A DNA stretch of 64,000 nt from Alphaproteobacteria bacterium (GTDB lineage Bacteria; Pseudomonadota; Alphaproteobacteria; Micavibrionales; Micavibrionaceae). Positions 1 through 64,000 of this stretch are shown one piece after another. Positions within the stretch are counted from its first letter, which is position 1, and the number at the start of each line of letters is the position of its first letter. The stretch spans positions 248,001-312,000 of the forward strand of contig JAUIIA010000001.1 in the NCBI GenBank assembly GCA_030432025.1. Reading direction: 5' to 3'. A program made the translations under genes and the position numbers. The notes under the pieces are model-generated. The model did not search any database. It saw only the letters and a list, made by a program, of their open reading frames with translations, and was not told the DNA's origin.

Positions 1-647
1 GTCGTTTCGGGCGTCCTGTAATCGTGACTGACATCAATTCAACCCCAGAAGGCCGTGCCCGCTTCATGAATGCTGGCGCAGATACGGTTCTGGACTGGCC
101 TATTAACTCAGATGAGCTTGAAGCCAACATTAAAGCCTTTGTCCGCCGCATGTACGGTCACGATTCCAGCTTCCTGCAAACCGGAAATCTATGCCTAAAC
201 ATCGACACACGCGAAGTAACGGTAGACGGTGATCCCCTTCATGTGACCAAGCAAGAATACCGCATGCTGGAGCTGATGTCCCTGCGCAAGGGCCAGTGTC
301 TGGATAACGACACGTTTCTGGATCACATGTATTACTGCGGTGAAGAAGAACCCGAAGCCAAAACCGTTGATGTTTATATCTGCAAGCTGCGTAAAAAGTT
401 ACGCGATGCCGGAGCCCTGGACGAGCAAGGAAAAAGCCTGATTCAGACTATCCGTGGACAGGGGTTTGCGCTGCGCGATCTTCCGACGTCGGAGCTACAA
501 ATGGCCATGCGTATCGCCCATGATGCCTGCCCACACAGCAGTGCGCCTGACATGAAAAGTGCCGCTACGTGCATGCATCCAGCCGCCAGCACCGTCGAAA
601 ATACAGCAGTCATGGAAGCGACGACCCCCGTCACGACCCGTTCGTAG
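1..647 (+). CDS. CtrA-like OmpR-family response regulator, 5' truncated
   Basis: The frame is open from the first bases of the window, so the start lies upstream; a GTG at 24 is internal. The visible product is the end of a receiver domain followed by a winged-helix DNA-binding domain (about residues 55-155 of the visible part) that closely resembles the CtrA protein encoded next door, including the VDVYICKLRKKL recognition-helix region. The receiver is degenerate: where CtrA has LTKPF, with the conserved lysine, this protein has LDWPI, so normal phosphorylation switching is doubtful. A tail of about 50 residues follows the winged helix. It is probably a tandem paralogue of CtrA that could compete for or share CtrA sites. 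Function beyond DNA binding is inference. Confidence 0.8.
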   Translation, partial: RFGRPVIVTDINSTPEGRARFMNAGADTVLDWPINSDELEANIKAFVRRMYGHDSSFLQTGNLCLNIDTREVTVDGDPLHVTKQEYRMLELMSLRKGQCLDNDTFLDHMYYCGEEEPEAKTVDVYICKLRKKLRDAGALDEQGKSLIQTIRGQGFALRDLPTSELQMAMRIAHDACPHSSAPDMKSAATCMHPAASTVENTAVMEATTPVTTRS

Positions 648-681
648 ATATATTAGAAAATTCTCTGAAATAAAGAATTTG

Positions 682-760
682 TTAACCTTGTTAATATTTG
701 TTAATATAGATGTTAAGAAAGATTAACAGGGCGGAGATGTCCCCCATCCCCGTTTATAAT
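682..760 (+). promoter_or_regulatory. ctrA upstream region: five TTAA elements and a -10 box
   Basis: TTAA occurs at 682, 691, 701, 713 and 723, spaced 9-12 bp, close to one helical turn. A TATAAT at 755-760 is the best -10. No -35 is visible; in CtrA-activated promoters the CtrA site takes that place. The canonical CtrA box is TTAA-N7-TTAA (11 bp between half-site starts). None of these pairs is exactly 11, so autoregulation is plausible but not shown. Confidence 0.5.
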
Positions 761-806
761 AATAACGAACTAGTGAAACCATAGATTACACAAGGATATC
801 AATACC

Positions 807-1508
807 ATGCGCGTGCTATTAGTAGAAGACGATACCTCAACCGCAAAAAGCATTGAACTAATGCTGAAATCCGAGGGTTACATCGTGGATACGACTGATT
901 TGGGCGAGGACGGCCTCGAAATCGGTAAAATTTACGATTACGACATCATCATCCTCGACCTTATGCTCCCGGATATGGACGGCTACGACGTTCTGAAAGC
1001 TTTGCGTGACGCAAAGGTTGAAACACCTATCCTGATCCTTTCGGGCCTTACCGAACTGGACAACAAAATCAAAGGCCTCGGCTACGGTGCGGATGACTAC
1101 CTCACCAAGCCATTCGACAAGCGTGAACTGATTGCCCGTATTCAGGCGATTGTCCGCAGATCACAAGGCCACTCACAATCAATTATCGAAACCGGCAAGG
1201 TCAAAGTGAACCTCGACACACGTACTGTCGAAGTAAACGGCGCACCTCTGCACCTCACAGGAAAAGAATACGGCATCATCGAATTGCTGTCCTTGCGTAA
1301 GGGTACGACCCTGACGAAGGAAATGTTCCTGAACCACCTTTATGGCGGCATGGACGAGCCGGAAGTCAAAATCATCGACGTATTTATCTGCAAGCTTCGT
1401 AAGAAGATTCAGGATGCCGCAGACGGCGATAACTACATCGAAACCGTTTGGGGACGCGGCTATGTGCTTCGCGACCCGCAGGAGGCATCACAAGCCGCTA
1501 ACGGTTAA
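807..1508 (+). CDS. ctrA: Cell-cycle response regulator CtrA
   Basis: OmpR-family response regulator of 233 residues. The receiver (1-120) has the acidic pocket EDD at 7-9, phosphoacceptor D51 in the [11 protein letters not shown] motif, the same number as in Caulobacter CtrA, and the LTKPF lysine. The winged-helix domain (125-225) contains the [11 protein letters not shown] helix typical of CtrA. In alphaproteobacteria CtrA is phosphorylated by CckA through ChpT and controls replication, division and flagellar genes. ChpT is encoded at 41815 in this window. An AAGGA lies 12 nt before the ATG. The truncated paralogue is immediately upstream and an EEP-family gene follows after 6 nt. Confidence 0.96.
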
Positions 1509-1514
1509 TAAGAA

Positions 1515-2495
1515 TTGAAACCTGAATTTCAGGAAACACTCAGAAAACATACGCCAAAACTTTCTTCCACGTTAGTTTTGGCGTATTTTCTTGGGCTGAT
1601 TGGCAATTTCTATTACTTCTTCGATCTCTTCAGCCATTTTCTTTTGCAATATTTCGTAGGCGGCATCCTTCTTGCCCCTGCACTGCTTTACTTAAAACGC
1701 CCGATCTATGCTTCTCTGGTATTAATTATAGCGATTGCCAGCTTAATCGAAGCACGCCTTTACCTGCAGGACCCGATGCAGTTTTTTGCGCCCAAGGGCA
1801 AAGAAACCTACACGATCGTCAGCTTTAACCACAACTACGGTCAGAGCGTGTTCCAGCATATAGAAAACTGGATACGCGAAAACAAAGAGACGCATGACGT
1901 CGTAATTCTTTTAGAAGCCTCACCAGCCACAGTCGAAATGGCCGAAAGACTAGGGACAGAATACCCATACCAAATCCATGAGCCGTCAACACGCGGCGCA
2001 TTCGGAATGGTTATACTCAGCCGTTATGAGTTTTTAGAAACTGAAAAGATCGCGCAAAAAGGCCCCTCTTTCGACAACCTGATTTCCCGAATAACGATAA
2101 AGGCTCCAGATGCAAAGGATCCGCTGACACTCTACGCCATGCACCCGCCGCCGCCTGTCCGACCTAGCGCAACAGAACAACGCAACACCGAACTGATAAA
2201 AATTGCAGAACGTGTAGCTGCAGAAAACGCCAAAAACATTGTGGTTTTAGGGGATTTAAACATCACCCCTTTTTCTTTCACTTTTAAAGATTTTCTTGAA
2301 ATCTCCGATCTTAAATTTCAATCCTACGGCCTACTGCTAAACCCGTCTTGGCCCACCTACTTCATGCTTCCTATCTTTAAAATTCCCATTGATCACGCTT
2401 TCTATAGTGATACCCTAATACAGCAAAGAAAAGAGATCGGACCCGCCTTTATGTCTGATCACAACAGTCTCATCGTAGGCTACACGGAACGATAA
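1515..2495 (+). CDS. Membrane-anchored endonuclease/exonuclease/phosphatase family protein
   Basis: 326 residues. About three hydrophobic segments (residues 15-83) precede an EEP domain (100-326), which is probably periplasmic. The EEP signatures are readable: an Asn-containing strand (SFNHNYG), the catalytic Glu in LLEAS, GDLNITPFS, and a terminal SDHNS. The family hydrolyses phosphodiester or phosphoester bonds in nucleic acids, lipids or inositol phosphates; the substrate here cannot be told. The start is a TTG at 1515, because no in-frame ATG occurs before the EEP domain, and no convincing ribosome-binding site is visible. It follows ctrA by 6 nt and precedes pgsA by 2 nt, so it may be cotranscribed with both. 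Confidence 0.75.
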   Translation: MKPEFQETLRKHTPKLSSTLVLAYFLGLIGNFYYFFDLFSHFLLQYFVGGILLAPALLYLKRPIYASLVLIIAIASLIEARLYLQDPMQFFAPKGKETYTIVSFNHNYGQSVFQHIENWIRENKETHDVVILLEASPATVEMAERLGTEYPYQIHEPSTRGAFGMVILSRYEFLETEKIAQKGPSFDNLISRITIKAPDAKDPLTLYAMHPPPPVRPSATEQRNTELIKIAERVAAENAKNIVVLGDLNITPFSFTFKDFLEISDLKFQSYGLLLNPSWPTYFMLPIFKIPIDHAFYSDTLIQQRKEIGPAFMSDHNSLIVGYTER

Positions 2496-2497
2496 AT

Positions 2498-3067
2498 ATG
2501 AAATGGAATTTGCCTAACATTCTGACAGTTGCGCGGTTGTTTTTACTGCCGCCGATGATCCTGTTGTTCTTCCTGCCTTTTGAATGGGCGGCGTGGACAT
2601 GCTTGGGGTTATATGTTGTCGGAGCGATCACCGATTTCATTGACGGCTGGTGGGCGCGTAAATTTAACCAGCAAACCGAATTCGGCGCCTTCATGGACCC
2701 GCTGTCGGACAAGATCTTCGTAATCACGATTCTGCTGATGCTGGTTGCGGTTGAACGTCTTGAAAGCGTCTGGGTCTTGAGTGTGGTCGTTATCATTATC
2801 CGTGAATTTGCCGTCGCCGGCGTGCGTGAATTTATGGGCAGCAACGACATGACGCTACCCGTTACCAAGCTTGCGAAATGGAAAACCACCATGCAGATGG
2901 TCGCAACGGCCGTTTTGATTGTCGGTCCGTTTATCTGGCACGGGCAATTAATCGGTTCCCTGCTGCTTACCGGTGCATCTGTGATCACCGTGATTACAGG
3001 CTGGGGCTATATGCAGAAGGGTTTTGAGTTTCTGAAGACCCTGAAAAAAGACGATGACGGCGCTTAA
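2498..3067 (+). CDS. pgsA: CDP-diacylglycerol-glycerol-3-phosphate 3-phosphatidyltransferase
   Basis: 189 residues, the usual PgsA length. It makes phosphatidylglycerol phosphate, the committed step toward phosphatidylglycerol and cardiolipin, in the inner membrane. The CDP-alcohol phosphotransferase signature DG-x2-AR-x8-G-x3-D-x3-D is intact at about residues 47-70 (DGWWAR through MDPLSDK), with four or more hydrophobic helices around it. The N-terminal NILTVARLFLLP is also typical of PgsA. It starts 2 nt after the EEP gene, and its stop overlaps the stop of the convergent gene by 4 bp. Confidence 0.93.
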   Translation: MKWNLPNILTVARLFLLPPMILLFFLPFEWAAWTCLGLYVVGAITDFIDGWWARKFNQQTEFGAFMDPLSDKIFVITILLMLVAVERLESVWVLSVVVIIIREFAVAGVREFMGSNDMTLPVTKLAKWKTTMQMVATAVLIVGPFIWHGQLIGSLLLTGASVITVITGWGYMQKGFEFLKTLKKDDDGA

Positions 3068-4380
3068 GACAATCCGCCCGGGCCTTCCTTCAATTTACTA
3101 AAGCTGGCGATATCTACGCCGTGCTTGGGGTCGCCCTGCAGATATGCCTCAACCCAAATACCCAATGTTGGTTTGAAGTGACGACGCACCGCACGCAAAG
3201 GCATCGGTGGCTGCGTTCCGCCCTCGCCGCGCTTCTCTTCCATGTAATAGCGCGGTTGACGCGGGGCCACTACGTGATGTTCGAAGAACGGGGTACGGCC
3301 CTTTTTCTCGCGCTGTTTTTGCATCTTACCCGGTGGGTTGTGCGTTACGATGGTCGAACGCGGGTCATTGTAGCGTGTCAACAAGGGGCCAACACGTTTA
3401 AGCGCCATAGCGGAGCGATTATCAATGTAGCTGCGCCCGACGGCATCCTTGGCGACACCATCCCACATTCTACGAACCGACGGAGTAGCGACCATGGAGC
3501 CGAGATATTTGAGTTTCCCTTCCTCATCCATACGCCATTTCGGACCGAAGCCGAGAGCGCGAAAACGATCCTTATCCAATCGGTCATAAAGGAAGCTGTA
3601 ATATTCGCGGTCATCCGGCCCTTGCCCGAAGCTTTCGAATGCCTGCATCAATGTACGGCTTTTAATCACCTTACCTGAACGAGAGTCGCGCCCCGTATAT
3701 TCGAATTCCAGCAAGCAATTCGGGAACGGCAAGCTGTAGTCGCCCTTGATGAAGTTCGGCAATGCACCGCGAATTTCGGGGTCGAGCGGCAAGTCCGTTT
3801 CAGGAATGAAGAATTTTTCGGCCGTTGCTAGCGTGGCGATCAGCTCCTCCGGATGCGGAGCCCGCAAATCGGCGTTGTACGGGAACATCTCATCCCCGCG
3901 CTGAATCGCATCGATCAGATTGTGAACCGAGCCAAGAATGCCTTCTTTTTGCTCATTTCCACTTTCAAGGATGACCTTCAGCTTTCCGAACTTCATGAAA
4001 TCTTCGCGGGACATCCCCATATCGGCACATAAATGCAGATACGATTCCTCATCATCACAAACGAAGAGCAGCTTTTTATAACCATCCAGCGGTAATACGG
4101 CCTCGAGCAGTTTGGGCACGCCTTCAGGGTTATGAACTGGAACAGTCAGGGTATCCGCCGTGCTACGCTCAAAGTTCGCACTCAAGTAGCCCTTGGTTTC
4201 GGCGGAAAGAGACACATCCGGCTCAAGCATGTTCAAGCGCGTGCGCCCCTCAAGTTCGCGGCGGTCCTTATCACTCAAGCCCTTGGCCAACGTTACGGCA
4301 ATAAGGCGTTTTTGGCCTTCATGTTCATGAACGCCGATCGCGGTTGTGCCGTCTTCTATAATACCTTCAAGTTTAAACAT
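3064..4380 (-). CDS. Hypothetical protein, 438 aa
   Basis: I do not recognise a family. The protein is soluble, without a signal peptide or membrane segment. The N-terminal 180 residues look like an alpha/beta domain (KLLFVCDDEESYLHL). The middle is rich in aromatic and charged residues (LEFEYTGRDSRSGKVIKSRTL), and the C-terminus is strongly basic. The end (RRHFKPTLGIWVEAYLQGDP) is reminiscent of a short RxH...WV...GD motif that ends some alphaproteobacterial and phage proteins; this is a weak impression. It is divergent from pyrD across 116 bp and convergent with pgsA. Confidence 0.7.
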   Translation of the reverse strand: MFKLEGIIEDGTTAIGVHEHEGQKRLIAVTLAKGLSDKDRRELEGRTRLNMLEPDVSLSAETKGYLSANFERSTADTLTVPVHNPEGVPKLLEAVLPLDGYKKLLFVCDDEESYLHLCADMGMSREDFMKFGKLKVILESGNEQKEGILGSVHNLIDAIQRGDEMFPYNADLRAPHPEELIATLATAEKFFIPETDLPLDPEIRGALPNFIKGDYSLPFPNCLLEFEYTGRDSRSGKVIKSRTLMQAFESFGQGPDDREYYSFLYDRLDKDRFRALGFGPKWRMDEEGKLKYLGSMVATPSVRRMWDGVAKDAVGRSYIDNRSAMALKRVGPLLTRYNDPRSTIVTHNPPGKMQKQREKKGRTPFFEHHVVAPRQPRYYMEEKRGEGGTQPPMPLRAVRRHFKPTLGIWVEAYLQGDPKHGVDIASFSKLKEGPGGLS

Positions 4381-4496
4381 CGTTCTCTATTTTCTATAAA
4401 GCGGAGAACATACTCCCGTTTTATGAAAAAAGCAATATTTGTGGTTAAGCTTCGGGAGTGCTGGAAGTTGTTAAAAAAATGTCGTAAACCAGTATT

Positions 4497-5570
4497 ATGA
4501 TTAACCTTTACCCGCTTGCCCGTCCGATACTCTTTCAGATTGACCCTGAGAAGGCGCATAACCTGACGCTTGGCCTCATGAAACGTGGGCTGGTGCCATG
4601 CGGGAAGCAAGCCAACGACCCGATGCTGGAACAGACATTATGGGGGCTAAAATTCCCCAATCCCGTCGGTTTGTCGGCAGGTTTTGACAAAAATGCAGAA
4701 GTGGTAGGGCCTGCCTTCAAAATGGGCTTCGGCTTCGTTGAGGCGGGAACAGTTACACCCAAGCCGCAACATGGAAATGACAAGCCACGCGTATTCCGCG
4801 ACCCTGCCAATGATGCGGTGATTAACCGCATGGGCTTCCCCAATGGTGGCATGAATGCGTTTAAAGCCAATCTGGAAAAGTTTCTGTCGCAAAAAGACCG
4901 CCCGCAAGGCGTTGTCGGATTGAATATCGGCATGAATAAAAGCCAGACGGAACCGGCAAAGGATTACGCGATCCTGATCAAGATGCTGGGGCCGATGGCA
5001 GATTACATGACGATCAACATCTCCAGCCCCAACACACCGGGCTTGCGTGATTTGCAAAAACGCGAACCACTGCTGGAACTGCTCGGGGCGGTTAAGGAAG
5101 AACGAAAGAAAGCCTGCGGCGATCACCCTCCTCCGTTACTTGTAAAACTCGCACCGGACCTGGATGAAGCGCAGCAGGAAGAGCTGGCTCAGACCGCTAT
5201 CGATGCCGAAATTGACGGGTTGATTTTGGCAAATACGACACTGGATAGACCGGAATACCTGAACAATGATTTTCGCAATGAAAAAGGTGGCTTAAGTGGC
5301 CAGCCTTTAACTGAAAAATCAACGCAAGTGGTGCATAATTTTTACAAGCTTACGGACGGTAAAATGCCATTAATCGGCGTTGGCGGCATTTCGAACGGTC
5401 GTCAGGCTTACGAGAAAATTCGTGCCGGCGCTTCTCTGGTACAGGTTTATTCTGCACTCGTATTTAAAGGCCCCGCTCTGGTGGAGGATATCAACACGGA
5501 ACTGCTGGAACTGCTCAAAGCGGATGGTTTGAACCATATTTCCGAAGCTGTCGGAGCCGCGCATGGGTAA
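4497..5570 (+). CDS. pyrD: Dihydroorotate dehydrogenase (quinone), class 2
   Basis: 357 residues. It oxidises dihydroorotate to orotate in pyrimidine synthesis, passing electrons to membrane quinone. The class-2 features are the extended N-terminal helix (PLARPILFQIDPEKAHNLTL), the FMN-binding LSAGFDKNAE, the catalytic-serine loop NISSPNTPGLR, and VGGISNG near the end for phosphate binding. The ATG at 4497 gives the usual N-terminus, although no strong ribosome-binding site precedes it. The last 8 bp overlap the next gene, which suggests translational coupling. Confidence 0.95.
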   Translation: MINLYPLARPILFQIDPEKAHNLTLGLMKRGLVPCGKQANDPMLEQTLWGLKFPNPVGLSAGFDKNAEVVGPAFKMGFGFVEAGTVTPKPQHGNDKPRVFRDPANDAVINRMGFPNGGMNAFKANLEKFLSQKDRPQGVVGLNIGMNKSQTEPAKDYAILIKMLGPMADYMTINISSPNTPGLRDLQKREPLLELLGAVKEERKKACGDHPPPLLVKLAPDLDEAQQEELAQTAIDAEIDGLILANTTLDRPEYLNNDFRNEKGGLSGQPLTEKSTQVVHNFYKLTDGKMPLIGVGGISNGRQAYEKIRAGASLVQVYSALVFKGPALVEDINTELLELLKADGLNHISEAVGAAHG

Positions 5571-6855
5571 GAGGGTCAAAGCCAGCACGGCACGTCGCGC
5601 CCGTTTACTTAAGAAACCCTCACAAATCGTGAGCAGCCTTCTCCTGATTTTTGCCGCCACGACCACCGCCCTGCTCGCCATGATCTCTATTGAGATAGGA
5701 CTCCTATCTGCTGGTGTTTTCGCGTTGTGTGTGATGATTTTCAATGAAGGCCGTCGCAGACAATTCTGGGAACAGGCCGCGAGCTATAAATTCAAGACCA
5801 TCGCCGATGTACAAGACATGCTGACTCGTGAAACGGTCATGAACAGCAAGGCGATTGAAGAGCTGCAAGCAGACTCGACCCAGACCAGAAAGAACATCGC
5901 AGGCCTAGAGCAACAAATCAGCGAGGCAAGACAATCCAACCTGCCCGTCTACCCCGTAGCTTTTAAGGCAGACGAAGAAACAACCGTAATTGAAGAGCCG
6001 GTTTCTGAGATCCGCGCCAAAAAACGCCCCCCTGTGATTACAACAACAATGGATGACGACACGCTGTCCGATACGGTTGTCAAAGAGCTGGTTGATTATG
6101 CCGTAGACCAGAAACGTGTCGATGTGTTTGTACAGCCCATCGTCAGACTGCCGCAGCGCCAAACGCGTTTTTTCGAAATTTATGCCCGCATTCGCGCCCG
6201 TGCGGGACAGTATATTCCGGCGGGACGTTACATGCCGGTAGCTGAGCAAGATAATACCGACCGCGAAATTGACCATTTACTGCTACTGCATTGTTTAAAG
6301 ACTTTGCGCGGCAGTGCACATGTTAAAAATGCGGCACCGTTTTTCATCAATATCAAAAGCGAGTTGCTGCATGATCAGAAATTCATGCAGGTGTTTCTGG
6401 CGTTTATGGCGAAAAACCGCGATCTTGCACCGCGGCTTATTTTTGAAATCCAGCAGAATGATTATGAAGCGATGCCTTTGAAATTGCGCGAGGTTATGCG
6501 CGCGCTCGGGCGGCTGGGGTGCAGCTTCTCCCTTGATCATGTCGCAAATTTGAATATGAACATTGCCGACTTGCAACATTTCAAGGTGCGCTTTGTCAAA
6601 ATTGAAGCGGCAAAATTACTCGAAGCCTCCAGCGGGACGGCATTTACGACCATGCACAAACAAAAGCGTAAATTAGAAGCCAACGGCATCGGCGTCATTG
6701 TCGAGAAAATCGAAACCGAAGAGCATATGCGCGCCATGCTTGATTTTGATCTGCACTACGGTCAGGGATACTTGTTCGGCAAGCCCGAATTGGAAGGCGC
6801 ATACAGAGAGAAATCGCGCGTCCGCCGCAAAGGCTGGCAGGAGACGGTGGCCTGA
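5563..6855 (+). CDS. TipF-like membrane protein with degenerate EAL domain
   Basis: 430 residues: two hydrophobic helices (about 20-62), a predicted coiled coil (65-125), a linker, and an EAL domain (about 170-425). This order matches TipF, the c-di-GMP-responsive flagellar positioning protein of Caulobacter. The phosphodiesterase residues are largely replaced: the EAL tripeptide position reads EIY, and the DDFG motif position reads DHVAN. The QGYLFGKP C-terminal loop is kept. It is therefore more likely a c-di-GMP receptor or scaffold than an enzyme. It overlaps pyrD by 8 bp and the HAD gene by 1 bp (TGATG). Calling it TipF is an inference from architecture. Confidence 0.65.
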   Translation: MGKRVKASTARRARLLKKPSQIVSSLLLIFAATTTALLAMISIEIGLLSAGVFALCVMIFNEGRRRQFWEQAASYKFKTIADVQDMLTRETVMNSKAIEELQADSTQTRKNIAGLEQQISEARQSNLPVYPVAFKADEETTVIEEPVSEIRAKKRPPVITTTMDDDTLSDTVVKELVDYAVDQKRVDVFVQPIVRLPQRQTRFFEIYARIRARAGQYIPAGRYMPVAEQDNTDREIDHLLLLHCLKTLRGSAHVKNAAPFFINIKSELLHDQKFMQVFLAFMAKNRDLAPRLIFEIQQNDYEAMPLKLREVMRALGRLGCSFSLDHVANLNMNIADLQHFKVRFVKIEAAKLLEASSGTAFTTMHKQKRKLEANGIGVIVEKIETEEHMRAMLDFDLHYGQGYLFGKPELEGAYREKSRVRRKGWQETVA

Positions 6856-7733
6856 TGTCCGTGATCGCAGAAGATGCCAATATGCCTCCGCTTATTAATG
6901 GTGTGCAGGAAATCGCCGAGCTGTATGATTATTTCATCCTCGATATTTTCGGGGTCATACATGACGGCATAAAACCTTTTCCCGGGACTTTGAAATGCCT
7001 GCAAGAACTTAAAAACATGGGTAAGGCGACGTGCCTGCTCTCCAATTCTCCGCGTCGCGTAAACGGTGCCGTCGGGCAGATGGACAACATGGGGATTTCC
7101 GGCGGCTTGTTCGACCACGCCGTGACTTCAGGCGAAGCAACATTTCAGGCACTTAAACATCGCGACGAAACTCTGGGCGATGATTGCTGGTTCATTGGCA
7201 CAAGTGTCGTCAGTGAAATTTTGGAGGGGCTGGATTTAAACCTCGTCGACGGATCGGAAGATGCGAGCTTCATTTTAAACTCGATCCCCGGAACGGAAAC
7301 CAGCGCGGTAGAGATACTCAAGAAACAGCTGCAAATTGCTGCCGACAAAGGTCTGCCGATGATCTGCGCCAATCCCGACTTGGTCGTGAATATCGGTGTC
7401 ACACAATATGAATGTGCGGGCACGTTCGCAAAATATTACGAAGAGCTAGGCGGACACGTCATTTACCACGGCAAGCCACACGGTCCTGTTTACGAGATGT
7501 GTTACGAGTTGCTCGGTAGCCCCGACAAGACCAAAGTTTGCGCCATTGGCGACTCCTTTCACACAGACATAACGGGCGCCAACCGTTTCGGCATAGATTC
7601 CGTGATGAATTTGGTCGGCATCCATTGGGAGGAGATCGTGACCAATGGCGATATTGATCCGCGCAAAATGCATGCTATGCTCAGCGCACAATCTACACAT
7701 CCGACATATATGATGTCAGGGTTCGACTGGTAA
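6855..7733 (+). CDS. HAD-superfamily class IIA (NagD-like) hydrolase
   Basis: 292 residues. Motif I reads DIFGVIHDG at about residue 29: the nucleophilic Asp is present but the second, acid-base Asp of DxD is a Phe, as in the HAD-IIA subfamily whose motif is usually D-x-W-G-V-x-H-D-G. Motif II is LLSNSPR, motif III GKPHGP, and motif IV IGDSFHTDITGAN. The cap insert lies between motifs II and III, the class IIA pattern. The substrate is unknown; related proteins are sugar-phosphate or nucleotide phosphatases, and the missing second Asp casts doubt on efficient phosphatase activity. It is coupled to the TipF-like gene. Confidence 0.85.
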   Translation: MSVIAEDANMPPLINGVQEIAELYDYFILDIFGVIHDGIKPFPGTLKCLQELKNMGKATCLLSNSPRRVNGAVGQMDNMGISGGLFDHAVTSGEATFQALKHRDETLGDDCWFIGTSVVSEILEGLDLNLVDGSEDASFILNSIPGTETSAVEILKKQLQIAADKGLPMICANPDLVVNIGVTQYECAGTFAKYYEELGGHVIYHGKPHGPVYEMCYELLGSPDKTKVCAIGDSFHTDITGANRFGIDSVMNLVGIHWEEIVTNGDIDPRKMHAMLSAQSTHPTYMMSGFDW

Positions 7734-7752
7734 ACAGAACAGGAGTTCTTAC

Positions 7753-9639
7753 ATGAAAGTTCTACTTCCCCTCATGGCTGCGTTATTTATTGCCTCCCCT
7801 GCTTTGGCGGAGGACAGCGTTGATGAGATGCAGGAAAAAGCCGAAGGCGCGATGAAAGTTATCGAGGGCGATGCCGAGGAAGCCATTCCGGGCGAACCAA
7901 AACCGATGCATGCTATTGCCCTGCACGGACCCCCTAAATACGGCCCGGACTTCAAACATGTCGACTATGTGAAGCCCGATGCGCCAAAGGGCGGAACGCT
8001 GAAGCTGAGCGCAATCGGTTCATTCGACTCGCTCAACCCGTTTATTGTTAAGGGCACACCTGCGGGTGGTTTGACCTTTATACGTTCCGGCCTTGTTTAC
8101 GAAAGCCTGATGCAGAACGCATGGGACGAGCCATTCACGTTGTATGGCGTGATTGCAGAGAGTATCGAAATGCCCGATGACCGCTCATGGGTCGCGTTCA
8201 ACCTGCGCCCTGAGGCGACATGGGCGGATGGCAAACCGATTACAGCCGAGGATGTTGTGTGGACGTTCGAGACTTTACGCGATAACGGCCAGCCATTTTT
8301 CAAAGCCTATTACGGTGATGTGAAAAAAGCCGAGGCCCTGTCGGATAAGCGCGTGAAGTTTACATTCAATGTTGCAGGCAATGCCGAGTTGCCGTTGATC
8401 ATCGCCGAGATGTCGATCTTGCCGAAACATTACTGGACGGCCGAAGGACGCACATTCAACCAGACATCGCTGGAACCACCTCTTGGTAGCGGCCCTTATA
8501 AGGTCGGAAAGGTAGATGCGGGCCGTCAGGTTGAATATGTTCGCCGTGATGATTGGTGGGGCAAGGACCTCCCGCTGTTCCAAGGTTTCTACAATTTCGA
8601 CAAAATCACCTACGATTACTACCGTGACGGCAATGTTGCGCTCGAGGCGTTTTTTGCCGGCGAATTCGATGTGCAGCTAGAGAACACCGCGAAGCTCTGG
8701 GCAACGGCTTATGATACAGCGCCGGTGCGCGATGGCCGTATCACTAAAGAAGAGATATCGAATGAGCGCCCTGCGGGCATGCAGGCCTTTATTTATAATA
8801 TTCGCCGCCCTGTGTTTCAGGATAAAGCAGTGAGAAAAGCACTGGCCTATGCTTTCGACTTCGAATGGTCAAACAAGCAGTTTGCCTATGGCAGCTATAT
8901 CCGCACAGACAGTTACTACGAGAACTCCGAGCTTGCGGCTGAAGGTTTACCGGAAGGTAAAGAGCTGGAAATCCTTGAACGGTTCCGCGGACAAATACCC
9001 GATGAAGTGTTCACAGAAGATTACGAACCGCCTAAAACTGACGGGTCAGGAAACCCGCGCCAGAACTTGCGCACGGCGATGAAAATCCTTGATGATGCCG
9101 GATGGAAACTGGGCGAAGACGGCGTTCGCTCTAAAGACGGTGTGCGTCTGGAATTCGAGATCGTTGATTCCAACCCGCAATTTGAGCGTTGGGTTTTACC
9201 GTTCATCAAGAACCTTGAGCGCCTAGGTGCAAAAGCGAATTTCCGTGTCGTCGACACGGCGCAGTACCAAAACCGCATCACCACCTTTGATTTTGATATG
9301 ACGATCAGCGTGTTCGGCCAATCCGGCTCCCCTGGTAATGAGCAACGCGATTTCTGGGGCAGTGACAAAGCCGACATTCAAGGCTCACGCAACTATATCG
9401 GTATCAAGGACCCTGTTCTGGACAAGCTGATCGAGGAACTGGTCGTGACCGAAAGCCGTGAAGACCTGGTCGCACATTGCCGCGCGATGGACCGTATCCT
9501 GCTGCAAGGCTATTACGTTATTCCGATGTGGCATTTCCCGAAATGGAGAATTGCATATTGGAACAAAATCGACAGACCCGAAACAATGTCTGATATCAGT
9601 CCGTTGATTTCCTACACATGGTTTAAAAACGAAAAATAG
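7753..9639 (+). CDS. yejA: Peptide/microcin C ABC transporter substrate-binding protein YejA
   Basis: 628 residues, family 5 extracellular solute-binding protein. The signal peptide is clear (cleavage after ASPALA, about residue 19). An acidic spacer of roughly 35 residues follows, and then the YejA hallmark HAIALHGPPKYGPDF and YVKPDAPKGG. Such proteins deliver oligopeptides, microcin C or muropeptides to the YejBEF transporter. The permease and ATPase genes are not adjacent: yejB is at 14559, yejE at 16815 and yejF at 31455. An AGGAGTT ribosome-binding site precedes the ATG. kdsB begins on the base after its stop. Confidence 0.92.
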   Translation: MKVLLPLMAALFIASPALAEDSVDEMQEKAEGAMKVIEGDAEEAIPGEPKPMHAIALHGPPKYGPDFKHVDYVKPDAPKGGTLKLSAIGSFDSLNPFIVKGTPAGGLTFIRSGLVYESLMQNAWDEPFTLYGVIAESIEMPDDRSWVAFNLRPEATWADGKPITAEDVVWTFETLRDNGQPFFKAYYGDVKKAEALSDKRVKFTFNVAGNAELPLIIAEMSILPKHYWTAEGRTFNQTSLEPPLGSGPYKVGKVDAGRQVEYVRRDDWWGKDLPLFQGFYNFDKITYDYYRDGNVALEAFFAGEFDVQLENTAKLWATAYDTAPVRDGRITKEEISNERPAGMQAFIYNIRRPVFQDKAVRKALAYAFDFEWSNKQFAYGSYIRTDSYYENSELAAEGLPEGKELEILERFRGQIPDEVFTEDYEPPKTDGSGNPRQNLRTAMKILDDAGWKLGEDGVRSKDGVRLEFEIVDSNPQFERWVLPFIKNLERLGAKANFRVVDTAQYQNRITTFDFDMTISVFGQSGSPGNEQRDFWGSDKADIQGSRNYIGIKDPVLDKLIEELVVTESREDLVAHCRAMDRILLQGYYVIPMWHFPKWRIAYWNKIDRPETMSDISPLISYTWFKNEK

Positions 9640-10428
9640 ATGAAAATTGCAATCGCCATACCCGCCCGTTACGGCTCCACACGCTTTCCCGGAAAGCCGC
9701 TAGCCGAGATTGGCGGCCAATCTATGCTGAGCCGCGTTGTTAGTCTGGCACGTAGTATTGATGGCGTTGATGTGTTCGTAACCACCGAAGACCGACGCAT
9801 CGCCGATCATGCAGAAGAGCTGGATGTTGAATGCATCATCACCCCCGATGATTGCCCGACAGGTTCCGACCGTGTGCTTTCCGCCTTGGAACGCCGCGGC
9901 GATATGCCCGAGTTCGTTTTGAACCTGCAGGGCGATGCTCCATTTACTCCGCCGCATGTCGTACAAGCCCTGATCGACACCTTCAAAACCACCCCGGAAG
10001 TCGAGGTTGTTACGCCCGTGCATCGTTTGAGCTGGGACGATCTTGATCGTTTACGTGAGGCGAAGAAGACAACACCATTTAGCGGCACGACAGCGATTAT
10101 TGATGAGGACAGCAAGGCTTTATGGTTCTCAAAAAACATCATCCCCGCCATCCGCAAGGAAGAATCTATGCGGGAGGAAAGCTCCCTGTCGCCCGTACAT
10201 CAACATATGGGTCTGTATGGTTTCCGCACTGACATATTGAAAAAATTCTGCGCCCTGCCCCAAGGAGTGTATGAGCAGCTAGAGGGCCTAGAGCAATTGC
10301 GCATGTTGGAAAACGGCATCACTATTACGGCCGTTCATGTCGACATTGATAAAGGCACCATTCAGTCAGGCATCGATACGCCCGAGGATTTGGAACGTGC
10401 CGAGAAGCTGTTACAGGCATCCGCATGA
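9640..10428 (+). CDS. kdsB: 3-deoxy-manno-octulosonate cytidylyltransferase
   Basis: 262 residues. It activates Kdo as CMP-Kdo for the lipopolysaccharide inner core, so the organism makes LPS. The N-terminal nucleotide-binding signature is IPARYGSTRFPGKPL. Further family blocks are visible: VTTEDRRIADHA, CPTGSDRV, NLQGDAPF, and the C-terminal GIDTPEDLERAE. The ATG directly abuts the yejA stop, and the stop overlaps the next start as ATGA. Confidence 0.96.
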   Translation: MKIAIAIPARYGSTRFPGKPLAEIGGQSMLSRVVSLARSIDGVDVFVTTEDRRIADHAEELDVECIITPDDCPTGSDRVLSALERRGDMPEFVLNLQGDAPFTPPHVVQALIDTFKTTPEVEVVTPVHRLSWDDLDRLREAKKTTPFSGTTAIIDEDSKALWFSKNIIPAIRKEESMREESSLSPVHQHMGLYGFRTDILKKFCALPQGVYEQLEGLEQLRMLENGITITAVHVDIDKGTIQSGIDTPEDLERAEKLLQASA

Positions 10429-11042
10429 CCACACTGATCATTGCAAGACACGGCAACACATTCGGCCCCGAAGATACGCCGACCCGCGTTGGTGCACATA
10501 CAGACTTGCCGCTGGTTGAAAAAGGCGAAGCCCAAGGGCGGGCAATCGGCAAATACTTATCCGAAAACCGTATGATCCCCGATGTTGTCTACGCATCCGA
10601 ACTGCAACGTACCCAGCGCACGGCCGAACTGGCCATTAAAGAAAGCGGTGTCGGCAACCCTGTCTACACGCTGGATATCTTTAACGAGATTGATTACGGC
10701 CCTGACGAGAACAAAACCGAGGACGATGTAATTGCGCGCATTGGCGAGCAAGCGATCAAGGATTGGGATGAACACGCAAAGGTGCCGGACGGTTGGAAAG
10801 TTGATCCAGAACAGATAATCGAGAATTGGAAGAAATTTGCCGACCAGATATGCGCGTTTGATGATAACGAGACGGTTCTGGTTGTCACGTCCAACGGTAT
10901 CGCCCGCTTTGCGCCCCACATAACAGGTGACTTTGACGGGTTTGCCGCCAAGCACAAGATCAAGTTGTCAACGGGGGCCATGGCCATCTTCAAACATGTG
11001 AACGGGGAATGGCGTATAAAAGAGTGGAACATCAGGCCATGA
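10425..11042 (+). CDS. Histidine phosphatase family (phosphoglycerate-mutase-like) protein
   Basis: 205 residues. The catalytic RHG motif is at residues 8-10 (IARHGNTFG). The ASELQRTQRTAELA block supplies the second arginine, and SNGIARF, near the C-terminus, stands where the second catalytic His is usually found (normally SHG). The N in that position may weaken catalysis. The substrate is unknown. It overlaps kdsB by 4 bp and slyX by 4 bp, so the three are probably translated together. Confidence 0.82.
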   Translation: MTTLIIARHGNTFGPEDTPTRVGAHTDLPLVEKGEAQGRAIGKYLSENRMIPDVVYASELQRTQRTAELAIKESGVGNPVYTLDIFNEIDYGPDENKTEDDVIARIGEQAIKDWDEHAKVPDGWKVDPEQIIENWKKFADQICAFDDNETVLVVTSNGIARFAPHITGDFDGFAAKHKIKLSTGAMAIFKHVNGEWRIKEWNIRP

Positions 11043-11263
11043 GTGAAGACCGCCTGAACGATATTGAGACACGCCTCGCCTATCTGGACATGCAATTTGA
11101 CGAGATGAACGGCGTCATTCTGGAACAAGGCACGATCATTCGCCGCTTGAGAGCCAAGATAGAGCGGCTTGAGGCCGAAAAAGAGGAAGACGCGCAAGGC
11201 AATAGCGACCATGGCTTATCGCCGTCCGAGATCGCTGCACGCGACAAACCGCCCCATTATTAG
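11039..11263 (+). CDS. slyX: SlyX family protein
   Basis: 74 residues. The protein is almost entirely a coiled coil (RLNDIETRLAYLDMQFDEMN onwards), with the family's C-terminal PPHY intact. The function of SlyX is unknown. I start it at the ATG at 11039, which overlaps the upstream stop as ATGA; an upstream in-frame start at 11009 would lie inside the phosphatase gene and adds nothing family-like. Confidence 0.88.
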   Translation: MSEDRLNDIETRLAYLDMQFDEMNGVILEQGTIIRRLRAKIERLEAEKEEDAQGNSDHGLSPSEIAARDKPPHY

Positions 11264-11363
11264 CATAAAAATTAGCCTAAAGCGGTAATTTTCATATTAT
11301 TGTTGCAAAAATTTACAGCGTTTGCTAATACTCTCCAATCATTAGATACAGGGAGAGAAACCA

Positions 11364-11954
11364 ATGAAAAAAAGGACCGTAAGAGCCTTAGTTGACGCAC
11401 CTGCGAAAGTCGTGCGCCGTGAAGCTTTAGGGGCGATGCAAGAAGACCCGTCAAAAGCTCTTGTTTTATTCAGAGATGCTGCCACCAACTTCGGTCAGGC
11501 CGGCTTTTCAAGAATTCCTCAATATACTGCCGATGAAGCTTTAGCGAAAATCCGCAAGGCGTCAGGGGAGTTGCAGAACTTTGCGCTGCTCAATTATAGA
11601 GATGACGCCGAAGTTAACTGGCAGATGGGCCGTTTCCTGCACAGAATTGACAAGAATATTGATGCCCTTTGGCATTTCGAGAAGACCTTGGAAGCTGATC
11701 CGACCAATACGCATGTTATGGCGAGATACGCGATGGCGCTTATGGATGCACATGACGACATGCCTGACAAAGGATATGCGGATAAAGCATTGCAGCTTGC
11801 ATGGGCAGCAGACCAGAAAGAGGGCTCCGAATTCACAGCCTCACTGGTTCAGGAAATGGAAGCCCGCAACGGTTATGATTTAGCGAAACGTATGCAGGGT
11901 ACGCCCGTATTTGGAGACCTTTCCGATTTAAATCCGACAGGAACCCTACATTAG
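11364..11954 (+). CDS. TPR-like helical protein, short paralogue
   Basis: 196 residues, soluble, helical. At least one tetratricopeptide-like pair is readable (residues 75-125, VNWQMGRFLHRIDKNIDALW). The stretch from about residue 70 to 145 aligns by eye with residues 75-145 of the larger TPR protein that follows (NWQMG against NWNMG, then ALWHFEKTLEADP against ALQVLERAREARP), so the two are paralogues. A GGGAGA ribosome-binding site lies 8 nt before the ATG. No specific function can be inferred. Confidence 0.75.
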   Translation: MKKRTVRALVDAPAKVVRREALGAMQEDPSKALVLFRDAATNFGQAGFSRIPQYTADEALAKIRKASGELQNFALLNYRDDAEVNWQMGRFLHRIDKNIDALWHFEKTLEADPTNTHVMARYAMALMDAHDDMPDKGYADKALQLAWAADQKEGSEFTASLVQEMEARNGYDLAKRMQGTPVFGDLSDLNPTGTLH

Positions 11955-11984
11955 CCCTGACCGGCCCTACTGAGTAAAAGCCCG

Positions 11985-13352
11985 ATGAACATTGCCAGAA
12001 TGATCAATGATTTTTCAGTCGCCCGAGATATCGAGGCGGCTATGGCTTTGTTGCATGACGACGCAGGCAAAGCAGTGGCTGACCTCAAAACAGCAGAAGA
12101 AGGCCTGCGTGACCGCCGCAACACTATGGACCGTCAGGAATATTTTGATGGCCGTGACTCCCTTTTAGCGGCAGCCCAACAGATCAAGGCCGTCGTTTTG
12201 GCACAATATGATGAAGATGCCGATGCGAACTGGAATATGGGCGTATTGCTAAGCCGTCTCGGACGTGACTCGGAGGCTCTGCAAGTTTTGGAGCGCGCAC
12301 GCGAAGCCAGACCGGATGATGTCTATATCCCGCATAAGATCGCCCATTCATATATGAAGCTGTATAAGCACCGCCCTGATCCTGAATTTCTGGAAGGCGC
12401 CATTGCAGCAGCCAAAGATGCCATTGCGGTAGAGCCCGATGCCAAAAGCTATGAGCTTTACGGAGAGACCCTCTTCACGGCCAAAAGATACGAAGATGCG
12501 GCAAAGGCCTTTGGAACCGCCATCGATAAAGCTAAAGATCAGGATGTAAAGCAGGACGGATATCTGGAGCGCCGTATGTCCGAGTTGCTCAGACGTTATC
12601 TGGACGATCCGCATGAGGCGCTTGATTATGCGCTCGACGCCTATGAAGCCGACCCGTCAAATCGCCGTAATGTCGAAGAGCTTGGCTATGCCTACACAGA
12701 CACAGGCGATTACTACCAAGCCATACCGTTGCTGATGTATGCGCACGCGCAGAATCCGGAACTGCGCATCACGCTGCTTAAGCTGCATGACTGTCTGGCG
12801 TCGACCGAGCAATATGATCTGGCTATGGAATATGCGGAGCGTATTGAAACGCATGCCCATAACCGCCCGTTGAGCCTGGCTAAAAAATTACGCATCGCGG
12901 AGGACAGCCCGAAGCATGCGTATCTGGCGCCTCAACTGGCAGCCACCATGGAACAGGAAAGCCCTGATAGCTATGATACGGCCAAGGCGCTCGCCGGGTA
13001 CTTTTTTGCGAATGAGGAATATGAGCGCGCTTTGCCGTATTTAAAGCGTGTCAGCAACGACAGGGGCGGCCACATGTACCTCAATCGTACTGCGCAAGCG
13101 ATGCGCGAGACGGACGATCTGGCGGGTTCGGAAGCAATCATCCGTAAAGCCTTACAAACCGCTCCGAAAAGCCCGCATACCTTGCTGGCGGCGGGGTGGC
13201 ACTTCCATGACACAAACCAAATGGATCAAGCACGCTTATGTGCCGAAGAACTCGATACACGCCACCCCGATTTTCGTGCAGCCAGTGCCCTGAAAGCCGT
13301 TACTGCGGAAGGGTATAACGGCGTTGACTGGATCAGGACCCACGACGCTTAA
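11985..13352 (+). CDS. Tetratricopeptide repeat protein
   Basis: 455 residues with multiple TPR-like helix pairs from about residue 75 to the end, for example ANWNMGVLLSRLGRDSEAL and YGETLFTAKRYEDAAKAF. There is no signal peptide or membrane segment, so it is likely a cytoplasmic scaffold. Its start is 30 nt after the short paralogue, so they form one unit. The partners are unknown. The stop is 6 nt from the end of a convergent sulfotransferase-like gene. Confidence 0.82.
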   Translation: MNIARMINDFSVARDIEAAMALLHDDAGKAVADLKTAEEGLRDRRNTMDRQEYFDGRDSLLAAAQQIKAVVLAQYDEDADANWNMGVLLSRLGRDSEALQVLERAREARPDDVYIPHKIAHSYMKLYKHRPDPEFLEGAIAAAKDAIAVEPDAKSYELYGETLFTAKRYEDAAKAFGTAIDKAKDQDVKQDGYLERRMSELLRRYLDDPHEALDYALDAYEADPSNRRNVEELGYAYTDTGDYYQAIPLLMYAHAQNPELRITLLKLHDCLASTEQYDLAMEYAERIETHAHNRPLSLAKKLRIAEDSPKHAYLAPQLAATMEQESPDSYDTAKALAGYFFANEEYERALPYLKRVSNDRGGHMYLNRTAQAMRETDDLAGSEAIIRKALQTAPKSPHTLLAAGWHFHDTNQMDQARLCAEELDTRHPDFRAASALKAVTAEGYNGVDWIRTHDA

Positions 13353-13358
13353 AAAACC

Positions 13359-14426
13359 TCAAGCCCCCAGCTCTCTGACGGGGTTCATATCATCTATCAC
13401 TGTAAAGGCATCTTTATGTGCCCTGTTCGCCCGGCGTAGTCGCGTCAGAACCTCATCTACATCTTCCCCACTCGTCGCCAGGTGCGCATAGGTCGTGATC
13501 GGGCAAGCGCGATCAAAGGTGGACATTAGCCGTTGGCCGTCGGACCGTTCGGCAGCTTCAGCAAACTCTTCTGCTGTCGGGCGCAATGTCTGGGCACCTG
13601 CCAGAATTTCGGTATAGCTGGCCAGCGCGTTTTCAACATGCGGTCTGACTTTGATCGGGAATTCCATCAGCGGCGGCGGCTTATAATCGGGCGGCTTCAT
13701 CGAACGGGTCGAGGTCGAACGTCCCATATAGGCATTCGAAAAATGCTCCTTCATGTCCTTTTCCTGCTGACCGCTCGGGCTCCAGCCATCAACCATGGCA
13801 TCGGTATATTCTATGCCCATACGTTCCGATAACTGTTCCAGCGTTCTGTACGGGAAAGCACGGATGATATCGCCATCAACAACGGTCAGATTAAAGCCGC
13901 CGGATTTAAGGTGCTCATCCTCAAGAACTTGCACCAGATCCTCCATATGTTCCCACTGATCGGTAAAGAACGCTTCGGCATCGCTACCCTCCATCTTGAA
14001 CTTATGCAGGTTTGTCTTGGTAACGGGTGCTTTTCCGTCGAGCTTGCTGAGAGCTTTTAAGTGAGAAAACGCCTGAAAGTGCGGATCACGTAGCAAAACC
14101 ACAACATTATCGCAGTGACGGGCGAGATTGCGCATACGGCGGGTGCTGAAGCTATAGGCCATATCCTTGAGCAGCAGATGTACCGGCTCGCCCTCGGGGG
14201 TGCCCTGCTCCGCTCTGACTTGTTCGGCATATTTTTGAATTGTGCGCATGTTGTTGCGCGCAGAGTTCGTCTCCATTTCCGAGTCATCAAAGGGCTGCAT
14301 CATGTAGCCGTCAACCGATGCGGAAACAGCCAAAGAGCGTGTCAGCGCCGTCGAAACCGTTCGTGGCAAAGACAGAATTAGCGACAGCTTTATACGCCCG
14401 TCGCGCACATCCGAATAAAGTGACAT
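13359..14426 (-). CDS. Sulfotransferase-like P-loop protein
   Basis: About 355 residues. The N-terminal loop SLPRTVSTALTRSLA resembles the phosphosulfate-binding loop of sulfotransferase-fold proteins (PRSxSTAL), and a later VVVLLRDPHFQAFSH matches the 3'-phosphate-binding region. The substrate is unknown; some homologues with this loop are not proven sulfotransferases. I choose the ATG at 14426 because an AGGGA lies 6 nt upstream of it; the in-frame TTG at 14441 overlaps that ribosome-binding site. It is divergent from yejB. Confidence 0.65.
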   Translation of the reverse strand: MSLYSDVRDGRIKLSLILSLPRTVSTALTRSLAVSASVDGYMMQPFDDSEMETNSARNNMRTIQKYAEQVRAEQGTPEGEPVHLLLKDMAYSFSTRRMRNLARHCDNVVVLLRDPHFQAFSHLKALSKLDGKAPVTKTNLHKFKMEGSDAEAFFTDQWEHMEDLVQVLEDEHLKSGGFNLTVVDGDIIRAFPYRTLEQLSERMGIEYTDAMVDGWSPSGQQEKDMKEHFSNAYMGRSTSTRSMKPPDYKPPPLMEFPIKVRPHVENALASYTEILAGAQTLRPTAEEFAEAAERSDGQRLMSTFDRACPITTYAHLATSGEDVDEVLTRLRRANRAHKDAFTVIDDMNPVRELGA

Positions 14427-14522
14427 TTTTTCCCTGTTCAAATTTTTTTCGTATGTTGCGACAAAAGCGTAGGGGAGGCAACAGGATTTTGCACTGCGAA
14501 AACAGGATGCAAAATTCAGCCC

Positions 14523-14550
14523 TTTCCTGCCCGTATTTTTGCCGTATACT
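14523..14550 (+). promoter_or_regulatory. Predicted yejB promoter giving a leaderless transcript
   Basis: A TATACT at 14545-14550 has a weak TTTCCT at 14523-14528 as -35. The expected start of transcription, about 7 nt after the -10, falls at 14557-14558, one or two bases before the yejB ATG. No ribosome-binding site is visible. Confidence 0.45.
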
Positions 14551-14558
14551 CAACCTCT

Positions 14559-15722
14559 ATGGCGACCTATATCCTCAAACGTTTACTGCTTATGCTGCCG
14601 ACTTTGTTCGGTATCCTGCTGATCAGTTTTGTCATCATCCAGTTCGTGCCCGGCGGTCCGGTCGAGCGAATGATTGCGCAGTTGCAGGGGCACGGCGTTG
14701 AGGCCACAGCCAGATTTGGCGGCAGTGGCGCGGGAGATTCCATAGGTGCCGCCGCGCAAAGCGCGGGTAGCGGCGCAAACAGCCAGTATCGCGGGGCGCA
14801 GGGTTTGGACCCCGAATTTATTGCCGAGCTGGAAGCGCTGTATGGGTTTGATAAACCCGCTTACCAGCGGTTTTGGATTATGATGAAAAACTATCTGCGG
14901 TTTGATCTGGGGAACAGCTATTACCGAGATATCGGCGTGCTCGACCTTGTGCTGGAGAAAATGCCGGTTTCTATATCCCTAGGACTTTGGTCAACATTAA
15001 TCATCTACCTAATCTCTATTCCGCTCGGCATCAAGAAAGCCGTGCGTGACGGCTCACATTTCGACATATGGACGTCGGCGGCGATCTTCATCGGCTATGC
15101 CATTCCGTCCTTTATGTTTGCGATCCTGCTGATCATTATGTTCGGTGGCAGCGTTTGCGAGCATCCGTTCTTTACGAATATCTATATGTATTTTGCTGAA
15201 GGCACGGATATGTGCTGGAAGCGCTTCCCCTTGCGCGGCCTTACATCCGACGGTTGGGAGGACATGACGTTCTATGAACAATTGAAAGATTACATTTGGC
15301 ACATGGTATTGCCGATTGCGGCGATGGTGATCAGCGGTTTTGCATCCCTGACCTTGCTTACCAAGAACTCGTTTCTGGATGAAATTAACAAACAATATGT
15401 TCTGACCGCCCGTGCAAAGGGCCTTAACGAGAAACAGGTTTTATACGGACACGTATTCCGTAACGCGATGATCATCGTCATTGCGGGCTTCCCCGCCGCG
15501 TTCGTGCATATCTTTTTTACAGGCAGCTTATTGATTGAAGTGATCTTCTCGCTCGATGGTTTGGGGCTGCTAGGCTATGAAAGCGTCATCAACCGTGACT
15601 ACCCTGTGGTGCTCGGCACGCTGTATATTTTCGCGCTGATTTCATTGGTGATGCATTTGGTTCGTGATTTGGTCTATGTGATGGTTGATCCACGGATCGA
15701 TTTTGAAAGCCGTGCGACCTAA
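14559..15722 (+). CDS. yejB: Peptide ABC transporter permease YejB
   Basis: 387 residues, DppB/OppB-type inner-membrane permease. The first helix (YILKRLLLMLPTLFGILLIS) is typical of YejB. A periplasmic loop with a Gly/Ala/Ser-rich insert (about residues 48-85) precedes LYGFDKPAYQRF. The transmembrane core follows, with the EAA-type loop (TARAKGLNEKQVLYGHVFRNA) that contacts the ATPase YejF. It pairs with YejE, but two genes on the opposite strand separate it from yejE. No ribosome-binding site is seen, consistent with a leaderless mRNA. Confidence 0.94.
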   Translation: MATYILKRLLLMLPTLFGILLISFVIIQFVPGGPVERMIAQLQGHGVEATARFGGSGAGDSIGAAAQSAGSGANSQYRGAQGLDPEFIAELEALYGFDKPAYQRFWIMMKNYLRFDLGNSYYRDIGVLDLVLEKMPVSISLGLWSTLIIYLISIPLGIKKAVRDGSHFDIWTSAAIFIGYAIPSFMFAILLIIMFGGSVCEHPFFTNIYMYFAEGTDMCWKRFPLRGLTSDGWEDMTFYEQLKDYIWHMVLPIAAMVISGFASLTLLTKNSFLDEINKQYVLTARAKGLNEKQVLYGHVFRNAMIIVIAGFPAAFVHIFFTGSLLIEVIFSLDGLGLLGYESVINRDYPVVLGTLYIFALISLVMHLVRDLVYVMVDPRIDFESRAT

Positions 15723-15728
15723 ACGCTC

Positions 15729-16094
15729 TTAGTTCTCGTAGATCGTGTAGCGCTTTTTCGCCTTATCAATAACAAGAAGCGCAAACTGCTCCGATAATCT
15801 GTTCTGACAGATTTTTCTCAGGAAGAAACCAGATTTGTAAGCCGCGAGCGCCATAACAATGGCAATCGGAATAACATTGCTCAAAGCTGTAATTGAAAAC
15901 AGCAAATCCTGAAGTTTAAATGCGCCGTAGATAAACGATACGGACCCCGTGAACAACCAAATTGCCCAGGTTGTGAATGGAAAGTTTTGTAATGTTTCCG
16001 ATTTTATAAGAGCCCAAATCTGGGGGCCATACGCAGTAACACCGATAATCGGCACCAATGAATATAACGAAGAAATAATAAGTCCCCAGTCCAT
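15729..16094 (-). CDS. PQ-loop (SemiSWEET-like) small membrane protein
   Basis: 121 residues with three hydrophobic helices. The first carries a PQ motif (YGPQIWALIK, about residues 23-32), followed by TWAIWLFTGSVSFIYG, the layout of single-PQ-loop or SemiSWEET half-transporters, which dimerise. The substrate is unknown. The C-terminal 35 residues are basic. It is a paralogue of the protein encoded at 16282-16731, and both share a nearly identical promoter. It starts without a visible ribosome-binding site. Confidence 0.68.
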   Translation of the reverse strand: MDWGLIISSLYSLVPIIGVTAYGPQIWALIKSETLQNFPFTTWAIWLFTGSVSFIYGAFKLQDLLFSITALSNVIPIAIVMALAAYKSGFFLRKICQNRLSEQFALLVIDKAKKRYTIYEN

Positions 16095-16101
16095 GGCATC
16101 T

Positions 16102-16130
16102 ATTTTTATGTAAACTTAACTTTTTGTCAA
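16102..16130 (-). promoter_or_regulatory. Promoter of first PQ-loop gene, duplicated copy A
   Basis: On the minus strand TTGACA (16130-16125) is followed after 16-17 bp by TAAAAA/AAAAAT. The sequence TTGACAAAAAGTTAA with TTTACATAA downstream recurs almost unchanged upstream of the second PQ-loop gene. The ATG at 16094 falls at the predicted transcription start, so the mRNA should be leaderless. TTGAC/GTTAA also forms an imperfect inverted repeat that could be an operator. Confidence 0.6.
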
Positions 16131-16281
16131 CTTTTCTTGAATTTCCTATATAAAACAAAGATATAAGCCCATATACGCTTTATGGCCAAGCGCTAAAAAC
16201 CGCTCTCAGAGCGCGCACACAGCGAAAAACCGGTGAATTTTCCACCATTAAGAAACGTTGAATATAGCCAAATATGTGGTT

Positions 16282-16731
16282 TTAGTGGATTTCCTGTGAC
16301 AGGTCGTGGAATTGCGCCCTGTTAGCCGCACAGAGTTTGGCCCCTGCAGTGTGACACTCATAGTGGTCTATGGAGTGTGCGTGGGCTTTTTGCTGCGGGT
16401 TAACGCCAGCTACTACATACGCCATTTCAGATGCTGACGACTCCTTAGAAAACAAGCTTCGCCCTATCCGATCGTTCAAAATGACTGATAATACGACCAT
16501 GTGGCACGCCAGATTAATTCCGGCAGTTACAAGGAATAAGAAATCTTCGATGATGAAGACGGCGTACAATACACTCGCCAAGCACGCTATATTCCAGATT
16601 ATCCACGTCCCTAGCGCCGAGGTTTTTCGAGCTTCCGCGTCCTTGATCAATTTAATGATTTGCGGAATGAAACCTGTCACGGCAATAACCGGAACAATGG
16701 AATAAAAGAAGATAAGTAGCCCTTCAAACAT
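16282..16731 (-). CDS. PQ-loop (SemiSWEET-like) small membrane protein, paralogue
   Basis: 149 residues. Three hydrophobic helices fill residues 1-90, with the PQ motif in FIPQIIKLIK (about 22-31) and then TWIIWNIACLASVLYA. The helices align with those of the 121-residue paralogue downstream. An extra polar C-terminal tail (about 95-149) is rich in His and Ala and looks like random extension. The two PQ-loop genes sit head to tail between yejB and yejE on the other strand. Whether the homologues act as a heterodimer is inference. Confidence 0.66.
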   Translation of the reverse strand: MFEGLLIFFYSIVPVIAVTGFIPQIIKLIKDAEARKTSALGTWIIWNIACLASVLYAVFIIEDFLFLVTAGINLACHMVVLSVILNDRIGRSLFSKESSASEMAYVVAGVNPQQKAHAHSIDHYECHTAGAKLCAANRAQFHDLSQEIH

Positions 16732-16738
16732 GCATGAC

Positions 16739-16767
16739 AGTATTATGTAAAATTAACTTTTTGTCAA
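16739..16767 (-). promoter_or_regulatory. Promoter of second PQ-loop gene, duplicated copy B
   Basis: TTGACA (16767-16762 on the minus strand), then AAAAGTTAATTTTACAT and a -10 TAATAC/AATACT. Over about 25 bp it differs from copy A at only a few positions. The ATG at 16731 is again about one base from the predicted transcription start. Confidence 0.6.
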
Positions 16768-16800
16768 TAAATTATGATTTTCCTATTGCCGCCAATAAGT

Positions 16801-16806
16801 TATAAC
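16801..16806 (+). promoter_or_regulatory. Predicted -10 box of yejE
   Basis: TATAAC ends 8 nt before the yejE ATG at 16815, so transcription would start within two bases of the start codon. No ribosome-binding site is present. This is the same arrangement as at yejB. Confidence 0.4.
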
Positions 16807-16814
16807 TGACTAAT

Positions 16815-17840
16815 ATGTCCCTCACACCACTTACACAGCGCAGAATTTCTCAGTTTAAAGCCAATAAACGCGGTTATTGGTCGCTATGGCTGTTTATGTT
16901 TTTGTTCCTGATCGCATTGGGCGCTGAGTTTATCGCCAATGATAAGCCGATCGTGATCCAATATGACGGTGGATTATATTTCCCGACCTTCGTGAATTAC
17001 CCAGAGACAACGTTCGGCGGTGACTTCGAGACAGAAGCCGAATACCGCGATCCGTTCGTTAGCGAACTTATAGAAGAAAAAGGATGGATGCTATGGCCGC
17101 CTATCCCCTACTCCTATGACACAATTAACTACAATTTGCCGCAGCCGGCCCCCTCCCCGCCTACATCCGAAAACTGGTTAGGCACCGATGATCAGGGGCG
17201 TGATGTTGCCGCGCGGGTTATTTACGGATTCCGCCTGTCGGTTATGTTCGGTCTGGCGCTCACCTTTATCTCTTCCGTCATCGGCGTTGCTGCCGGCGCC
17301 GTGCAGGGATATTACGGGGGCCGTCTGGATTTGATTATGCAGCGCGGGATTGAGGTATGGGCCAGCATGCCGTCGCTTTATATTCTGATTATCTTTTCAT
17401 CGATCTTTATTCCGGGCTTTTGGACATTGCTGTTTATCCTGCTTTTGTTTAGCTGGGTGCAGCTCGTCGATGTGGTGCGCGCGGAATTTCTGCGGGCACG
17501 GAATTTCGATTATGTGCGTGCTGCGCGCGCGCTTGGTGTTTCCAACCCTGTCATCATGTGGCGACATGTGTTGCCGAATGCCATGGTTGCCACGATAACC
17601 TTCATGCCGTTCATTTTAACGGGATCGATTACCGCTCTTACGTCGTTAGACTTCTTAGGGTTAGGTTTACCGCCAGGATCTCCCTCACTTGGGGAGCTGC
17701 TCGCGCAAGGCAAAAACAACCTTGAAGCCGCATGGCTTGGCATCGCTGCTTTTGTATCACTTGCCTTGATGCTGACATTGCTTACCTTTATAGGTGAGGC
17801 TGTAAGAGATGCTTTTGACCCTCGTAAAACCACTTTGTGA
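16815..17840 (+). CDS. yejE: Peptide ABC transporter permease YejE
   Basis: 341 residues, DppC/OppC-type permease. The N-terminus (LTQRRISQFKANKRGYWSLW) and first helix are typical of YejE. A long periplasmic loop (about 45-125) ends at NWLGTDDQGRDVAARVIYG, the family hallmark, followed by five helices. The EAA loop is RAARALGVSNPVIMWRHVLPNA. With YejB it forms the channel for peptides delivered by YejA. The M20 peptidase gene begins 15 nt downstream, so peptide uptake and hydrolysis may be cotranscribed. Confidence 0.94.
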   Translation: MSLTPLTQRRISQFKANKRGYWSLWLFMFLFLIALGAEFIANDKPIVIQYDGGLYFPTFVNYPETTFGGDFETEAEYRDPFVSELIEEKGWMLWPPIPYSYDTINYNLPQPAPSPPTSENWLGTDDQGRDVAARVIYGFRLSVMFGLALTFISSVIGVAAGAVQGYYGGRLDLIMQRGIEVWASMPSLYILIIFSSIFIPGFWTLLFILLLFSWVQLVDVVRAEFLRARNFDYVRAARALGVSNPVIMWRHVLPNAMVATITFMPFILTGSITALTSLDFLGLGLPPGSPSLGELLAQGKNNLEAAWLGIAAFVSLALMLTLLTFIGEAVRDAFDPRKTTL

Positions 17841-17855
17841 AAGACAACGCTATAA

Positions 17856-19052
17856 ATGAAAGTACGTAATTCCATTCAAACCATGCAGGACGAGTTCGCA
17901 GGCTACCGCCGCGAAATGCACATGCACCCGCAAACCGCATATGAGGAAACATTCGCCAGCGGTCTGGTGCAGGACAAGTTAAAAGAATGGGGTATTCCGT
18001 TTGAATCCGACATTGCCGTTACAGGTGTCGTCGCCACAATCGAAGGCGAAAAAACCGATAGCGGTAAAAGCATCGGCCTGCGTGCGGACATGGATGCGTT
18101 GGATATCGATGAGGCCGATAATAAAAAATGGAAATCGAAAAATCCGGGTAAGATGCATGCCTGTGGCCATGACGGTCACACCGCGACCTTACTGGGCGCC
18201 GCCAAATATCTCAGTGAAAACCGTAACTTCAACGGCAAGGTTCACTTTATCTTCCAACCTGCAGAAGAAGGCAGCAAGGGTGCGCACAAAATGATCGAGG
18301 AAGGTCTGTTCGACCGCTTCCCGTGTGATTACGTTTACGGCATGCATAACTGGCCCTATATGTCGAAAGGCCAAATGGGCATATGTCCGGGACCGATGAT
18401 GGCTTCCGCCGATATCGCAAGCATCAAAATCCTGGGCTCGGGTGGTCACGCCGCCGCACCACACAGGACAATCGACCCGATCATTATCGGCGCGCACATT
18501 GTGACCGCGTTACAAACACTCGTTAGCCGTTCCGTCGACCCGCTAGACAGCGTTGTGATCTCCGTCACGAACTTCAAGGCCGGCACGGGCGCACACAACA
18601 TCATCCCCGACAATGCGGATTTGCTATTGTCTATTCGTACTTTTGATAATGAAATTCGTGAGCGTCTGGCCCGTAAAATCGGCGACATCGCCCGTAATAT
18701 CGCAGTCAGCATGGGTGCAAACCTCGACTATGATTACTATTACTGTCTGGATGCGACGATTAACGATGATGAGGAAACCATCTTTTGTGCCGATGTCGCA
18801 CGAAATGTCGTGGGCGAAGAATTCATGGATGACCGTATCGAGCCATCCATGGGCGCGGAAGATTTCGGCGCAATGTTACGCGAAAAGCCCGGCGCTTACA
18901 TTATTATGGGCCAAGGCGAACCGGACATACCGGAAAGCAACCACAACAACGGGTTGCACACGCCGCGTTATGATTTCAACGACGACATATTGCCGCTTGG
19001 TATGGAATACTGGGTACAGATTGTCGAAAACAAGCTGCCGCTGAAAAAGTAA
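17856..19052 (+). CDS. M20 family metallopeptidase/amidohydrolase (HipO-like)
   Basis: 398 residues. The metal ligands of M20D amidohydrolases are visible: MHACGHDGHTA (about residues 98-108), the paired Glu of FQPAEEGSKGA, the His of YGMHNWP, and the C-terminal HNNGLHTPRYDF. Relatives cleave N-acyl amino acids (hippurate, indole-acetyl-amino acids, N-acetyl-diaminopimelate). An acyl-amino-acid or peptide substrate supplied through the Yej transporter is inference from the position right behind yejE. It ends directly against the convergent ddl stop. Confidence 0.88.
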   Translation: MKVRNSIQTMQDEFAGYRREMHMHPQTAYEETFASGLVQDKLKEWGIPFESDIAVTGVVATIEGEKTDSGKSIGLRADMDALDIDEADNKKWKSKNPGKMHACGHDGHTATLLGAAKYLSENRNFNGKVHFIFQPAEEGSKGAHKMIEEGLFDRFPCDYVYGMHNWPYMSKGQMGICPGPMMASADIASIKILGSGGHAAAPHRTIDPIIIGAHIVTALQTLVSRSVDPLDSVVISVTNFKAGTGAHNIIPDNADLLLSIRTFDNEIRERLARKIGDIARNIAVSMGANLDYDYYYCLDATINDDEETIFCADVARNVVGEEFMDDRIEPSMGAEDFGAMLREKPGAYIIMGQGEPDIPESNHNNGLHTPRYDFNDDILPLGMEYWVQIVENKLPLKK

Positions 19053-20132
19053 TTAAGCGGCGGCCCGTTTAGCGTCATCCTCGAACTTGATCGCGCTTTC
19101 GATAATCTTGCGCACCAAATCCTTATAGCTCACGCCTTTGCTCTCGAAAATCTTCGGGAACACACTGTGTGGGCTGAAACCAGGGATCGTGTTGATTTCG
19201 TTCATGTAGAGATCGTTCGTTTCGTTCTCGATGAAGAAGTCGATACGTGCCCAGTCCTTACAACCAACCAGCTTATAGATCTCGGCAGTTTGTTCCTTGA
19301 TCTTCTTTTTCATCATCGGGCTGATATCAGCCGGACACTGACAGAATGTGTTCTCGTTATATTTGGCTTCGTATTCATAGACATCGTCCACTTCCGCATT
19401 GGATTCACCCAGATGTGAAATTTCAATGTCGTTACCGTTACCAATCACGCCAACAACAATCTCTTTGTGGGGAATGAATTTTTCAACCAAAACTGCGCTT
19501 GTGAATTGAGCGGCTTTCTCGACGCCTTTTTTGAACTCTTCGTAGTTACGGGCGATTGATACGCCAATACCGGAACCGTTGTCATTCGGCTTAATGGCGA
19601 ATTTTTCACCGCCGGTAGTTTCAACAAACTCCTTATAGACATCTTCAGTGACGGTTGTGGTTTCAATATTGATAACACCACCCGGTGCGACCTTGAATCC
19701 GTTACCTTCCAGCAATGTCTTCAGATAGTTTTTGTCAAAACAGACAGCAGAGGCGAGCGTACCGCAGCCGATCACAGGAATATTCAGAGTTTCGAAAAAG
19801 CCCTGCAACTTACCGTCTTCACCAATTGCACCATGTGTCATTGGCATTATGTAGTCGCATTTATCGAAGAAAGCGTGTGGAGGCACTTCGAATGTCGGTC
19901 TGTCCTCTACATCTTCTTCGGCTTCAATGAACAGCATGTCTGGATCTGCTTTTGAGATCAGGAAACGAAGAGTACCTTCGCCTACTACCCAGTTGCCTTC
20001 CTTGCACATACCTATGCGCTCAGCTTTATATCCGGGAAGTGAATCAATTGCCTTCATAACGGCTTTTGCGCTAGCCAAACTCACTTCGTGTTCCTCACTG
20101 GGACCACCAAAAACTACACCAATATTTATCAT
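19053..20132 (-). CDS. ddl: D-alanine-D-alanine ligase
   Basis: About 359 residues. It joins two D-alanines for the peptidoglycan stem peptide. ATP-grasp features are IGVVFGGPSEEHEVS at the N-terminus, the omega-loop region KPNDNGSGIGV, and the metal-binding NEINTIPGF near the C-terminus. I choose the ATG at 20132 because a GAGAGAAC lies just upstream; the in-frame start at 20147 would add only five residues. It is transcribed toward the M20 peptidase and away from the arginine operon. Confidence 0.93.
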   Translation of the reverse strand: MINIGVVFGGPSEEHEVSLASAKAVMKAIDSLPGYKAERIGMCKEGNWVVGEGTLRFLISKADPDMLFIEAEEDVEDRPTFEVPPHAFFDKCDYIMPMTHGAIGEDGKLQGFFETLNIPVIGCGTLASAVCFDKNYLKTLLEGNGFKVAPGGVINIETTTVTEDVYKEFVETTGGEKFAIKPNDNGSGIGVSIARNYEEFKKGVEKAAQFTSAVLVEKFIPHKEIVVGVIGNGNDIEISHLGESNAEVDDVYEYEAKYNENTFCQCPADISPMMKKKIKEQTAEIYKLVGCKDWARIDFFIENETNDLYMNEINTIPGFSPHSVFPKIFESKGVSYKDLVRKIIESAIKFEDDAKRAAA

Positions 20133-20247
20133 TTGTTCTCTCGTCATATTTGTTAATTTCTTAAATATTGGTGCTTTTCTAACACATATGACACAAAAAA
20201 GACAAATTCGTGCGTGTTGCAGCGCACTATCGGCAACTTAAAAATGT

Positions 20248-20277
20248 TTGACATTTACTACTGAAAGCGGCTTTATA
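20248..20277 (+). promoter_or_regulatory. Promoter of the arginine operon leader
   Basis: TTGACA at 20248-20253, an 18-bp spacer, and TTTATA at 20272-20277. The expected transcription start is 20284, which is exactly the A of the leader-peptide ATG. Confidence 0.65.
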
Positions 20278-20283
20278 GCGTCT

Positions 20284-20331
20284 ATGAAAAATTTAGTTGT
20301 CACAGTAACACCTCGACGACGCCCCCGCTAA
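20284..20331 (+). CDS. Arginine leader peptide (attenuator), leaderless
   Basis: Fifteen codons encode MKNLVVTVTPRRRPR and then TAA. Four of the last five codons are Arg (CGA, CGA, CGC, then CCC for Pro, then CGC). There is no ribosome-binding site, and the ATG coincides with the predicted transcription start, as known for the leaderless trp leader peptide of Sinorhizobium. The Arg codons and the stop lie in the left arm of an intrinsic terminator. A ribosome stalled for lack of charged Arg-tRNA would cover that arm and allow readthrough into the arginine genes. The mechanism is inference; the sequence arrangement is seen directly. Confidence 0.75.
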   Translation: MKNLVVTVTPRRRPR

Positions 20332-20356
20332 TCCACCCGATTAGGCGGGCATTTTT
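20321..20356 (+). terminator. Attenuator: intrinsic terminator overlapping the leader peptide
   Basis: CCCGCTAATC pairs with GATTAGGCGGG with one bulged G, around a 5-nt loop (CACCC), and is followed by ATTTTT. The left arm contains the last Arg codons and the stop of the leader peptide. About 50 bases further down a second short hairpin (about 20400-20424, arms GGTA and CCCTT) precedes the first structural gene. Confidence 0.72.
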
Positions 20357-20464
20357 CGTGCCTTAAATACCCCTCACTAAAATTGAACGCTTAATCGGTC
20401 GGTATTCCCTTGAAAGGGTTACCAAAGAATTGCATTGTATTAACGACTTAAGAATTTGAAAAAC

Positions 20465-21517
20465 ATGACCAAAATACACATCGATAAAATCGCTTCCGTC
20501 ACCAAAAATCTGGAGCTGAAGCACACAGAAAAACTGGCCGACAAGCTATCTTGCGAGATGGGAACCGTACTGGCCGTGCAGGTTCTGGAAGATAAAAGCA
20601 TCTATAACGAGCTGGAATTGCCGTCAGGGCGGATGTCTAAGCTCAAAAAAGGCGATATTCTGGCCGTAGCTTTGGGTAACCGCATGGCCTTAATGGGGTT
20701 TGTAGGTAATTTGCCCAAATCACTGAAGGTTGATGATGTTATCCACTTGTTGAATTTCGGCGGTGTTGCGGGTGTTTGCACCTCCGCCAACGTCAAGGAA
20801 GTCGGCGAACCCTTAAGAGTTCGGGTTTTGGGTGGTATCCAGCGCAAAGGCAAGCTGCTCAATATCGGTGATGCGGCGTTGTTTAAGCCCTCTCCTGCTC
20901 TGAAAAGCGATGTTCCGTTGATCATCACGACAGGTACGGCGATGGATAGCGGTAAGACGACCGTTGCAATCGAGATTGTTAAAACCCTGACACGGATGGG
21001 TATGAAGCTGGCGGGTGCGAAGCTGACCGGTGTCGGTGCGCAGCGTGATTTGTTCAAAATGCAGGATTACGGCATTTTCAACGGTGTATCCTTTGTTGAT
21101 TGCGGCGTGACATCGACGGCCGATATGCCGGACGAGCAGATGACAGCCGTAGCAAAGGGCGCAATCAACTATCTTTCAAAATCAGAGCCTGACGCGATTA
21201 TGATCGAGTTCGGCGACGGCATGATGGGTAAATACGGCGTGCATGCCATTTTGCAGGACCCTGAAATTCAGAAGAATGTCAGATTCCACATTGGTTGTGC
21301 GCGGGACCCTGTCGGCGCGATCGGCCTTGCCAGAGCCTGTGAGGACCTCGGTCTGCCGCTGGATGTTCTGAGCGGTCCCGTGACAGACAATCAGGTCGGT
21401 AAAGACATCCTAAAAGAGCAGCTCGGTATTCTGACATATAATGCCTTTAACCCTGACAACCTCTGGCTTGATCTGATCATCGCCAGATGGGCCATGGAGA
21501 TGCAGGATGCAGCCTAG
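20465..21517 (+). CDS. P-loop NTPase of unknown function, first gene of arginine operon
   Basis: About 350 residues. The N-terminal half (1-140) is a beta-rich domain of unknown family. The C-terminal half starts with a Walker A motif GTAMDSGKTT at 157-166 and resembles the dethiobiotin-synthetase-like or DUF1611-like class (AGAKLTGVGAQRDL, then DCGVTSTADM). It overlaps argC by 11 bp and is therefore part of the operon, but it is not a standard arginine-synthesis enzyme. I start it at the ATG at 20465; a TTG at 20456 would add three residues. Neither has a clear ribosome-binding site. Confidence 0.72.
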   Translation: MTKIHIDKIASVTKNLELKHTEKLADKLSCEMGTVLAVQVLEDKSIYNELELPSGRMSKLKKGDILAVALGNRMALMGFVGNLPKSLKVDDVIHLLNFGGVAGVCTSANVKEVGEPLRVRVLGGIQRKGKLLNIGDAALFKPSPALKSDVPLIITTGTAMDSGKTTVAIEIVKTLTRMGMKLAGAKLTGVGAQRDLFKMQDYGIFNGVSFVDCGVTSTADMPDEQMTAVAKGAINYLSKSEPDAIMIEFGDGMMGKYGVHAILQDPEIQKNVRFHIGCARDPVGAIGLARACEDLGLPLDVLSGPVTDNQVGKDILKEQLGILTYNAFNPDNLWLDLIIARWAMEMQDAA

Positions 21518-22484
21518 TATTAAAGCAAGCATCATTGGCATTACCGGTTACACGGGGCTGGAGCAGCTGCGGCTGTTACTTGCGCATCCGCATATCGAGA
21601 TTGTGCACCTGACCTCCAGACAGCATGAAGACACCCCGATCGGCGAGGTATACCCGCATCTGTCGCATCTGGATTTGAAGATCACAAATACTGATCACAA
21701 TACAGTCGGAGCGGATAGTGATGTTGTCTTCCTCGGTCTGCCTCATAAAACGGCGCAGGATGTCGTTGCGGATTTGCACGGTAAGGTGAAGGTCATCGAC
21801 CTGTCCGCCGATTACAGGCTGGATGATGTAGAGACTTACAAGAAATATTATCAGGACCACAATCACCCTGCTCTGCTCAAAGATGTCGTATACGGTGCGC
21901 CTGAATTCCATCGTGACGCGATCAAGGGCGCGGATACGGTCGCAAACCCCGGATGTTTTGCCTTGCTGGCGCAGATTATGCTCTATCCGTTTGCGGGATC
22001 AATCGAGCATGCGGATATTATGGCCGTGACAGGGTCCAGCGGATCAGGAAAATCGGCAAGTGACGGGACGCATCACCCGATCAGAAGCCATAACATGAAA
22101 AGCTACAACATCAACAAGCACAGGCATATTCCAGAGATTACGCGAACGGCGAAAATCGATGAAGCGCAACTCAACTTCGTGCCGACATCAGGCCCGTTCG
22201 TACGGGGTATTTTCGCGACCGCCTTTGTGAAAACGAATGCCGAACCTGCTGTATATAAAGACGAACCGTTTATACGGGTGATGGATACGGTAGCGCTTGC
22301 GAATGTAGTAGGATCGAATTACTGCGACCTGTCGTTTGAAAAAACAGATGGTGGATACATCGTACAAGGCGCACTTGATAACCTCGTCAAAGGGGCTTCG
22401 GGCTGCGCGGTGCAGAATATGAATTTAATGTTTGGACTTAACGAGACGGAAGGATTGGTGAGCCTCTCACCTCTATATCCATGA
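21507..22484 (+). CDS. argC: N-acetyl-gamma-glutamyl-phosphate reductase
   Basis: 325 residues. It reduces acetylglutamyl phosphate to the semialdehyde with NADPH. The nucleotide-binding IIGITGYTGLEQLRLL, the catalytic-Cys loop VANPGCFALLAQ (Cys about 148), and the HRHIPEI block are present. The active-site loop is NPGCFA rather than NPGCYP, and the segment SSGSGKSASDGTHHP is unlike the common SGVSGAG form, so it belongs to a divergent ArgC branch. It is coupled to the P-loop gene upstream and overlaps argB by 4 bp. Confidence 0.88.
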   Translation: MQPSIKASIIGITGYTGLEQLRLLLAHPHIEIVHLTSRQHEDTPIGEVYPHLSHLDLKITNTDHNTVGADSDVVFLGLPHKTAQDVVADLHGKVKVIDLSADYRLDDVETYKKYYQDHNHPALLKDVVYGAPEFHRDAIKGADTVANPGCFALLAQIMLYPFAGSIEHADIMAVTGSSGSGKSASDGTHHPIRSHNMKSYNINKHRHIPEITRTAKIDEAQLNFVPTSGPFVRGIFATAFVKTNAEPAVYKDEPFIRVMDTVALANVVGSNYCDLSFEKTDGGYIVQGALDNLVKGASGCAVQNMNLMFGLNETEGLVSLSPLYP

Positions 22485-23395
22485 TTATGAAACGTAAAAA
22501 CAAAATGCCGGAATTTTTCATCAACGCCTTTTACGAAAGCAAGTTCAAGGACAACTTCTTTGTGATCAAAGCGGGCGGGAAAATCATCGAAGATGACGAA
22601 GCACTGAATAACTTGCTGTGCAATATTCGCGAGTTGACCATGCAGGGTATTAAAATTCTGCTGATTTATGGTGGTGGACGCGCGATGGATATCGAAGCCG
22701 AGAAGCGCGGTGTCGAAGTGCAAAAGACAGGCGGCAAACGCATTACCGATGAAGCGAACATGGACATCATGAAGCATGTTCTGGGCGGTGATATGTCCTT
22801 GAAAGTTTCAGGCGCCATGGCCAAAGCCAAGCTGGACGGCCTTTCCTTTAACGCCGTGCCTGCGGACTGGATGAGCGTTTCCCTGCAGCCGAAAGTTAAA
22901 GGCGATGACTTCACTGGCGGCATTCATAATGTTTATGAGCGTCCGGTAAACAGATTGTTTAGAACCGTAAATTTTGTAGCCTGCGCTTGTATCGCGATTA
23001 CCGAGGATGGCACGGCATGTAATATCAATGCGGACACAATCGCGACACAGCTTGCGATCGGAACCAAAGCGCACAAGCTGATGTTCTTGTCCGATGTAGA
23101 CGGCGTGAAGATCAAAGACGAAGTTGCCGACATCATCACCTCGGAACAGATCGAAGGATTGATCGCGGACGGTACAGCGACAGGTGGTATGCAGGTCAAG
23201 CTGGAGAACTGTAAGGCCGCACTGGATGCTGGCGTACGGCGCATCCACTTGATGAGCGGCCTACGCAAGGATGCCTTGAAGAAAGAAATTTACGAGCCGG
23301 TCGGTCCGGGAACGATGTTGTTCTCCGAAAGCGAACGGCAATCCTACACTAACGAAGTTGAAGCGCAGAAATTGATTGAAGGACAGAAAGGGTAA
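22481..23395 (+). CDS. argB: Acetylglutamate kinase
   Basis: 304 residues, amino-acid kinase fold. It phosphorylates N-acetylglutamate. Family motifs are FVIKAGGKIIED (N-terminal Lys), LIYGGGRAMD (usually VHGGG), NINADTIATQLA, LMFLSDVDGV, and GMQVKLENCKAAL. The altered YGGGRAMD loop and the C-terminal extension of about 20 residues match the divergent character of ArgC. The start overlaps argC as ATGA; a second in-frame ATG follows at the third codon. Confidence 0.85.
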   Translation: MIMKRKNKMPEFFINAFYESKFKDNFFVIKAGGKIIEDDEALNNLLCNIRELTMQGIKILLIYGGGRAMDIEAEKRGVEVQKTGGKRITDEANMDIMKHVLGGDMSLKVSGAMAKAKLDGLSFNAVPADWMSVSLQPKVKGDDFTGGIHNVYERPVNRLFRTVNFVACACIAITEDGTACNINADTIATQLAIGTKAHKLMFLSDVDGVKIKDEVADIITSEQIEGLIADGTATGGMQVKLENCKAALDAGVRRIHLMSGLRKDALKKEIYEPVGPGTMLFSESERQSYTNEVEAQKLIEGQKG

Positions 23396-23400
23396 GTATC

Positions 23401-24606
23401 ATGAGCCAGGAAGCAAAACATATAATCGATGAGTCATTCGGCTATCTCGTAAAAACATACGCGCCACAACCCGTGGTGATGGATTACGGCGAAGGCTGTT
23501 ATGCCTATGACACAGACGGTAAGAAATATCTGGATTTTGCGGCAGGCATTGCAGTCGCATCCCTAGGTCATGCGCACCCTGCTGTTTTGAAAACCATCAA
23601 TGAGCAAGCCGCACGCATGATGACATGCCAGGCATCCTACGCGACGAAAGAAAAACTGGATGCGGCCAAGGCCTTGGTCGAAACAAGCTGCTTTGATCTG
23701 GTGTACTTCTCCAACAGCGGTACAGAAAGCGTCGAAGCCTCCCTCAAATGTGCACGCAAGTGGGCCTATGATGAAAAAGGCGAACAAGCCAACGAGATCA
23801 TCGCATTCAGAAAATCATTCCATGGCCGGACTTATGGCTCCGCCAGTGTGACAGAAAAATTCCACGTGCAACCATTCTTCGGCCCGTATCTGGGCGGCAT
23901 AAAATGGGCAGAGTTTAATGATCTTGAATCCGTTAAGGCGGTTGCCTCGGCTGAAAAAACAGCTGCAATCATTGTTGAACCAGTTCAAGGTGAAGGTGGT
24001 TTAGTACCGGCAGACGCAGAGTTCCTCAAAGGTTTGCGTGCGCTGTGTGATGAGTTGAATATTTGCCTTATATTTGATGAAGTTCAGGCTGGGTTCGGAC
24101 GTTTGGGTACATTACATGCTTATGAAGCGTTCGGGGTTGAACCCGACATTGCCGCATGGGCCAAAGGCATGGGTACAGGCTTCCCCGTCGGTGCGATGGC
24201 AGCGAAGGAAAAATTCGGTAAGGCAATTGTTGTCGGCACACACGGCACGACCTATGGCGGCAACCCGCTTGCCTGTGCCGTAGCTGCTACAGTGATGGAA
24301 GAGCTGACCAAGCCTGGCTTCATGGAACAGGTAGGTAAAACCTCCGCGATCCTGTTTGAAGGTTTGAACGAGATCAAACGCGCATCTAACAAGATTACGG
24401 AGATCCGTGGCAAAGGATTGATGATCGGTGTCGACACGGTGTTCGACATCAAGAATGTTCTAGGCGGTTTGCAGAAAAACGGCCTGATGGCAACGCAGGC
24501 GGGTAAAGACACATTGCGCCTGACACCGCCGCTGATCATCACCGAAGATCATGCGAACGAAGCACTGGAGATAATTAAAACGACATTAGGCGAGCTGGAA
24601 GAGTAA
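23401..24606 (+). CDS. argD: Acetylornithine aminotransferase
   Basis: 401 residues, PLP-dependent class III aminotransferase. The PLP-phosphate region FSNSGTESVEASLKCAR, the LIFDEVQAGFGRLG motif, and the catalytic lysine in WAKGMGTGFPVGAM are clear. It converts acetylglutamate semialdehyde and glutamate to acetylornithine. It lies 5 nt after argB with AGGG as ribosome-binding site, and its TAA overlaps the argF ATG (TAATG). Confidence 0.93.
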   Translation: MSQEAKHIIDESFGYLVKTYAPQPVVMDYGEGCYAYDTDGKKYLDFAAGIAVASLGHAHPAVLKTINEQAARMMTCQASYATKEKLDAAKALVETSCFDLVYFSNSGTESVEASLKCARKWAYDEKGEQANEIIAFRKSFHGRTYGSASVTEKFHVQPFFGPYLGGIKWAEFNDLESVKAVASAEKTAAIIVEPVQGEGGLVPADAEFLKGLRALCDELNICLIFDEVQAGFGRLGTLHAYEAFGVEPDIAAWAKGMGTGFPVGAMAAKEKFGKAIVVGTHGTTYGGNPLACAVAATVMEELTKPGFMEQVGKTSAILFEGLNEIKRASNKITEIRGKGLMIGVDTVFDIKNVLGGLQKNGLMATQAGKDTLRLTPPLIITEDHANEALEIIKTTLGELEE

Positions 24607-25523
24607 TGGGCGAGATCCGACATTTTATTGACCTCAAGGATTTTGACGGGACCACGCTGCAGGCGATCCTGAAAAAGGCACATACCTTGAAGGCCGAGAA
24701 ATTTAACCCGCCGCAACTCTTCACAGGGTTGTCACTGGCGATGATGTTTGACAAGCGTTCGACCAGAACACGGATGAGTTTCGAGATTGCGATGAAACAG
24801 CTCGGCGGTCACACGGTTGTGATGAACAAGGAAGAGTCACAAATCGGCGGTGCGGAAAGCATTGAGAGCACCGCGATGGTAATGTCACGTTTCGTTGATG
24901 CGATCATGGTACGGATGAGCGACCATGACGCGTTTCTGGAGCTGTGCAAATACGCGCAAGTGCCCGTCATTAACGGCATGACCAATCGTTCTCACCCCTG
25001 CCAGATTATGGCCGACCTGATGACAATCGAAGAAAAGCTGGGCAGTGCGAACGGTAAAAAAATCGCGTGGTTTGGTGATTATAACAATGTCAGCCAGAGC
25101 TATATAGAGGCCGCACCGTTGTTCGGATTTGAATTTATCATGGCCCTGCCCGCAGACCTCAATGGCAATGTACCTGAAGGTACGGCGTTTACGAATGATG
25201 CCAAGGAAGCGGCGAGCGGCGCGGATGTCATCGTAACCGACACATGGGTTTCGATGGGCCAAGAAGGCAAGGATATTGAAAAATTCTGGCCGTATCAGGT
25301 CAATGCGGAGCTGATGTCACACGCGAATGACGATGCTATTTTCCTACATTGCCTACCGATGCATGAATGGGAAGAAGTATCAGAGGAAGTCGCCAAAGGG
25401 CCGCAATCCGTGATTTTCGACGAAGCGGAAAACCGTCTGCATGCGCAAAAAGCCATCCTCGCATGGTGTCTTGAAGAGGCCGGTGTAAGCGTCCAACAGG
25501 ATAGCTTTAACTTCGGGACCTAA
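24606..25523 (+). CDS. argF: Ornithine carbamoyltransferase
   Basis: 305 residues. The carbamoyl-phosphate site DKRSTRTRMSFE (about residues 49-60), the HPCQIMADL block, the SMGQE loop and the ornithine-side HCLPMHEWEEV are present. It makes citrulline from ornithine. It is the last gene of this operon; argG, argH and a gene for acetylornithine deacetylation (argE or argJ) are not in the window. Confidence 0.94.
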   Translation: MGEIRHFIDLKDFDGTTLQAILKKAHTLKAEKFNPPQLFTGLSLAMMFDKRSTRTRMSFEIAMKQLGGHTVVMNKEESQIGGAESIESTAMVMSRFVDAIMVRMSDHDAFLELCKYAQVPVINGMTNRSHPCQIMADLMTIEEKLGSANGKKIAWFGDYNNVSQSYIEAAPLFGFEFIMALPADLNGNVPEGTAFTNDAKEAASGADVIVTDTWVSMGQEGKDIEKFWPYQVNAELMSHANDDAIFLHCLPMHEWEEVSEEVAKGPQSVIFDEAENRLHAQKAILAWCLEEAGVSVQQDSFNFGT

Positions 25524-25544
25524 AGCCATTTTAGGACTTCCCTA

Positions 25545-25575
25545 GCCAAGCCGACTCTCAGTTGTTAGGCTTGGC
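25545..25575 (+). other. Perfect inverted repeat before the symporter start
   Basis: GCCAAGCC at 25545-25552 and GGCTTGGC at 25568-25575 form an 8-bp perfect stem with a 15-nt loop, ending 6 nt before the ATG at 25582. There is no T-run, so it is not a good intrinsic terminator for argF. It may control the translation start of the symporter, which has no visible ribosome-binding site, or it may only protect the argF 3' end. Confidence 0.5.
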
Positions 25576-25581
25576 ATCATT

Positions 25582-26988
25582 ATGATGATTTTAAGCTTCG
25601 GGTTTTTCCTACTTTGTTTTGTTGCCATTGGCGTTGCGTCCGTCCTTGTCCATTCCAAAACCAACAACGATTATCTACTTGCGGGTAATGACGTTAAGCC
25701 ATGGTTGGTTGCGCTCTCCGCAGTCGCCACCAACAATAGCGGCTATATGTTTATCGGTCTGATTGGTTATGCTTACCTATCGGGCCTGCATGCCGCGTGG
25801 CTGATGGTCGGCTGGATAATCGGCGACCTCATGATTTCCTTTGCCGTTCATAAACGTTTGCGGGAAAAGACCGAAGAAATTGAAGCGCTGAGTTTTGCAG
25901 GCGTTCTCAGCCGTTGGCACGGAAAAGAACAGGCTGTCTTACGGTTTATTGGCGGGCTTATTACGCTGGCCTTTTTGGGCACATACGCCGCCGCGCAATT
26001 GAATGCAGGGTCGAAAGCATTACATGTCTTGTTCGGCTGGGATTACCAAATCGGCGCGATTATCGGCGCAGTCATTGTTGTGCTGTATTGTTTTGCAGGC
26101 GGCTTACGGGCCTCTATCTGGACCGATGCCGCGCAGTCCTTCGTCATGTTTATCGCAATGGCACTGATGTGCGGCATGATCATATTACAAGCGGGGGGCT
26201 TGAGTGATTTCGGTACAAATTTATACGCCGTGAGCCCGACCTTCATGGACATACTGCCACCTGATACGCAGTTCGGTCCGCTGATGTTTATTATGGGCTG
26301 GATGTTTGCTGGTATAGGTGTTGTCGGACAGCCGCATATTATGGTGCGATTTATGGCGATGGATGATGCGGAGAATATGGGCCGTGTAAGGGTGTATTAT
26401 TACAGCTGGTATATCGGCTTTTCCATTTTATGTGTCTGCACAGGATTGGCTGCACGTTTGCTGATCCCTGAAACTGCGAATTTCGATTCCGAGCTGGCGT
26501 TGCCGACGCTGGCGCAGGACTTACTGCACCCTGTGTTTGCCGGACTGGTGCTCGCCGGATTATTCGCCGCGACAATGTCCACTGCTGACTCCCAAATCCT
26601 GAGTTGCACGGCATCGATCACCCGTGATTTGCGTCAAGGTAAGGACATGAATTACTGGCTGACCAAATTCTCGACCGTCTTCATTACGGCGGTGGCCCTT
26701 GGCATTGCGCTTCACGGGTCGGACAATGTGTTTACGCTCGTCGTTGTGGCCTGGGCCGCACTGGCGTGCTCTTTCGGGCCATTGCTGATTGTGAATTCGA
26801 TGGGTGGTAAGCCGGGTCAGAAGACAGCCATCTTTATGATGTTTTGCGGGCTAGCGGCTATGAGTTTGTGGCGCTATGCTGGCTACAGCGATTCTATATA
26901 TGAAGTCCTGCCCGGAATGCTTGCGGGGCTGATCGCATACGGAGTAATTGCGGTGCCAAGGAAATTCCTGCACCCACAAGAGAGCTAG
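25582..26988 (+). CDS. Sodium:solute symporter, PutP-like
   Basis: 468 residues with about 12-13 hydrophobic helices, SSS family. The N-terminal signature (YLLAGNDVKPWLVALSAVATNNSGYMFIGLIGYAY) resembles proline permease PutP, including the sodium-site region of the first helices. The later ATMSTADSQIL corresponds to the TM8 sodium site. It takes up a small organic solute, possibly proline or a related amino acid; the substrate cannot be assigned. Eleven nt separate it from the PiT-like gene, so the two form an operon. Confidence 0.85.
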   Translation: MMILSFGFFLLCFVAIGVASVLVHSKTNNDYLLAGNDVKPWLVALSAVATNNSGYMFIGLIGYAYLSGLHAAWLMVGWIIGDLMISFAVHKRLREKTEEIEALSFAGVLSRWHGKEQAVLRFIGGLITLAFLGTYAAAQLNAGSKALHVLFGWDYQIGAIIGAVIVVLYCFAGGLRASIWTDAAQSFVMFIAMALMCGMIILQAGGLSDFGTNLYAVSPTFMDILPPDTQFGPLMFIMGWMFAGIGVVGQPHIMVRFMAMDDAENMGRVRVYYYSWYIGFSILCVCTGLAARLLIPETANFDSELALPTLAQDLLHPVFAGLVLAGLFAATMSTADSQILSCTASITRDLRQGKDMNYWLTKFSTVFITAVALGIALHGSDNVFTLVVVAWAALACSFGPLLIVNSMGGKPGQKTAIFMMFCGLAAMSLWRYAGYSDSIYEVLPGMLAGLIAYGVIAVPRKFLHPQES

Positions 26989-26999
26989 AAAGAAAAATT

Positions 27000-27962
27000 A
27001 TGGACTTACCAACCATTTACGCGGCGATAGGATTCCTCCTCGCCGCATATGCCGTTATCGGCAATGACGCCGTACAAACACTCGGCACGTTTATCGCTTC
27101 CAACACCCGCATATTTCACTGGGCTATTTTATGGGCGGCGGCCAGTGCCGTTTTGGCCCTTACATTGACCTATGGCTGGTACATTCATGACGGGGATATA
27201 TCGTTCGGACGGCTGGAGAAAATTCCGCCTATTGAAATCCAGTGGTATCACGCCGCCGCTCCTGCTGTACTGGTACTGCTGACGCGGATAGGTATTCCGG
27301 TATCAACGACCTTCCTTGTGTTGTCGACCTTTGCGTCGACATTGATACTGGAGAAGATGCTTGTGAAATCCATTGTCGGATACGGTGTCGCCGCAATCGT
27401 GGCCTACATTATCTGGCTGGTTGTTGCGCGCATCCTCAACGAAAAATACGACAAGGTCAAAGCGGAACACCGTAAGTTCTGGCGCACACTGCAATGGGGC
27501 TCAACGGGTTTCCTCTGGTTTTCGTGGCTCAGTCATGACATGGCAAATATCGCCGTGTTCCTGCCCCGCCAGCTCAGCCCCGAATTGCTCGTCGGTGTTA
27601 TCACACTGTTATGCGCGGCGTTGGCCTATATCTTCTGGTCACAAGGCGGGAAGATCCAGAAAGTCGTTTTGGAAAAATCCGGCACACGCTTTATGCGCTC
27701 GGCCACCATCATCGACTTTTTCTATGCGCTAATCCTGCTGTACTTCAAGGAGCTGAACTCGATTCCAATGAGTACGACATGGGTTTTCGTCGGCTTACTG
27801 ACAGGGCGAGAGCTTGCGATTGCAACGACCTACAAAGACACCTACAAGTTCGGTTACGTTTTCCCGCTGATCGGGAAAGACTTCTTAAAAATGATGATTG
27901 GCCTGGGTGTATCTGTCGCGATAGCTATGGCGGTGCACTACGTTCTTGCGCCTCAGTCGTGA
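27000..27962 (+). CDS. PiT-type (PHO4 family) phosphate transporter-like protein
   Basis: 320 residues with about eight helices. It has the inverted repeat of the PiT family: GNDAVQTLGTF in the first half and SHDMANIAVFLPR in the second, matching the two GxNDxxNA signatures. Each half then has a Pro-x-Ser-Thr-Thr turn (PVSTTFLVLS and IPMSTTWVFVG). Typical PiT proteins are longer (about 400-500 residues), and the ANA part of the first signature is changed, so phosphate as substrate is likely but not certain. It overlaps the convergent downstream gene by 10 bp. Confidence 0.75.
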   Translation: MDLPTIYAAIGFLLAAYAVIGNDAVQTLGTFIASNTRIFHWAILWAAASAVLALTLTYGWYIHDGDISFGRLEKIPPIEIQWYHAAAPAVLVLLTRIGIPVSTTFLVLSTFASTLILEKMLVKSIVGYGVAAIVAYIIWLVVARILNEKYDKVKAEHRKFWRTLQWGSTGFLWFSWLSHDMANIAVFLPRQLSPELLVGVITLLCAALAYIFWSQGGKIQKVVLEKSGTRFMRSATIIDFFYALILLYFKELNSIPMSTTWVFVGLLTGRELAIATTYKDTYKFGYVFPLIGKDFLKMMIGLGVSVAIAMAVHYVLAPQS

Positions 27963-29005
27963 CACAGCCTTGCAACTTTGAATGATTTCGGCTCGTCGTG
28001 TGATGCGCGCATGTTCGCGCATGTATCGGCGGCGTACCGGATCCTGTCATAGATATCCGCGTTTCGGGTCTCACGGCTTTGCATTTCTCTCGCGATGTCC
28101 GACGGGGAGATATAGCCTTGCGGGTCGGCCGCTGCCCATCTTGCTTCACTTTCCGGTGAGGCTTTGACGTGAACCAAACGGTTGTCTGTACGGCCTCTAT
28201 TCTCCCATGCCTGAATGATTGCCGTATCCAGTTCCGGATATTCATCCATATCGATAGTGATGTAGACTTGGTCTGCGGATGAAAAAGCAAAATCCAAATC
28301 GCCTGCATCGAGGGCATTCACATCAATTGTAATGTCCTTGCCTGCGAAAACTTTACTCACCCCTGTACTCAATTGCTCTGCACTTTCAGGGTTTCCATCC
28401 GGATGGACCATATCAAGCAAACCGACCTGTTGTTTATGGCCCCCGGCATTCAATGTCATAGCCATTCGCGCCGTCAGGAAGGATGGCCCCACGGATGAAC
28501 GATCGAGATTGCCGATAATGATGGCGTGATCGCCCGGCTTTTGTCCGGCAAGGTCGCGGGCGATTAACCACGTTCTGGTGGATGTCGGCTCACGTCCTAT
28601 CGCGGATTTCACTACGCCCAAATCGGCATCAAGTGCATTCATGATAGGCAACAAAAAATCGCCTGCCTGTTCATTTCGCCGGACCAGCTTTGTTCGGCCA
28701 TCCATGTAACGGTTATACGCGGCAGGGTCGTATTCTCCTTCATTGCGGACACCCATAGTGTAATGCAGCAAGCGGCTATATGCTTCCTTACCGACCAGCA
28801 TTTCATTGCCAGGCTCATCGAAAATATCAGGGAAAGTCGTAAAGTCCTCAGCAGCGCCGAACCAGATTTTACGCGAACATTTTTCCGCGCATAGAACCTG
28901 AGAACTCAGTTTCAGGTTCTTCCAATGCTTCATTTCCGGTGTGTTTTCATCACCGGTGAAGTCCACAACGACCAGATTTTGCATCGATACAGGTCTTGTC
29001 GGCAC
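27953..29005 (-). CDS. Hypothetical protein, distantly glutamyl-tRNA-reductase-like
   Basis: 350 residues, soluble. By eye residues 35-190 follow the block order of glutamyl-tRNA reductase: a CSRKIWFG segment where GluTR has TCNRTELY, then GKEAYSRLLHYTMGVRNE, a GE dipeptide, a helical TKLVRRNEQAGDFLLPIMNA region, and then a Rossmann-like AIIIGNLDRS. The identity is low and the C-terminus is unlike GluTR, so this is a guess about fold, not function. The GTG start at 29005 is preceded by AAAGGA at 7 nt. It is divergent from the helicase gene across 276 bp. Confidence 0.6.
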   Translation of the reverse strand: MPTRPVSMQNLVVVDFTGDENTPEMKHWKNLKLSSQVLCAEKCSRKIWFGAAEDFTTFPDIFDEPGNEMLVGKEAYSRLLHYTMGVRNEGEYDPAAYNRYMDGRTKLVRRNEQAGDFLLPIMNALDADLGVVKSAIGREPTSTRTWLIARDLAGQKPGDHAIIIGNLDRSSVGPSFLTARMAMTLNAGGHKQQVGLLDMVHPDGNPESAEQLSTGVSKVFAGKDITIDVNALDAGDLDFAFSSADQVYITIDMDEYPELDTAIIQAWENRGRTDNRLVHVKASPESEARWAAADPQGYISPSDIAREMQSRETRNADIYDRIRYAADTCANMRASHDEPKSFKVARLCHD

Positions 29006-29281
29006 AGCTAGTCCTTTCGATTAAGTGCGCCAATATACTTTAAATTATGGAAACCATCAACCACAAACAGCATAAAAAATACATTTCTTTACACATAAAA
29101 CATACATCATGTTTTGCTAAATTATCACTAGCTAGCAATAACTTACATCGCTTTAAGAAATTTTCTTTTAAAAACGCAAATTCCATAAAAAAGCCTTGCT
29201 TTCATTCCACCCGATGGCTAAACACTGGTTTAGTTACGGTAAATTGACCGTCATAACTGCGTATTTACGGGAAACAGAAAA
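29006..29281. other. AT-rich intergenic region between divergent genes
   Basis: 276 bp with no supported gene. It contains a short inverted repeat ACGGT...ACCGT (29236-29251) near the helicase start that might be an operator. A 66-codon frame within it has low-complexity Lys/His/Asn content and is not convincing. Confidence 0.4.
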
Positions 29282-31417
29282 TTGAATCTGCGTGCTGAAG
29301 CCTCATCAAGCCTTCACGAACAAGCTCGGCCCACGGCCGAGATTTACGCATCTCTATTAAAAGCAGCAGTTGAAGATGTTCTGGCGACAGGAACACTTGA
29401 TGGCAGTACGCCGTTGCGACCTTCGCAGCACGATGCCCTCACCTCTTACCTTGAAAACTTTGCCAACCGCGACGATCTTTCCGCGCAGGACAAAATCGAG
29501 GGTTTTATCCAAATGCCGACAGGCACGGGAAAGACAGGCTTTTACGTCGCCGTTCTGGCGAACTTTGTTCAGCGCGCAAATGAGATCGGCCTAAACCCGA
29601 AGATCATGATCATCGAGCCGACGATTGTGTTGATGAACCAGACAGCAGACGAGATCGAAAAATTCGCTCCGCAATTCAAAGGACAAATCGGATTTTACGG
29701 GGACCAGCATCAAGACCTTGATAAAGCCATCACCGTTATCTCTTATCCGTCATGGATGCGTTTGATCGAAAAAGGGGAAATCGGCGCACATAATTACGAC
29801 TTCCTGATTTCCGATGAATCGCATGAAGGGCTTTCCGTCCCGCATCAGATTTTGATGGAGGAAGCTTTTTCCGGTGCTGTGCGTTTGGCGGGTACTGCGA
29901 CGGCTTCTTATGATGAAAACCGCACAGTGCACCTTACGCACCGCAATGAATGGTTCAGCCGCGCTATTCCCGAATCCGTGGCCCTTGGCGAGCTGGCGGA
30001 ATATGTTGACACGCAGTTTTTCATCATCAAAACCAAACCTGACTTAAAACAAACATTCCTGCGCTCGGCTCAGGCACCCGGTATTATTCACGCCGTTGAT
30101 CCGCGAAAGCTGGCGTGGATGTTGGCGACCGCAGACATTTATGCACAAGGGGTCGATGCGCAAACGGGGCACCCCTTACACAAACATCAGGCCGGGTTCT
30201 ACAACCACCTGACAGATGATTCAGATGCACATGAATGGATTTTGAACAATCATCCCGACCTGCAGCGTATTGCACAAGAACGCGGATATGATGATGTTGC
30301 CGTTGCCGTGCACTCAAAGCTGCCTTATGCAGAGCAACGCGACCGCATCCGTGACTATAAGGCGGGCAGATACATGGCGGTTGTCGGTGACCGTAAATTC
30401 AGCATCGGCTTTGACCATCCGCCGATGAAAACAACATTCGATTACATGCGCCGATCGGGCGTACAAAAAGCGCAAGCGGCTATCGGTCGCGGGTCGCGGC
30501 AATATATGGATCCGGAAACAGGACAGCCGACAGGCCTGACCGTTGTCGATGCGCTCGTCATGTCAGGATATATGGATAAGGAATTCGAAGCCAAGATGCT
30601 GAAAGAGCTGATGGCGCGTAATGTCACCGTGTTTGATATTCTCGGCAAGCCGCTGATCCACCGCGACGGTTACCAGCCGCAAGCCCATGCTGTCCCTGAA
30701 CATTTGCGCGGTGTCGATAATCACCTTTACGAAATGCGCGGCTATACAACGGATGAGGAGCGCCTTGCGCTGATCGATGATATTAAGGAAGCGCGTCGCG
30801 GGCGTAAGATCACAACCTACTCCCCTGTTCGTCCTGATTTTACCGTTAGTCAGGAAATGCTGGGCGAATTTGTCGATACGCTCAAATCCAAAGGTTTCAT
30901 CATGCCCAAAAGCGGGCGCAGCAAGGCCGAAGCCGAAGCTATTTTTGAAGCGCTGGAAAAACATGCGGAAGTCAGCGGCGAGCCGATACCGAACAAGGTT
31001 GATGTTACGCTTATTAACGGTTTAATCCGCAATCGCACCACCGCAAGGACAAAAGTCACACATGAACAGTGGCAGCATCTCGCCGAATTCTCGAACGAGG
31101 CCCGCGGTACTTTGCGCATGAATGTCGTGACGCTCAACGATGATCAAGCTCTTGCGATCAGACGGACCATGATGGACGCCAACCTGATGCTGACCGAAGA
31201 TGTGTATGAAGCATTCAAAGCATTCGAGGAGGCGTCGGATGAGCCTTACTGCGACCTGAACAAGAACCAGTTGCGGATTATTCTGGCACGTATGGGCGGC
31301 TACAAGCTAGATGCCTACGCCTATCAGCGTTTGCAGGAATTTATGGAGCATTTGAAAGGTCCTGAGGCCGACATGGATGCCGCGCCGGATGAAGATGCGC
31401 CGACAAACGCGCAATAG
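29282..31417 (+). CDS. DEAD/DEAH-box superfamily 2 helicase
   Basis: 711 residues. Motif I is QMPTGTGKT (about 77-85), motif II is DESHE in place of DEAH, motif III is AGTATAS, and the second RecA domain contains GFDHPPMKTTFDYMRRSG and motif VI AIGRGSRQ. The order resembles the SSL2/type III restriction helicase group. The C-terminal 250 residues are helical and unassigned. The start is a TTG at 29282, because the next in-frame Met lies inside motif I. It stands alone; no methyltransferase or nuclease gene is adjacent, so a role in restriction is not supported. Confidence 0.83.
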   Translation: MNLRAEASSSLHEQARPTAEIYASLLKAAVEDVLATGTLDGSTPLRPSQHDALTSYLENFANRDDLSAQDKIEGFIQMPTGTGKTGFYVAVLANFVQRANEIGLNPKIMIIEPTIVLMNQTADEIEKFAPQFKGQIGFYGDQHQDLDKAITVISYPSWMRLIEKGEIGAHNYDFLISDESHEGLSVPHQILMEEAFSGAVRLAGTATASYDENRTVHLTHRNEWFSRAIPESVALGELAEYVDTQFFIIKTKPDLKQTFLRSAQAPGIIHAVDPRKLAWMLATADIYAQGVDAQTGHPLHKHQAGFYNHLTDDSDAHEWILNNHPDLQRIAQERGYDDVAVAVHSKLPYAEQRDRIRDYKAGRYMAVVGDRKFSIGFDHPPMKTTFDYMRRSGVQKAQAAIGRGSRQYMDPETGQPTGLTVVDALVMSGYMDKEFEAKMLKELMARNVTVFDILGKPLIHRDGYQPQAHAVPEHLRGVDNHLYEMRGYTTDEERLALIDDIKEARRGRKITTYSPVRPDFTVSQEMLGEFVDTLKSKGFIMPKSGRSKAEAEAIFEALEKHAEVSGEPIPNKVDVTLINGLIRNRTTARTKVTHEQWQHLAEFSNEARGTLRMNVVTLNDDQALAIRRTMMDANLMLTEDVYEAFKAFEEASDEPYCDLNKNQLRIILARMGGYKLDAYAYQRLQEFMEHLKGPEADMDAAPDEDAPTNAQ

Positions 31418-31454
31418 GCTTTTGTCGCTCGCCATTTTGAGGTAAAACTCAATT

Positions 31455-33068
31455 ATGTCTGAACCCCTCATAAGCATTTCCAATCTGTGCGTTGATTTCA
31501 AAACCCAAAAAGGGCTGTTCCGCGCTGTTGATGATGTCAGCTTTGATATCAGCAAGGGCGAGACGGTTGCGCTGGTTGGTGAGTCAGGTTCGGGGAAATC
31601 CGTTACTGCGTTATCTGTAATGCAGCTCCTGCCCTACCCGCGTGCGATCCACAACCCTGAAGCCAAGATTATGTTCGAAGGCGAAAACATGGTCGGCAAA
31701 GGTGACAGCTATATGCGCACCATTCGCGGTATGCAGGTGGGGATGATTTTTCAGGAACCTTTGACGGCGCTGAACCCGTTACACACAATTGAAAAACAGA
31801 TATCCGAAGTGCTTTTCTTGCACCAGAAAATGGGCAAGGCACAGGCGAAGGAACGCGTAACGGAGTTGCTTAATTTGGTCGGGTTAGAGAATTTAACCAC
31901 GCGTCTTGATGCCTATCCGCACCAGCTTTCGGGCGGACAGCGCCAGCGTGTGATGATTGCTATGGCGCTCGCGAATGATCCTGAAATCCTGATTGCGGAT
32001 GAGCCGACGACCGCGCTGGATGTAACCGTGCAGGCGCAAATTCTGGAATTGCTCAACGATCTCAAAGACCGTCTGGGTATGGCGCTGCTGATCATTACGC
32101 ATGATTTAACAATCGTTGAGAAGATGGCGGACAAGGTCTGCGTGATGCAGCATGGAAAGATCGTAGAGCAGAACAAAACCAAAGACTTATTCAAAAAACC
32201 GCAGCATGAATACACCAAAATGCTTCTGAATGCGCAGCCCAGCGGTGATGCGATCAAGGCGGAAGCGGACGCGCCTGTCATCATGCAAGGGACAAATATC
32301 AAGATTCATTTCCCAAAAAAGAAAGACATTTTCGGCAAGGTTACCGAATGGGTGAAAGCGGTTGATGATATCAACATTACCGCGCGTGAAGGCCAGACAA
32401 TAGGTGTGGTCGGCGAGAGTGGATCAGGAAAAACCACGCTCGGCCTCGGGTTACTGCGCCTGTTAAAAGCTGACGGCACAATTGTGTTTGAAGGCAATGA
32501 CATATCAAGCGCGAGCCAGAAAGAATTGCTCCCGCTGCGCGAAGATATGCAAGTCGTGTTTCAGGACCCTTTTGGATCGCTATCCCCGCGCTTAAGTGTC
32601 GCGCAGATTATTGGTGAAGGTCTGGAAATTCACCGTAAGGATTTAAGCCCCGCAGAACGGGATGCGGAAGTGGTACGTGCGTTGCAAGATGTGGATATGG
32701 ACCCCGAAACACGTCACCGTTACCCGCATGAATTTTCAGGCGGCCAGCGCCAGCGTATCTCGATTGCCCGTGCGCTCGCACTCCGTCCGAAATTCATTGT
32801 GCTGGATGAACCGACATCGGCGCTTGATCTCTCGGTACAGGCGCAGATTGTGGACCTGCTTCGGGCGCTGCAGAAGGAATATAAAATTTCATATATCTTC
32901 ATCAGCCACGATTTGCGCGTGGTCAAGGCGATGGCACATGATTTGATTGTAATGAAGGATGGTAAGGTCGTGGAAAGCGGCTCTGCCAAAGACATCTTTG
33001 ATAATCCTCAGGAAGAATACACCAAAGCCCTGCTCGCAGCCGCTCTCGACCTTAAGGCTCGCGCCTAG
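31455..33068 (+). CDS. yejF: Peptide ABC transporter ATP-binding protein YejF
   Basis: 537 residues with two ABC domains in one chain, as in YejF. Domain 1 has Walker A GESGSGKS and signature LSGGQRQR; domain 2 has GESGSGKT and FSGGQRQR, each followed by DEPT Walker B ends. It powers the YejBE permease. It is 13.6 kb from yejE, an unusual separation for a transporter normally encoded in one operon. Its stop overlaps that of the convergent DUF2147 gene by 4 bp. Confidence 0.95.
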   Translation: MSEPLISISNLCVDFKTQKGLFRAVDDVSFDISKGETVALVGESGSGKSVTALSVMQLLPYPRAIHNPEAKIMFEGENMVGKGDSYMRTIRGMQVGMIFQEPLTALNPLHTIEKQISEVLFLHQKMGKAQAKERVTELLNLVGLENLTTRLDAYPHQLSGGQRQRVMIAMALANDPEILIADEPTTALDVTVQAQILELLNDLKDRLGMALLIITHDLTIVEKMADKVCVMQHGKIVEQNKTKDLFKKPQHEYTKMLLNAQPSGDAIKAEADAPVIMQGTNIKIHFPKKKDIFGKVTEWVKAVDDINITAREGQTIGVVGESGSGKTTLGLGLLRLLKADGTIVFEGNDISSASQKELLPLREDMQVVFQDPFGSLSPRLSVAQIIGEGLEIHRKDLSPAERDAEVVRALQDVDMDPETRHRYPHEFSGGQRQRISIARALALRPKFIVLDEPTSALDLSVQAQIVDLLRALQKEYKISYIFISHDLRVVKAMAHDLIVMKDGKVVESGSAKDIFDNPQEEYTKALLAAALDLKARA

Positions 33069-33520
33069 TTATCAGCATTCGCCGGTGTGTTGCACTGGGC
33101 GTAGTCATCGGCGCTGACTTTCGTCCATGTCTGGCTTTTCCCAAACAATGATACACCGACATAACCGCGCACATTTAATGTGCCGTTATCATTGATTTCG
33201 ACATTCGCGTTATAGACATCGCCTTCGTCGGCTTTATAGATTTTGCCGTCTTCCCATTCGCCGACTTCGTCTTTTTCAAAGCCGTAAAGAATGCGCAAAC
33301 CGCACATCGGGTCATTATGTTTTGATGCATCGGGATTTTTGGCATCATATTGCATACCGCCTTCGATGATCCAGTAAATGTCACCGCACAGGCCTTGATC
33401 ACATTCATAGACATTGATCACGGAGCGTTCGTTTTGCGTCAACCACAGTCCCTCGACAGGATCGGCGGCAAATGCGGGAGTAGCGATAAACACAGCAGCA
33501 AGTAAAACTAGAATTCTCAT
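33065..33520 (-). CDS. DUF2147 secreted protein
   Basis: 151 residues. A signal peptide (cleavage after TPAFA, about residue 18) precedes a DUF2147 domain: PVEGLWLTQNERSVINVYEC, then GLCGDIYWI, and the closing RGYVGVSLFGKSQTWTKV. DUF2147 proteins are small periplasmic beta-barrels of unknown function. The GGAG ribosome-binding site lies 8 nt before the ATG. Confidence 0.88.
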   Translation of the reverse strand: MRILVLLAAVFIATPAFAADPVEGLWLTQNERSVINVYECDQGLCGDIYWIIEGGMQYDAKNPDASKHNDPMCGLRILYGFEKDEVGEWEDGKIYKADEGDVYNANVEINDNGTLNVRGYVGVSLFGKSQTWTKVSADDYAQCNTPANADN

Positions 33521-33595
33521 ATGGGATCTCCTTTTTTACTATTTTATCACTTTGTTGGGGTAGCGCTTGTTTTTTCCATGCTGCACCTGCACAGG

Positions 33596-35332
33596 TTATT
33601 GCCCCAAAGCTTTGCCCTCACGGCGTGGGTCGGGGGCACCGCGTAATGTGCCGTTATGCAGATGGATGCCCGTAAGGCCGCTATTCAGGTCTTTCACAGA
33701 GACCTCATGACCGATGGCCTGCAACGCTTTTTCCTGCGTGTCTTTTTCCAGCTCGATTGTTTTCCCGCGTGCGATGATATGCGGCATCGCCATCGCATCT
33801 TCGATAGGCATTCCCCAATCCAGAACAGCGATGATGCGCTGAAGGACATAGCCGATGATACGGCTGCCACCGGCGGAACCGAGGACGAGGACTGGGTTAC
33901 CGGCCTGATCAAACACAATTGTCGGTGACATGGAGGAACGTGGACGCTTGCCCGCCTCGACGCTGTTTGCAATAGGTTTGCCGTCTTCGCCGTTCGGTAT
34001 AAAGGAGAAGTCAGTCAGTTCGTTATTCAGCAAATACCCGTTCACCATCATGTGGGAGCCAAACGCGCCTTCGATAGTCGTCGTCATGGAAACGATATTG
34101 CCGTCCTTATCAATGACGCTGATATGGCTCGTGCCCGGGCGGGTGACATCGGGCGCGGCTTCATATTCGTCGGGTGAAATTGTGGGTGGTGTTCCCGCTT
34201 CGATAACCTCTAACGGTGTGTCCGGCTTTATCAGTGACGCACGGGACATGAGGTATTCCGGGTCAATCATTGCCAGCCCCGGGGTATCAACGAAGTCAGG
34301 ATCAGCCATGTATTGATTACGGTCGGCAAAAGCCAGCGCACTGGCTTGCGCTATGAAATTCCAACTGAGAGGGTTGTTTGCGCCCAGCTCGGGCAGATCA
34401 AACTTCTCCAGCATGCCGAGCATTTGCAGCAATGTTAACCCACCCGATGACGGCTCCCCCATCGAACAAACGATATAGGCACGGTAAGGGCCGCAAACGG
34501 GATCGCGCTTCTTTATACGGTATTGGTGAAAATCATTTACGGCCAAGCCGCCGGGATTCGCTTCATACCCCTGCACTTCGTGGACAATGTTGGCGGGAAT
34601 CACCCCGCGGTAGAATTTTTGCGAGCCGTAGAAGCTGAATTCCTTCAACGTATCGGCATATTCGAGGTTATAGAGCTTATCACCCGCCTGTATCGGCTTA
34701 CCTTCGGGCAGGAAATAGGCAGCAGTTTTGGGAAATATCTTCAAGCGGTCCTGTGCATCATCGACCATTTTCGCGAGGCGCGGAGAGACTTCAAACCCAC
34801 CCTCGGACAGTCTCACGGCATCATCGAACAACTCCATCCATGTGAGTTTACCGTGAATTTGGTGTGTTTCTTTCAGCAGCGCAGGCGTACCCGGCACACC
34901 GACCGAACGACCACCAACGACCGCATCGAAAAACGCCATCGGTTCGCCGTTCTTCTGGAACAGATATGGACTGGCGAGCTGCGGTGCGGTTTCCCGCGCA
35001 TCGTAAGTGACCAGTTCCTTGGTTTCAGCATCGTAGTGGAGCATAAATGCGCCGCCACCAAGACCCGAAGATTGCGGCTCAACAAGCCCCAACACCAATT
35101 GTGCAGCCACAGCGGCATCTACAGCACTTCCGCCCTTCTCCAAAATTTTATATCCGGCCTCCGTCGCAAGCGGATTGGCCGTTACAATCATGAAATCCGC
35201 GCCTTGTGCGACTGAAACGCCCTCATAATCCGTGGCTATTTCAGGTTGGGGACGAGAGATATCCTGAGCGTTTGCGGGAGGTGAAAACAGGCACAAAACA
35301 GCCAGAATTTGAAAAAAATGCTTATAAATCAT
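33596..35332 (-). CDS. ggt: Gamma-glutamyltransferase
   Basis: 578 residues. The signal peptide (about 1-22) sends it to the periplasm. The precursor is autocleaved before the catalytic Thr of TSHISVIDKDGN (about residue 395) into large and small subunits. SMTTTIEGAFGS and RPRSSMSPTIVF match the family. It hydrolyses or transfers gamma-glutamyl groups of glutathione and peptides. It lies near yejF and could feed or process periplasmic peptides. DUF2147 lies downstream in the same direction, after 75 bp. Confidence 0.94.
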   Translation of the reverse strand: MIYKHFFQILAVLCLFSPPANAQDISRPQPEIATDYEGVSVAQGADFMIVTANPLATEAGYKILEKGGSAVDAAVAAQLVLGLVEPQSSGLGGGAFMLHYDAETKELVTYDARETAPQLASPYLFQKNGEPMAFFDAVVGGRSVGVPGTPALLKETHQIHGKLTWMELFDDAVRLSEGGFEVSPRLAKMVDDAQDRLKIFPKTAAYFLPEGKPIQAGDKLYNLEYADTLKEFSFYGSQKFYRGVIPANIVHEVQGYEANPGGLAVNDFHQYRIKKRDPVCGPYRAYIVCSMGEPSSGGLTLLQMLGMLEKFDLPELGANNPLSWNFIAQASALAFADRNQYMADPDFVDTPGLAMIDPEYLMSRASLIKPDTPLEVIEAGTPPTISPDEYEAAPDVTRPGTSHISVIDKDGNIVSMTTTIEGAFGSHMMVNGYLLNNELTDFSFIPNGEDGKPIANSVEAGKRPRSSMSPTIVFDQAGNPVLVLGSAGGSRIIGYVLQRIIAVLDWGMPIEDAMAMPHIIARGKTIELEKDTQEKALQAIGHEVSVKDLNSGLTGIHLHNGTLRGAPDPRREGKALGQ

Positions 35333-35399
35333 ATAATTAATTATTAAGTTACTTTTTTCCTTTGCATTCCGGTTACCGGAGTGATAGGAAGTGTGTGCT

Positions 35400-35415
35400 T
35401 TTTAAGCGCTTAAAA
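35400..35415. promoter_or_regulatory. 16-bp perfect palindrome upstream of rpsU
   Basis: TTTTAAGCGCTTAAAA is a perfect palindrome, 55 bp before the rpsU start. It lies upstream of a TATACT -10 (35444-35449). It could be an operator, but no binding protein can be named. Confidence 0.45.
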
Positions 35416-35469
35416 CAAGCGTTTAGGAGCAAATTTAACCCTTATACTCTTTGAAAGGAGTGATGCACT

Positions 35470-35676
35470 GTGGTCAGTGTAAATGTACGCGATAACAATG
35501 TCGATCAGGCTTTGAAAGTACTCAAAAAGAAGATGCAACGAGAAGGCATTTTCCGTGAGATGAAGCTTCGTCGTCACTACGAGAAACCTTCTGAAAAGAA
35601 GGCACGCGAACAGTCTGAATCCATCCGCCGTTCACGCAAAATGGAGCGTAAACGCCGAGATCGTGACGGGTTCTAG
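35470..35676 (+). CDS. rpsU: 30S ribosomal protein S21
   Basis: 68 residues, the alphaproteobacterial length. The sequence [20 protein letters not shown] and [20 protein letters not shown] matches S21, which helps mRNA selection by the small subunit. The start is GTG at 35470, 9 nt after an AAAGGAG ribosome-binding site. A TATACT -10 lies at 35444. It is a single-gene unit ending in a strong terminator. Confidence 0.97.
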
Positions 35677-35699
35677 ACATTAAATACATATCCATTTTA

Positions 35700-35737
35700 C
35701 AAAAACCGCTGGCAAATCTTTGCAGCGGTTTTTTTAT
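35700..35737 (+). terminator. Rho-independent terminator of rpsU
   Basis: AAAACCGCTG and CAGCGGTTTT form a 10-bp stem around GCAAATCTTTG, followed by TTT. It is the clearest intrinsic terminator in the window. Confidence 0.85.
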
Positions 35738-35784
35738 GGCCTATAATTAAAGAGTATGGTCACAACAGAATTTTTCTAAAATAT

Positions 35785-37113
35785 ATGCTCAAAAAAATTA
35801 TTCTCCCCTCGTTGTTCCTTTTTTCTCTAGCGCTTGCCGGAACGGCCATTGCCCAGAGCTGGGTATATTTCAAATCTAAAACGGCACTTTTCAATGTTCG
35901 CGTTTACAACAACATCAAGGAAGAGATTAACAAATTCCGCATCAGCGAAAAAACAGTCGCGCAATACGGGCAGAGTGTTTCGACATTCGACCAACGTCAA
36001 TATAAAGGCGGCGTTGTTAAAAACTACATCATCAAATACGAACAAACGCTCGGTTTACCTTTTGGTCAGCAAGATGCTGCGAACCTGATCAAAAAGGAAA
36101 TGGATCTTTACACCGATTATTACACAACGCTGAACGGTACACTTGTCGATAAAACCGACCTCATGACCGAAGACGGTTTTCCAGCCGGAGAAATCTGGGT
36201 CGATTACATGGACCCTGCTATCGGCGAACAAAGTATCAAGATCAAAGTTATCTTCACAGAGTCCACAAAGTTCCAGCACATTATCAGCGGACCGAGAAAG
36301 TGGATCACCTCTCATAAAACCAAAGAACACGTCGAATCCCTCGACCTTAAAGCCGGATATATGCAGGATAGAGGATCCATTCAAGAAGAATGGCGAAGCG
36401 TTACCTCTCCCATGCGTTTATTTACCGTGTTCCTGCCCGAACCGGGAAGTGCGTATTTCCCGTACGACTACAAAGTCTATTTCGACAGACATACCGAACG
36501 CGTAAGCGCGGTGTTCAGGGACCCGATCTGGAACATGAAGGTTTACTATAACGTCTACGGCTATATCCCTAATGGTGAAGTCAACACAGCGCGTGCACAA
36601 AGTATCGTGACGCAGAGACATATCAAGAGACACCGCCTGACTGCGGACGGTTTGAAGTTCACGCATTTGACGGTTGCCGATAAAAACATCATGGAAACCT
36701 CCTATGATATTTTAGCGCCGAAAGGTAAGCCCAATGTCCGTTGGGTAAAGCTGCGCGTTCAGCATGAGGACAACAAAATGGTTGTTCATGAATTGCTCGG
36801 GCCAAAGCATATTATTGACGGTCCGTTCTTCGAGTATCTGCTGAATAACGGGAAGTTCCACCCCGATCTTCAGCTGACATATGACGAAGCGAAGAAAATC
36901 AAAATGCGCACAGATAAAAAGGCGGCTGTCTTCAACCCTGACCTCGAAGATTTGGATGACGAGGAAGAGAATACAGAAGACAGCGAAGAAAAAAACAAAG
37001 AAGAAACCTCGGATGACGGCGATGGCGACACGATGAGCGAAGGCGCTTATGAGGATGAGTGGGAAGATGATGAACCACAGAACGACAAGAAAACCGAAAG
37101 CACCGAGAATTAA
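35785..37113 (+). CDS. Secreted hypothetical protein with acidic tail
   Basis: 442 residues. A signal peptide is clear (cleavage after GTAIA, about residue 22). The body (25-380) is rich in beta-strand-forming, aromatic and charged residues, with no family I recognise. The last 60 residues are almost entirely Glu, Asp, Lys, Ser and Thr (DLEDLDDEEENTEDSEEKN), a low-complexity acidic tail that might bind cations. It ends in a 4-bp overlap with the convergent aminopeptidase gene. Confidence 0.75.
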   Translation: MLKKIILPSLFLFSLALAGTAIAQSWVYFKSKTALFNVRVYNNIKEEINKFRISEKTVAQYGQSVSTFDQRQYKGGVVKNYIIKYEQTLGLPFGQQDAANLIKKEMDLYTDYYTTLNGTLVDKTDLMTEDGFPAGEIWVDYMDPAIGEQSIKIKVIFTESTKFQHIISGPRKWITSHKTKEHVESLDLKAGYMQDRGSIQEEWRSVTSPMRLFTVFLPEPGSAYFPYDYKVYFDRHTERVSAVFRDPIWNMKVYYNVYGYIPNGEVNTARAQSIVTQRHIKRHRLTADGLKFTHLTVADKNIMETSYDILAPKGKPNVRWVKLRVQHEDNKMVVHELLGPKHIIDGPFFEYLLNNGKFHPDLQLTYDEAKKIKMRTDKKAAVFNPDLEDLDDEEENTEDSEEKNKEETSDDGDGDTMSEGAYEDEWEDDEPQNDKKTESTEN

Positions 37114-38891
37114 AGCGCTTTCGTTTTTTGCTCCAGCCAATCTTTTTCATCCGCGCCAAGATGCGGGCTTAGCGTCTCAAAGACCAGAGCGTGATATCTG
37201 TTCAACCAGCCTTTTTCCTGTTTCGACAAAAGCGAAACATCGATCAAACTTACATCGATAGGCGCGTAGCTGACGGTTTCAAAATCAAGCATGGCTGTAC
37301 CGTTGGAATTTGTCTGCCCGGTCTCCCGAACATAAATCAGGTTTTCAATGCGGATGCCGTATTCATTACTCTTGTAATATCCGGGCTCATTGGAAATCAG
37401 CATCCCCGCCTCAAACGCAGTTTTTCCGCGCGGCGATATATTTGCAGCTTCTTCATGCACGGCCAGATAGCACCCGACCCCGTGGCCCGTACCGTGGGCA
37501 AAGTCTAAATGCTCCGACCATAACGGCTGACGCGCCAGCGTATCCACCTGTGCCCCTGTCGTACCTTGCGGGAAGCGGGCCTGCGCGACAGCGATATGTC
37601 CTTGCAGCACGAGGGTGTTGCGCTCCACCATTTCGGGAGACGGCTCACCAATCGCAATGGTGCGGGTAATGTCCGTGGTTCCCGCTATATCCGTGCCGTC
37701 ATAATATTGGCCGCCGCTATCGACCAAAAACAGGCTGCCGCCGTTGAGCGGTATGTTGGTTTTTTCGGATGAGCGGTAATGGACGATAGCGCCATTCGGG
37801 CCGTACCCCGCGATTGTCGGAAAGCTCGCGCCTTTGAACGCGGCATGCTCTTTTCGAGATTCATACAGCTTGGCTTCCGCATCCAGCTCCGTAACATCTT
37901 CGGCTGGTGTATTCAGATCTAGCCAGCGCAGAAATTTTACAAGCGCGATACCGTCTGCAATGTGCGCCTTTTTAATCGCGTCATACTCCGATACGGTTTT
38001 GGCCGCTTTTGGTTTTACGCACGGGTCTTTGATGTTTTTAACCTCAACCTGCCTGCGCTCCAAATCACGCTTAAACCAGAGCGGCGTAGAGGATGGGTCA
38101 AGCAACACCGTACCGCTTTGTAATTCATCCAGACAATCAAAGCCCTTTACCTCGACTATTCCATCCAGAGCATTGAGGACATCCTGCTCCAGTTTTCCCT
38201 GATCAATAATCCATGAAACAGGCTTTGCTTCATCGGCATAGATGATGGCATAGGACAGGACGCTCGGAATAAAATCAATGTCAGAGCCACGAACATTCAG
38301 CAGCCATGAGATCGAATCCGGCATCGTCAGAATGCAGGCTTGAGCCTCGTGCTGGCGAACAATATCCGCAATTTCCGCTTTCTTTTCGCGCACAGATTTT
38401 CCGGCGATCTGTTCATTGAAAAGCACCACCTGCCCCATCGGCTTCTCGGGCTGGTCGAACCAAACCTTGTCGATCAAGTTACCTTCGACAGGCTTCAAAA
38501 CCACCTTCGGCGATTTCTTTTCAATATTTTCAATTTGATCGACAGTGAACAGCATCGGGTCGAAGCCGATAACGTATCCTTCGTCAACATTGTCCTCCAA
38601 CCACCCGTGGGCGCCCGTCTTGACACTGTCAGCGGTATCGAAAACCGCGCGGTCAACTTGTGCATCGAGCTGTAGGGTGTAGCGACCATCACTGAGGACG
38701 CAGGCTTTATCTTTAAGAACAACCGCGATGCCTGCCGACCCTGTAAAGTCGGTCAGCCATTTCAAACGCTCGGCATACGGCGCGACGAACTCGCCTTGAA
38801 ACTCATCCGCTTTTGGCACGATGTAGCCGTCCAGACCGTGATCTTCGATAACGGTGCGAAGCGCGCTGATTTTTGCCTGTGTATTATCCAT
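37110..38891 (-). CDS. Aminopeptidase P family protein (Xaa-Pro aminopeptidase)
   Basis: 593 residues. Two creatinase-like N-terminal domains (1-310) precede the pita-bread metallopeptidase domain (315-540). Metal ligands are visible: the Asp pair in DSGGQYYDGTDIAGTTDITRT, the His of HGTGHGVGCYLAVHE, and two Glu in NEPGYY and IRIENL. The length matches the long, eukaryote-like aminopeptidase P. It cleaves an N-terminal residue before proline. I choose the ATG at 38891; an in-frame TTG six nt upstream is less likely. Confidence 0.92.
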   Translation of the reverse strand: MDNTQAKISALRTVIEDHGLDGYIVPKADEFQGEFVAPYAERLKWLTDFTGSAGIAVVLKDKACVLSDGRYTLQLDAQVDRAVFDTADSVKTGAHGWLEDNVDEGYVIGFDPMLFTVDQIENIEKKSPKVVLKPVEGNLIDKVWFDQPEKPMGQVVLFNEQIAGKSVREKKAEIADIVRQHEAQACILTMPDSISWLLNVRGSDIDFIPSVLSYAIIYADEAKPVSWIIDQGKLEQDVLNALDGIVEVKGFDCLDELQSGTVLLDPSSTPLWFKRDLERRQVEVKNIKDPCVKPKAAKTVSEYDAIKKAHIADGIALVKFLRWLDLNTPAEDVTELDAEAKLYESRKEHAAFKGASFPTIAGYGPNGAIVHYRSSEKTNIPLNGGSLFLVDSGGQYYDGTDIAGTTDITRTIAIGEPSPEMVERNTLVLQGHIAVAQARFPQGTTGAQVDTLARQPLWSEHLDFAHGTGHGVGCYLAVHEEAANISPRGKTAFEAGMLISNEPGYYKSNEYGIRIENLIYVRETGQTNSNGTAMLDFETVSYAPIDVSLIDVSLLSKQEKGWLNRYHALVFETLSPHLGADEKDWLEQKTKAL

Positions 38892-38955
38892 GATCAATAT
38901 ACTGGCTTGGTGCGTTGCCTTTTGCTAGTGTTTTATGAAACAAATTGAGGGCCTT

Positions 38956-39402
38956 ATGCCATATTTATTATTAGTCATCGGCCTGTTGGTCGGCCTTTAC
39001 GCCCTGTACCGCTTTTTCCTGAACGCGGATGTGCATCAGGTTAAGGCGTTTTTCCTTCTGGCGATGCTGGTCATTCTGTGTACCGCTTTGTTTACTCTGG
39101 CTGTTACAGGGCGCCTGCCTGCTGCGCTCGCTATCATGACCGCACTGGCACCATTAGCTGCAGGCTGGTGGAAAGCACAGAAGGAAAGCGATGAAGGCCC
39201 CGATGTATTCTTCACGCAAGACACGGAGATCAGTACCCGTAAAAAAGCCTTACAGGTTTTGGGACTGGACGAAGGTGCCAAGGACGACGAAATCAAACAT
39301 GCCTATAAAAAGCTTATGCAAAAAGTCCATCCCGACCATGAAGGTTCGGAATGGATTGCTGCAAAGCTCAATGAAGCGCGTGATTTCCTACTAAATGACT
39401 AG
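38956..39402 (+). CDS. Membrane-anchored J-domain protein
   Basis: About 148 residues. Two or three hydrophobic helices fill residues 1-75. A C-terminal J-domain (about 100-148) follows, with the HPD motif in KVHPDHEGSEWIAAKLNEARDFL. This layout resembles the TIM14/DjlC-type co-chaperones of DnaK in alphaproteobacteria. I choose the ATG at 38956 because GAGGG lies 5 nt upstream; an in-frame ATG at 38935 would add seven residues. Confidence 0.8.
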   Translation: MPYLLLVIGLLVGLYALYRFFLNADVHQVKAFFLLAMLVILCTALFTLAVTGRLPAALAIMTALAPLAAGWWKAQKESDEGPDVFFTQDTEISTRKKALQVLGLDEGAKDDEIKHAYKKLMQKVHPDHEGSEWIAAKLNEARDFLLND

Positions 39403-39407
39403 CAGTT

Positions 39408-39436
39408 TTGTGTACTGCAAAAAAATAGGCTATACA
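39408..39436 (+). promoter_or_regulatory. Predicted galU promoter, leaderless
   Basis: TTGTGT at 39408-39413, a 17-bp spacer and TATACA at 39431-39436. The predicted transcription start (about 39443) coincides with the galU ATG at 39442, and no ribosome-binding site is present. Confidence 0.5.
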
Positions 39437-39441
39437 AAAAT

Positions 39442-40380
39442 ATGACTGATTCACATACTAAACCCGTACGCAAAGCCGTATTCCCCGTTGCGGGCCTCGG
39501 CACAAGATTTTTACCCGCCACCAAAGTTATGCCGAAGGAGATGTTGCCGATTAATGACCGGCCGCTGATCCAGCATGTCTTCGAGGAGGCAAGAGAGGCC
39601 GGAATTGAAGAGTTTATCTTTGTCACAGGCCGTCACAAAAACATGCTGGAAGAGCATTTTGATTTCCAACCCGAGCTGGAAGAAACACTCGAGTCCCGCG
39701 GCAAGCATGACATGCTTGAAAAAATCCGTGACTCGGAAATGGGTGCGGGGCAGCTGTTCCTGACACGTCAGCCTCGCCCATTGGGTTTGGGTCACGCTAT
39801 CTGGTGTGCGGCGAAGTTAATTGAAAACGAGCCGTTTGCCGTGTTGTTGCCGGATGTACTTATTCAGGCCCCGAAAGGCCAAGGCTGTCTGAAGCAGATG
39901 GTAGATGTGTACGGGCAAAATGGCGGTAATGTTATCGCTGTGGAGGATGTGCCCAAAGAATTGACGTTTAAATACGGTATCGTCGATACGGGTGGCGAGA
40001 ATGCCCCGGCAGGCTCATCAGGTATGGCCGTTAAAGGTCTGGTCGAAAAGCCCGATCCTGAAAAGGCACCATCAACCATGTCCGTCATCGGGCGTTATAT
40101 TCTTCAACCCGAAGTGTTTGACCATCTGTCTGCTTTCGAGACAGGAGCAGGCGGCGAAATCCAGCTAACCGATGCGATGGATAAGTTGATCGGCAAGCAA
40201 CCGTTTACCGCCATGCGTTTCCACGGCAAGAGTTACGATTCCGGAAGCCGTCTCGGCTTTATCGAAGCCAACCTTGCCTACGGTTCGGAAGACGATGAAA
40301 TCGGAGAAGACGTCAAACGCGTTATTTGTGAAATGGCAGCCAAACTAAACAAGGACAGTATGAATGAAGCCGCAGAATAG
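39442..40380 (+). CDS. galU: UTP-glucose-1-phosphate uridylyltransferase
   Basis: 312 residues. It makes UDP-glucose for cell-surface sugars. The nucleotide-binding VFPVAGLGTRFLPATKVMPKEML, the Lys-containing VEKPDPEKAPS, and GEIQLTDAMDKL are all typical of GalU. It overlaps the phosphohexomutase gene by 17 bp, so glucose-1-phosphate formation and use are coupled. Confidence 0.95.
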   Translation: MTDSHTKPVRKAVFPVAGLGTRFLPATKVMPKEMLPINDRPLIQHVFEEAREAGIEEFIFVTGRHKNMLEEHFDFQPELEETLESRGKHDMLEKIRDSEMGAGQLFLTRQPRPLGLGHAIWCAAKLIENEPFAVLLPDVLIQAPKGQGCLKQMVDVYGQNGGNVIAVEDVPKELTFKYGIVDTGGENAPAGSSGMAVKGLVEKPDPEKAPSTMSVIGRYILQPEVFDHLSAFETGAGGEIQLTDAMDKLIGKQPFTAMRFHGKSYDSGSRLGFIEANLAYGSEDDEIGEDVKRVICEMAAKLNKDSMNEAAE

Positions 40381-41800
40381 TTTTTCCTCTAACCAAAGCG
40401 GCCCATATACTTTCTCCCCCACTATCTTGCGGGAATACGATATTCGCGGTCAGGTTGGTATCAACCTGTCCGAAGAAGACGCGTATGCTCTTGGTCGTGC
40501 TTTTGGCACATGGTTGCTGCGTGAGCGCGGCGGCGATCTACAAAACCACATTTGTGTCGGCTATGACGGACGCGACAGCTCACCCGCGCTCGCAGGGGCA
40601 CTTATCGGCGGTTTAAATGAAACAGGCTTTAATGTCGTTAATATCGGCCTTGGCCCCTCGCCCATGCTGTATTTCTCAGTTAAGGACCGTGGCGCGGAAG
40701 CGGGTATCATGGTCACGGGATCACATAACCCGTCCGATTACAACGGCTTCAAGATGATGGCCAAAAGCGGCCCTGTTTTTGGTGAGCATATTCAAACGAT
40801 CGGCAAAATCTCCGCCAGCGGCGATCTTGCGAGCGGATGTGGCAATACGGACCATCTGGATATTCGTGATGATTATGTTGCACGCCTGCTCAAAGATTAC
40901 ACAGGCGAGCGTGACATGAAGGTTGCATGGGACGCCGGAAACGGTGCCGCAGGCGAAGTCCTGCGTATGCTTACTGCCAAATTACCGGGTGAGCACATCC
41001 TTTTGTTCGATGACATTGACGGCAGCTTCCCGAACCACCACCCCGACCCGACGGTCGATGCGAACCTTGTCGATCTGCAAAAAACCGTAAAGGACAATGG
41101 CTGCGATCTGGGTATCGCGTTTGACGGCGACGGCGACCGGATCGGCGTCGTTGATGAAAAAGGCGAAGTGTTAAGATGCGACATCCTGATGACGCTGTAT
41201 GCACGCGAAGTGTTGGAACAGCATCCCGAGGCTGCGATTATCGGCGATGTTAAATGCTCGCAAGTAATGTTTGACGAAATTGCCAATCTGGGCGGCAAGC
41301 CCGTGATGTGGAAAACGGGACACTCACTCATCAAGGACAAGATGGCCGAATTGGACGCACCACTTGCAGGCGAGCTTTCAGGGCATATTTTCTTTAACGA
41401 CAAATATTATGGTTTTGATGACGCGCTGTATTGCGGCATACGCTTGTTGAATGAGTTGGCCAAGGCGGATGGCCCTCTTTCCACGCTGACTGCCAGTCTG
41501 CCGAAACTTCACAACACGCCTGAATACCGCGTAGAAGTGGATGAGGAAACAAAGTTCGACATCGTCCCGCAAATTGCCGACAACCTGAAAGGCAACATGC
41601 CTGATGGGTTCGAGCTGGATGAAACGGACGGTGTGCGTGTCAAAAGCGGACAGGACTGGTGGCTGTTGCGCCCGTCGAACACACAAGCCGTACTGGTTTT
41701 CCGCGCGGAAAGCGCCAGTGAGGAAGGCTTAGAAAAACTGAAAGATATGGCGCTTCAAGAAATCGCCAAAGTCGGTTATACATTAAGCTTCGATGATTAA
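40364..41800 (+). CDS. Phosphomannomutase/phosphoglucomutase
   Basis: 478 residues, alpha-D-phosphohexomutase family (AlgC/ManB type). The phosphoserine loop is TGSHNPSDYNGFK (about residue 112), the magnesium site DGDGDRIGV, the sugar-binding GELSGHIFF, and the C-terminal phosphate-binding RPSNTQAVLVFRAE. It interconverts hexose-1- and hexose-6-phosphates and presumably supplies GalU. The start lies inside the end of galU. Confidence 0.93.
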   Translation: MKPQNSFSSNQSGPYTFSPTILREYDIRGQVGINLSEEDAYALGRAFGTWLLRERGGDLQNHICVGYDGRDSSPALAGALIGGLNETGFNVVNIGLGPSPMLYFSVKDRGAEAGIMVTGSHNPSDYNGFKMMAKSGPVFGEHIQTIGKISASGDLASGCGNTDHLDIRDDYVARLLKDYTGERDMKVAWDAGNGAAGEVLRMLTAKLPGEHILLFDDIDGSFPNHHPDPTVDANLVDLQKTVKDNGCDLGIAFDGDGDRIGVVDEKGEVLRCDILMTLYAREVLEQHPEAAIIGDVKCSQVMFDEIANLGGKPVMWKTGHSLIKDKMAELDAPLAGELSGHIFFNDKYYGFDDALYCGIRLLNELAKADGPLSTLTASLPKLHNTPEYRVEVDEETKFDIVPQIADNLKGNMPDGFELDETDGVRVKSGQDWWLLRPSNTQAVLVFRAESASEEGLEKLKDMALQEIAKVGYTLSFDD

Positions 41801-41814
41801 AGGATAAATTATAT

Positions 41815-42462
41815 ATGAGCATTCAAATTGACACTGGGATTTTGGAATTGATGGCTTCGAAAGTCTGCCACGATATCATTAGCCCTATTGGCGCCGTGAA
41901 TAACGGGATCGAGTTCCTGACCGAGATGGGAGACCAGGTCGATGAGGAAGTCGTCAATTTGATCTCTTTCAGCGCGTCACAGGCTTCGGCCAAGCTTAAA
42001 GCCTACCGCATGGCTTATGGGGCGGGTGGTGCTGACGATTCCATCAAACCCGAAGAAGTGCATCAAGCTATAGAAGCGATTGTCGGTGAAGAGAAAAAAG
42101 TGATGCAGGAATGGGACCCGTATGGCGAACTGGGCTACGGTGATGACCGTCCCAAAGCTTTCTGCAAAATGCTTATCTGCGGCCTTATCCTCGCGATGGA
42201 ATGCCTGCCTAAAGGCGGCACACTCGAAGTTAAACCCGGTGACGGGAATGAAACCATTGTGGTCGCGAAAGGTGTCAACGCCTCCATTCGTGAACGCACA
42301 GGCGAAGCGCTAGAGCAAAAGATTCCGCGTGATGCTCTGGAACCGAAATACGTTCACCCATATTTGATGGGCTTACTCGGAAGTGCATATGGCTACAGCG
42401 CAACGATGCACGAAGCCGAAGAAGACGTGGTGCATATCCATATAAAACTTCCTGCCGAGTAG
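41815..42462 (+). CDS. chpT: Histidine phosphotransferase ChpT
   Basis: 215 residues. The phosphorylated His is in ASKVCHDIISPIGAVNNGIEFL (H about 19), the ChpT signature. The C-terminal half is a degenerate ATPase-like domain that binds receivers. ChpT carries phosphate from CckA to CtrA and CpdR, so it belongs to the pathway of the ctrA gene at 807. It lies 14 nt after the phosphohexomutase gene and may be cotranscribed with it. Confidence 0.9.
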   Translation: MSIQIDTGILELMASKVCHDIISPIGAVNNGIEFLTEMGDQVDEEVVNLISFSASQASAKLKAYRMAYGAGGADDSIKPEEVHQAIEAIVGEEKKVMQEWDPYGELGYGDDRPKAFCKMLICGLILAMECLPKGGTLEVKPGDGNETIVVAKGVNASIRERTGEALEQKIPRDALEPKYVHPYLMGLLGSAYGYSATMHEAEEDVVHIHIKLPAE

Positions 42463-42584
42463 CATTTTCAGACTCTCTCCGTACGACCGTGTTCACCCCA
42501 CTGAAAAACTAGGGGCGTGAGGGTATTTTCCCGTACACTTAATCTTAGCAGCCCTTTAATTTTAAGCCTGTTTAAGGATGGTGT

Positions 42585-45332
42585 ATGGAAGATCTGATCA
42601 GTGAATTTCTGACCGAAACGAATGAGAGCCTTGATGAGATTGATGTCGATCTTGTAAAGCTTGAACGAAATCCCAACGACAAAGAGTTGCTGTCGAAAAT
42701 TTTCCGCATGGTTCACACCGTTAAGGGTACTTGCGGGTTTTTGGGCCTACCGCGACTGGAGACTGTTGCACACCACGCGGAAAACGTTCTGGGACGTTTT
42801 CGCGACGGTGACCTGCAGGTTACGCCAGAATATGTCACGCTGATTTTTGAATCTGTTGATTGCGTCAAGATGTTGGTTAAGGCGCTGGAAGAAACCGGTC
42901 AGGAGCCGGAGGGCGATGACACTGCGCTGATTGAAAAGCTGGACGCGGTATATGAGAGCCGTGAATCAAGCGCACCCGAAGAACCGGCCAAGGAAAACAG
43001 CCAAAAAGCCAGCGAAGGCGGAGGGAAATTCACACAAGCAGAACTGGATGCGCTTGAAGCAGCATTCCATTCAACACCGGGGCCGAATGATGCCCCCGCA
43101 CCAAAAGTAGCAGAACAGAAAGAAGAGCCTGCTGCGACTTTGCCGGAAAAAGCCGTTGCCACAACACAAAGCCTGCGGGTCAATGTAGATGTTCTGGAGA
43201 CCTTGATGACCATGGTCAGCGAACTGGTATTGACCCGTAACCAGCTGATCCAGATTTTACGCACGAACAGCGAGAGCGAGTTTAACGGACCGCTGCAACG
43301 TCTGAACCATGTTGTTTCCGATTTACAGGAAGGCGTAATGAAAACGCGTATGCAGCCGATCGGCAATGCGTGGTCAAAATTACCGCGAATTATTCGTGAT
43401 CTTTCTATGGAACTCGGCAAAAAAATCGAGCTTGAGATGCATGGTCAGGATACGGAGCTGGACCGACAGGTTCTTGAGCTTATCAAAGACCCCCTCACCC
43501 ACATGGTACGCAATTCCGGTGACCACGGAATTGAAGACCCCGAGACACGCAAAGCGGCAGGCAAGCCCGAGACAGGGACCATACGCCTCAATGCTTATCA
43601 TGAGGGCGGGCATATCATCATTAAAATCAGCGATGACGGTAAGGGGCTGTCTGCGGAAAAAATCAAAGCCAAGGTGATTGAAAACGGGTTGGCGACAGCA
43701 GAAGACCTCGAAGACATGAACCCGAACCAAATCAACCAGTTCATTTTCAAAGCCGGTTTTTCAACAGCGGAAAAAGTGACCTCTGTTTCCGGCCGCGGTG
43801 TCGGTATGGATGTGGTCCGCACCAATATCGAAAAAATCGGCGGATCAATTGATTTGAAATCCGTTGAAGGCGAAGGGTCCACTTTCACAATTAAAATCCC
43901 CCTCACCCTGGCCATTGTATCAGCCTTGATCGTAGAAGCCGCGCAGGAACGCTTCGCCATACCGCAGCTCGCGGTACGGGAGCTTGTTATGGTCAACGAA
44001 AATGGTGAAAACCAGATAGAACATATTAAAGGTACAGCTGTGTTCCGCCTACGTGACCGGCTATTACCGCTCGTTTCTTTATCCTCCCTCCTAAAGCTGC
44101 GTTCCGATGATGATGCAGAAGACAGCTCTAACCGCCGCCAATATATTGTCGTTTCCCAAGTCGGCATGGTGGATTTCGGCATCATCGTCGACCGCGTTTA
44201 CGACACGGAGGAAATTGTCGTTAAGCCGGTGGCGCATTTGCTGCGGGATATCGAGTTGTTTTCCGGCAATACGATTTTAGGAGACGGCAGCGTGATTATG
44301 ATCCTCGACCCGAACGGTGTCGCCAAACATGTCGGCAGCCTCGACAACGCAGAGGACGCAGACACAATGCACAGATCCGACGCAAACGAAGCCTATAGCA
44401 GTGAAAAGACAGCCTTGTTGCTATTCCGTGCAGGCGAAGACACACCCAAGGCCGTGCCACTCTCCCTGATTGACCGGCTGGAAAACATCGCATTTAACCA
44501 AATTGAATACGGCGGCGGTCAGGCACTTATCCAGTATCGTGACCAATTAATGCCACTTATGACCTTTGATAATTCCGTGCCTGAAAAAAGTGATTGTGAG
44601 CAGCCTGTTCTCGTGTTCACGCATAAAGAGAAAACCGTGGGCATGGTCGTCGATGACATTATCGATATTTGTAACGAGCATATCGACATAAAGCTGGACC
44701 CACCCAGACAAGGCTTGTTTGGCTCATGCGTAATCAACGGGCGCACAACAGACATTGTTGATGCCAGTTATTATCTGACAAAAAGCGACAATAACTGGTT
44801 CAAGGATCACGACGATGCCCCTTACCAGTCACCAACCAACAGTGATGAGCAAATCCGGAATCTCGAACAGCACAGTGTGGCAAAAAAACGTGTATGTCTG
44901 GTCGATGACAGTGCATTTTTCCGCAACATGCTGGAGCCGCTTCTGCGCATGTCAGGTTATGATGTGATGGCATTCGAGGATGCGCGTGAAGCTATTAAGC
45001 TCGCCGATCAGGGCGTCGAGTTCGATATTATCATCAGCGACATTGAAATGCCCCACATGGATGGCTTCGAATTTGCCCGCGCCGTCCGCGCGCACGACGC
45101 TTGGCAGGATACCCCGTTACTCGCGCTGTCTTCGCATACAACTGACGAGGATATGGAGCACGGAAAAGCCATGGGATTTAACGCCTATATCGCCAAATTT
45201 GACCGTGACGATTTGTTACAGGCCATTGCCAAAACAATTTCAGATCAAGGTTACTCTGAAAACTCGGCATATACGCTGGAAAGCTCATCCGCCTCTCAAA
45301 ACGCTCACCAAAGCAAGGAGCACCATACATGA
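42585..45332 (+). CDS. cheA: Chemotaxis histidine kinase CheA with C-terminal receiver
   Basis: 915 residues. The order is: HPt (1-105; H44 in FRMVHTVKGTCGF), a Glu/Ala-rich linker instead of the usual P2 domain, dimerisation domain (about 195-255), ATPase domain (about 270-450; N-box HMVRNSGDHGIED, G1 DDGKGL, G2 GRGVGMDVV), CheW domain (about 450-590), a second CheW-like segment (about 600-740), and a receiver (about 765-885, Asp in ISDIEMP). Such CheA-receiver hybrids can drain phosphate to themselves. An AAGGA ribosome-binding site precedes the ATG. It overlaps cheW by 4 bp. Confidence 0.94.
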   Translation: MEDLISEFLTETNESLDEIDVDLVKLERNPNDKELLSKIFRMVHTVKGTCGFLGLPRLETVAHHAENVLGRFRDGDLQVTPEYVTLIFESVDCVKMLVKALEETGQEPEGDDTALIEKLDAVYESRESSAPEEPAKENSQKASEGGGKFTQAELDALEAAFHSTPGPNDAPAPKVAEQKEEPAATLPEKAVATTQSLRVNVDVLETLMTMVSELVLTRNQLIQILRTNSESEFNGPLQRLNHVVSDLQEGVMKTRMQPIGNAWSKLPRIIRDLSMELGKKIELEMHGQDTELDRQVLELIKDPLTHMVRNSGDHGIEDPETRKAAGKPETGTIRLNAYHEGGHIIIKISDDGKGLSAEKIKAKVIENGLATAEDLEDMNPNQINQFIFKAGFSTAEKVTSVSGRGVGMDVVRTNIEKIGGSIDLKSVEGEGSTFTIKIPLTLAIVSALIVEAAQERFAIPQLAVRELVMVNENGENQIEHIKGTAVFRLRDRLLPLVSLSSLLKLRSDDDAEDSSNRRQYIVVSQVGMVDFGIIVDRVYDTEEIVVKPVAHLLRDIELFSGNTILGDGSVIMILDPNGVAKHVGSLDNAEDADTMHRSDANEAYSSEKTALLLFRAGEDTPKAVPLSLIDRLENIAFNQIEYGGGQALIQYRDQLMPLMTFDNSVPEKSDCEQPVLVFTHKEKTVGMVVDDIIDICNEHIDIKLDPPRQGLFGSCVINGRTTDIVDASYYLTKSDNNWFKDHDDAPYQSPTNSDEQIRNLEQHSVAKKRVCLVDDSAFFRNMLEPLLRMSGYDVMAFEDAREAIKLADQGVEFDIIISDIEMPHMDGFEFARAVRAHDAWQDTPLLALSSHTTDEDMEHGKAMGFNAYIAKFDRDDLLQAIAKTISDQGYSENSAYTLESSSASQNAHQSKEHHT

Positions 45333-45796
45333 GAAATGCTGCTGTTCTTGATACCACCACGCAGGACTTTCTGACTATTAACATCGCAGACCAGCGCTTC
45401 GGCATTCCGATCCTGCAAATTCAGGATGTTTTGGGCGACCAGAATGTGACCACTATCCCTCTCGCCCCGCCGGAAGTCGCCGGATCGCTCAATTTACGAG
45501 GACGCGTTGTGACTGCTATTGATGTGCGCCGCCGTTTAGGCCTGGAGCGCATGGAAGATGAAGACAGTTCAGGCAAAAAAAGCATGGGCGTGGTTGTCGA
45601 ACATCATGACGAATTGTACAGCCTGATCATCGATAGTGTCGGGGATGTGCTCAGGCTCAAAGATGATGACTTTGAAAACACGCCGCCTACACTCGATCCT
45701 TTATGGCGCAACATTTCGGACGGAATATACCGGTTGGACAACGATTTACTGATTATTCTCGATATCCCTAAATTTCTGGGCAGTGTCGACGAATAA
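45329..45796 (+). CDS. cheW: Chemotaxis coupling protein CheW
   Basis: 155 residues, a single CheW domain: FLTINIADQRFGIPILQIQDV, then PPEVAGSLNLRGRVVTAIDV, and the C-terminal LLIILDIPKFL. It bridges receptors and CheA. The start is translationally coupled to the cheA stop (ATGA). A 106-bp gap follows before cheY. Confidence 0.95.
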   Translation: MRNAAVLDTTTQDFLTINIADQRFGIPILQIQDVLGDQNVTTIPLAPPEVAGSLNLRGRVVTAIDVRRRLGLERMEDEDSSGKKSMGVVVEHHDELYSLIIDSVGDVLRLKDDDFENTPPTLDPLWRNISDGIYRLDNDLLIILDIPKFLGSVDE

Positions 45797-45902
45797 CTGT
45801 GAGAGTTCATAGACATTTAAAACCAACGTGGTATTTTGAAAAGGACAATACGTTGTGCATAACGTAACCATACTACCTTCCCGGCAAAAAGGAGCGCCCG
45901 GC

Positions 45903-46286
45903 ATGAAAACCTGTCTAATCGTCGACGATAGTAGCGTTGTCCGCAAAGTAGCGGCACGTATCGTTAAAGAACTTGGTTTTACGTGTGTCGAGGCCGATAA
46001 CGGACAGACAGCTTTCGAAGCCTGTCAGGACAATATGCCGGATGCCGTTTTGCTGGACTGGAATATGCCGGTTATGAGTGGTGTTGAGTTTTTGGAAAAA
46101 CTCAGGGAAATGGATGGCGGCAGCCACCCCAAGGTTGTTTTTTGCACAACGGAAAACGACATCAACCACATTCAAAGAGCGATTCACAGCGGTGCTAATG
46201 AATACATTATGAAGCCGTTTGATAGTGAAATCATTGAATCCAAGTTTGCACAAATCGGCTTGCTCGACGACAAAGACGAAGAGTAA
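45903..46286 (+). CDS. cheY: CheY-type single-domain response regulator
   Basis: 127 residues. The acidic pair DD at 8-9, phosphoacceptor D52 in LLDWNMPVMSG, a Thr in CTTEND, and the MKPF lysine are all present. I start it at the ATG at 45903, 11 nt after AAAAGGAG; a GTG at 45855 would put 16 unlike residues in front. It is likely the output regulator for the flagellar switch. Confidence 0.94.
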   Translation: MKTCLIVDDSSVVRKVAARIVKELGFTCVEADNGQTAFEACQDNMPDAVLLDWNMPVMSGVEFLEKLREMDGGSHPKVVFCTTENDINHIQRAIHSGANEYIMKPFDSEIIESKFAQIGLLDDKDEE

Positions 46287-46334
46287 GCACATATTTAGGG
46301 TTCGCCCTAAACCTAACGAATGATGTGAGGTTGT

Positions 46335-47414
46335 ATGTCTTTACAGGCCATGCGCGACGCGCCCCAAAAAAGCCGGATACTGATTGCCGATGACTCTGCT
46401 GTCATTCGGGCTGCTTTGCGCCGTTTGCTGCAGAGTGAGCCGGATCTGGAGGTTGTCGCCGCAATCCAAAACGGGCAACTCGCGATCAGCAAGGCGGCTG
46501 AATGCAAGCCGGATATTGTCATTCTGGATATTGAAATGCCGGTTATGGACGGTTTGGCGGCCTTACCAAAAATTCTGGCGGCCAGCCCCGAATCCAAAGT
46601 CATCATGTTTTCATCACTGACGGAAAAAGGAGCGAGCGTCACGATGCAGGCCCTCTCGCTCGGCGCGGTTGAGTGTATCGTCAAACCCTCCAGTAATGAG
46701 AGCGTTGACCCCGGCTCCCCCTTTCAGCAACGCATCGTCAACCTGATCCGTAATCTGACGAAGAAGAAGGATAAAGCGCGCACAGCTTCCGCGCCGTCCG
46801 ATACCTCCTTCACGCTGCGGAAAGCTGCGGATGTGTATGTCGGAAAACCGCGCATCATCGGGATCGGGTCTTCTACCGGGGGGCCACAAGCCCTTTTCGA
46901 AGTACTGAAAAACCTCAAAGGGATCCATATCCCTATCATGATTACGCAGCATATGCCGGCGACATTCACCACCATGCTGGCGCAGCATATTATAGAGCAT
47001 ACAGGCATCACCACCTTAGAGGCAGAAGATGGGATGAGGGTTGATCCGGGTAAGATTTATGTTGCGCGCGGCGGGCAACATATGATTGTTGATAAAGATA
47101 CCCAAGGAGCTTTTATAAAGCTGGATGACGGGCCGCCTGAACATTTTTGCAAACCTTCTGTTGAACCCATGTTCAGAAGCCTGCTAGAACATTTTGGCAA
47201 CCGCCTTACGGGGGTTATTTTGACCGGCATGGGGGATGACGGGGTTGATGAAGCCAAGAAGCTGGCGGAACAAAATTGTCCGCTGATTGCGCAAGATGAA
47301 GCAACCAGCGTGGTATGGGGAATGCCGGGTGCCGTAGCCCGCGCGGGATTATGCTCTGAAATCCTCCCCTTACAAGAAATCGGACCCCATATAAGAAAAA
47401 GCGTGTTAGGATAA
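46335..47414 (+). CDS. cheB: Chemotaxis protein-glutamate methylesterase CheB
   Basis: 359 residues. Receiver (14-135) with D65 in ILDIEMPVMDGL, a linker, and the methylesterase domain (about 165-355). The catalytic triad is readable: Ser in GIGSSTGGPQA, His in QHMPATFT, Asp in GMGDDGVDE. It removes methyl groups from chemoreceptors during adaptation. It is next to cheR. Confidence 0.96.
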   Translation: MSLQAMRDAPQKSRILIADDSAVIRAALRRLLQSEPDLEVVAAIQNGQLAISKAAECKPDIVILDIEMPVMDGLAALPKILAASPESKVIMFSSLTEKGASVTMQALSLGAVECIVKPSSNESVDPGSPFQQRIVNLIRNLTKKKDKARTASAPSDTSFTLRKAADVYVGKPRIIGIGSSTGGPQALFEVLKNLKGIHIPIMITQHMPATFTTMLAQHIIEHTGITTLEAEDGMRVDPGKIYVARGGQHMIVDKDTQGAFIKLDDGPPEHFCKPSVEPMFRSLLEHFGNRLTGVILTGMGDDGVDEAKKLAEQNCPLIAQDEATSVVWGMPGAVARAGLCSEILPLQEIGPHIRKSVLG

Positions 47415-47422
47415 AAAAGTAT

Positions 47423-48271
47423 ATGAAATTAACCGACTTTGATGTTTACAGACAGCTTCTGCTTGACCAATCCGGTCTCGACCTGACCCAGGATAAAACA
47501 TATCTACTGGAATCCCGACTCAAGCCCGTTGCCAAAAAATGGGGATATCCGACTCTGGAAATGATGACCATGGCATTAAACGGTGTGCCCGAGCCAGGAT
47601 TGATCAATGACATCGTCGAGGCCATGACCACGAACGAAACATCTTTCTTTCGTGACGGAAAGCCGTTTGAGAGCTTTGAGAAGCATATTCTGCCGTATTT
47701 GGCGCAAACCAGAGCCAAAGCCAAGAATTTGCGCATATGGTGCGCCGCCAGTTCAAGCGGGCAAGAACCCTATTCTCTGGCTATCGCATTAAAGGAGCTG
47801 CAGCCGCAGTTGCCGAACTGGAAAATCCAGATTCTGGCGACGGATATCTCAGAAGAAATTTTGCAACAGGCCGCCGAAGGGCGTTATACCCAATTCGAAG
47901 TCCAGCGCGGGCTGCCCGTTCAGTTGCTTATGAAATACTTCAAGCAGGACGACGATAAGTGGCAGCTGGATGAGAGCATTCGCTCTATGGTGACGTTTTA
48001 TCGTCTGAACCTGATCGAAGATATGCGTAAGCTGGATATGTTTGATATCGTATTCTGCCGTAACGTATTGATTTACTTCAACGAAGAGACGAAGCGAACC
48101 GTAATCGAGAACATGCTTGAACATATGGAGCCCGACGGCTTTATGGTCCTGGGCAGCTCAGAAAGCCCGCTCGGCATCACCGATAAAATCAAGGGAATCA
48201 GCGATCATCGCGGTTTATACGTCCGCGCCGATGGCCCCCACGCCGACGCGGCAAAGGCGACCGGTACCTAA
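47423..48271 (+). CDS. cheR: Chemotaxis protein methyltransferase CheR
   Basis: 282 residues. An N-terminal helical domain (1-80) and a SAM-dependent methyltransferase domain with NETSFFRD, IWCAASSSGQEPYSLA, ILATDISEEIL and FCRNVLIYF. It methylates chemoreceptors opposite CheB. It lies 8 nt after cheB. No chemoreceptor or CheD gene is in the window. Confidence 0.96.
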   Translation: MKLTDFDVYRQLLLDQSGLDLTQDKTYLLESRLKPVAKKWGYPTLEMMTMALNGVPEPGLINDIVEAMTTNETSFFRDGKPFESFEKHILPYLAQTRAKAKNLRIWCAASSSGQEPYSLAIALKELQPQLPNWKIQILATDISEEILQQAAEGRYTQFEVQRGLPVQLLMKYFKQDDDKWQLDESIRSMVTFYRLNLIEDMRKLDMFDIVFCRNVLIYFNEETKRTVIENMLEHMEPDGFMVLGSSESPLGITDKIKGISDHRGLYVRADGPHADAAKATGT

Positions 48272-48350
48272 TCGCAGGTAACACGTCTGCAGGGGGCTTG
48301 CCTTATGCGACGTAAAGTCTTAATACAGTGGCTCATTATCAACTAACGAA

Positions 48351-49994
48351 ATGCAGATTATGAGCGCCGAATCCACAGCCAAAGCAGCCGATAAAACCAT
48401 CCGTGACCCAAACGCCGTAAAAATCAAGCGTGTGCTGGTCTCCGCATCCAATAAAAACGGTCTCGAAGACTTTATCCGCAAGCTGGCAGAATATGATGTC
48501 GAAATCCTTTCAACGGGCGGTACGGCCAAAATGCTCAAAGAAGCAGGCGTTGATGTTAAGGACGTTTCGGACCATACGGGTTTTCCTGAAATCATGGATG
48601 GGCGTGTTAAAACGCTTCACCCGAAAATTCACGGCGGAATTCTGGCACGCCGCGATGACGATGCACATAAAAAAGCGATGGACGATAATGACATTACGGA
48701 CATCGATATGGTCATCATCAATCTGTATCCATTTACCGAGACAGTTAAAAGCGGTGCTGATTTCGACACCTGTATCGAAAACATCGATATCGGCGGCCCG
48801 GCTATGATCCGCGCTGCTGCTAAAAACCATTCATTCGTAACCGTCGTTACAGACCCGCAGGATTACAGCAAAGTTTTGAAGGACATGGAAATCAATGACG
48901 GCGCAGTTTCAGGCAAGTTGCGCAAACAATTGGCTGTAACGGCATTCTCCCTGACCGCGACTTACGATTCCAACATTGCGGGCTGGTTCGTCACACAAAT
49001 GGACGAGAGTTTCGGTTACCCCCGCCGCATCAGCTTTTCCGGTAACCTCAAGCAGGAACTACGCTACGGCGAAAACCCGCACCAGACGGCCGCACTTTAC
49101 ACCGTTGATGACTCCACACGCCCGGGCGCAGCCAGTGCGGCGCAAATTCAAGGCAAGGAGTTGTCTTACAACAACCTCAACGATACGGATGCCGCGTTCG
49201 AACTGGTCTCCGAATTCGCAGACCCGACAATTGCGATCATCAAGCACGCCAACCCGTGCGGTGTTGCCAGCGCGGACAACATTCTAGATGCGTATCATAA
49301 GGCCTTTGCCTGTGACCCTGTCAGTGCGTTTGGCGGCATTATCGCGCTGAACCGCACACTTACGAAAGAAACGGCAGAAGCCATCATCGGTAAATTCTGT
49401 GAAGTGATTATCGCACCTGACATCGCGGCAGATGCTATTGATGTTCTGTCCAAGAAGAAGAATTTACGTGTTCTTACCACTGGCGAGCTGCCTAACCCGC
49501 AGGTAAAACGCCGCATGGTTCAACGCGTAGCGGGCGGATTACTGGTACAAGACTCCGATTTCGGCCATATCACGGAAGAAGAATTAAAAGTCGTCACCGA
49601 CCGTGAACCGACGAAGAAAGAGATCCGCGATATGCTGTTCGCTTTCCGTGTTGCTAAGCATGTTAAATCCAACGCAATTGTGTACGCCAAGGACGGCGCA
49701 ACCGTCGGCATTGGTGCCGGACAGATGAGCCGTGTCGATTCCTCTCGCATTGCGGCGTGGAAATCCGAAGAAGCGGCTAAAGAGCTTGGTTTGGATGAAC
49801 CACTGGCAAAAGGCTCCGTCGTTGCATCCGATGCATTCTTCCCGTTTGCGGATGGTTTGATCAGTGCTGCCGAAGCCGGCGTTACGGCTGTTATTCAGCC
49901 AGGCGGATCAATTCGTGACGAAGAAGTTATCGAAGCAGCCAATGAGCGCGGCTTGGCGATGGTTATGACCGGAATGCGCCATTTCCGTCACTAA
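48351..49994 (+). CDS. purH: Bifunctional AICAR formyltransferase/IMP cyclohydrolase
   Basis: 547 residues. The N-terminal IMP cyclohydrolase domain (about 20-215) begins [16 protein letters not shown] and includes [10 protein letters not shown] and [14 protein letters not shown]. The C-terminal AICAR formyltransferase domain has [13 protein letters not shown], the catalytic KHANPCGVA, and [10 protein letters not shown]. It performs the last two steps of purine synthesis. A Met at codon 4 (48360) is an alternative start; no ribosome-binding site is obvious for either. Confidence 0.96.
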
Positions 49995-50141
49995 AACACC
50001 CAAACATACCCTAACACGCTGAAAACGCTCTTTTTTATACGTTTTCTTTACATTTTCATGTATACTTTAAGTATGTGGTAAAGGTGTGCCGCGAACATAA
50101 AGACAATAAAAATCACAAAAAGTTCAAAGAGTTCGCGCTTT

Positions 50142-50171
50142 TTAAGACTTTCTTAACTCCCCATCTATACC
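50142..50171 (+). promoter_or_regulatory. CtrA-type box and -10 upstream of the 50-56 kb cluster
   Basis: TTAAGACTTTCTTAA at 50142-50156 is an exact TTAA-N7-TTAA match to the CtrA consensus. TATACC at 50166-50171 is a possible -10. With 17-bp spacing the -35 would lie inside the box, the usual geometry of a CtrA-activated promoter. Binding is inferred from sequence only. Confidence 0.6.
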
Positions 50172-50304
50172 ATGAGAACTGAAATAACCCGCAAAAGGTT
50201 TTTCCGTTGTAGGTTATGAAACGTAAAAGTCCAGCTAAGAGACTGAAAACGTTAGGTAATACGAGGGTATGAAAGAACGATTTCGCGACACTTCGCATCA
50301 ATAA
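50172..50304 (+). other. Three ATGA-chained micro-ORFs
   Basis: Frames of 15, 18 and 11 codons (50172-50219, 50216-50272, 50269-50304) are joined by ATGA stop-start overlaps. The peptides are very basic (for example MKRKSPAKRLKTLG). They lie directly after the predicted CtrA-dependent promoter. Chance is possible; no ribosome-binding site is strong. Confidence 0.25.
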
Positions 50305-50383
50305 TCCCCCCTTTCCGTACCTTCAGTAAGAATTAACAAAAGCGCCTGTAATGGCTGCTTAAAAGGTAAAGAAGGTAAAGAAC

Positions 50384-50677
50384 ATGGGTTTAGGTGAGAC
50401 ATTCGGAAGCGTAATGGACTTCGCTAAGAATAATCCCGTATTGGCAGGGGTCCTGACCGTTGGTGTTTTCTTCTTCCTTTCAAAAGTTTTTGGCGGCAAT
50501 GACCGTGGATTGTTCGGCAATTTCGGTACTGCAGCCCAAGCCGGCGGAGCGGGTTTAGCCGTTTCATTGGCGTCAGCGATGATGAGCGAAGAAGGCATTG
50601 GCCAGCTCATACCTGACTTTGCGAAAGACTGGTTTGGCATGGAAGATGATCCGGAGCCGGAGCCTGACATCGCATAA
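50384..50677 (+). CDS. Small membrane protein, unknown
   Basis: 97 residues. One strong hydrophobic helix (about 16-36, PVLAGVLTVGVFFFLSKVFG), a Gly/Ala-rich second segment (about 45-65, FGTAAQAGGAGLAVSLASAMM), and an acidic end (DDPEPEPD). I recognise no family. An AAGG lies 9 nt before the ATG. The 1433-residue gene follows after 103 bp, and the two may act together. The Gly/Ala-rich helix is similar in style to the glycine-zipper segments of the large protein. Confidence 0.72.
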   Translation: MGLGETFGSVMDFAKNNPVLAGVLTVGVFFFLSKVFGGNDRGLFGNFGTAAQAGGAGLAVSLASAMMSEEGIGQLIPDFAKDWFGMEDDPEPEPDIA

Positions 50678-50780
50678 ATAAGAATTAAAAATAAGAAAGC
50701 CGTAAAAAGCGGCACTTAAAGGTTAAAAAACGAAAAAGCTCGAAAACGGGCAAACGGTATAAAAAAGAGGGTGTGTAATA

Positions 50781-53700
50781 ATGGTGACTACCGCCGAAAT
50801 ACAACAGAGAATGCGAGAAGCTGAGCGCAGACGTAGAAGTACGTATGAAGACCTCATGGCTTCCGGCGCATTCGATCCCTACATTCATGAATTTGATGCC
50901 AGCACTTATGATACTGCTGGCCTGACGCTTGACGACACGCCTATCTCTGTCGTTAACGCCGGTGAACTTAACGAAGTCGATGCACAAGCATATACCGCCG
51001 GCCCGGCCAGCGAAGCTGAAACTTATCTGGCTCCTGGTCTTCGCGGCGGACGTGGTCTGGTCGAAACACAAATCAGCGACAACGACACATACAATATGTG
51101 GTCGCAAACAGGTTATTACAGCGAACATTTCAGAAGCGAAGAAGAAGGCGGCACAGAACTTGGTGACATTGAAGAGTCACTGGAAAACAACGCCGAATTC
51201 AGAGCTTCCTGGATCCACGCCACACGCGAAGTTTACGAGATGCATTATGGCCGTGAGATCCCGAGCGACTGGGGTCAGGCAGAGATTGCCGAATGGGGCC
51301 TTGATTACATGCGTGAATTTAACGGCGCTCTTGTCACACTTGACGTAGAGGCGCTGGGCCTGCACGGCGGTATGACAAACATCGCCATGAAGGTACATGG
51401 CGGAACAGACGCGCAAAAGCAGGCTTTCGGCTTCCTGATGGACAGCCTTGATGAAGCCAGCATCACAAGAAGCGGTGCTCTTTCATTCGCAGGTAACCTG
51501 CTGGTCGACCCGACAACATATATCGGTATCGGTACATTCGGTGCAGGTACAGCAGCCGCTCAAGGTACAAAGGTTGCAGCCAGACAGGGCATCAGAATGG
51601 CCGTCAGACAGAGCATGCAGCAAGGTCTGCGTGCCGGGATTGCTACAGGTATTCGTCAGACAGGCCGTCGCGTTGTGCAGTCAAGAATGGGCCGCGCCGC
51701 GCTTATTGCCGGTGCTGAAGGTGCCGTATACGGCGTTGCCGCTGATGCGAACATGCAAAGCGTCAATATCTCCATGGGTCGTCAAGACAGTTACAGCTTT
51801 GCCCAAGCAGGTGTTTCCGCTGGTTTTGGTTTTGCTGCCGGTGGCTTGCTGGGTGGCGGAATAGTCGGAGCATCCCCATATATCGGAAGAGGCGCCAAAG
51901 CCATTGTGCGTCCGCTTAACAACAGAGTTATCAGACCCGCTTCTTCTTACCTGAGAGGCAGCGGCTCCCGCATGAGCGGTCTGGGTTCAGGTTTCCGTCG
52001 TACAGCCAACCCTGACGGCGTGACAACACCACGCATGGACACAACACCGCCACGCACGAACACAACGCCTCCTCCTGTTGATGAGGCAGCATCACGCGTT
52101 GATGTTGACGGCAGCACAACAAGAACAACAAACGGTCCTGAAGGCCGAGTAGACGGCGAACTAGGTTCTTCCACCCCATTTGATGGCGGTGGCACACGTA
52201 CCGGTTTTGCCGCAAGACCGGCTTCATCGGCAACGACACCATCAGGCATTGATATTCCGGACTACCGCCAGGGTACGAACTGGATGTCTTACTGGCTGAA
52301 GAGAAGCTGGAACCCTTACACATTATTCACAAAATGGACGAACGCAAACCCACGCTCAGCGCCGGTTAATGCCAACCCTGTTTTGAGACCTTTGATTGAG
52401 GCCGTTGATAAATCCATGGATGCCCATGGACTGGCTCCGGCGATCAAGGCCCTACAAAGCGACATAGACGTCTTGTCCCGCCAGCTGAAAGCCACACCGG
52501 GTGACAGAGCACGTATTCTGGCCGACATCGACGCACGTGTAGCACGTTTCGCAACTGACAATGATGCAGCATTGAGAGCCTTTGAAGCCGATGTGACTGC
52601 TATCAAAAACCATGTTGAGACAACATACGTTACAAAAGCCGAATACCGCGCAGCCCACGGTCTATCCGACACTGACCCGCTTCCAAGAGGCATGGAATTC
52701 GTCATGGACACACCGGACGGTCGTAAAACAGGTCTGGTTCACAACACTGACAGTGGAAGCGTCCTTTTCAGTCACAGAGATGCCGTACTTGATTACCTAA
52801 CAGATATGGGCAACGTCTCCCGTCATTTGCGTAAGCCTGACTTCGGAGATGAAGGTGCCCGTATTAGAGGATTGGCCGGTATTACTGACCCTCACAAAAC
52901 GGCAACTGAAATTTCGAACAGCCTGAACAAAATTTACGAAATGGCCGACGGCAATATCGCCAGAATGGACCCTTCAGGTCGTCTCGCACAGGAAACTGAA
53001 ATCCTGGAAAGAACATTGCACGAAGGGTATTACAACCCTTATTCCCGTCGCGGTAAAGTTGGTGACTCCAACATCGAACACCCATGGCAGCAACTCGAAG
53101 ACCGTTTCAGAAAATACATGAACGACAAGGGCGACAATGTTGACTGGGGTGTCCAGCCAGCCAAAGGTTTTGCCGATGATCTGATCGCTATTTATGACAG
53201 AGGTTTCGACCATGAAGCACTTTATACAGTCCGTTACCTGAGACTGAAGCGTGGTAACGGTGGTCTTGAAACATACCCGAAGGACCTTGTTTCGCTTCTG
53301 CAAGCCAACAAGCGTTACGGTGTTGACCCTCACTTTACAAAATGGGCGGATGCCATCGGCGAAGCAGCTGATACCACAAAAGTGCCGGGGCACGTATTGC
53401 ACCCCTTCGCACCCGGTCGTGCGCCTGAAAAACACTACGCCGAAGCCGGTTATTTCTACCGCTTTGCCCGTCGTTACAGAGGTACAGGATCAATTGCTAC
53501 ACCTGCAAAAATCACGCTTGTTCGTGAAGGTATTCTGCACCCGGCAGCCAAGGCTTTCTATTACTTCACCGGTGCTAAAAAATCGGTTGTTAAAGAAGGC
53601 CGTCTGGATGACTACTTCCGTGTTTCTCCCGTATATATGGAAGGCGATCTGGGTCTTTGGAACAACCCGGTCAGACGTGCCGCAGGCCGTATCCTGACAG

Positions 53701-55082
53701 GTGGTGTGTTCTCCAAACCCGGTATGTACACAGCCGGTGCAGGTCTTGGTATTTATGGTGCAGGTGCCGGTATCAACGCCGCATTCGGTGATGATGACGG
53801 CACTTGGGTTGGTAACGGCCTTGAGACTATCGGTAGAGTTCCGGCCAACATCGGCCTGACGGGCGCGAACTTCGTTGCAGATGGTGCATTTGACTTGGTA
53901 TCGCTTGCAACGACCGGGGAACAAACAGATCTTGGTAACCCGCTTTTCGAGGTGGGTCTCGACTTCATCAACCATGAGGACATTACGCCGACCGATGTGC
54001 GTGAAGCCCTTTCAGGCAGACGCATGGTCGACGGCAGAGTTTTCGACAATCTAAGCCCGAGCGAACAGAACGCCATGATTGAGCGTATAATCGCTGCGGA
54101 AGATTATAGCGAAGAAACAGTTAACAGAATTTACACTGAGGCGGTTCTTGGTGCCCCTGTAACGCCGTCTTCTCCACCGGGTCGTACAACAGGTCAACCA
54201 CAAGGACAGCCACAAGGACAGCCACAAGGCCAACCACAGGGCCAACCTCAAGGCAGCCCACAAACACGCCGCACTCCTTCAGGACAGGATCAAAGCGGCT
54301 GGGATGCTGCAGGTGACGTCTTGAGCACTGTCGGTAACTCGGCATTTGGCTGGCTCGGCGAAGGCACAACATCCTCAATCGGCAGAATGCTGTCCAGTAC
54401 AGCGGACTGGTTCGGTGGATTCTTTAACAAACTTGCCAGCGGCCAGGTCCGTAATGGTGAAAAATGGCTTGCTGGTGGTATCGGCTTTATCGCAGCCCTT
54501 ATCGGCGGCCCGATGATTACAAAAGCACTCGGTATGGAAGGCGTTCCGTTCGTGGGTCTTATTATTGCCGGTCTGATCTTCGGATTTGGCGGTGGCTTTG
54601 CCCATGATTACATGACGGGACAGGGAAGCGGCAGACATAGACCAGACAGAGACAGAACACCTACTCCGCCTGCAGACCATACAGGTGCAGCGAACCCGAC
54701 AAGATTGTCCACTGATAACGCAAACACCCAAGACTGGGATGCGATCAGAGCCGGTGTTTCCGGTACGCCCGGAAAATTTGCAGTGCAAATGTCTATGGAT
54801 ACAGATAGAGAGAGTTTCGTAGACCTCAGAGTTTTGACAACAGCTGAAGTTTCAGCTTTGGGTTCAAACGCACAGACTATTATCGAGGACGCCAGAAATG
54901 AAGGCCGTTTCATCCCTAACGAATATCTTGAAGCCAGACGTCTGGACAAGTTTGAAAACTGGGAGTTTACAGCGGCTGAAACAGGCACTATTCCTGTTAC
55001 AGGTGAAGCAGAAGCACTGGTTATTGCACAAGGTCCGGGTGGCGCAGGCAACTACGTTGTTCTGGAACTCGATCAGCCATAA
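50781..55082 (+). CDS. Giant Gly-rich protein of unknown function (1433 aa)
   Basis: There is no signal peptide and no recognised family. The features seen are: a charged N-terminus; Gly/Ala-rich hydrophobic segments at about 305-325, 343-365 and 980-1003; a Thr/Pro-rich linker (about 405-450); a long soluble middle (460-970); a GQPQ tandem repeat (1138-1161); two adjacent transmembrane-like helices (about 1228-1246 and 1254-1273); and a small C-terminal domain. The Gly-zipper segments and style recall large phage internal or tape-measure-like and toxin-translocating proteins, but that is only an impression. AGA for Arg and ACA for Thr look more frequent than in neighbouring housekeeping genes. 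A GAGGGTG ribosome-binding site precedes the ATG. CtrA-type boxes lie upstream and downstream. Confidence 0.85.
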   Translation: MVTTAEIQQRMREAERRRRSTYEDLMASGAFDPYIHEFDASTYDTAGLTLDDTPISVVNAGELNEVDAQAYTAGPASEAETYLAPGLRGGRGLVETQISDNDTYNMWSQTGYYSEHFRSEEEGGTELGDIEESLENNAEFRASWIHATREVYEMHYGREIPSDWGQAEIAEWGLDYMREFNGALVTLDVEALGLHGGMTNIAMKVHGGTDAQKQAFGFLMDSLDEASITRSGALSFAGNLLVDPTTYIGIGTFGAGTAAAQGTKVAARQGIRMAVRQSMQQGLRAGIATGIRQTGRRVVQSRMGRAALIAGAEGAVYGVAADANMQSVNISMGRQDSYSFAQAGVSAGFGFAAGGLLGGGIVGASPYIGRGAKAIVRPLNNRVIRPASSYLRGSGSRMSGLGSGFRRTANPDGVTTPRMDTTPPRTNTTPPPVDEAASRVDVDGSTTRTTNGPEGRVDGELGSSTPFDGGGTRTGFAARPASSATTPSGIDIPDYRQGTNWMSYWLKRSWNPYTLFTKWTNANPRSAPVNANPVLRPLIEAVDKSMDAHGLAPAIKALQSDIDVLSRQLKATPGDRARILADIDARVARFATDNDAALRAFEADVTAIKNHVETTYVTKAEYRAAHGLSDTDPLPRGMEFVMDTPDGRKTGLVHNTDSGSVLFSHRDAVLDYLTDMGNVSRHLRKPDFGDEGARIRGLAGITDPHKTATEISNSLNKIYEMADGNIARMDPSGRLAQETEILERTLHEGYYNPYSRRGKVGDSNIEHPWQQLEDRFRKYMNDKGDNVDWGVQPAKGFADDLIAIYDRGFDHEALYTVRYLRLKRGNGGLETYPKDLVSLLQANKRYGVDPHFTKWADAIGEAADTTKVPGHVLHPFAPGRAPEKHYAEAGYFYRFARRYRGTGSIATPAKITLVREGILHPAAKAFYYFTGAKKSVVKEGRLDDYFRVSPVYMEGDLGLWNNPVRRAAGRILTGGVFSKPGMYTAGAGLGIYGAGAGINAAFGDDDGTWVGNGLETIGRVPANIGLTGANFVADGAFDLVSLATTGEQTDLGNPLFEVGLDFINHEDITPTDVREALSGRRMVDGRVFDNLSPSEQNAMIERIIAAEDYSEETVNRIYTEAVLGAPVTPSSPPGRTTGQPQGQPQGQPQGQPQGQPQGSPQTRRTPSGQDQSGWDAAGDVLSTVGNSAFGWLGEGTTSSIGRMLSSTADWFGGFFNKLASGQVRNGEKWLAGGIGFIAALIGGPMITKALGMEGVPFVGLIIAGLIFGFGGGFAHDYMTGQGSGRHRPDRDRTPTPPADHTGAANPTRLSTDNANTQDWDAIRAGVSGTPGKFAVQMSMDTDRESFVDLRVLTTAEVSALGSNAQTIIEDARNEGRFIPNEYLEARRLDKFENWEFTAAETGTIPVTGEAEALVIAQGPGGAGNYVVLELDQP
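54192..54263 (+). repeat. 12-bp tandem repeat encoding Gly-Gln-Pro-Gln
   Basis: Five 12-bp units (GGN CAR CCN CAR) at 54192-54251 encode GQPQ five times; a sixth, degenerate unit reads GSPQ. Third-position changes between units show that the repeat is not freshly copied. It forms a flexible linker between the soluble part and the C-terminal membrane segments of the giant protein. Repeat number is a likely site of strain variation. Confidence 0.85.
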
Positions 55083-55086
55083 GGCG

Positions 55087-55242
55087 ATGCCTGTGCGTTT
55101 AAAGCGCATACCTCTTTCCCCAGCTTTCCGTAAATGTTATGATTTTAGCGTGGAGAAGTGTATCCACACTCAATTCTGCGTGCCCTCCTTATTGTATTCC
55201 TTGAGCACTACGCTCGCAATCCGCACTGAAAAACCGTTATGA
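55087..55242 (+). other. Possible 51-codon ORF linked to the next start by ATGA
   Basis: An ATG at 55087, just after the stop of the giant gene, opens a 51-codon frame that ends in TGA overlapping the start at 55239. The peptide has no recognisable features and the ribosome-binding site is poor (AAGGCG directly adjacent). It may serve as a coupling ORF, because the next gene has no ribosome-binding site of its own. Confidence 0.25.
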
Positions 55243-55607
55243 GTGACGATTCAGACGATATAAAGAAAGAAAGTATTAAAGGTGCGTTCCGGCCGGGCGA
55301 AGCCAATGAAAAGCCACCTCTATTTCTACCGGATGAGATGGACATATACTGTAACAAGCTGACCATGGAAACCTTCATTTTCCATGGAAAAACAATAGAT
55401 TACGACAACCTAGATCATATGGTTTACGACCCGAAGGACTATAGTGTCGATGTCCACCTCAAAAACGGGATGGTTTATGATTTAGGGGTAAAAATCCAAT
55501 GGATCATTCGCCCATACTTCACCAAGGCCGACGAGGTACAGATTGTTCAAACCAAGGATGGAGAGGCCATAAACGGCACATTCATCCCAATTAAGCATAA
55601 AAGTTAA
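55239..55607 (+). CDS. Small hypothetical protein, paralogue A
   Basis: 122 residues, acidic N-terminus (SDDSDDIKKE), soluble. Residues 45-122 align by eye with the end of the protein at 55764: FIFHGKTIDYD against VLFHNRPFKHD, LKNGMVYDLG against LDNGDIRDAG, and GTFIPIKHKS against GSYVPLIIHKT. The two are paralogues of an unrecognised small beta-rich family. The start context CCGTTATGA is identical at both genes. Confidence 0.72.
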   Translation: MSDDSDDIKKESIKGAFRPGEANEKPPLFLPDEMDIYCNKLTMETFIFHGKTIDYDNLDHMVYDPKDYSVDVHLKNGMVYDLGVKIQWIIRPYFTKADEVQIVQTKDGEAINGTFIPIKHKS

Positions 55608-55618
55608 TTTTTCGTTAA
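55604..55618. promoter_or_regulatory. CtrA-type box upstream of paralogue B
   Basis: TTAATTTTTCGTTAA is an exact TTAA-N7-TTAA match. Its first TAA is the stop codon of paralogue A. It lies 52 bp upstream of the -35 of the promoter at 55670. Confidence 0.5.
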
Positions 55619-55669
55619 CAAAAACCGTGCAATCCACGGGTAAAGCATTGATAAATAAAGATAATTTAA

Positions 55670-55699
55670 TTGACGAGCGAGCGCACAGAATGGTAGTAT
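55670..55699 (+). promoter_or_regulatory. Sigma-70-type promoter of paralogue B
   Basis: TTGACG at 55670-55675, an 18-bp spacer, and TAGTAT at 55694-55699. The 9-bp sequence ATTTAATTG occurs at 55664 and again at 55698, bracketing the promoter, and could be a repressor site. Confidence 0.5.
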
Positions 55700-55725
55700 T
55701 TAATTGTAGAAGGCGAGTAAGGGTG

Positions 55726-55767
55726 ATGTGGCCTTTCCAGAAAAATATGGGTATACTGCCGTTATGA
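55726..55767 (+). other. Possible 13-codon coupling ORF before paralogue B
   Basis: An ATG at 55726 after AAGGG opens MWPFQKNMGILPL, whose TGA overlaps the ATG at 55764. This is the third ATGA junction with no independent ribosome-binding site in the cluster. Alternatively paralogue B itself starts at the GTG at 55728. Confidence 0.3.
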
Positions 55768-56129
55768 CAGAAGAACCCCAGGAAAATACAGAACCTAAGA
55801 AAGTCGGAAACTTAACAGACTTTGTTTACGGTACCGATGGCACAGGCTTTCTGGACATTGAAGTTGCCGTTAACGAAAAAGGTAAAGTTGTACTTTTCCA
55901 CAACCGCCCGTTCAAACATGACATTTCATGGTTTGAGTTTGATCTGGGCACAAACAAGCTCGATTTCGTGCTTGATAATGGCGATATTCGCGATGCAGGC
56001 CTACCTTTAGGCCGTGATGTTGCCAAATACATGCAGAACAGTCATCAAATTTTGATGGTCCTGTTAAACGATGAAACAGGTGAAGCAAAAGAAGGGAGTT
56101 ACGTACCGTTAATAATTCATAAGACTTAA
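55764..56129 (+). CDS. Small hypothetical protein, paralogue B
   Basis: 121 residues from the ATG at 55764; a GTG at 55728 would add 12. The N-terminus is acidic (TEEPQENTEPKK). The body is rich in beta-strand-forming residues and is homologous by eye to paralogue A at 55239, most clearly in the last 80 residues. No known family, signal peptide or membrane segment is seen. It has its own promoter and a CtrA-type box upstream. Confidence 0.72.
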   Translation: MTEEPQENTEPKKVGNLTDFVYGTDGTGFLDIEVAVNEKGKVVLFHNRPFKHDISWFEFDLGTNKLDFVLDNGDIRDAGLPLGRDVAKYMQNSHQILMVLLNDETGEAKEGSYVPLIIHKT

Positions 56130-56158
56130 CCGTTCTTTAATAAAAACTGCGTTAGAAT
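56126..56158 (+). promoter_or_regulatory. CtrA-type box and -10 upstream of the SGGIYDT protein
   Basis: TTAACCGTTCTTTAA at 56126-56140 is an exact TTAA-N7-TTAA box and also starts TTAACC, as preferred CtrA sites do. TAGAAT at 56153-56158 is a plausible -10, with the -35 position inside the box. This is the best CtrA site in the window. Confidence 0.65.
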
Positions 56159-56197
56159 AGAAACAACAAAAAATAAACATTAGAGGAGTGTGAACTT

Positions 56198-56443
56198 ATG
56201 TCAGGTGGCATTTACGATACATCAGGTGGAATTTACGATACATTCGTAAATAACGCGAACGAAGTCAGCGAAGAGAGCGTTGGCATGGCCGTTACAGGGA
56301 TAAGAATTTTCGAAGATGGTTCTGAGCCATCATATCTTCAAGCATCAATCAGCACAGCAGTGGAAAATCGTTTGGGTAACGATGCACTAGACGTCGATAC
56401 ACCAGCCGGAACAGACCATATAGCCAAACACGATTTTGTTTAG
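56198..56443 (+). CDS. Small protein with tandem SGGIYDT repeat
   Basis: 81 residues. Residues 2-15 are two copies of SGGIYDT, with 21-bp DNA copies that differ at one position (GGC against GGA), so the duplication looks recent. The rest is polar and acidic (VSEESVGMAVTGIRIFEDGSEPSY). No family is recognised. The GAGGAG ribosome-binding site is strong and the predicted CtrA-dependent promoter lies 40 bp upstream, so it is probably a well-expressed, cell-cycle-timed gene. Confidence 0.72.
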   Translation: MSGGIYDTSGGIYDTFVNNANEVSEESVGMAVTGIRIFEDGSEPSYLQASISTAVENRLGNDALDVDTPAGTDHIAKHDFV

Positions 56444-56446
56444 GTC

Positions 56447-56965
56447 TTAACCACACCAGATTTTTACAATCTGATTTGATCTATCTAGGTTAATGTTCAC
56501 ACGTGTTGGATTGTAATCCTGAGTATACATCTCATCTGGTCTAAGTATTCGATAAGGACGCTCCGTTGTTGAAGCGTCCTTAATATTTTGGGCAACGGAA
56601 TCGTCATAGACTTCGCCAACAAACTGAGCGAAATCACATTTCACATCTTTGGGCGGATTCGGAACACGAGCCTCCCTCTTCCCTCCGGCGGCTGTCTGCT
56701 TAATCACATCCAGCATCGGCATATCCTCGAGAACAGGACGTGTTCTCTCGCTGGTCGTAGTTGTTGGCACCACGGCCTCACGATCTGTCTCCACGATCGT
56801 ATTGTCATTCTTGAATAACCCTACAATCATACCCAGACAGACAACGAGCGCGACAATGACCAAAAACAGCGCGGGGTTCTGCGCCTTGGGGATTTTGGAT
56901 TCGGTCAGAACCGGTCCTTTTTGCGGACGGTCCTGGGGCTGTTCTGTTTGCTCTTCCTCGGTCAT
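56447..56965 (-). CDS. Membrane-anchored I78-family-like protein
   Basis: 172 residues. An acidic, Gln-rich cytoplasmic N-terminus (1-30), one transmembrane helix (about 31-50, ALFLVIVALVVCLGMIVGLF), a Thr/Pro linker, and a C-terminal domain (about 108-172) beginning CDFAQFVGE and ending RILRPDEMYTQDYNPTRVNI and VKIWCG. This closely follows the peptidase inhibitor I78 pattern (RxxRPGDxxTxDYxPxRLN ... CG). Inhibitor activity against serine peptidases is known for the family; here it is inference. The fold is normally periplasmic, consistent with the anchor. Confidence 0.72.
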   Translation of the reverse strand: MTEEEQTEQPQDRPQKGPVLTESKIPKAQNPALFLVIVALVVCLGMIVGLFKNDNTIVETDREAVVPTTTTSERTRPVLEDMPMLDVIKQTAAGGKREARVPNPPKDVKCDFAQFVGEVYDDSVAQNIKDASTTERPYRILRPDEMYTQDYNPTRVNINLDRSNQIVKIWCG

Positions 56966-57062
56966 AAAAATAGATTAGCCCCCCTTCCCCATTCACGCAA
57001 ATCCATTTTGCACCGCGCATATCGCTTGCTTTTCGGCCCCAGCTTTCGTATTTCTTTCCTCC

Positions 57063-58883
57063 ATGAGCAAACCAGAAACAAAACCCCTAGCGCAAATTCG
57101 CAACTTCGCGATTATCGCCCATATCGACCACGGCAAAAGCACACTGGCCGACCGCTTGATCCAGACATGCGGCGGGCTGGAAGAACGCGAGATGTCCGAA
57201 CAGGTTCTGGACAACACCGATATCGAGCGTGAGCGCGGCATCACAATCAAGGCGCAGACCGTGCGCCTAGCCTATACTGCAAAGGACGGCATCGAATATC
57301 AATTCAACCTGATGGACACGCCGGGGCACGTGGACTTCTCTTATGAGGTCTCCCGCTCCCTTGCATCCTGTGAAGGGTCATTGCTGGTGGTGGATGCATC
57401 ACAAGGGGTGGAAGCACAAACGCTGGCCAATGTTTATCAAGCGCTGGATAACGACCACGAAATCGTGCCCGTCATTAACAAAATCGATCTGCCCGCCGCC
57501 GACCCTGAAAAGGTGAAAGCCGAAGTCGAAGATGTGATCGGCCTTGATTGCTCTGACGCGATCGAAGCCTCCGCCAAGACAGGTGCGGGTATCGAAGAGT
57601 TGCTGGAAAAAATCGTGACGATCCTGCCGCCGCCGAAGGAAGGCGATGCGGATGCACCGACGAAAGCCCTGCTGGTGGATAGCTGGTATGACGCTTATCT
57701 TGGGGTTGTGGTGCTGGTGCGTGTGATTGACGGCTATTTGCGCAAAGACCAGAAGATCCAGTTCATGTCCAACAAGGCCGTACGCATTATCGACCGTGTG
57801 GGTATGTTCACCCCGAAGAAAGTGGAGCTGGACGCGCTCGGCCCCGGTGAGATGGGCTTTATCACCGCGTCGATCAAAGATATTTCTGAAACCAATGTCG
57901 GCGACACGATCACGGATGAGAAAAAACCGTGTGAAAGCGCCCTGCCTGGCTTTAAGCCTTCCATCCCGATGGTGTTTTGCTCGCTTTACCCTGCCGATGC
58001 GGGCGACTTTGAAAAGCTGCGCGATTCCTTGGGTAAAATCCGTTTGAACGATGCATCCATGCATTACGAGATGGAAAGCAGCCAAGCGCTTGGCCTCGGT
58101 TTCCGTTGTGGCTTCCTTGGCTTGCTTCATATGGAGATTATTCAGGAACGGCTGGAGCGTGAGTTTGACCTCGACCTGATCCCGACGGCGCCGAGCGTGG
58201 TGTACAAAGTTAATCTGACCAACGGCGAGCAGATCGAGCTGTATAACCCTGTCGATTTGCCTGATGTTGTGAAAATCGAATCCATCGAAGAACCATGGAT
58301 CAAGGCGACGATCCTTGTGCCCGACGAATATCTGGGCGGCTTGCTACAGCTCTGTCAGGACCGTCGCGGTGTGCAGATCGACCTGACTTACGCGGGTGGC
58401 CGCGCGATGCTGGTTTACCGCCTGCCGCTGAACGAAGTGGTATTTGATTTCTATGACCGTCTGAAGTCGATCTCCAAAGGTTATGCGTCGTTCGATTACG
58501 AGCTGGACGGGTACGGCGAGAACGATCTGGTGAAGTTGGAAATCCGCGTGAACGAAGAGCCCGTCGATGCGCTGGCGATGATCGTCCACCGCTCAAACGC
58601 CGAGTCACGCGGCCGCGGCATGTGTGAGCGTCTAAAAGATTTGATCCCGCGCCAGATGTTCAAAATCGCCATTCAGGCCGCAATCGGCGGCAAGATTATC
58701 GCCCGTGAAAATGTCAGCGCCCTGCGTAAAGACGTGACGGCGAAATGTTACGGCGGTGACATCACCCGTAAGAAGAAACTGCTGGAGAAGCAGAAAAAAG
58801 GTAAAGCCAAAATGCGCCAGTACGGCAACGTCGAAATCCCGCAAAGCGCGTTTATCGCCGCGCTTAAAATGGGGGATGAGTGA
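57063..58883 (+). CDS. lepA: Elongation factor 4 (LepA), ribosomal back-translocase GTPase
   Basis: 606 residues. G1 [10 protein letters not shown], switch [14 protein letters not shown] and G4 NKIDLPAA in the N-terminal GTPase domain; EF-G-like domains follow, and the C-terminal LepA-specific domain is present ([20 protein letters not shown]). It acts on stalled ribosomes. Its last codons (GGG GAT GAG TGA) carry the ribosome-binding site of the next gene and give the C-terminus GDE. Confidence 0.97.
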
Positions 58884-59263
58884 TGAACCAGCCCGCGCAA
58901 ATTCCCGTCTTTCATGTGAAGACCATGCGCGAGGCGTTGGCATTTTATGACGATGTTCTGGACTTCACGAAGGATTGGGAATGGCAGCATGAAGACAATC
59001 TTCCGATTTTTGCTTCTGTCACCCGCGGCACGCACACGCTCTATCTCACCGAACATGAAGAATGCACCGCGGGCGGTTTAGCGTATCTATATCTACAAAC
59101 CCCCGATGATGTGAATGCTCTGGCCGACGAGACCAAACGTCGCGGCGGAACAGCCGATTACGGCCCTATCGACCAGCCATGGAAAGTCCGCGAATACCAG
59201 ATCACCGATCCATTCGGTAACAAGCTCCGCTTCGGTGGTGTTTTGAAAGAAGGAGATGAGTAA
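58883..59263 (+). CDS. VOC-superfamily (glyoxalase-like) protein
   Basis: 126 residues, two betaalphabetabetabeta halves: FHVKTMREALAFYDDVLDF at the start, and VREYQITDPFGNKLRFGG, the family's closing motif, at the end. The metal-binding or substrate residues cannot be assigned; small bleomycin-resistance-type and glyoxalase-type proteins look alike. I use the ATG at 58883, which overlaps the lepA stop; a GTG at 58880 is adjacent. It ends in GDE. Confidence 0.85.
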   Translation: MNQPAQIPVFHVKTMREALAFYDDVLDFTKDWEWQHEDNLPIFASVTRGTHTLYLTEHEECTAGGLAYLYLQTPDDVNALADETKRRGGTADYGPIDQPWKVREYQITDPFGNKLRFGGVLKEGDE

Positions 59264-59271
59264 TCGGACGC

Positions 59272-59481
59272 GTGTTGAAAATCTTTGCAGGATTTTTGGC
59301 CTTAACCTTGATTGTGGCTGTGGTCGCCTATGTGGCCTATACGGAGACCCGTCCCGAGCGTCGCATATTGGTTGAGGAAAATTACGTACCGCCCAAACGC
59401 CAGCAAGCCGCGCAGCCCACGCCCGCTCCAGCCCTGCAGGACACAGATGAGACAATGACCCCGATGCCGGGGGATGAATAA
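59272..59481 (+). CDS. Small single-pass membrane protein
   Basis: 69 residues: one N-terminal hydrophobic helix (about 4-24) and a Pro/Gln/Ala-rich tail (YVPPKRQQAAQPTPAPA) that would lie outside the cytoplasm. The start is a GTG at 59272. Its TAA overlaps the next ATG (TAATG) and it ends in PGDE. No known family. Confidence 0.6.
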   Translation: MLKIFAGFLALTLIVAVVAYVAYTETRPERRILVEENYVPPKRQQAAQPTPAPALQDTDETMTPMPGDE

Positions 59482-60362
59482 TGCGCCGCCCTGTCATTCT
59501 TGATGGTGGCATGGGACGCGAGCTGGAGCGTATAGGCGCGCCGTTCCGCCAGCCCGAATGGTCTGCCCTCGCCCTGATCGAAACGCCCGACCTGGTTCTC
59601 AAAGCCCACCAAGCCTTCATCGATAGCGGTGCGGATATCATCACTACAAACAGCTATGCCGTTGTGCCCTTTCATATCGGGCAGGAGATTTTTGACGCGC
59701 ACGGGCGGGATTTGATCGCGCTGTCGGGTAAGCTGGCGCGTGAAGCTGCGGATGCGGCCGAGGGAGATGTGCAGGTCGCGGGATGTATTCCGCCGATGTT
59801 CGGGTCATATCAGCCCGATCTTTTTGACGCGGTGAAGGCCACGCCCATCATCAGCGCATTTTTCGAAGAACAAGCGCCGTATGTCGATTTATGGCTGGCG
59901 GAAACGCTGTCCTCCAAAGCGGAGGCCGAAGCGGTGTGCAAAGCCTATGAAGGCCGCAAGAAACCGCTATGGCTGGCGTTCTGCCTCGCCGAAGATGACC
60001 CGCGTAAACTGCGCTCGGGCGAGGATATAGCCGATATCATTGCTTACACGTTGAACGAAACGCCCGCGCAAGCGGTGCTGTTCAATTGCTGCGCGATCGA
60101 GGATATCGAGGATGCGGTCACGCTGGCGCGGGGCATTGCCCCCTCCCCCGATGATCTGTTGATCGGCGCATACCCCAACGCCTTTACCAAGACGGGCATT
60201 ACGGGCGCGAATGAAGAATTGACGGCATTGCGGGACGAGATTACGCCTGCGTTCTACGCCCGCTACGCAAAATTGTGGGCGGACGCGGGCGCTGATATAC
60301 TCGGCGGATGTTGTGGAATTTCACCTGCGCATATCAAAGCGCTTAAGGATGGGGATGAGTGA
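59481..60362 (+). CDS. Homocysteine S-methyltransferase family protein
   Basis: 293 residues, (beta/alpha)8 barrel. It starts with ILDGGMGRELERIGAP, and zinc ligands are visible in FNCC (about 197-200) and GGCCG (about 280-284). The family transfers a methyl group from S-methylmethionine or a similar donor to homocysteine. The specific donor cannot be told. It ends in DGDE and is coupled to the DUF3592 gene. Confidence 0.88.
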   Translation: MRRPVILDGGMGRELERIGAPFRQPEWSALALIETPDLVLKAHQAFIDSGADIITTNSYAVVPFHIGQEIFDAHGRDLIALSGKLAREAADAAEGDVQVAGCIPPMFGSYQPDLFDAVKATPIISAFFEEQAPYVDLWLAETLSSKAEAEAVCKAYEGRKKPLWLAFCLAEDDPRKLRSGEDIADIIAYTLNETPAQAVLFNCCAIEDIEDAVTLARGIAPSPDDLLIGAYPNAFTKTGITGANEELTALRDEITPAFYARYAKLWADAGADILGGCCGISPAHIKALKDGDE

Positions 60363-60787
60363 TGGGGTTTCAATTGAAAATGTTTGTGCTTTATGCGTTC
60401 GTTTTATGGGCGTTTGGAGGATATGTATATTTCAAAGAAAAATTTGTTTATTCGAACTGGACAGAGGTTCAAGGCGAAATCACAGAGGTAGAGACATACC
60501 AACAAAAAGACAAACGTTCCGATGAGATGAAAGACGTTTACGACTTTACAGTAACTTATACGTATGAAGATCAGCAGAACACAGTTAGCAAGACGGCGTT
60601 CTCAGGAAAACCAAAGTTCAAAATAGGGGATCCTTACCCTGTGCGTGTTAATCCAGCGAATCCAGAAGAAACAAGAGTTTCTGTAGGTAGTGCATATTTT
60701 TTAGTAATGGTTTGTGCTGTTAGTGGCTTGCTCTTCTTCGTGACAGGTTCTTTTGCATTTTTTAGAAAACGTAAATCAATACCATGA
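60362..60787 (+). CDS. DUF3592 family membrane protein
   Basis: 141 residues. Two transmembrane helices (about 5-22 and 110-132) flank an external beta domain with the family signatures NWTEVQGEITEVE, VTYTYEDQ and YPVRVNPANPEETRV. DUF3592 proteins are widespread and uncharacterised. The ATG at 60362 overlaps the upstream stop; 60359 is also an ATG. The base composition is lower in GC than the genes on either side. Confidence 0.8.
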   Translation: MGFQLKMFVLYAFVLWAFGGYVYFKEKFVYSNWTEVQGEITEVETYQQKDKRSDEMKDVYDFTVTYTYEDQQNTVSKTAFSGKPKFKIGDPYPVRVNPANPEETRVSVGSAYFLVMVCAVSGLLFFVTGSFAFFRKRKSIP

Positions 60788-61281
60788 CTGACGAATCCGA
60801 AGAAGAGATAGGCATTGATGATGCCGCCATACCCGACGCGCCCGAGGTCGGGATGTTGCCGCCGATGCGGTTTGCATTGTTCCTCGCGGGTGGGATTGTG
60901 CTGGACTGGATCATCCCGATCAATTTCGGTCATGGCTGGGGCTGGCTTGGGCTGATCCTCGTTATCGGTGCGCTGGCGTTCGGTAAATGGGCGATTGAGA
61001 CATTCAAGAAAGCCGGCACGAATGTACCGCCGAACAAGCCCGCGATCAAAATCGTCACGGACGGGCCGTTCAAATATTCCCGCAACCCGATGTATCTGTG
61101 TTTCCTTGTCATGTATGTCGGCCTCGCGATGCTGGCCGATGCGCCGTTGATGCTATTCCTGACCGGTGGGCTTTGGTATGTGCTGGACCAACAGGTGATC
61201 GAGAAGGAAGAAGAGTATTTGACCGCGAAATTCGGTGATAGATACCTGTCCTATTGCGACCGCGTGCGCCGCTGGATTTAA
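60784..61281 (+). CDS. Isoprenylcysteine carboxyl methyltransferase family protein
   Basis: 165 residues. An acidic N-terminus is followed by about four helices and the family motif: TDGPFKYSRNPMYLCF (about 95-110) and, near the end, EEEYLTAKFGDRYLSYCDRVRRW. Bacterial members methylate lipids or unknown small molecules and do not act on prenylated proteins as the eukaryotic enzymes do. It overlaps the DUF3592 gene by 4 bp. Confidence 0.87.
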   Translation: MTDESEEEIGIDDAAIPDAPEVGMLPPMRFALFLAGGIVLDWIIPINFGHGWGWLGLILVIGALAFGKWAIETFKKAGTNVPPNKPAIKIVTDGPFKYSRNPMYLCFLVMYVGLAMLADAPLMLFLTGGLWYVLDQQVIEKEEEYLTAKFGDRYLSYCDRVRRWI

Positions 61282-61323
61282 CGCCGCCGCTTGTGCCGCA
61301 ATGACAATCTGTTAGGGTCATAT

Positions 61324-62364
61324 ATGCTCGGGTTTATCGACACGCTTCCCCTTTTTGTATTAATCGCCCTGTTCGTGGTTTCGGCGGCTGTAATCTTGTT
61401 CGCGGGGACACGCATTGCCGGCGTGGCGGAAGGGATCGCCGAAAAAACCGGATGGGGGCAAGCGATTGTCGGGGCCGTGTTTTTGGGGATATCGACGTCG
61501 CTGGCGGGGACGATATTGAGCTTTTACGCAGCGGCGGATAATCACCCCGCGCTGGCGATTTCCAACGCCATTGGCGGGATTGCGGCGCAGACATTCTTCC
61601 TGGCGATCGCCGATCTGACATATCGCAAGGCCAACCTGGAGCATGCCGCCAGTTCGCTGGAGAATCTTATGCTGGGGGCGTTGCTGATGGTGATGCTGTC
61701 TATCCCCCTCATCGCGTTGAGTGCGGCGAATGTCGACATACTGGGCATTCACCCCGCTTCAATCCTTTTGGTGTTTTTATACATAGTCGGTTTGCATTGG
61801 GTGAAACGCACAAAAGACCAGCCATTGTGGAAGGCCAAGAACACGTCTGACACGCAAGAGGAGAGCAAGCAAGCCTCGCCCGCCTATGCCGAAATGTCAT
61901 TGAAGCGGTTGCTCGGGGAGTTCGGGCTGCTGGGGCTTATGACATGCGGGGTTGGCATTATTCTGGCACGCACGGCAATTGTTCTGTCGGGCCGAACGGG
62001 ACTGGACGAAACCGTGATTGGCGGCTTTTTGACATCCGTCACCACATCCCTGCCCGAGCTTGTGACGGCCTTGGCGGCGATACGCCGCGGGGCGCTTAAT
62101 CTGGCTGTCGGGGATATTATCGGCGGCAATAGTTTTGATGTGCTGTTCCTGTCCGGGTCCGACCTATTTTACCGCGCAGGCTCTCTGTATCACGAGATGA
62201 CTGACAGCCATATTCTGATGCTGAGCACGACTTTGTTCATGACAGGTATTTTGATGATGGGGATGTTGCGGCGCGAGCGCTTCGGGCCAATCAATATCGG
62301 ATTCGAAAGTGTGATCCTGATTATCAGCTATCTATTCCTCGTCGCTGTAATCGGACTGGGATAA
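61324..62364 (+). CDS. CaCA-type sodium/calcium exchanger-like membrane protein
   Basis: 346 residues with about 10 helices. The two inverted alpha-repeats of the family are readable: GAVFLGISTSLAGTILSF in the first half and GGFLTSVTTSLPELVTAL with GDIIGGNSFDVLFL in the second. The second keeps the acidic residue (PE) of the ion site. In the first the expected PE is LAG, so it may be an asymmetric or altered transporter. I start it at ATG 61324; an in-frame start at 61291 adds 11 unlikely residues. Confidence 0.83.
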   Translation: MLGFIDTLPLFVLIALFVVSAAVILFAGTRIAGVAEGIAEKTGWGQAIVGAVFLGISTSLAGTILSFYAAADNHPALAISNAIGGIAAQTFFLAIADLTYRKANLEHAASSLENLMLGALLMVMLSIPLIALSAANVDILGIHPASILLVFLYIVGLHWVKRTKDQPLWKAKNTSDTQEESKQASPAYAEMSLKRLLGEFGLLGLMTCGVGIILARTAIVLSGRTGLDETVIGGFLTSVTTSLPELVTALAAIRRGALNLAVGDIIGGNSFDVLFLSGSDLFYRAGSLYHEMTDSHILMLSTTLFMTGILMMGMLRRERFGPINIGFESVILIISYLFLVAVIGLG

Positions 62365-62402
62365 AAAGACCCGCCCCTGCGCGCAAGGCACGGGGACGGG
62401 TT
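62361..62402 (-). terminator. Terminator of the His-rich gene
   Basis: On the minus strand the arms AACCCGTCCCCGTGC and GCAGGGGCGGGT pair with two bulges and are followed by CTTTTTA. It lies between convergent genes, and the plus-strand side starts AAAAAGA, so it may serve both. Confidence 0.65.
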
Positions 62403-62436
62403 AGGCAGTGGGGGGAAGATAGAACTGACTTAAACT

Positions 62437-62814
62437 CTAGTGATTGTTACGCTTGCCGCGTTTACCGTGGCCGTGACCTTGATCATTGTGATTATCGTAA
62501 TGCGCATGCTTGTGCTTGTAGTGTTTGCGCTTTTTTGCATGCGCCTTACCATGATTATGGCTGTGCTTATGCCCATAATAGCCGTGATTATAATGGTGGC
62601 TGTCGTAGTGATTATGGGTCACATAGCGAACCGGCCTTCTGTCTCGGTAATCCCTGCGGTCATTATCACCATATGCGATCACCACTCTGTAGCCGTCTTT
62701 CGATAGGCCGTAATAGAATGTTTCGCGGTCATAACGGTCACCCGCTAGGGCCTCACCAGAACCGAGCAGCGGCATTGTTACCACCGCGGCGATGAGTAGA
62801 TGTCTCTTTTTCAT
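62437..62814 (-). CDS. Secreted histidine-rich protein
   Basis: 125 residues. A signal peptide (about 1-22, ending GEALA) is followed by a short ordered part with YYGLSKDGYRVVIAYG, and then about 75 residues dominated by His, Tyr, Lys, Gly, Asn and Asp (HYNHGYYGHKHSHNHGK). It is probably a periplasmic metal-binding protein (Zn, Ni, Cu or Co). I start it at the ATG at 62814, 10 nt after AAAGGAG. It faces the CaCA exchanger; a shared role in metal handling is inference. Confidence 0.78.
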   Translation of the reverse strand: MKKRHLLIAAVVTMPLLGSGEALAGDRYDRETFYYGLSKDGYRVVIAYGDNDRRDYRDRRPVRYVTHNHYDSHHYNHGYYGHKHSHNHGKAHAKKRKHYKHKHAHYDNHNDQGHGHGKRGKRNNH

Positions 62815-62970
62815 GGTTTGCACTCCTTTGTCATGCTTGTAGAAATGCAGCGTCATACAGTCTTACGGGCGGGCTAAAACGATCCTTCGAAAAAAGTGAA
62901 AATGATCCGATTTTTCTGGTCAAACTATGGTAATATGGTAATGTAAGGTCATTCAAAGGGGAGAAGGTGC

Positions 62971-63645
62971 ATGACCCTACCGGCCCGCGAGAAAACGACG
63001 TTAGAACAGACGGTTATACCGCCCGCCAATAATGATGCGCCGCCGCCAAGCACGATCCGTAAGCAGCTTGGAAAGAGCTGGAATAAACTTCATCCGAATA
63101 TTCAGAACCGCTTCGCCCGTGACCCCGTGCCGGGCGAAAAAATTATCTATACAGGCACGATGCATAAGGTGCGGCGTTCTTTCATGGGGGCGTTGTTTGC
63201 GCATTTGACCCGTATTATCGGCAACCCGCTTAGCCCCTATGCGGGCGAAGACGTGCCGATGGATGTCACCTTGTTTATCAAGCAGGGAAAGAACGGCGTG
63301 TATTGGCAACGCACCTATTATTATGAAGGCCGCAAGCCATTTGTCGTCACCAGCGTAAAGCGTGAGAGCGCACGCGGGGAGATGATGGAATGTGTCGGCG
63401 GCGGTTTCGGTATGTTGCTGGATGTATTCGGCGAAGGGCGCGAGCTGCATTTCAAAAGCTATCTGTATTTTTGCGAGATTGCGGGCATTCGCATTCCCCT
63501 GCCCCACTGGCTAACGCCGGGACAAACACATGTGATCCACCGTGACCTGGGCAATGGTGATTTTGTATTCCGCATTGATATGACCCACAAACAGCTGGGG
63601 CGTACTTTTTATCAAGAAGGCGTATTCCGCAGAAGCAATCCATGA
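62971..63645 (+). CDS. DUF4166 domain protein
   Basis: 224 residues. The DUF4166 pattern is visible from residue 40 (LHPNIQNRFARD) through LTRIIGNPLSPYAGEDVPM, VYWQRTYYYEG and the C-terminal YQEGVFRR. DUF4166 is often fused to or placed beside a saccharopine-dehydrogenase-like domain. Here it is a separate gene whose stop overlaps the next ATG (ATGA). A GGGGAG ribosome-binding site precedes it. Confidence 0.82.
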   Translation: MTLPAREKTTLEQTVIPPANNDAPPPSTIRKQLGKSWNKLHPNIQNRFARDPVPGEKIIYTGTMHKVRRSFMGALFAHLTRIIGNPLSPYAGEDVPMDVTLFIKQGKNGVYWQRTYYYEGRKPFVVTSVKRESARGEMMECVGGGFGMLLDVFGEGRELHFKSYLYFCEIAGIRIPLPHWLTPGQTHVIHRDLGNGDFVFRIDMTHKQLGRTFYQEGVFRRSNP

Positions 63646-64000
63646 CACGTGTTTTAGTTATCGGCGGATATGGGAATTTCGGGAAGGTGATTTCCGAACG
63701 GTTGGCGACGACCGATGACATCACCGTTATTGTGGCAGGCCGTTCGAGCGATAAAGCTAAGGCGTTGGCTGCGAAGCTGGATTGCGAATGGCGGCGCGTT
63801 GATCTGAACGACGGCTTTGCACAAACACTTGTCGATATTACCCCCGACATTGTCATTCATACCGCCGGTCCGTTTCAGGGGCAGGATTATGCCGTTGCCC
63901 GCGCCTGTATAGATCAAGGCTGTCACTATATCGATCTGGCGGATGATAGAGAGTTTGTGGCGAATATCGGCACGCTCGATCAAGCCGCGAAAGATAAGGG
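63642..64000 (+). CDS. Saccharopine dehydrogenase-like NAD(P)-binding protein, 3' truncated
   Basis: The frame runs from ATG 63642 to the end of the window, so only the first 119 codons are visible. The product begins MTRVLVIGGYGNFGKVI, a Rossmann GxGxxG motif, followed by AGRSSDKAKALAAKLDCE and the HTAGPFQGQDYAVARAC block characteristic of the saccharopine-dehydrogenase-like family. It is coupled to the DUF4166 gene upstream. Substrate unknown. Confidence 0.85.
   Translation, partial: MTRVLVIGGYGNFGKVISERLATTDDITVIVAGRSSDKAKALAAKLDCEWRRVDLNDGFAQTLVDITPDIVIHTAGPFQGQDYAVARACIDQGCHYIDLADDREFVANIGTLDQAAKDK

Follow-up and report, generated by a model that had tools for sequence, protein, structure and literature searches.

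How might a bacterium in which no ArgR is recognized adjust the expression of its arginine genes? Arginine operons are usually credited to the regulator ArgR, and attenuation is textbook knowledge for several amino acids. The question is raised by the stretch of 64,000 nucleotides analysed here (the window), which comes from the 2.44-Mb genome (G000, contig 5) of a Micavibrio-type alphaproteobacterium and contains an arginine operon. A search with the ArgR profile PF01316 gave no match above cut-off in 57 genomes, the window's own included, and three matches below it; the same search was positive in 9 of 14 control genomes. Likewise, none of the Rfam riboswitch, T-box and leader families matches the window at its gathering score.

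The region of interest, 20248-20464, lies on the + strand; a divergent D-Ala-D-Ala-ligase-like gene flanks it on one side and the arg genes on the other. We consider it likely to hold an arginine-responsive, ribosome-mediated transcription attenuator, a very small one that operates without a separate antiterminator before its T-tract. Most comparisons below use a detailed set of 28 leaders from 30 loci tried, collected with a scan that required in-frame Arg codons and a TTGA box 33-38 nt 5' of the ATG, so that these two features are not independent in the set. The parts of the element and the genes of the operon are the following.

20248-20253, + strand: -35 box TTGACA of the putative promoter P1 (read from the sequence; the TTGA box begins 35-37 nt 5' of the ATG in 28/28 leaders, within the 33-38 nt that the scan itself permitted)
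20271-20277, + strand: -10 region of P1, either CTTTAT with a 17-bp spacer or TTTATA with an 18-bp spacer (read from the sequence; a T-rich peak lies at -12 to -10 in the 28 aligned leaders)
20284-20331, + strand: leader ORF encoding MKNLVVTVTPRRRPR and a stop, predicted to be leaderless (read from the sequence; a short Arg-run ORF is present in 34 of 38 covariance-model matches)
20314-20328, + strand: candidate sensor codons CGA CGA CGC (Pro) CGC (sequence and codon tally)
20324-20333, + strand: terminator left arm (A), in which the last Arg codon ends and the stop codon lies (hairpin search and alignment)
20339-20349, + strand: terminator right arm (B), with one bulged base (hairpin search and alignment)
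20352-20356, + strand: T-tract TTTTT, predicted 3' end of the attenuated RNA (read from the sequence)
20388-20396, + strand: segment A' (CGCTTAATC), complementary to the terminator right arm (pairing test and sequence)
20410-20438, + strand: P2, a promoter-like pair TTGAAA-N17-CATTGT 3' of the terminator (17-nt spacing in 23 of 23 loci)
20465-21514, + strand: first gene of the operon, 350 aa, with a sub-threshold match to a DUF1611 P-loop profile (ORF and profile searches)
21507-22484, + strand: argC (TIGR01850, above cut-off)
22481-23395, + strand: argB-like acetylglutamate kinase gene (TIGR00761, 149.0 bits, slightly under the cut-off of 151.3)
23401-24606, + strand: argD (TIGR00707, above cut-off)
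24606-25523, + strand: argF (TIGR00658, above cut-off)

A sequence-only reading of this DNA had already described a promoter, a short ORF, its Arg codons and a hairpin, and every letter of these was found where that reading placed it. The four Arg codons start at 20314 (CGA), 20317 (CGA), 20320 (CGC) and 20326 (CGC), and the stop codon TAA occupies 20329-20331; the codons thus lie in or just before the left arm, as had been claimed. Two alternatives for the -10 region, TTTATA at 20272-20277 and CTTTAT at 20271-20276, are equally possible, and six bases separate the former from the ATG at 20284. The leader ORF is predicted to be leaderless, with transcription starting from the A of the ATG; AGGA, GGAG or GAGG at -18 to -4 is absent from all 28 leader upstream regions. 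Its product has 15 residues and ends in arginines. The computed energy of the hairpin (20324-20333 with 20339-20349) is -11.8 kcal/mol, and of 200 dinucleotide shuffles a single one folds at least as well as RNA 20284-20375 (z -3.33). Termination at 20352-20356 would leave an RNA of 73 nt.

The same reading had placed argC, argB, argD and argF downstream. All four are present, but argC is not the first gene, since the gene for the 350-aa protein precedes it. This protein has no Pfam or NCBIfam match at default threshold and no convincing relative among solved structures; its gene adjoins argC in many relatives. A sodium symporter (SSF) gene follows argF in the window, and an inverted repeat, GCCAAGCC...GGCTTGGC, is seen between the two at 25524-25581. 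By ArgC, the closest named relatives are MAGs labelled Micavibrio sp. or Alphaproteobacteria bacterium (L075-L078).

The element would work as follows. RNA polymerase would start on the AUG of the leaderless ORF, and a ribosome would begin on this 5'-terminal AUG. When charged tRNA-Arg is scarce, the ribosome would stall on CGA-CGA-CGC with its leading edge over the foot of the left arm; with that arm covered the hairpin would not form, and the polymerase would continue into the arg operon. When arginine is plentiful and the ribosome has finished and gone, or when the RNA is free of ribosomes, the hairpin would form and transcription would stop at about 20356. A separate antiterminator before the T-tract would be unnecessary. 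From the sequence we infer the start site, the stalling, the direction of the response, the release of the ribosome before the polymerase escapes, and the shares of transcription that come from P1 and P2. Stalling in the arginine-starved cell appears the likeliest 'on' state, since the reverse response would make little sense for a biosynthetic operon and would have no need of rare Arg codons.

Is this arrangement kept in relatives? A covariance model (R1) was trained on 10 of 12 leaders, promoter included; excluded from the training were L004, which contains N bases, and L011, whose hairpin differs. At an E-value of 0.01 or lower the model matched 38 of the order's 142 genomes, in one place each. 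Read by eye, 34 of these matches contain a short ORF with two to five adjacent arginines (in G002 the run was read across N bases). The match in G076 has scattered Arg codons only, and those in G083, G036 and G063, with no Arg ORF at that place, were taken as false. The sequence-only reading would have counted a lack of conserved Arg codons in relatives against its proposal, but the 34 matches keep them, with a hairpin at or just after these codons. A class-wide search of 385 genomes, evenly drawn from a larger group under stricter filters, gave matches in six; four belong to the same family and two (L194, L195) have no Arg run by eye and were taken as false. At the level of sequence, comparison therefore confirms that the element is real and conserved.

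Among the 34 Arg-run leaders, 31 lie 5' of the gene for the 350-aa protein and/or argC; at L067 (G062) leader and argC are about 0.8 kb apart, with what looks like another short gene in between. The other three (G123, G069, G040) precede genes with sub-threshold GNAT matches, very weak in G069 (E 0.066). These genomes have no ArgC at E 1e-60, G040 having a weak ArgC match, and in G040 the GNAT-like gene is followed by a PutP-like SSF symporter gene related to the window's symporter gene downstream of argF. The loci of these GNAT-type leaders are L185 (G123), L187 (G040) and L188 (G069). Counted from the side of argC, the order has 55 argC-bearing genomes, with a leader that is clear in 36, ambiguous in 4 (G058, G066, G076, G087) and not seen in 15, G030 with its upstream bases read as N being among the latter. 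The model accounts for 31 of the 36, and five more were recognized by eye (G025, G063, G067, G103, G119), G103 being counted without a check of the gene immediately downstream. In all four argC genomes of a second family no leader was seen. ArgC itself is present at E 1e-60 or better in only 55 of the 142 genomes of this Micavibrio-type order, some of them incomplete, which suggests repeated loss of arginine synthesis.

The operon may not depend on P1 alone. Between the terminator and the first gene, the pattern TTG(A/C)NN-N17-CATNN(T/A) occurs in all 23 loci that have the gene for the 350-aa protein. Its spacing is 17 in 23 of 23, with no other spacing from 14 to 20, and shuffles give 0.165 of 23, for a pattern that was written after the sequences had been viewed. 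This putative promoter, P2, could bypass the attenuator; if active, it would yield operon transcripts that are not attenuated. It could be imagined that P2 mainly drives the operon and that the P1 leader chiefly yields a trans-acting small RNA or peptide, like rnTrpL and peTrpL of Sinorhizobium. The strictly kept spacing of P2 would agree with this, and the attenuated RNA would resemble rnTrpL in being a leaderless mRNA (PMC7298713). However, an RNA acting in trans would have no need to remain before the gene for the 350-aa protein and/or argC, where 31 of the 34 leaders are found, and the N-termini of the peptides are not conserved. We regard such a role as unlikely, and return to attenuation in cis.

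The hairpin was aligned in 10 leaders (alignment A4, without L004 and L011). In this alignment 86.6% of cells are paired, against 22-40% after one arm has been slid by 1-3 columns. Two-sided changes are seen in 7 cells, against 2.4 after shuffling, where 1 of 500 reached that number; with pairs as the unit of counting, the excess is unremarkable (3 against 1.6; 71 of 500). RNAalifold without constraints returned 5 pairs only, those of the foot (-4.56 kcal/mol). In the detailed set, the hairpin search succeeded in 24 of the 28 leaders, with poor results in L066 and L070 and none in L007, L037, L054 and L057. Where the search succeeded, the start of the left arm is at most 13 nt from the first base of some Arg codon, and in 23 of these 24 leaders it is 3-12 nt 5' of the stop codon. 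T-tracts are short in several relatives (for example L003, L005 and L007).

What a ribosome would do to this stem was calculated with its leading edge taken as 13 nt past the first A-site base, and with right arms set by eye in all 28 leaders, as also for the pairing of A' below. With a stall at the first Arg codon at least half of the stem energy is lost in 15 of the 28 leaders, at the second in 20, and at the last all or nearly all of it is lost in most; a stall at either of the first two has little effect on the stem in L011, L035, L036, L071 and L074. The window leader's stem, at -12.5 kcal/mol when free, keeps -6.0 with the ribosome at the first Arg codon and nothing with it at the last. 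This loss at the Arg codons supports direct masking in the model. A ribosome on the stop codon, however, masks the stem as well, in 28 of 28 leaders. The terminator could therefore act only if the ribosome is released, or never loaded, before the polymerase leaves the T-tract, and starvation and plenty would differ only if release is fast. In this calculation the earlier claim that a stalled ribosome hides the arm directly is supported for most leaders at the second Arg codon, with the qualification that a ribosome at the stop codon would do the same.

Masking from the stop codon brings to mind a control of opposite sign. In pyrBI, antitermination is coupled to translation, and here too a ribosome keeping pace with the polymerase would mask the left arm, also while waiting at the stop codon, and slow or absent translation would lead to termination. 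The position of the arm in 23 of the 24 leaders, beginning so shortly before the stop, would agree with such a mechanism. Yet it would turn arginine synthesis on when arginine is abundant, and it leaves unexplained why the codons are for arginine, why they are mostly the rare CGA, and why the run is placed at the arm. We consider this quite unlikely, and stalling on the Arg codons under starvation remains the reading that we prefer.

Classical attenuators hold an antiterminator before the T-tract; none shared by the leaders was found here, either when seven of them, the window's included, were folded freely or in the fold of the alignment. The sequence-only reading had supposed that none was needed, and the absence of a shared alternative partner for the terminator arms in these folds agrees with this. 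In the free minimum-energy fold of the window leader, the start of the ORF also pairs with the T-tract region, and GTTGTC pairs with GACGAC. Several candidates for a partner were considered and set aside. An upstream stretch that pairs with the Arg codons is present in L001, L002 and L010 and absent from L003. Pairing of A' with the right arm is below 0.05 against shuffles in 12 of 28 leaders, a count that includes two near-duplicate pairs and an L007 in which the partner differs, and it is mostly no better than with partners swapped from other species. Since A' is transcribed after the T-tract, it cannot be an antiterminator for that T-tract. By eye, A' varies together with the right arm in some relatives (for example L008, L013, L061 and L070). 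Pairing of the 5' end of the ORF with a segment after the T-tract, assessed after 4 near-duplicates of 39 had been dropped, is below 0.05 in 8 of 35 leaders (7 of 34 if L004, with its filled-in N bases, is omitted); it is not claimed, because the cross-species control is flat (median fraction 0.44). A motif like TTGTGCTGA stands 3' of the terminator in the loci L074, L190, L193, L198 and L199, where the leader is directly followed by argC, and in some it can pair with the 5' end of the ORF. Masking of the ribosome-binding site of the first gene is unlikely, as the T-tract ends 108 nt before its ATG.

The choice of codons favours stalling for want of charged tRNA-Arg. The 28 peptides are 11-18 residues long and their N-termini share little, with the Arg run kept. 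Past position 4 the leaders contain 108 Arg codons (CGA 59, CGC 38, CGT 11, and no AGA, AGG or CGG), and the first two Arg codons are CGA in 47 of 56 cases. In 35 long ORFs of the window, which alone serves as yardstick, CGA makes up 31 of 764 Arg codons (4%). Consecutive identical rare Arg codons near the start of a message delay ribosomes, according to work cited in PMC6386406, and a CGA-CGA stall site fits this. The fungal arginine attenuator peptide offers another precedent, in which it is the peptide that arrests the ribosome. By analogy, a nascent peptide ending in ...RRRPR, perhaps together with arginine, might itself halt the ribosome, and the C-terminus RRR(P/T/S)R is indeed kept in most close relatives. 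Distant leaders, however, keep the Arg run alone (RRRRR, RRRRRTI, RRRRGK, RRLTR), the residues before it are not conserved, and arrest by the peptide alone would not select a rare synonymous codon. Such an arrest seems very unlikely, and a shortage of charged tRNA-Arg remains our preferred cause of stalling.

Chance was assessed with a strict scan (TTGAC followed at 34-38 nt by an ATG that opens 9-30 codons, of which the last 9 include three or more for Arg). On both strands of the window its single match is the leader. In first-order random sequence it gives 26 matches per 60 window-lengths, or 0.0007 per one-strand region of 200 nt, and in 244,577 bases of related loci (L001-L039 and L045-L074, many overlapping) it gives 52 matches, all of them leaders, with 27 distinct peptides. 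A simple consensus scan misses both P1 and the terminator: its -10 pattern requires A as the second and T as the sixth base, and the stem of the terminator is bulged. That a chance ORF and hairpin stand here without any regulation is scarcely credible: the consensus scan is silent on both signals, but conservation and compensatory changes across genera speak against it.

Polycysteine leaderless ORFs of mycobacteria were reportedly described by Canestrari 2020. In the available text of PMC13236596 and PMC9031893 these ORFs sense one amino acid, as here, but it is cysteine and they act on translation. The closest precedent seems to be trpL/rnTrpL of Sinorhizobium meliloti, which is also alphaproteobacterial, with an AUG at the 5' end of the RNA and a terminated small RNA (both predicted here), a run of regulatory codons and a biosynthetic gene downstream, and with a leader peptide of 14 aa (PMC7298713, PMC10117765). 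It responds to tryptophan and, in the same accounts, uses two mutually exclusive structures including an antiterminator. The element of the window, in contrast, is devoted to arginine and has one hairpin before the T-tract, with the codon run and the stop inside or touching its left arm; the layout is not that of a classical attenuator, since no antiterminator was found there. Leaderless amino-acid leader peptides had been credited to the trp operon of Sinorhizobium, where they are indeed known, but they also occur elsewhere: leuL, trpL, ilvL, metL and thrL of Streptomyces lividans are leaderless, with none for arginine in the accessible part of the report (PMC8079986), and so is the leader ORF of ilvB in Corynebacterium diphtheriae, which is not for arginine (PMC5784534).

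Overlap of regulatory codons with a terminator has precedents too. Candidate leader ORFs overlap terminators 5' of ilvB in Actinobacteria, for branched-chain amino acids and not arginine; a codon substitution in S. coelicolor had no effect, and the same source, as far as its available text goes, describes arginine operons of Actinobacteria as having no conserved RNA structure upstream and arginine genes elsewhere as having T-boxes (PMC1262725). The ilvBNC operon of C. glutamicum has since been given a three-hairpin model (PMC11857589). In the ilvBN leader of Caulobacter, again for branched-chain amino acids, ribosome pausing is said to block the terminator hairpin, with direct masking unstated in the accessible text (PMC4117421). 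As for arginine itself, speF orf34 of Salmonella (PMC6386406) and rbfL of Staphylococcus (PMC13009471) are short leader ORFs in which the pausing of ribosomes at Arg codons signals its supply. Both have a Shine-Dalgarno start; orf34 regulates polyamine synthesis by way of Rho, translation initiation and mRNA decay, and with rbfL it is the ribosome-binding site of a biofilm regulator that is covered. By the available accounts, neither controls arginine synthesis (PMC6386406, PMC13009471).

Arginine specificity, size and the stop codon in the arm set the element apart from known attenuators. The novelty proposed for it stands in part: an arginine transcription attenuator before arginine synthesis genes was not found in the literature searched, which included few subscription papers, but pausing that blocks a terminator had already been worded for ilvBN of Caulobacter (PMC4117421). 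On balance, we think it probable that a leaderless RNA of 73 nt carries a single hairpin that is both terminator and target of the sensor, its left arm being the end of the ORF; that this arginine-specific design, absent from the literature searched, replaces ArgR across the Micavibrio-type family and, in genomes that have lost argC, precedes GNAT-like and transport genes; and that a convergent, classical counterpart exists in Chloroflexota. If true, this would extend attenuation, in conserved form, to arginine as a further amino acid and would illustrate how the pathway can be controlled in bacteria without ArgR. The element would also be a very small natural test of ribosome occupancy alone setting intrinsic termination, with no antiterminator, and the stop codon inside the terminator arm makes the kinetic question a sharp one.

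The Chloroflexota counterparts appeared in the search for named ArgC, which included nine loci of this phylum. Six (L126, L138, L148, L149, L152, L153) have a short, leaderless-type ORF with Arg codons before argC, its ATG 35-39 nt after a TTGAC box, with only two Arg codons in L138; in L134, L144 and L154 no such leader precedes argC. A looser scan flagged 13 of 30 further Chloroflexota loci, the best of a 201-genome search; one of these is L152's own, five share one peptide type and some (for example L161) are doubtful. Eleven leaders were examined (L126, L138, L148, L149, L152, L153, L156, L163, L164, L165, L177), and no ArgR was found in nine Chloroflexota genomes with a leader. Six of the eleven have no antiterminator partner of the kind seen in the other five (L126, L152, L153, L156, L163), where a segment after the Arg codons complements the left arm of the terminator, below 0.05 against shuffles, in a classical antiterminator layout. 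Because sequence and layout differ from those of the Micavibrio-type leaders, we read the Chloroflexota leaders as probably having a separate origin.
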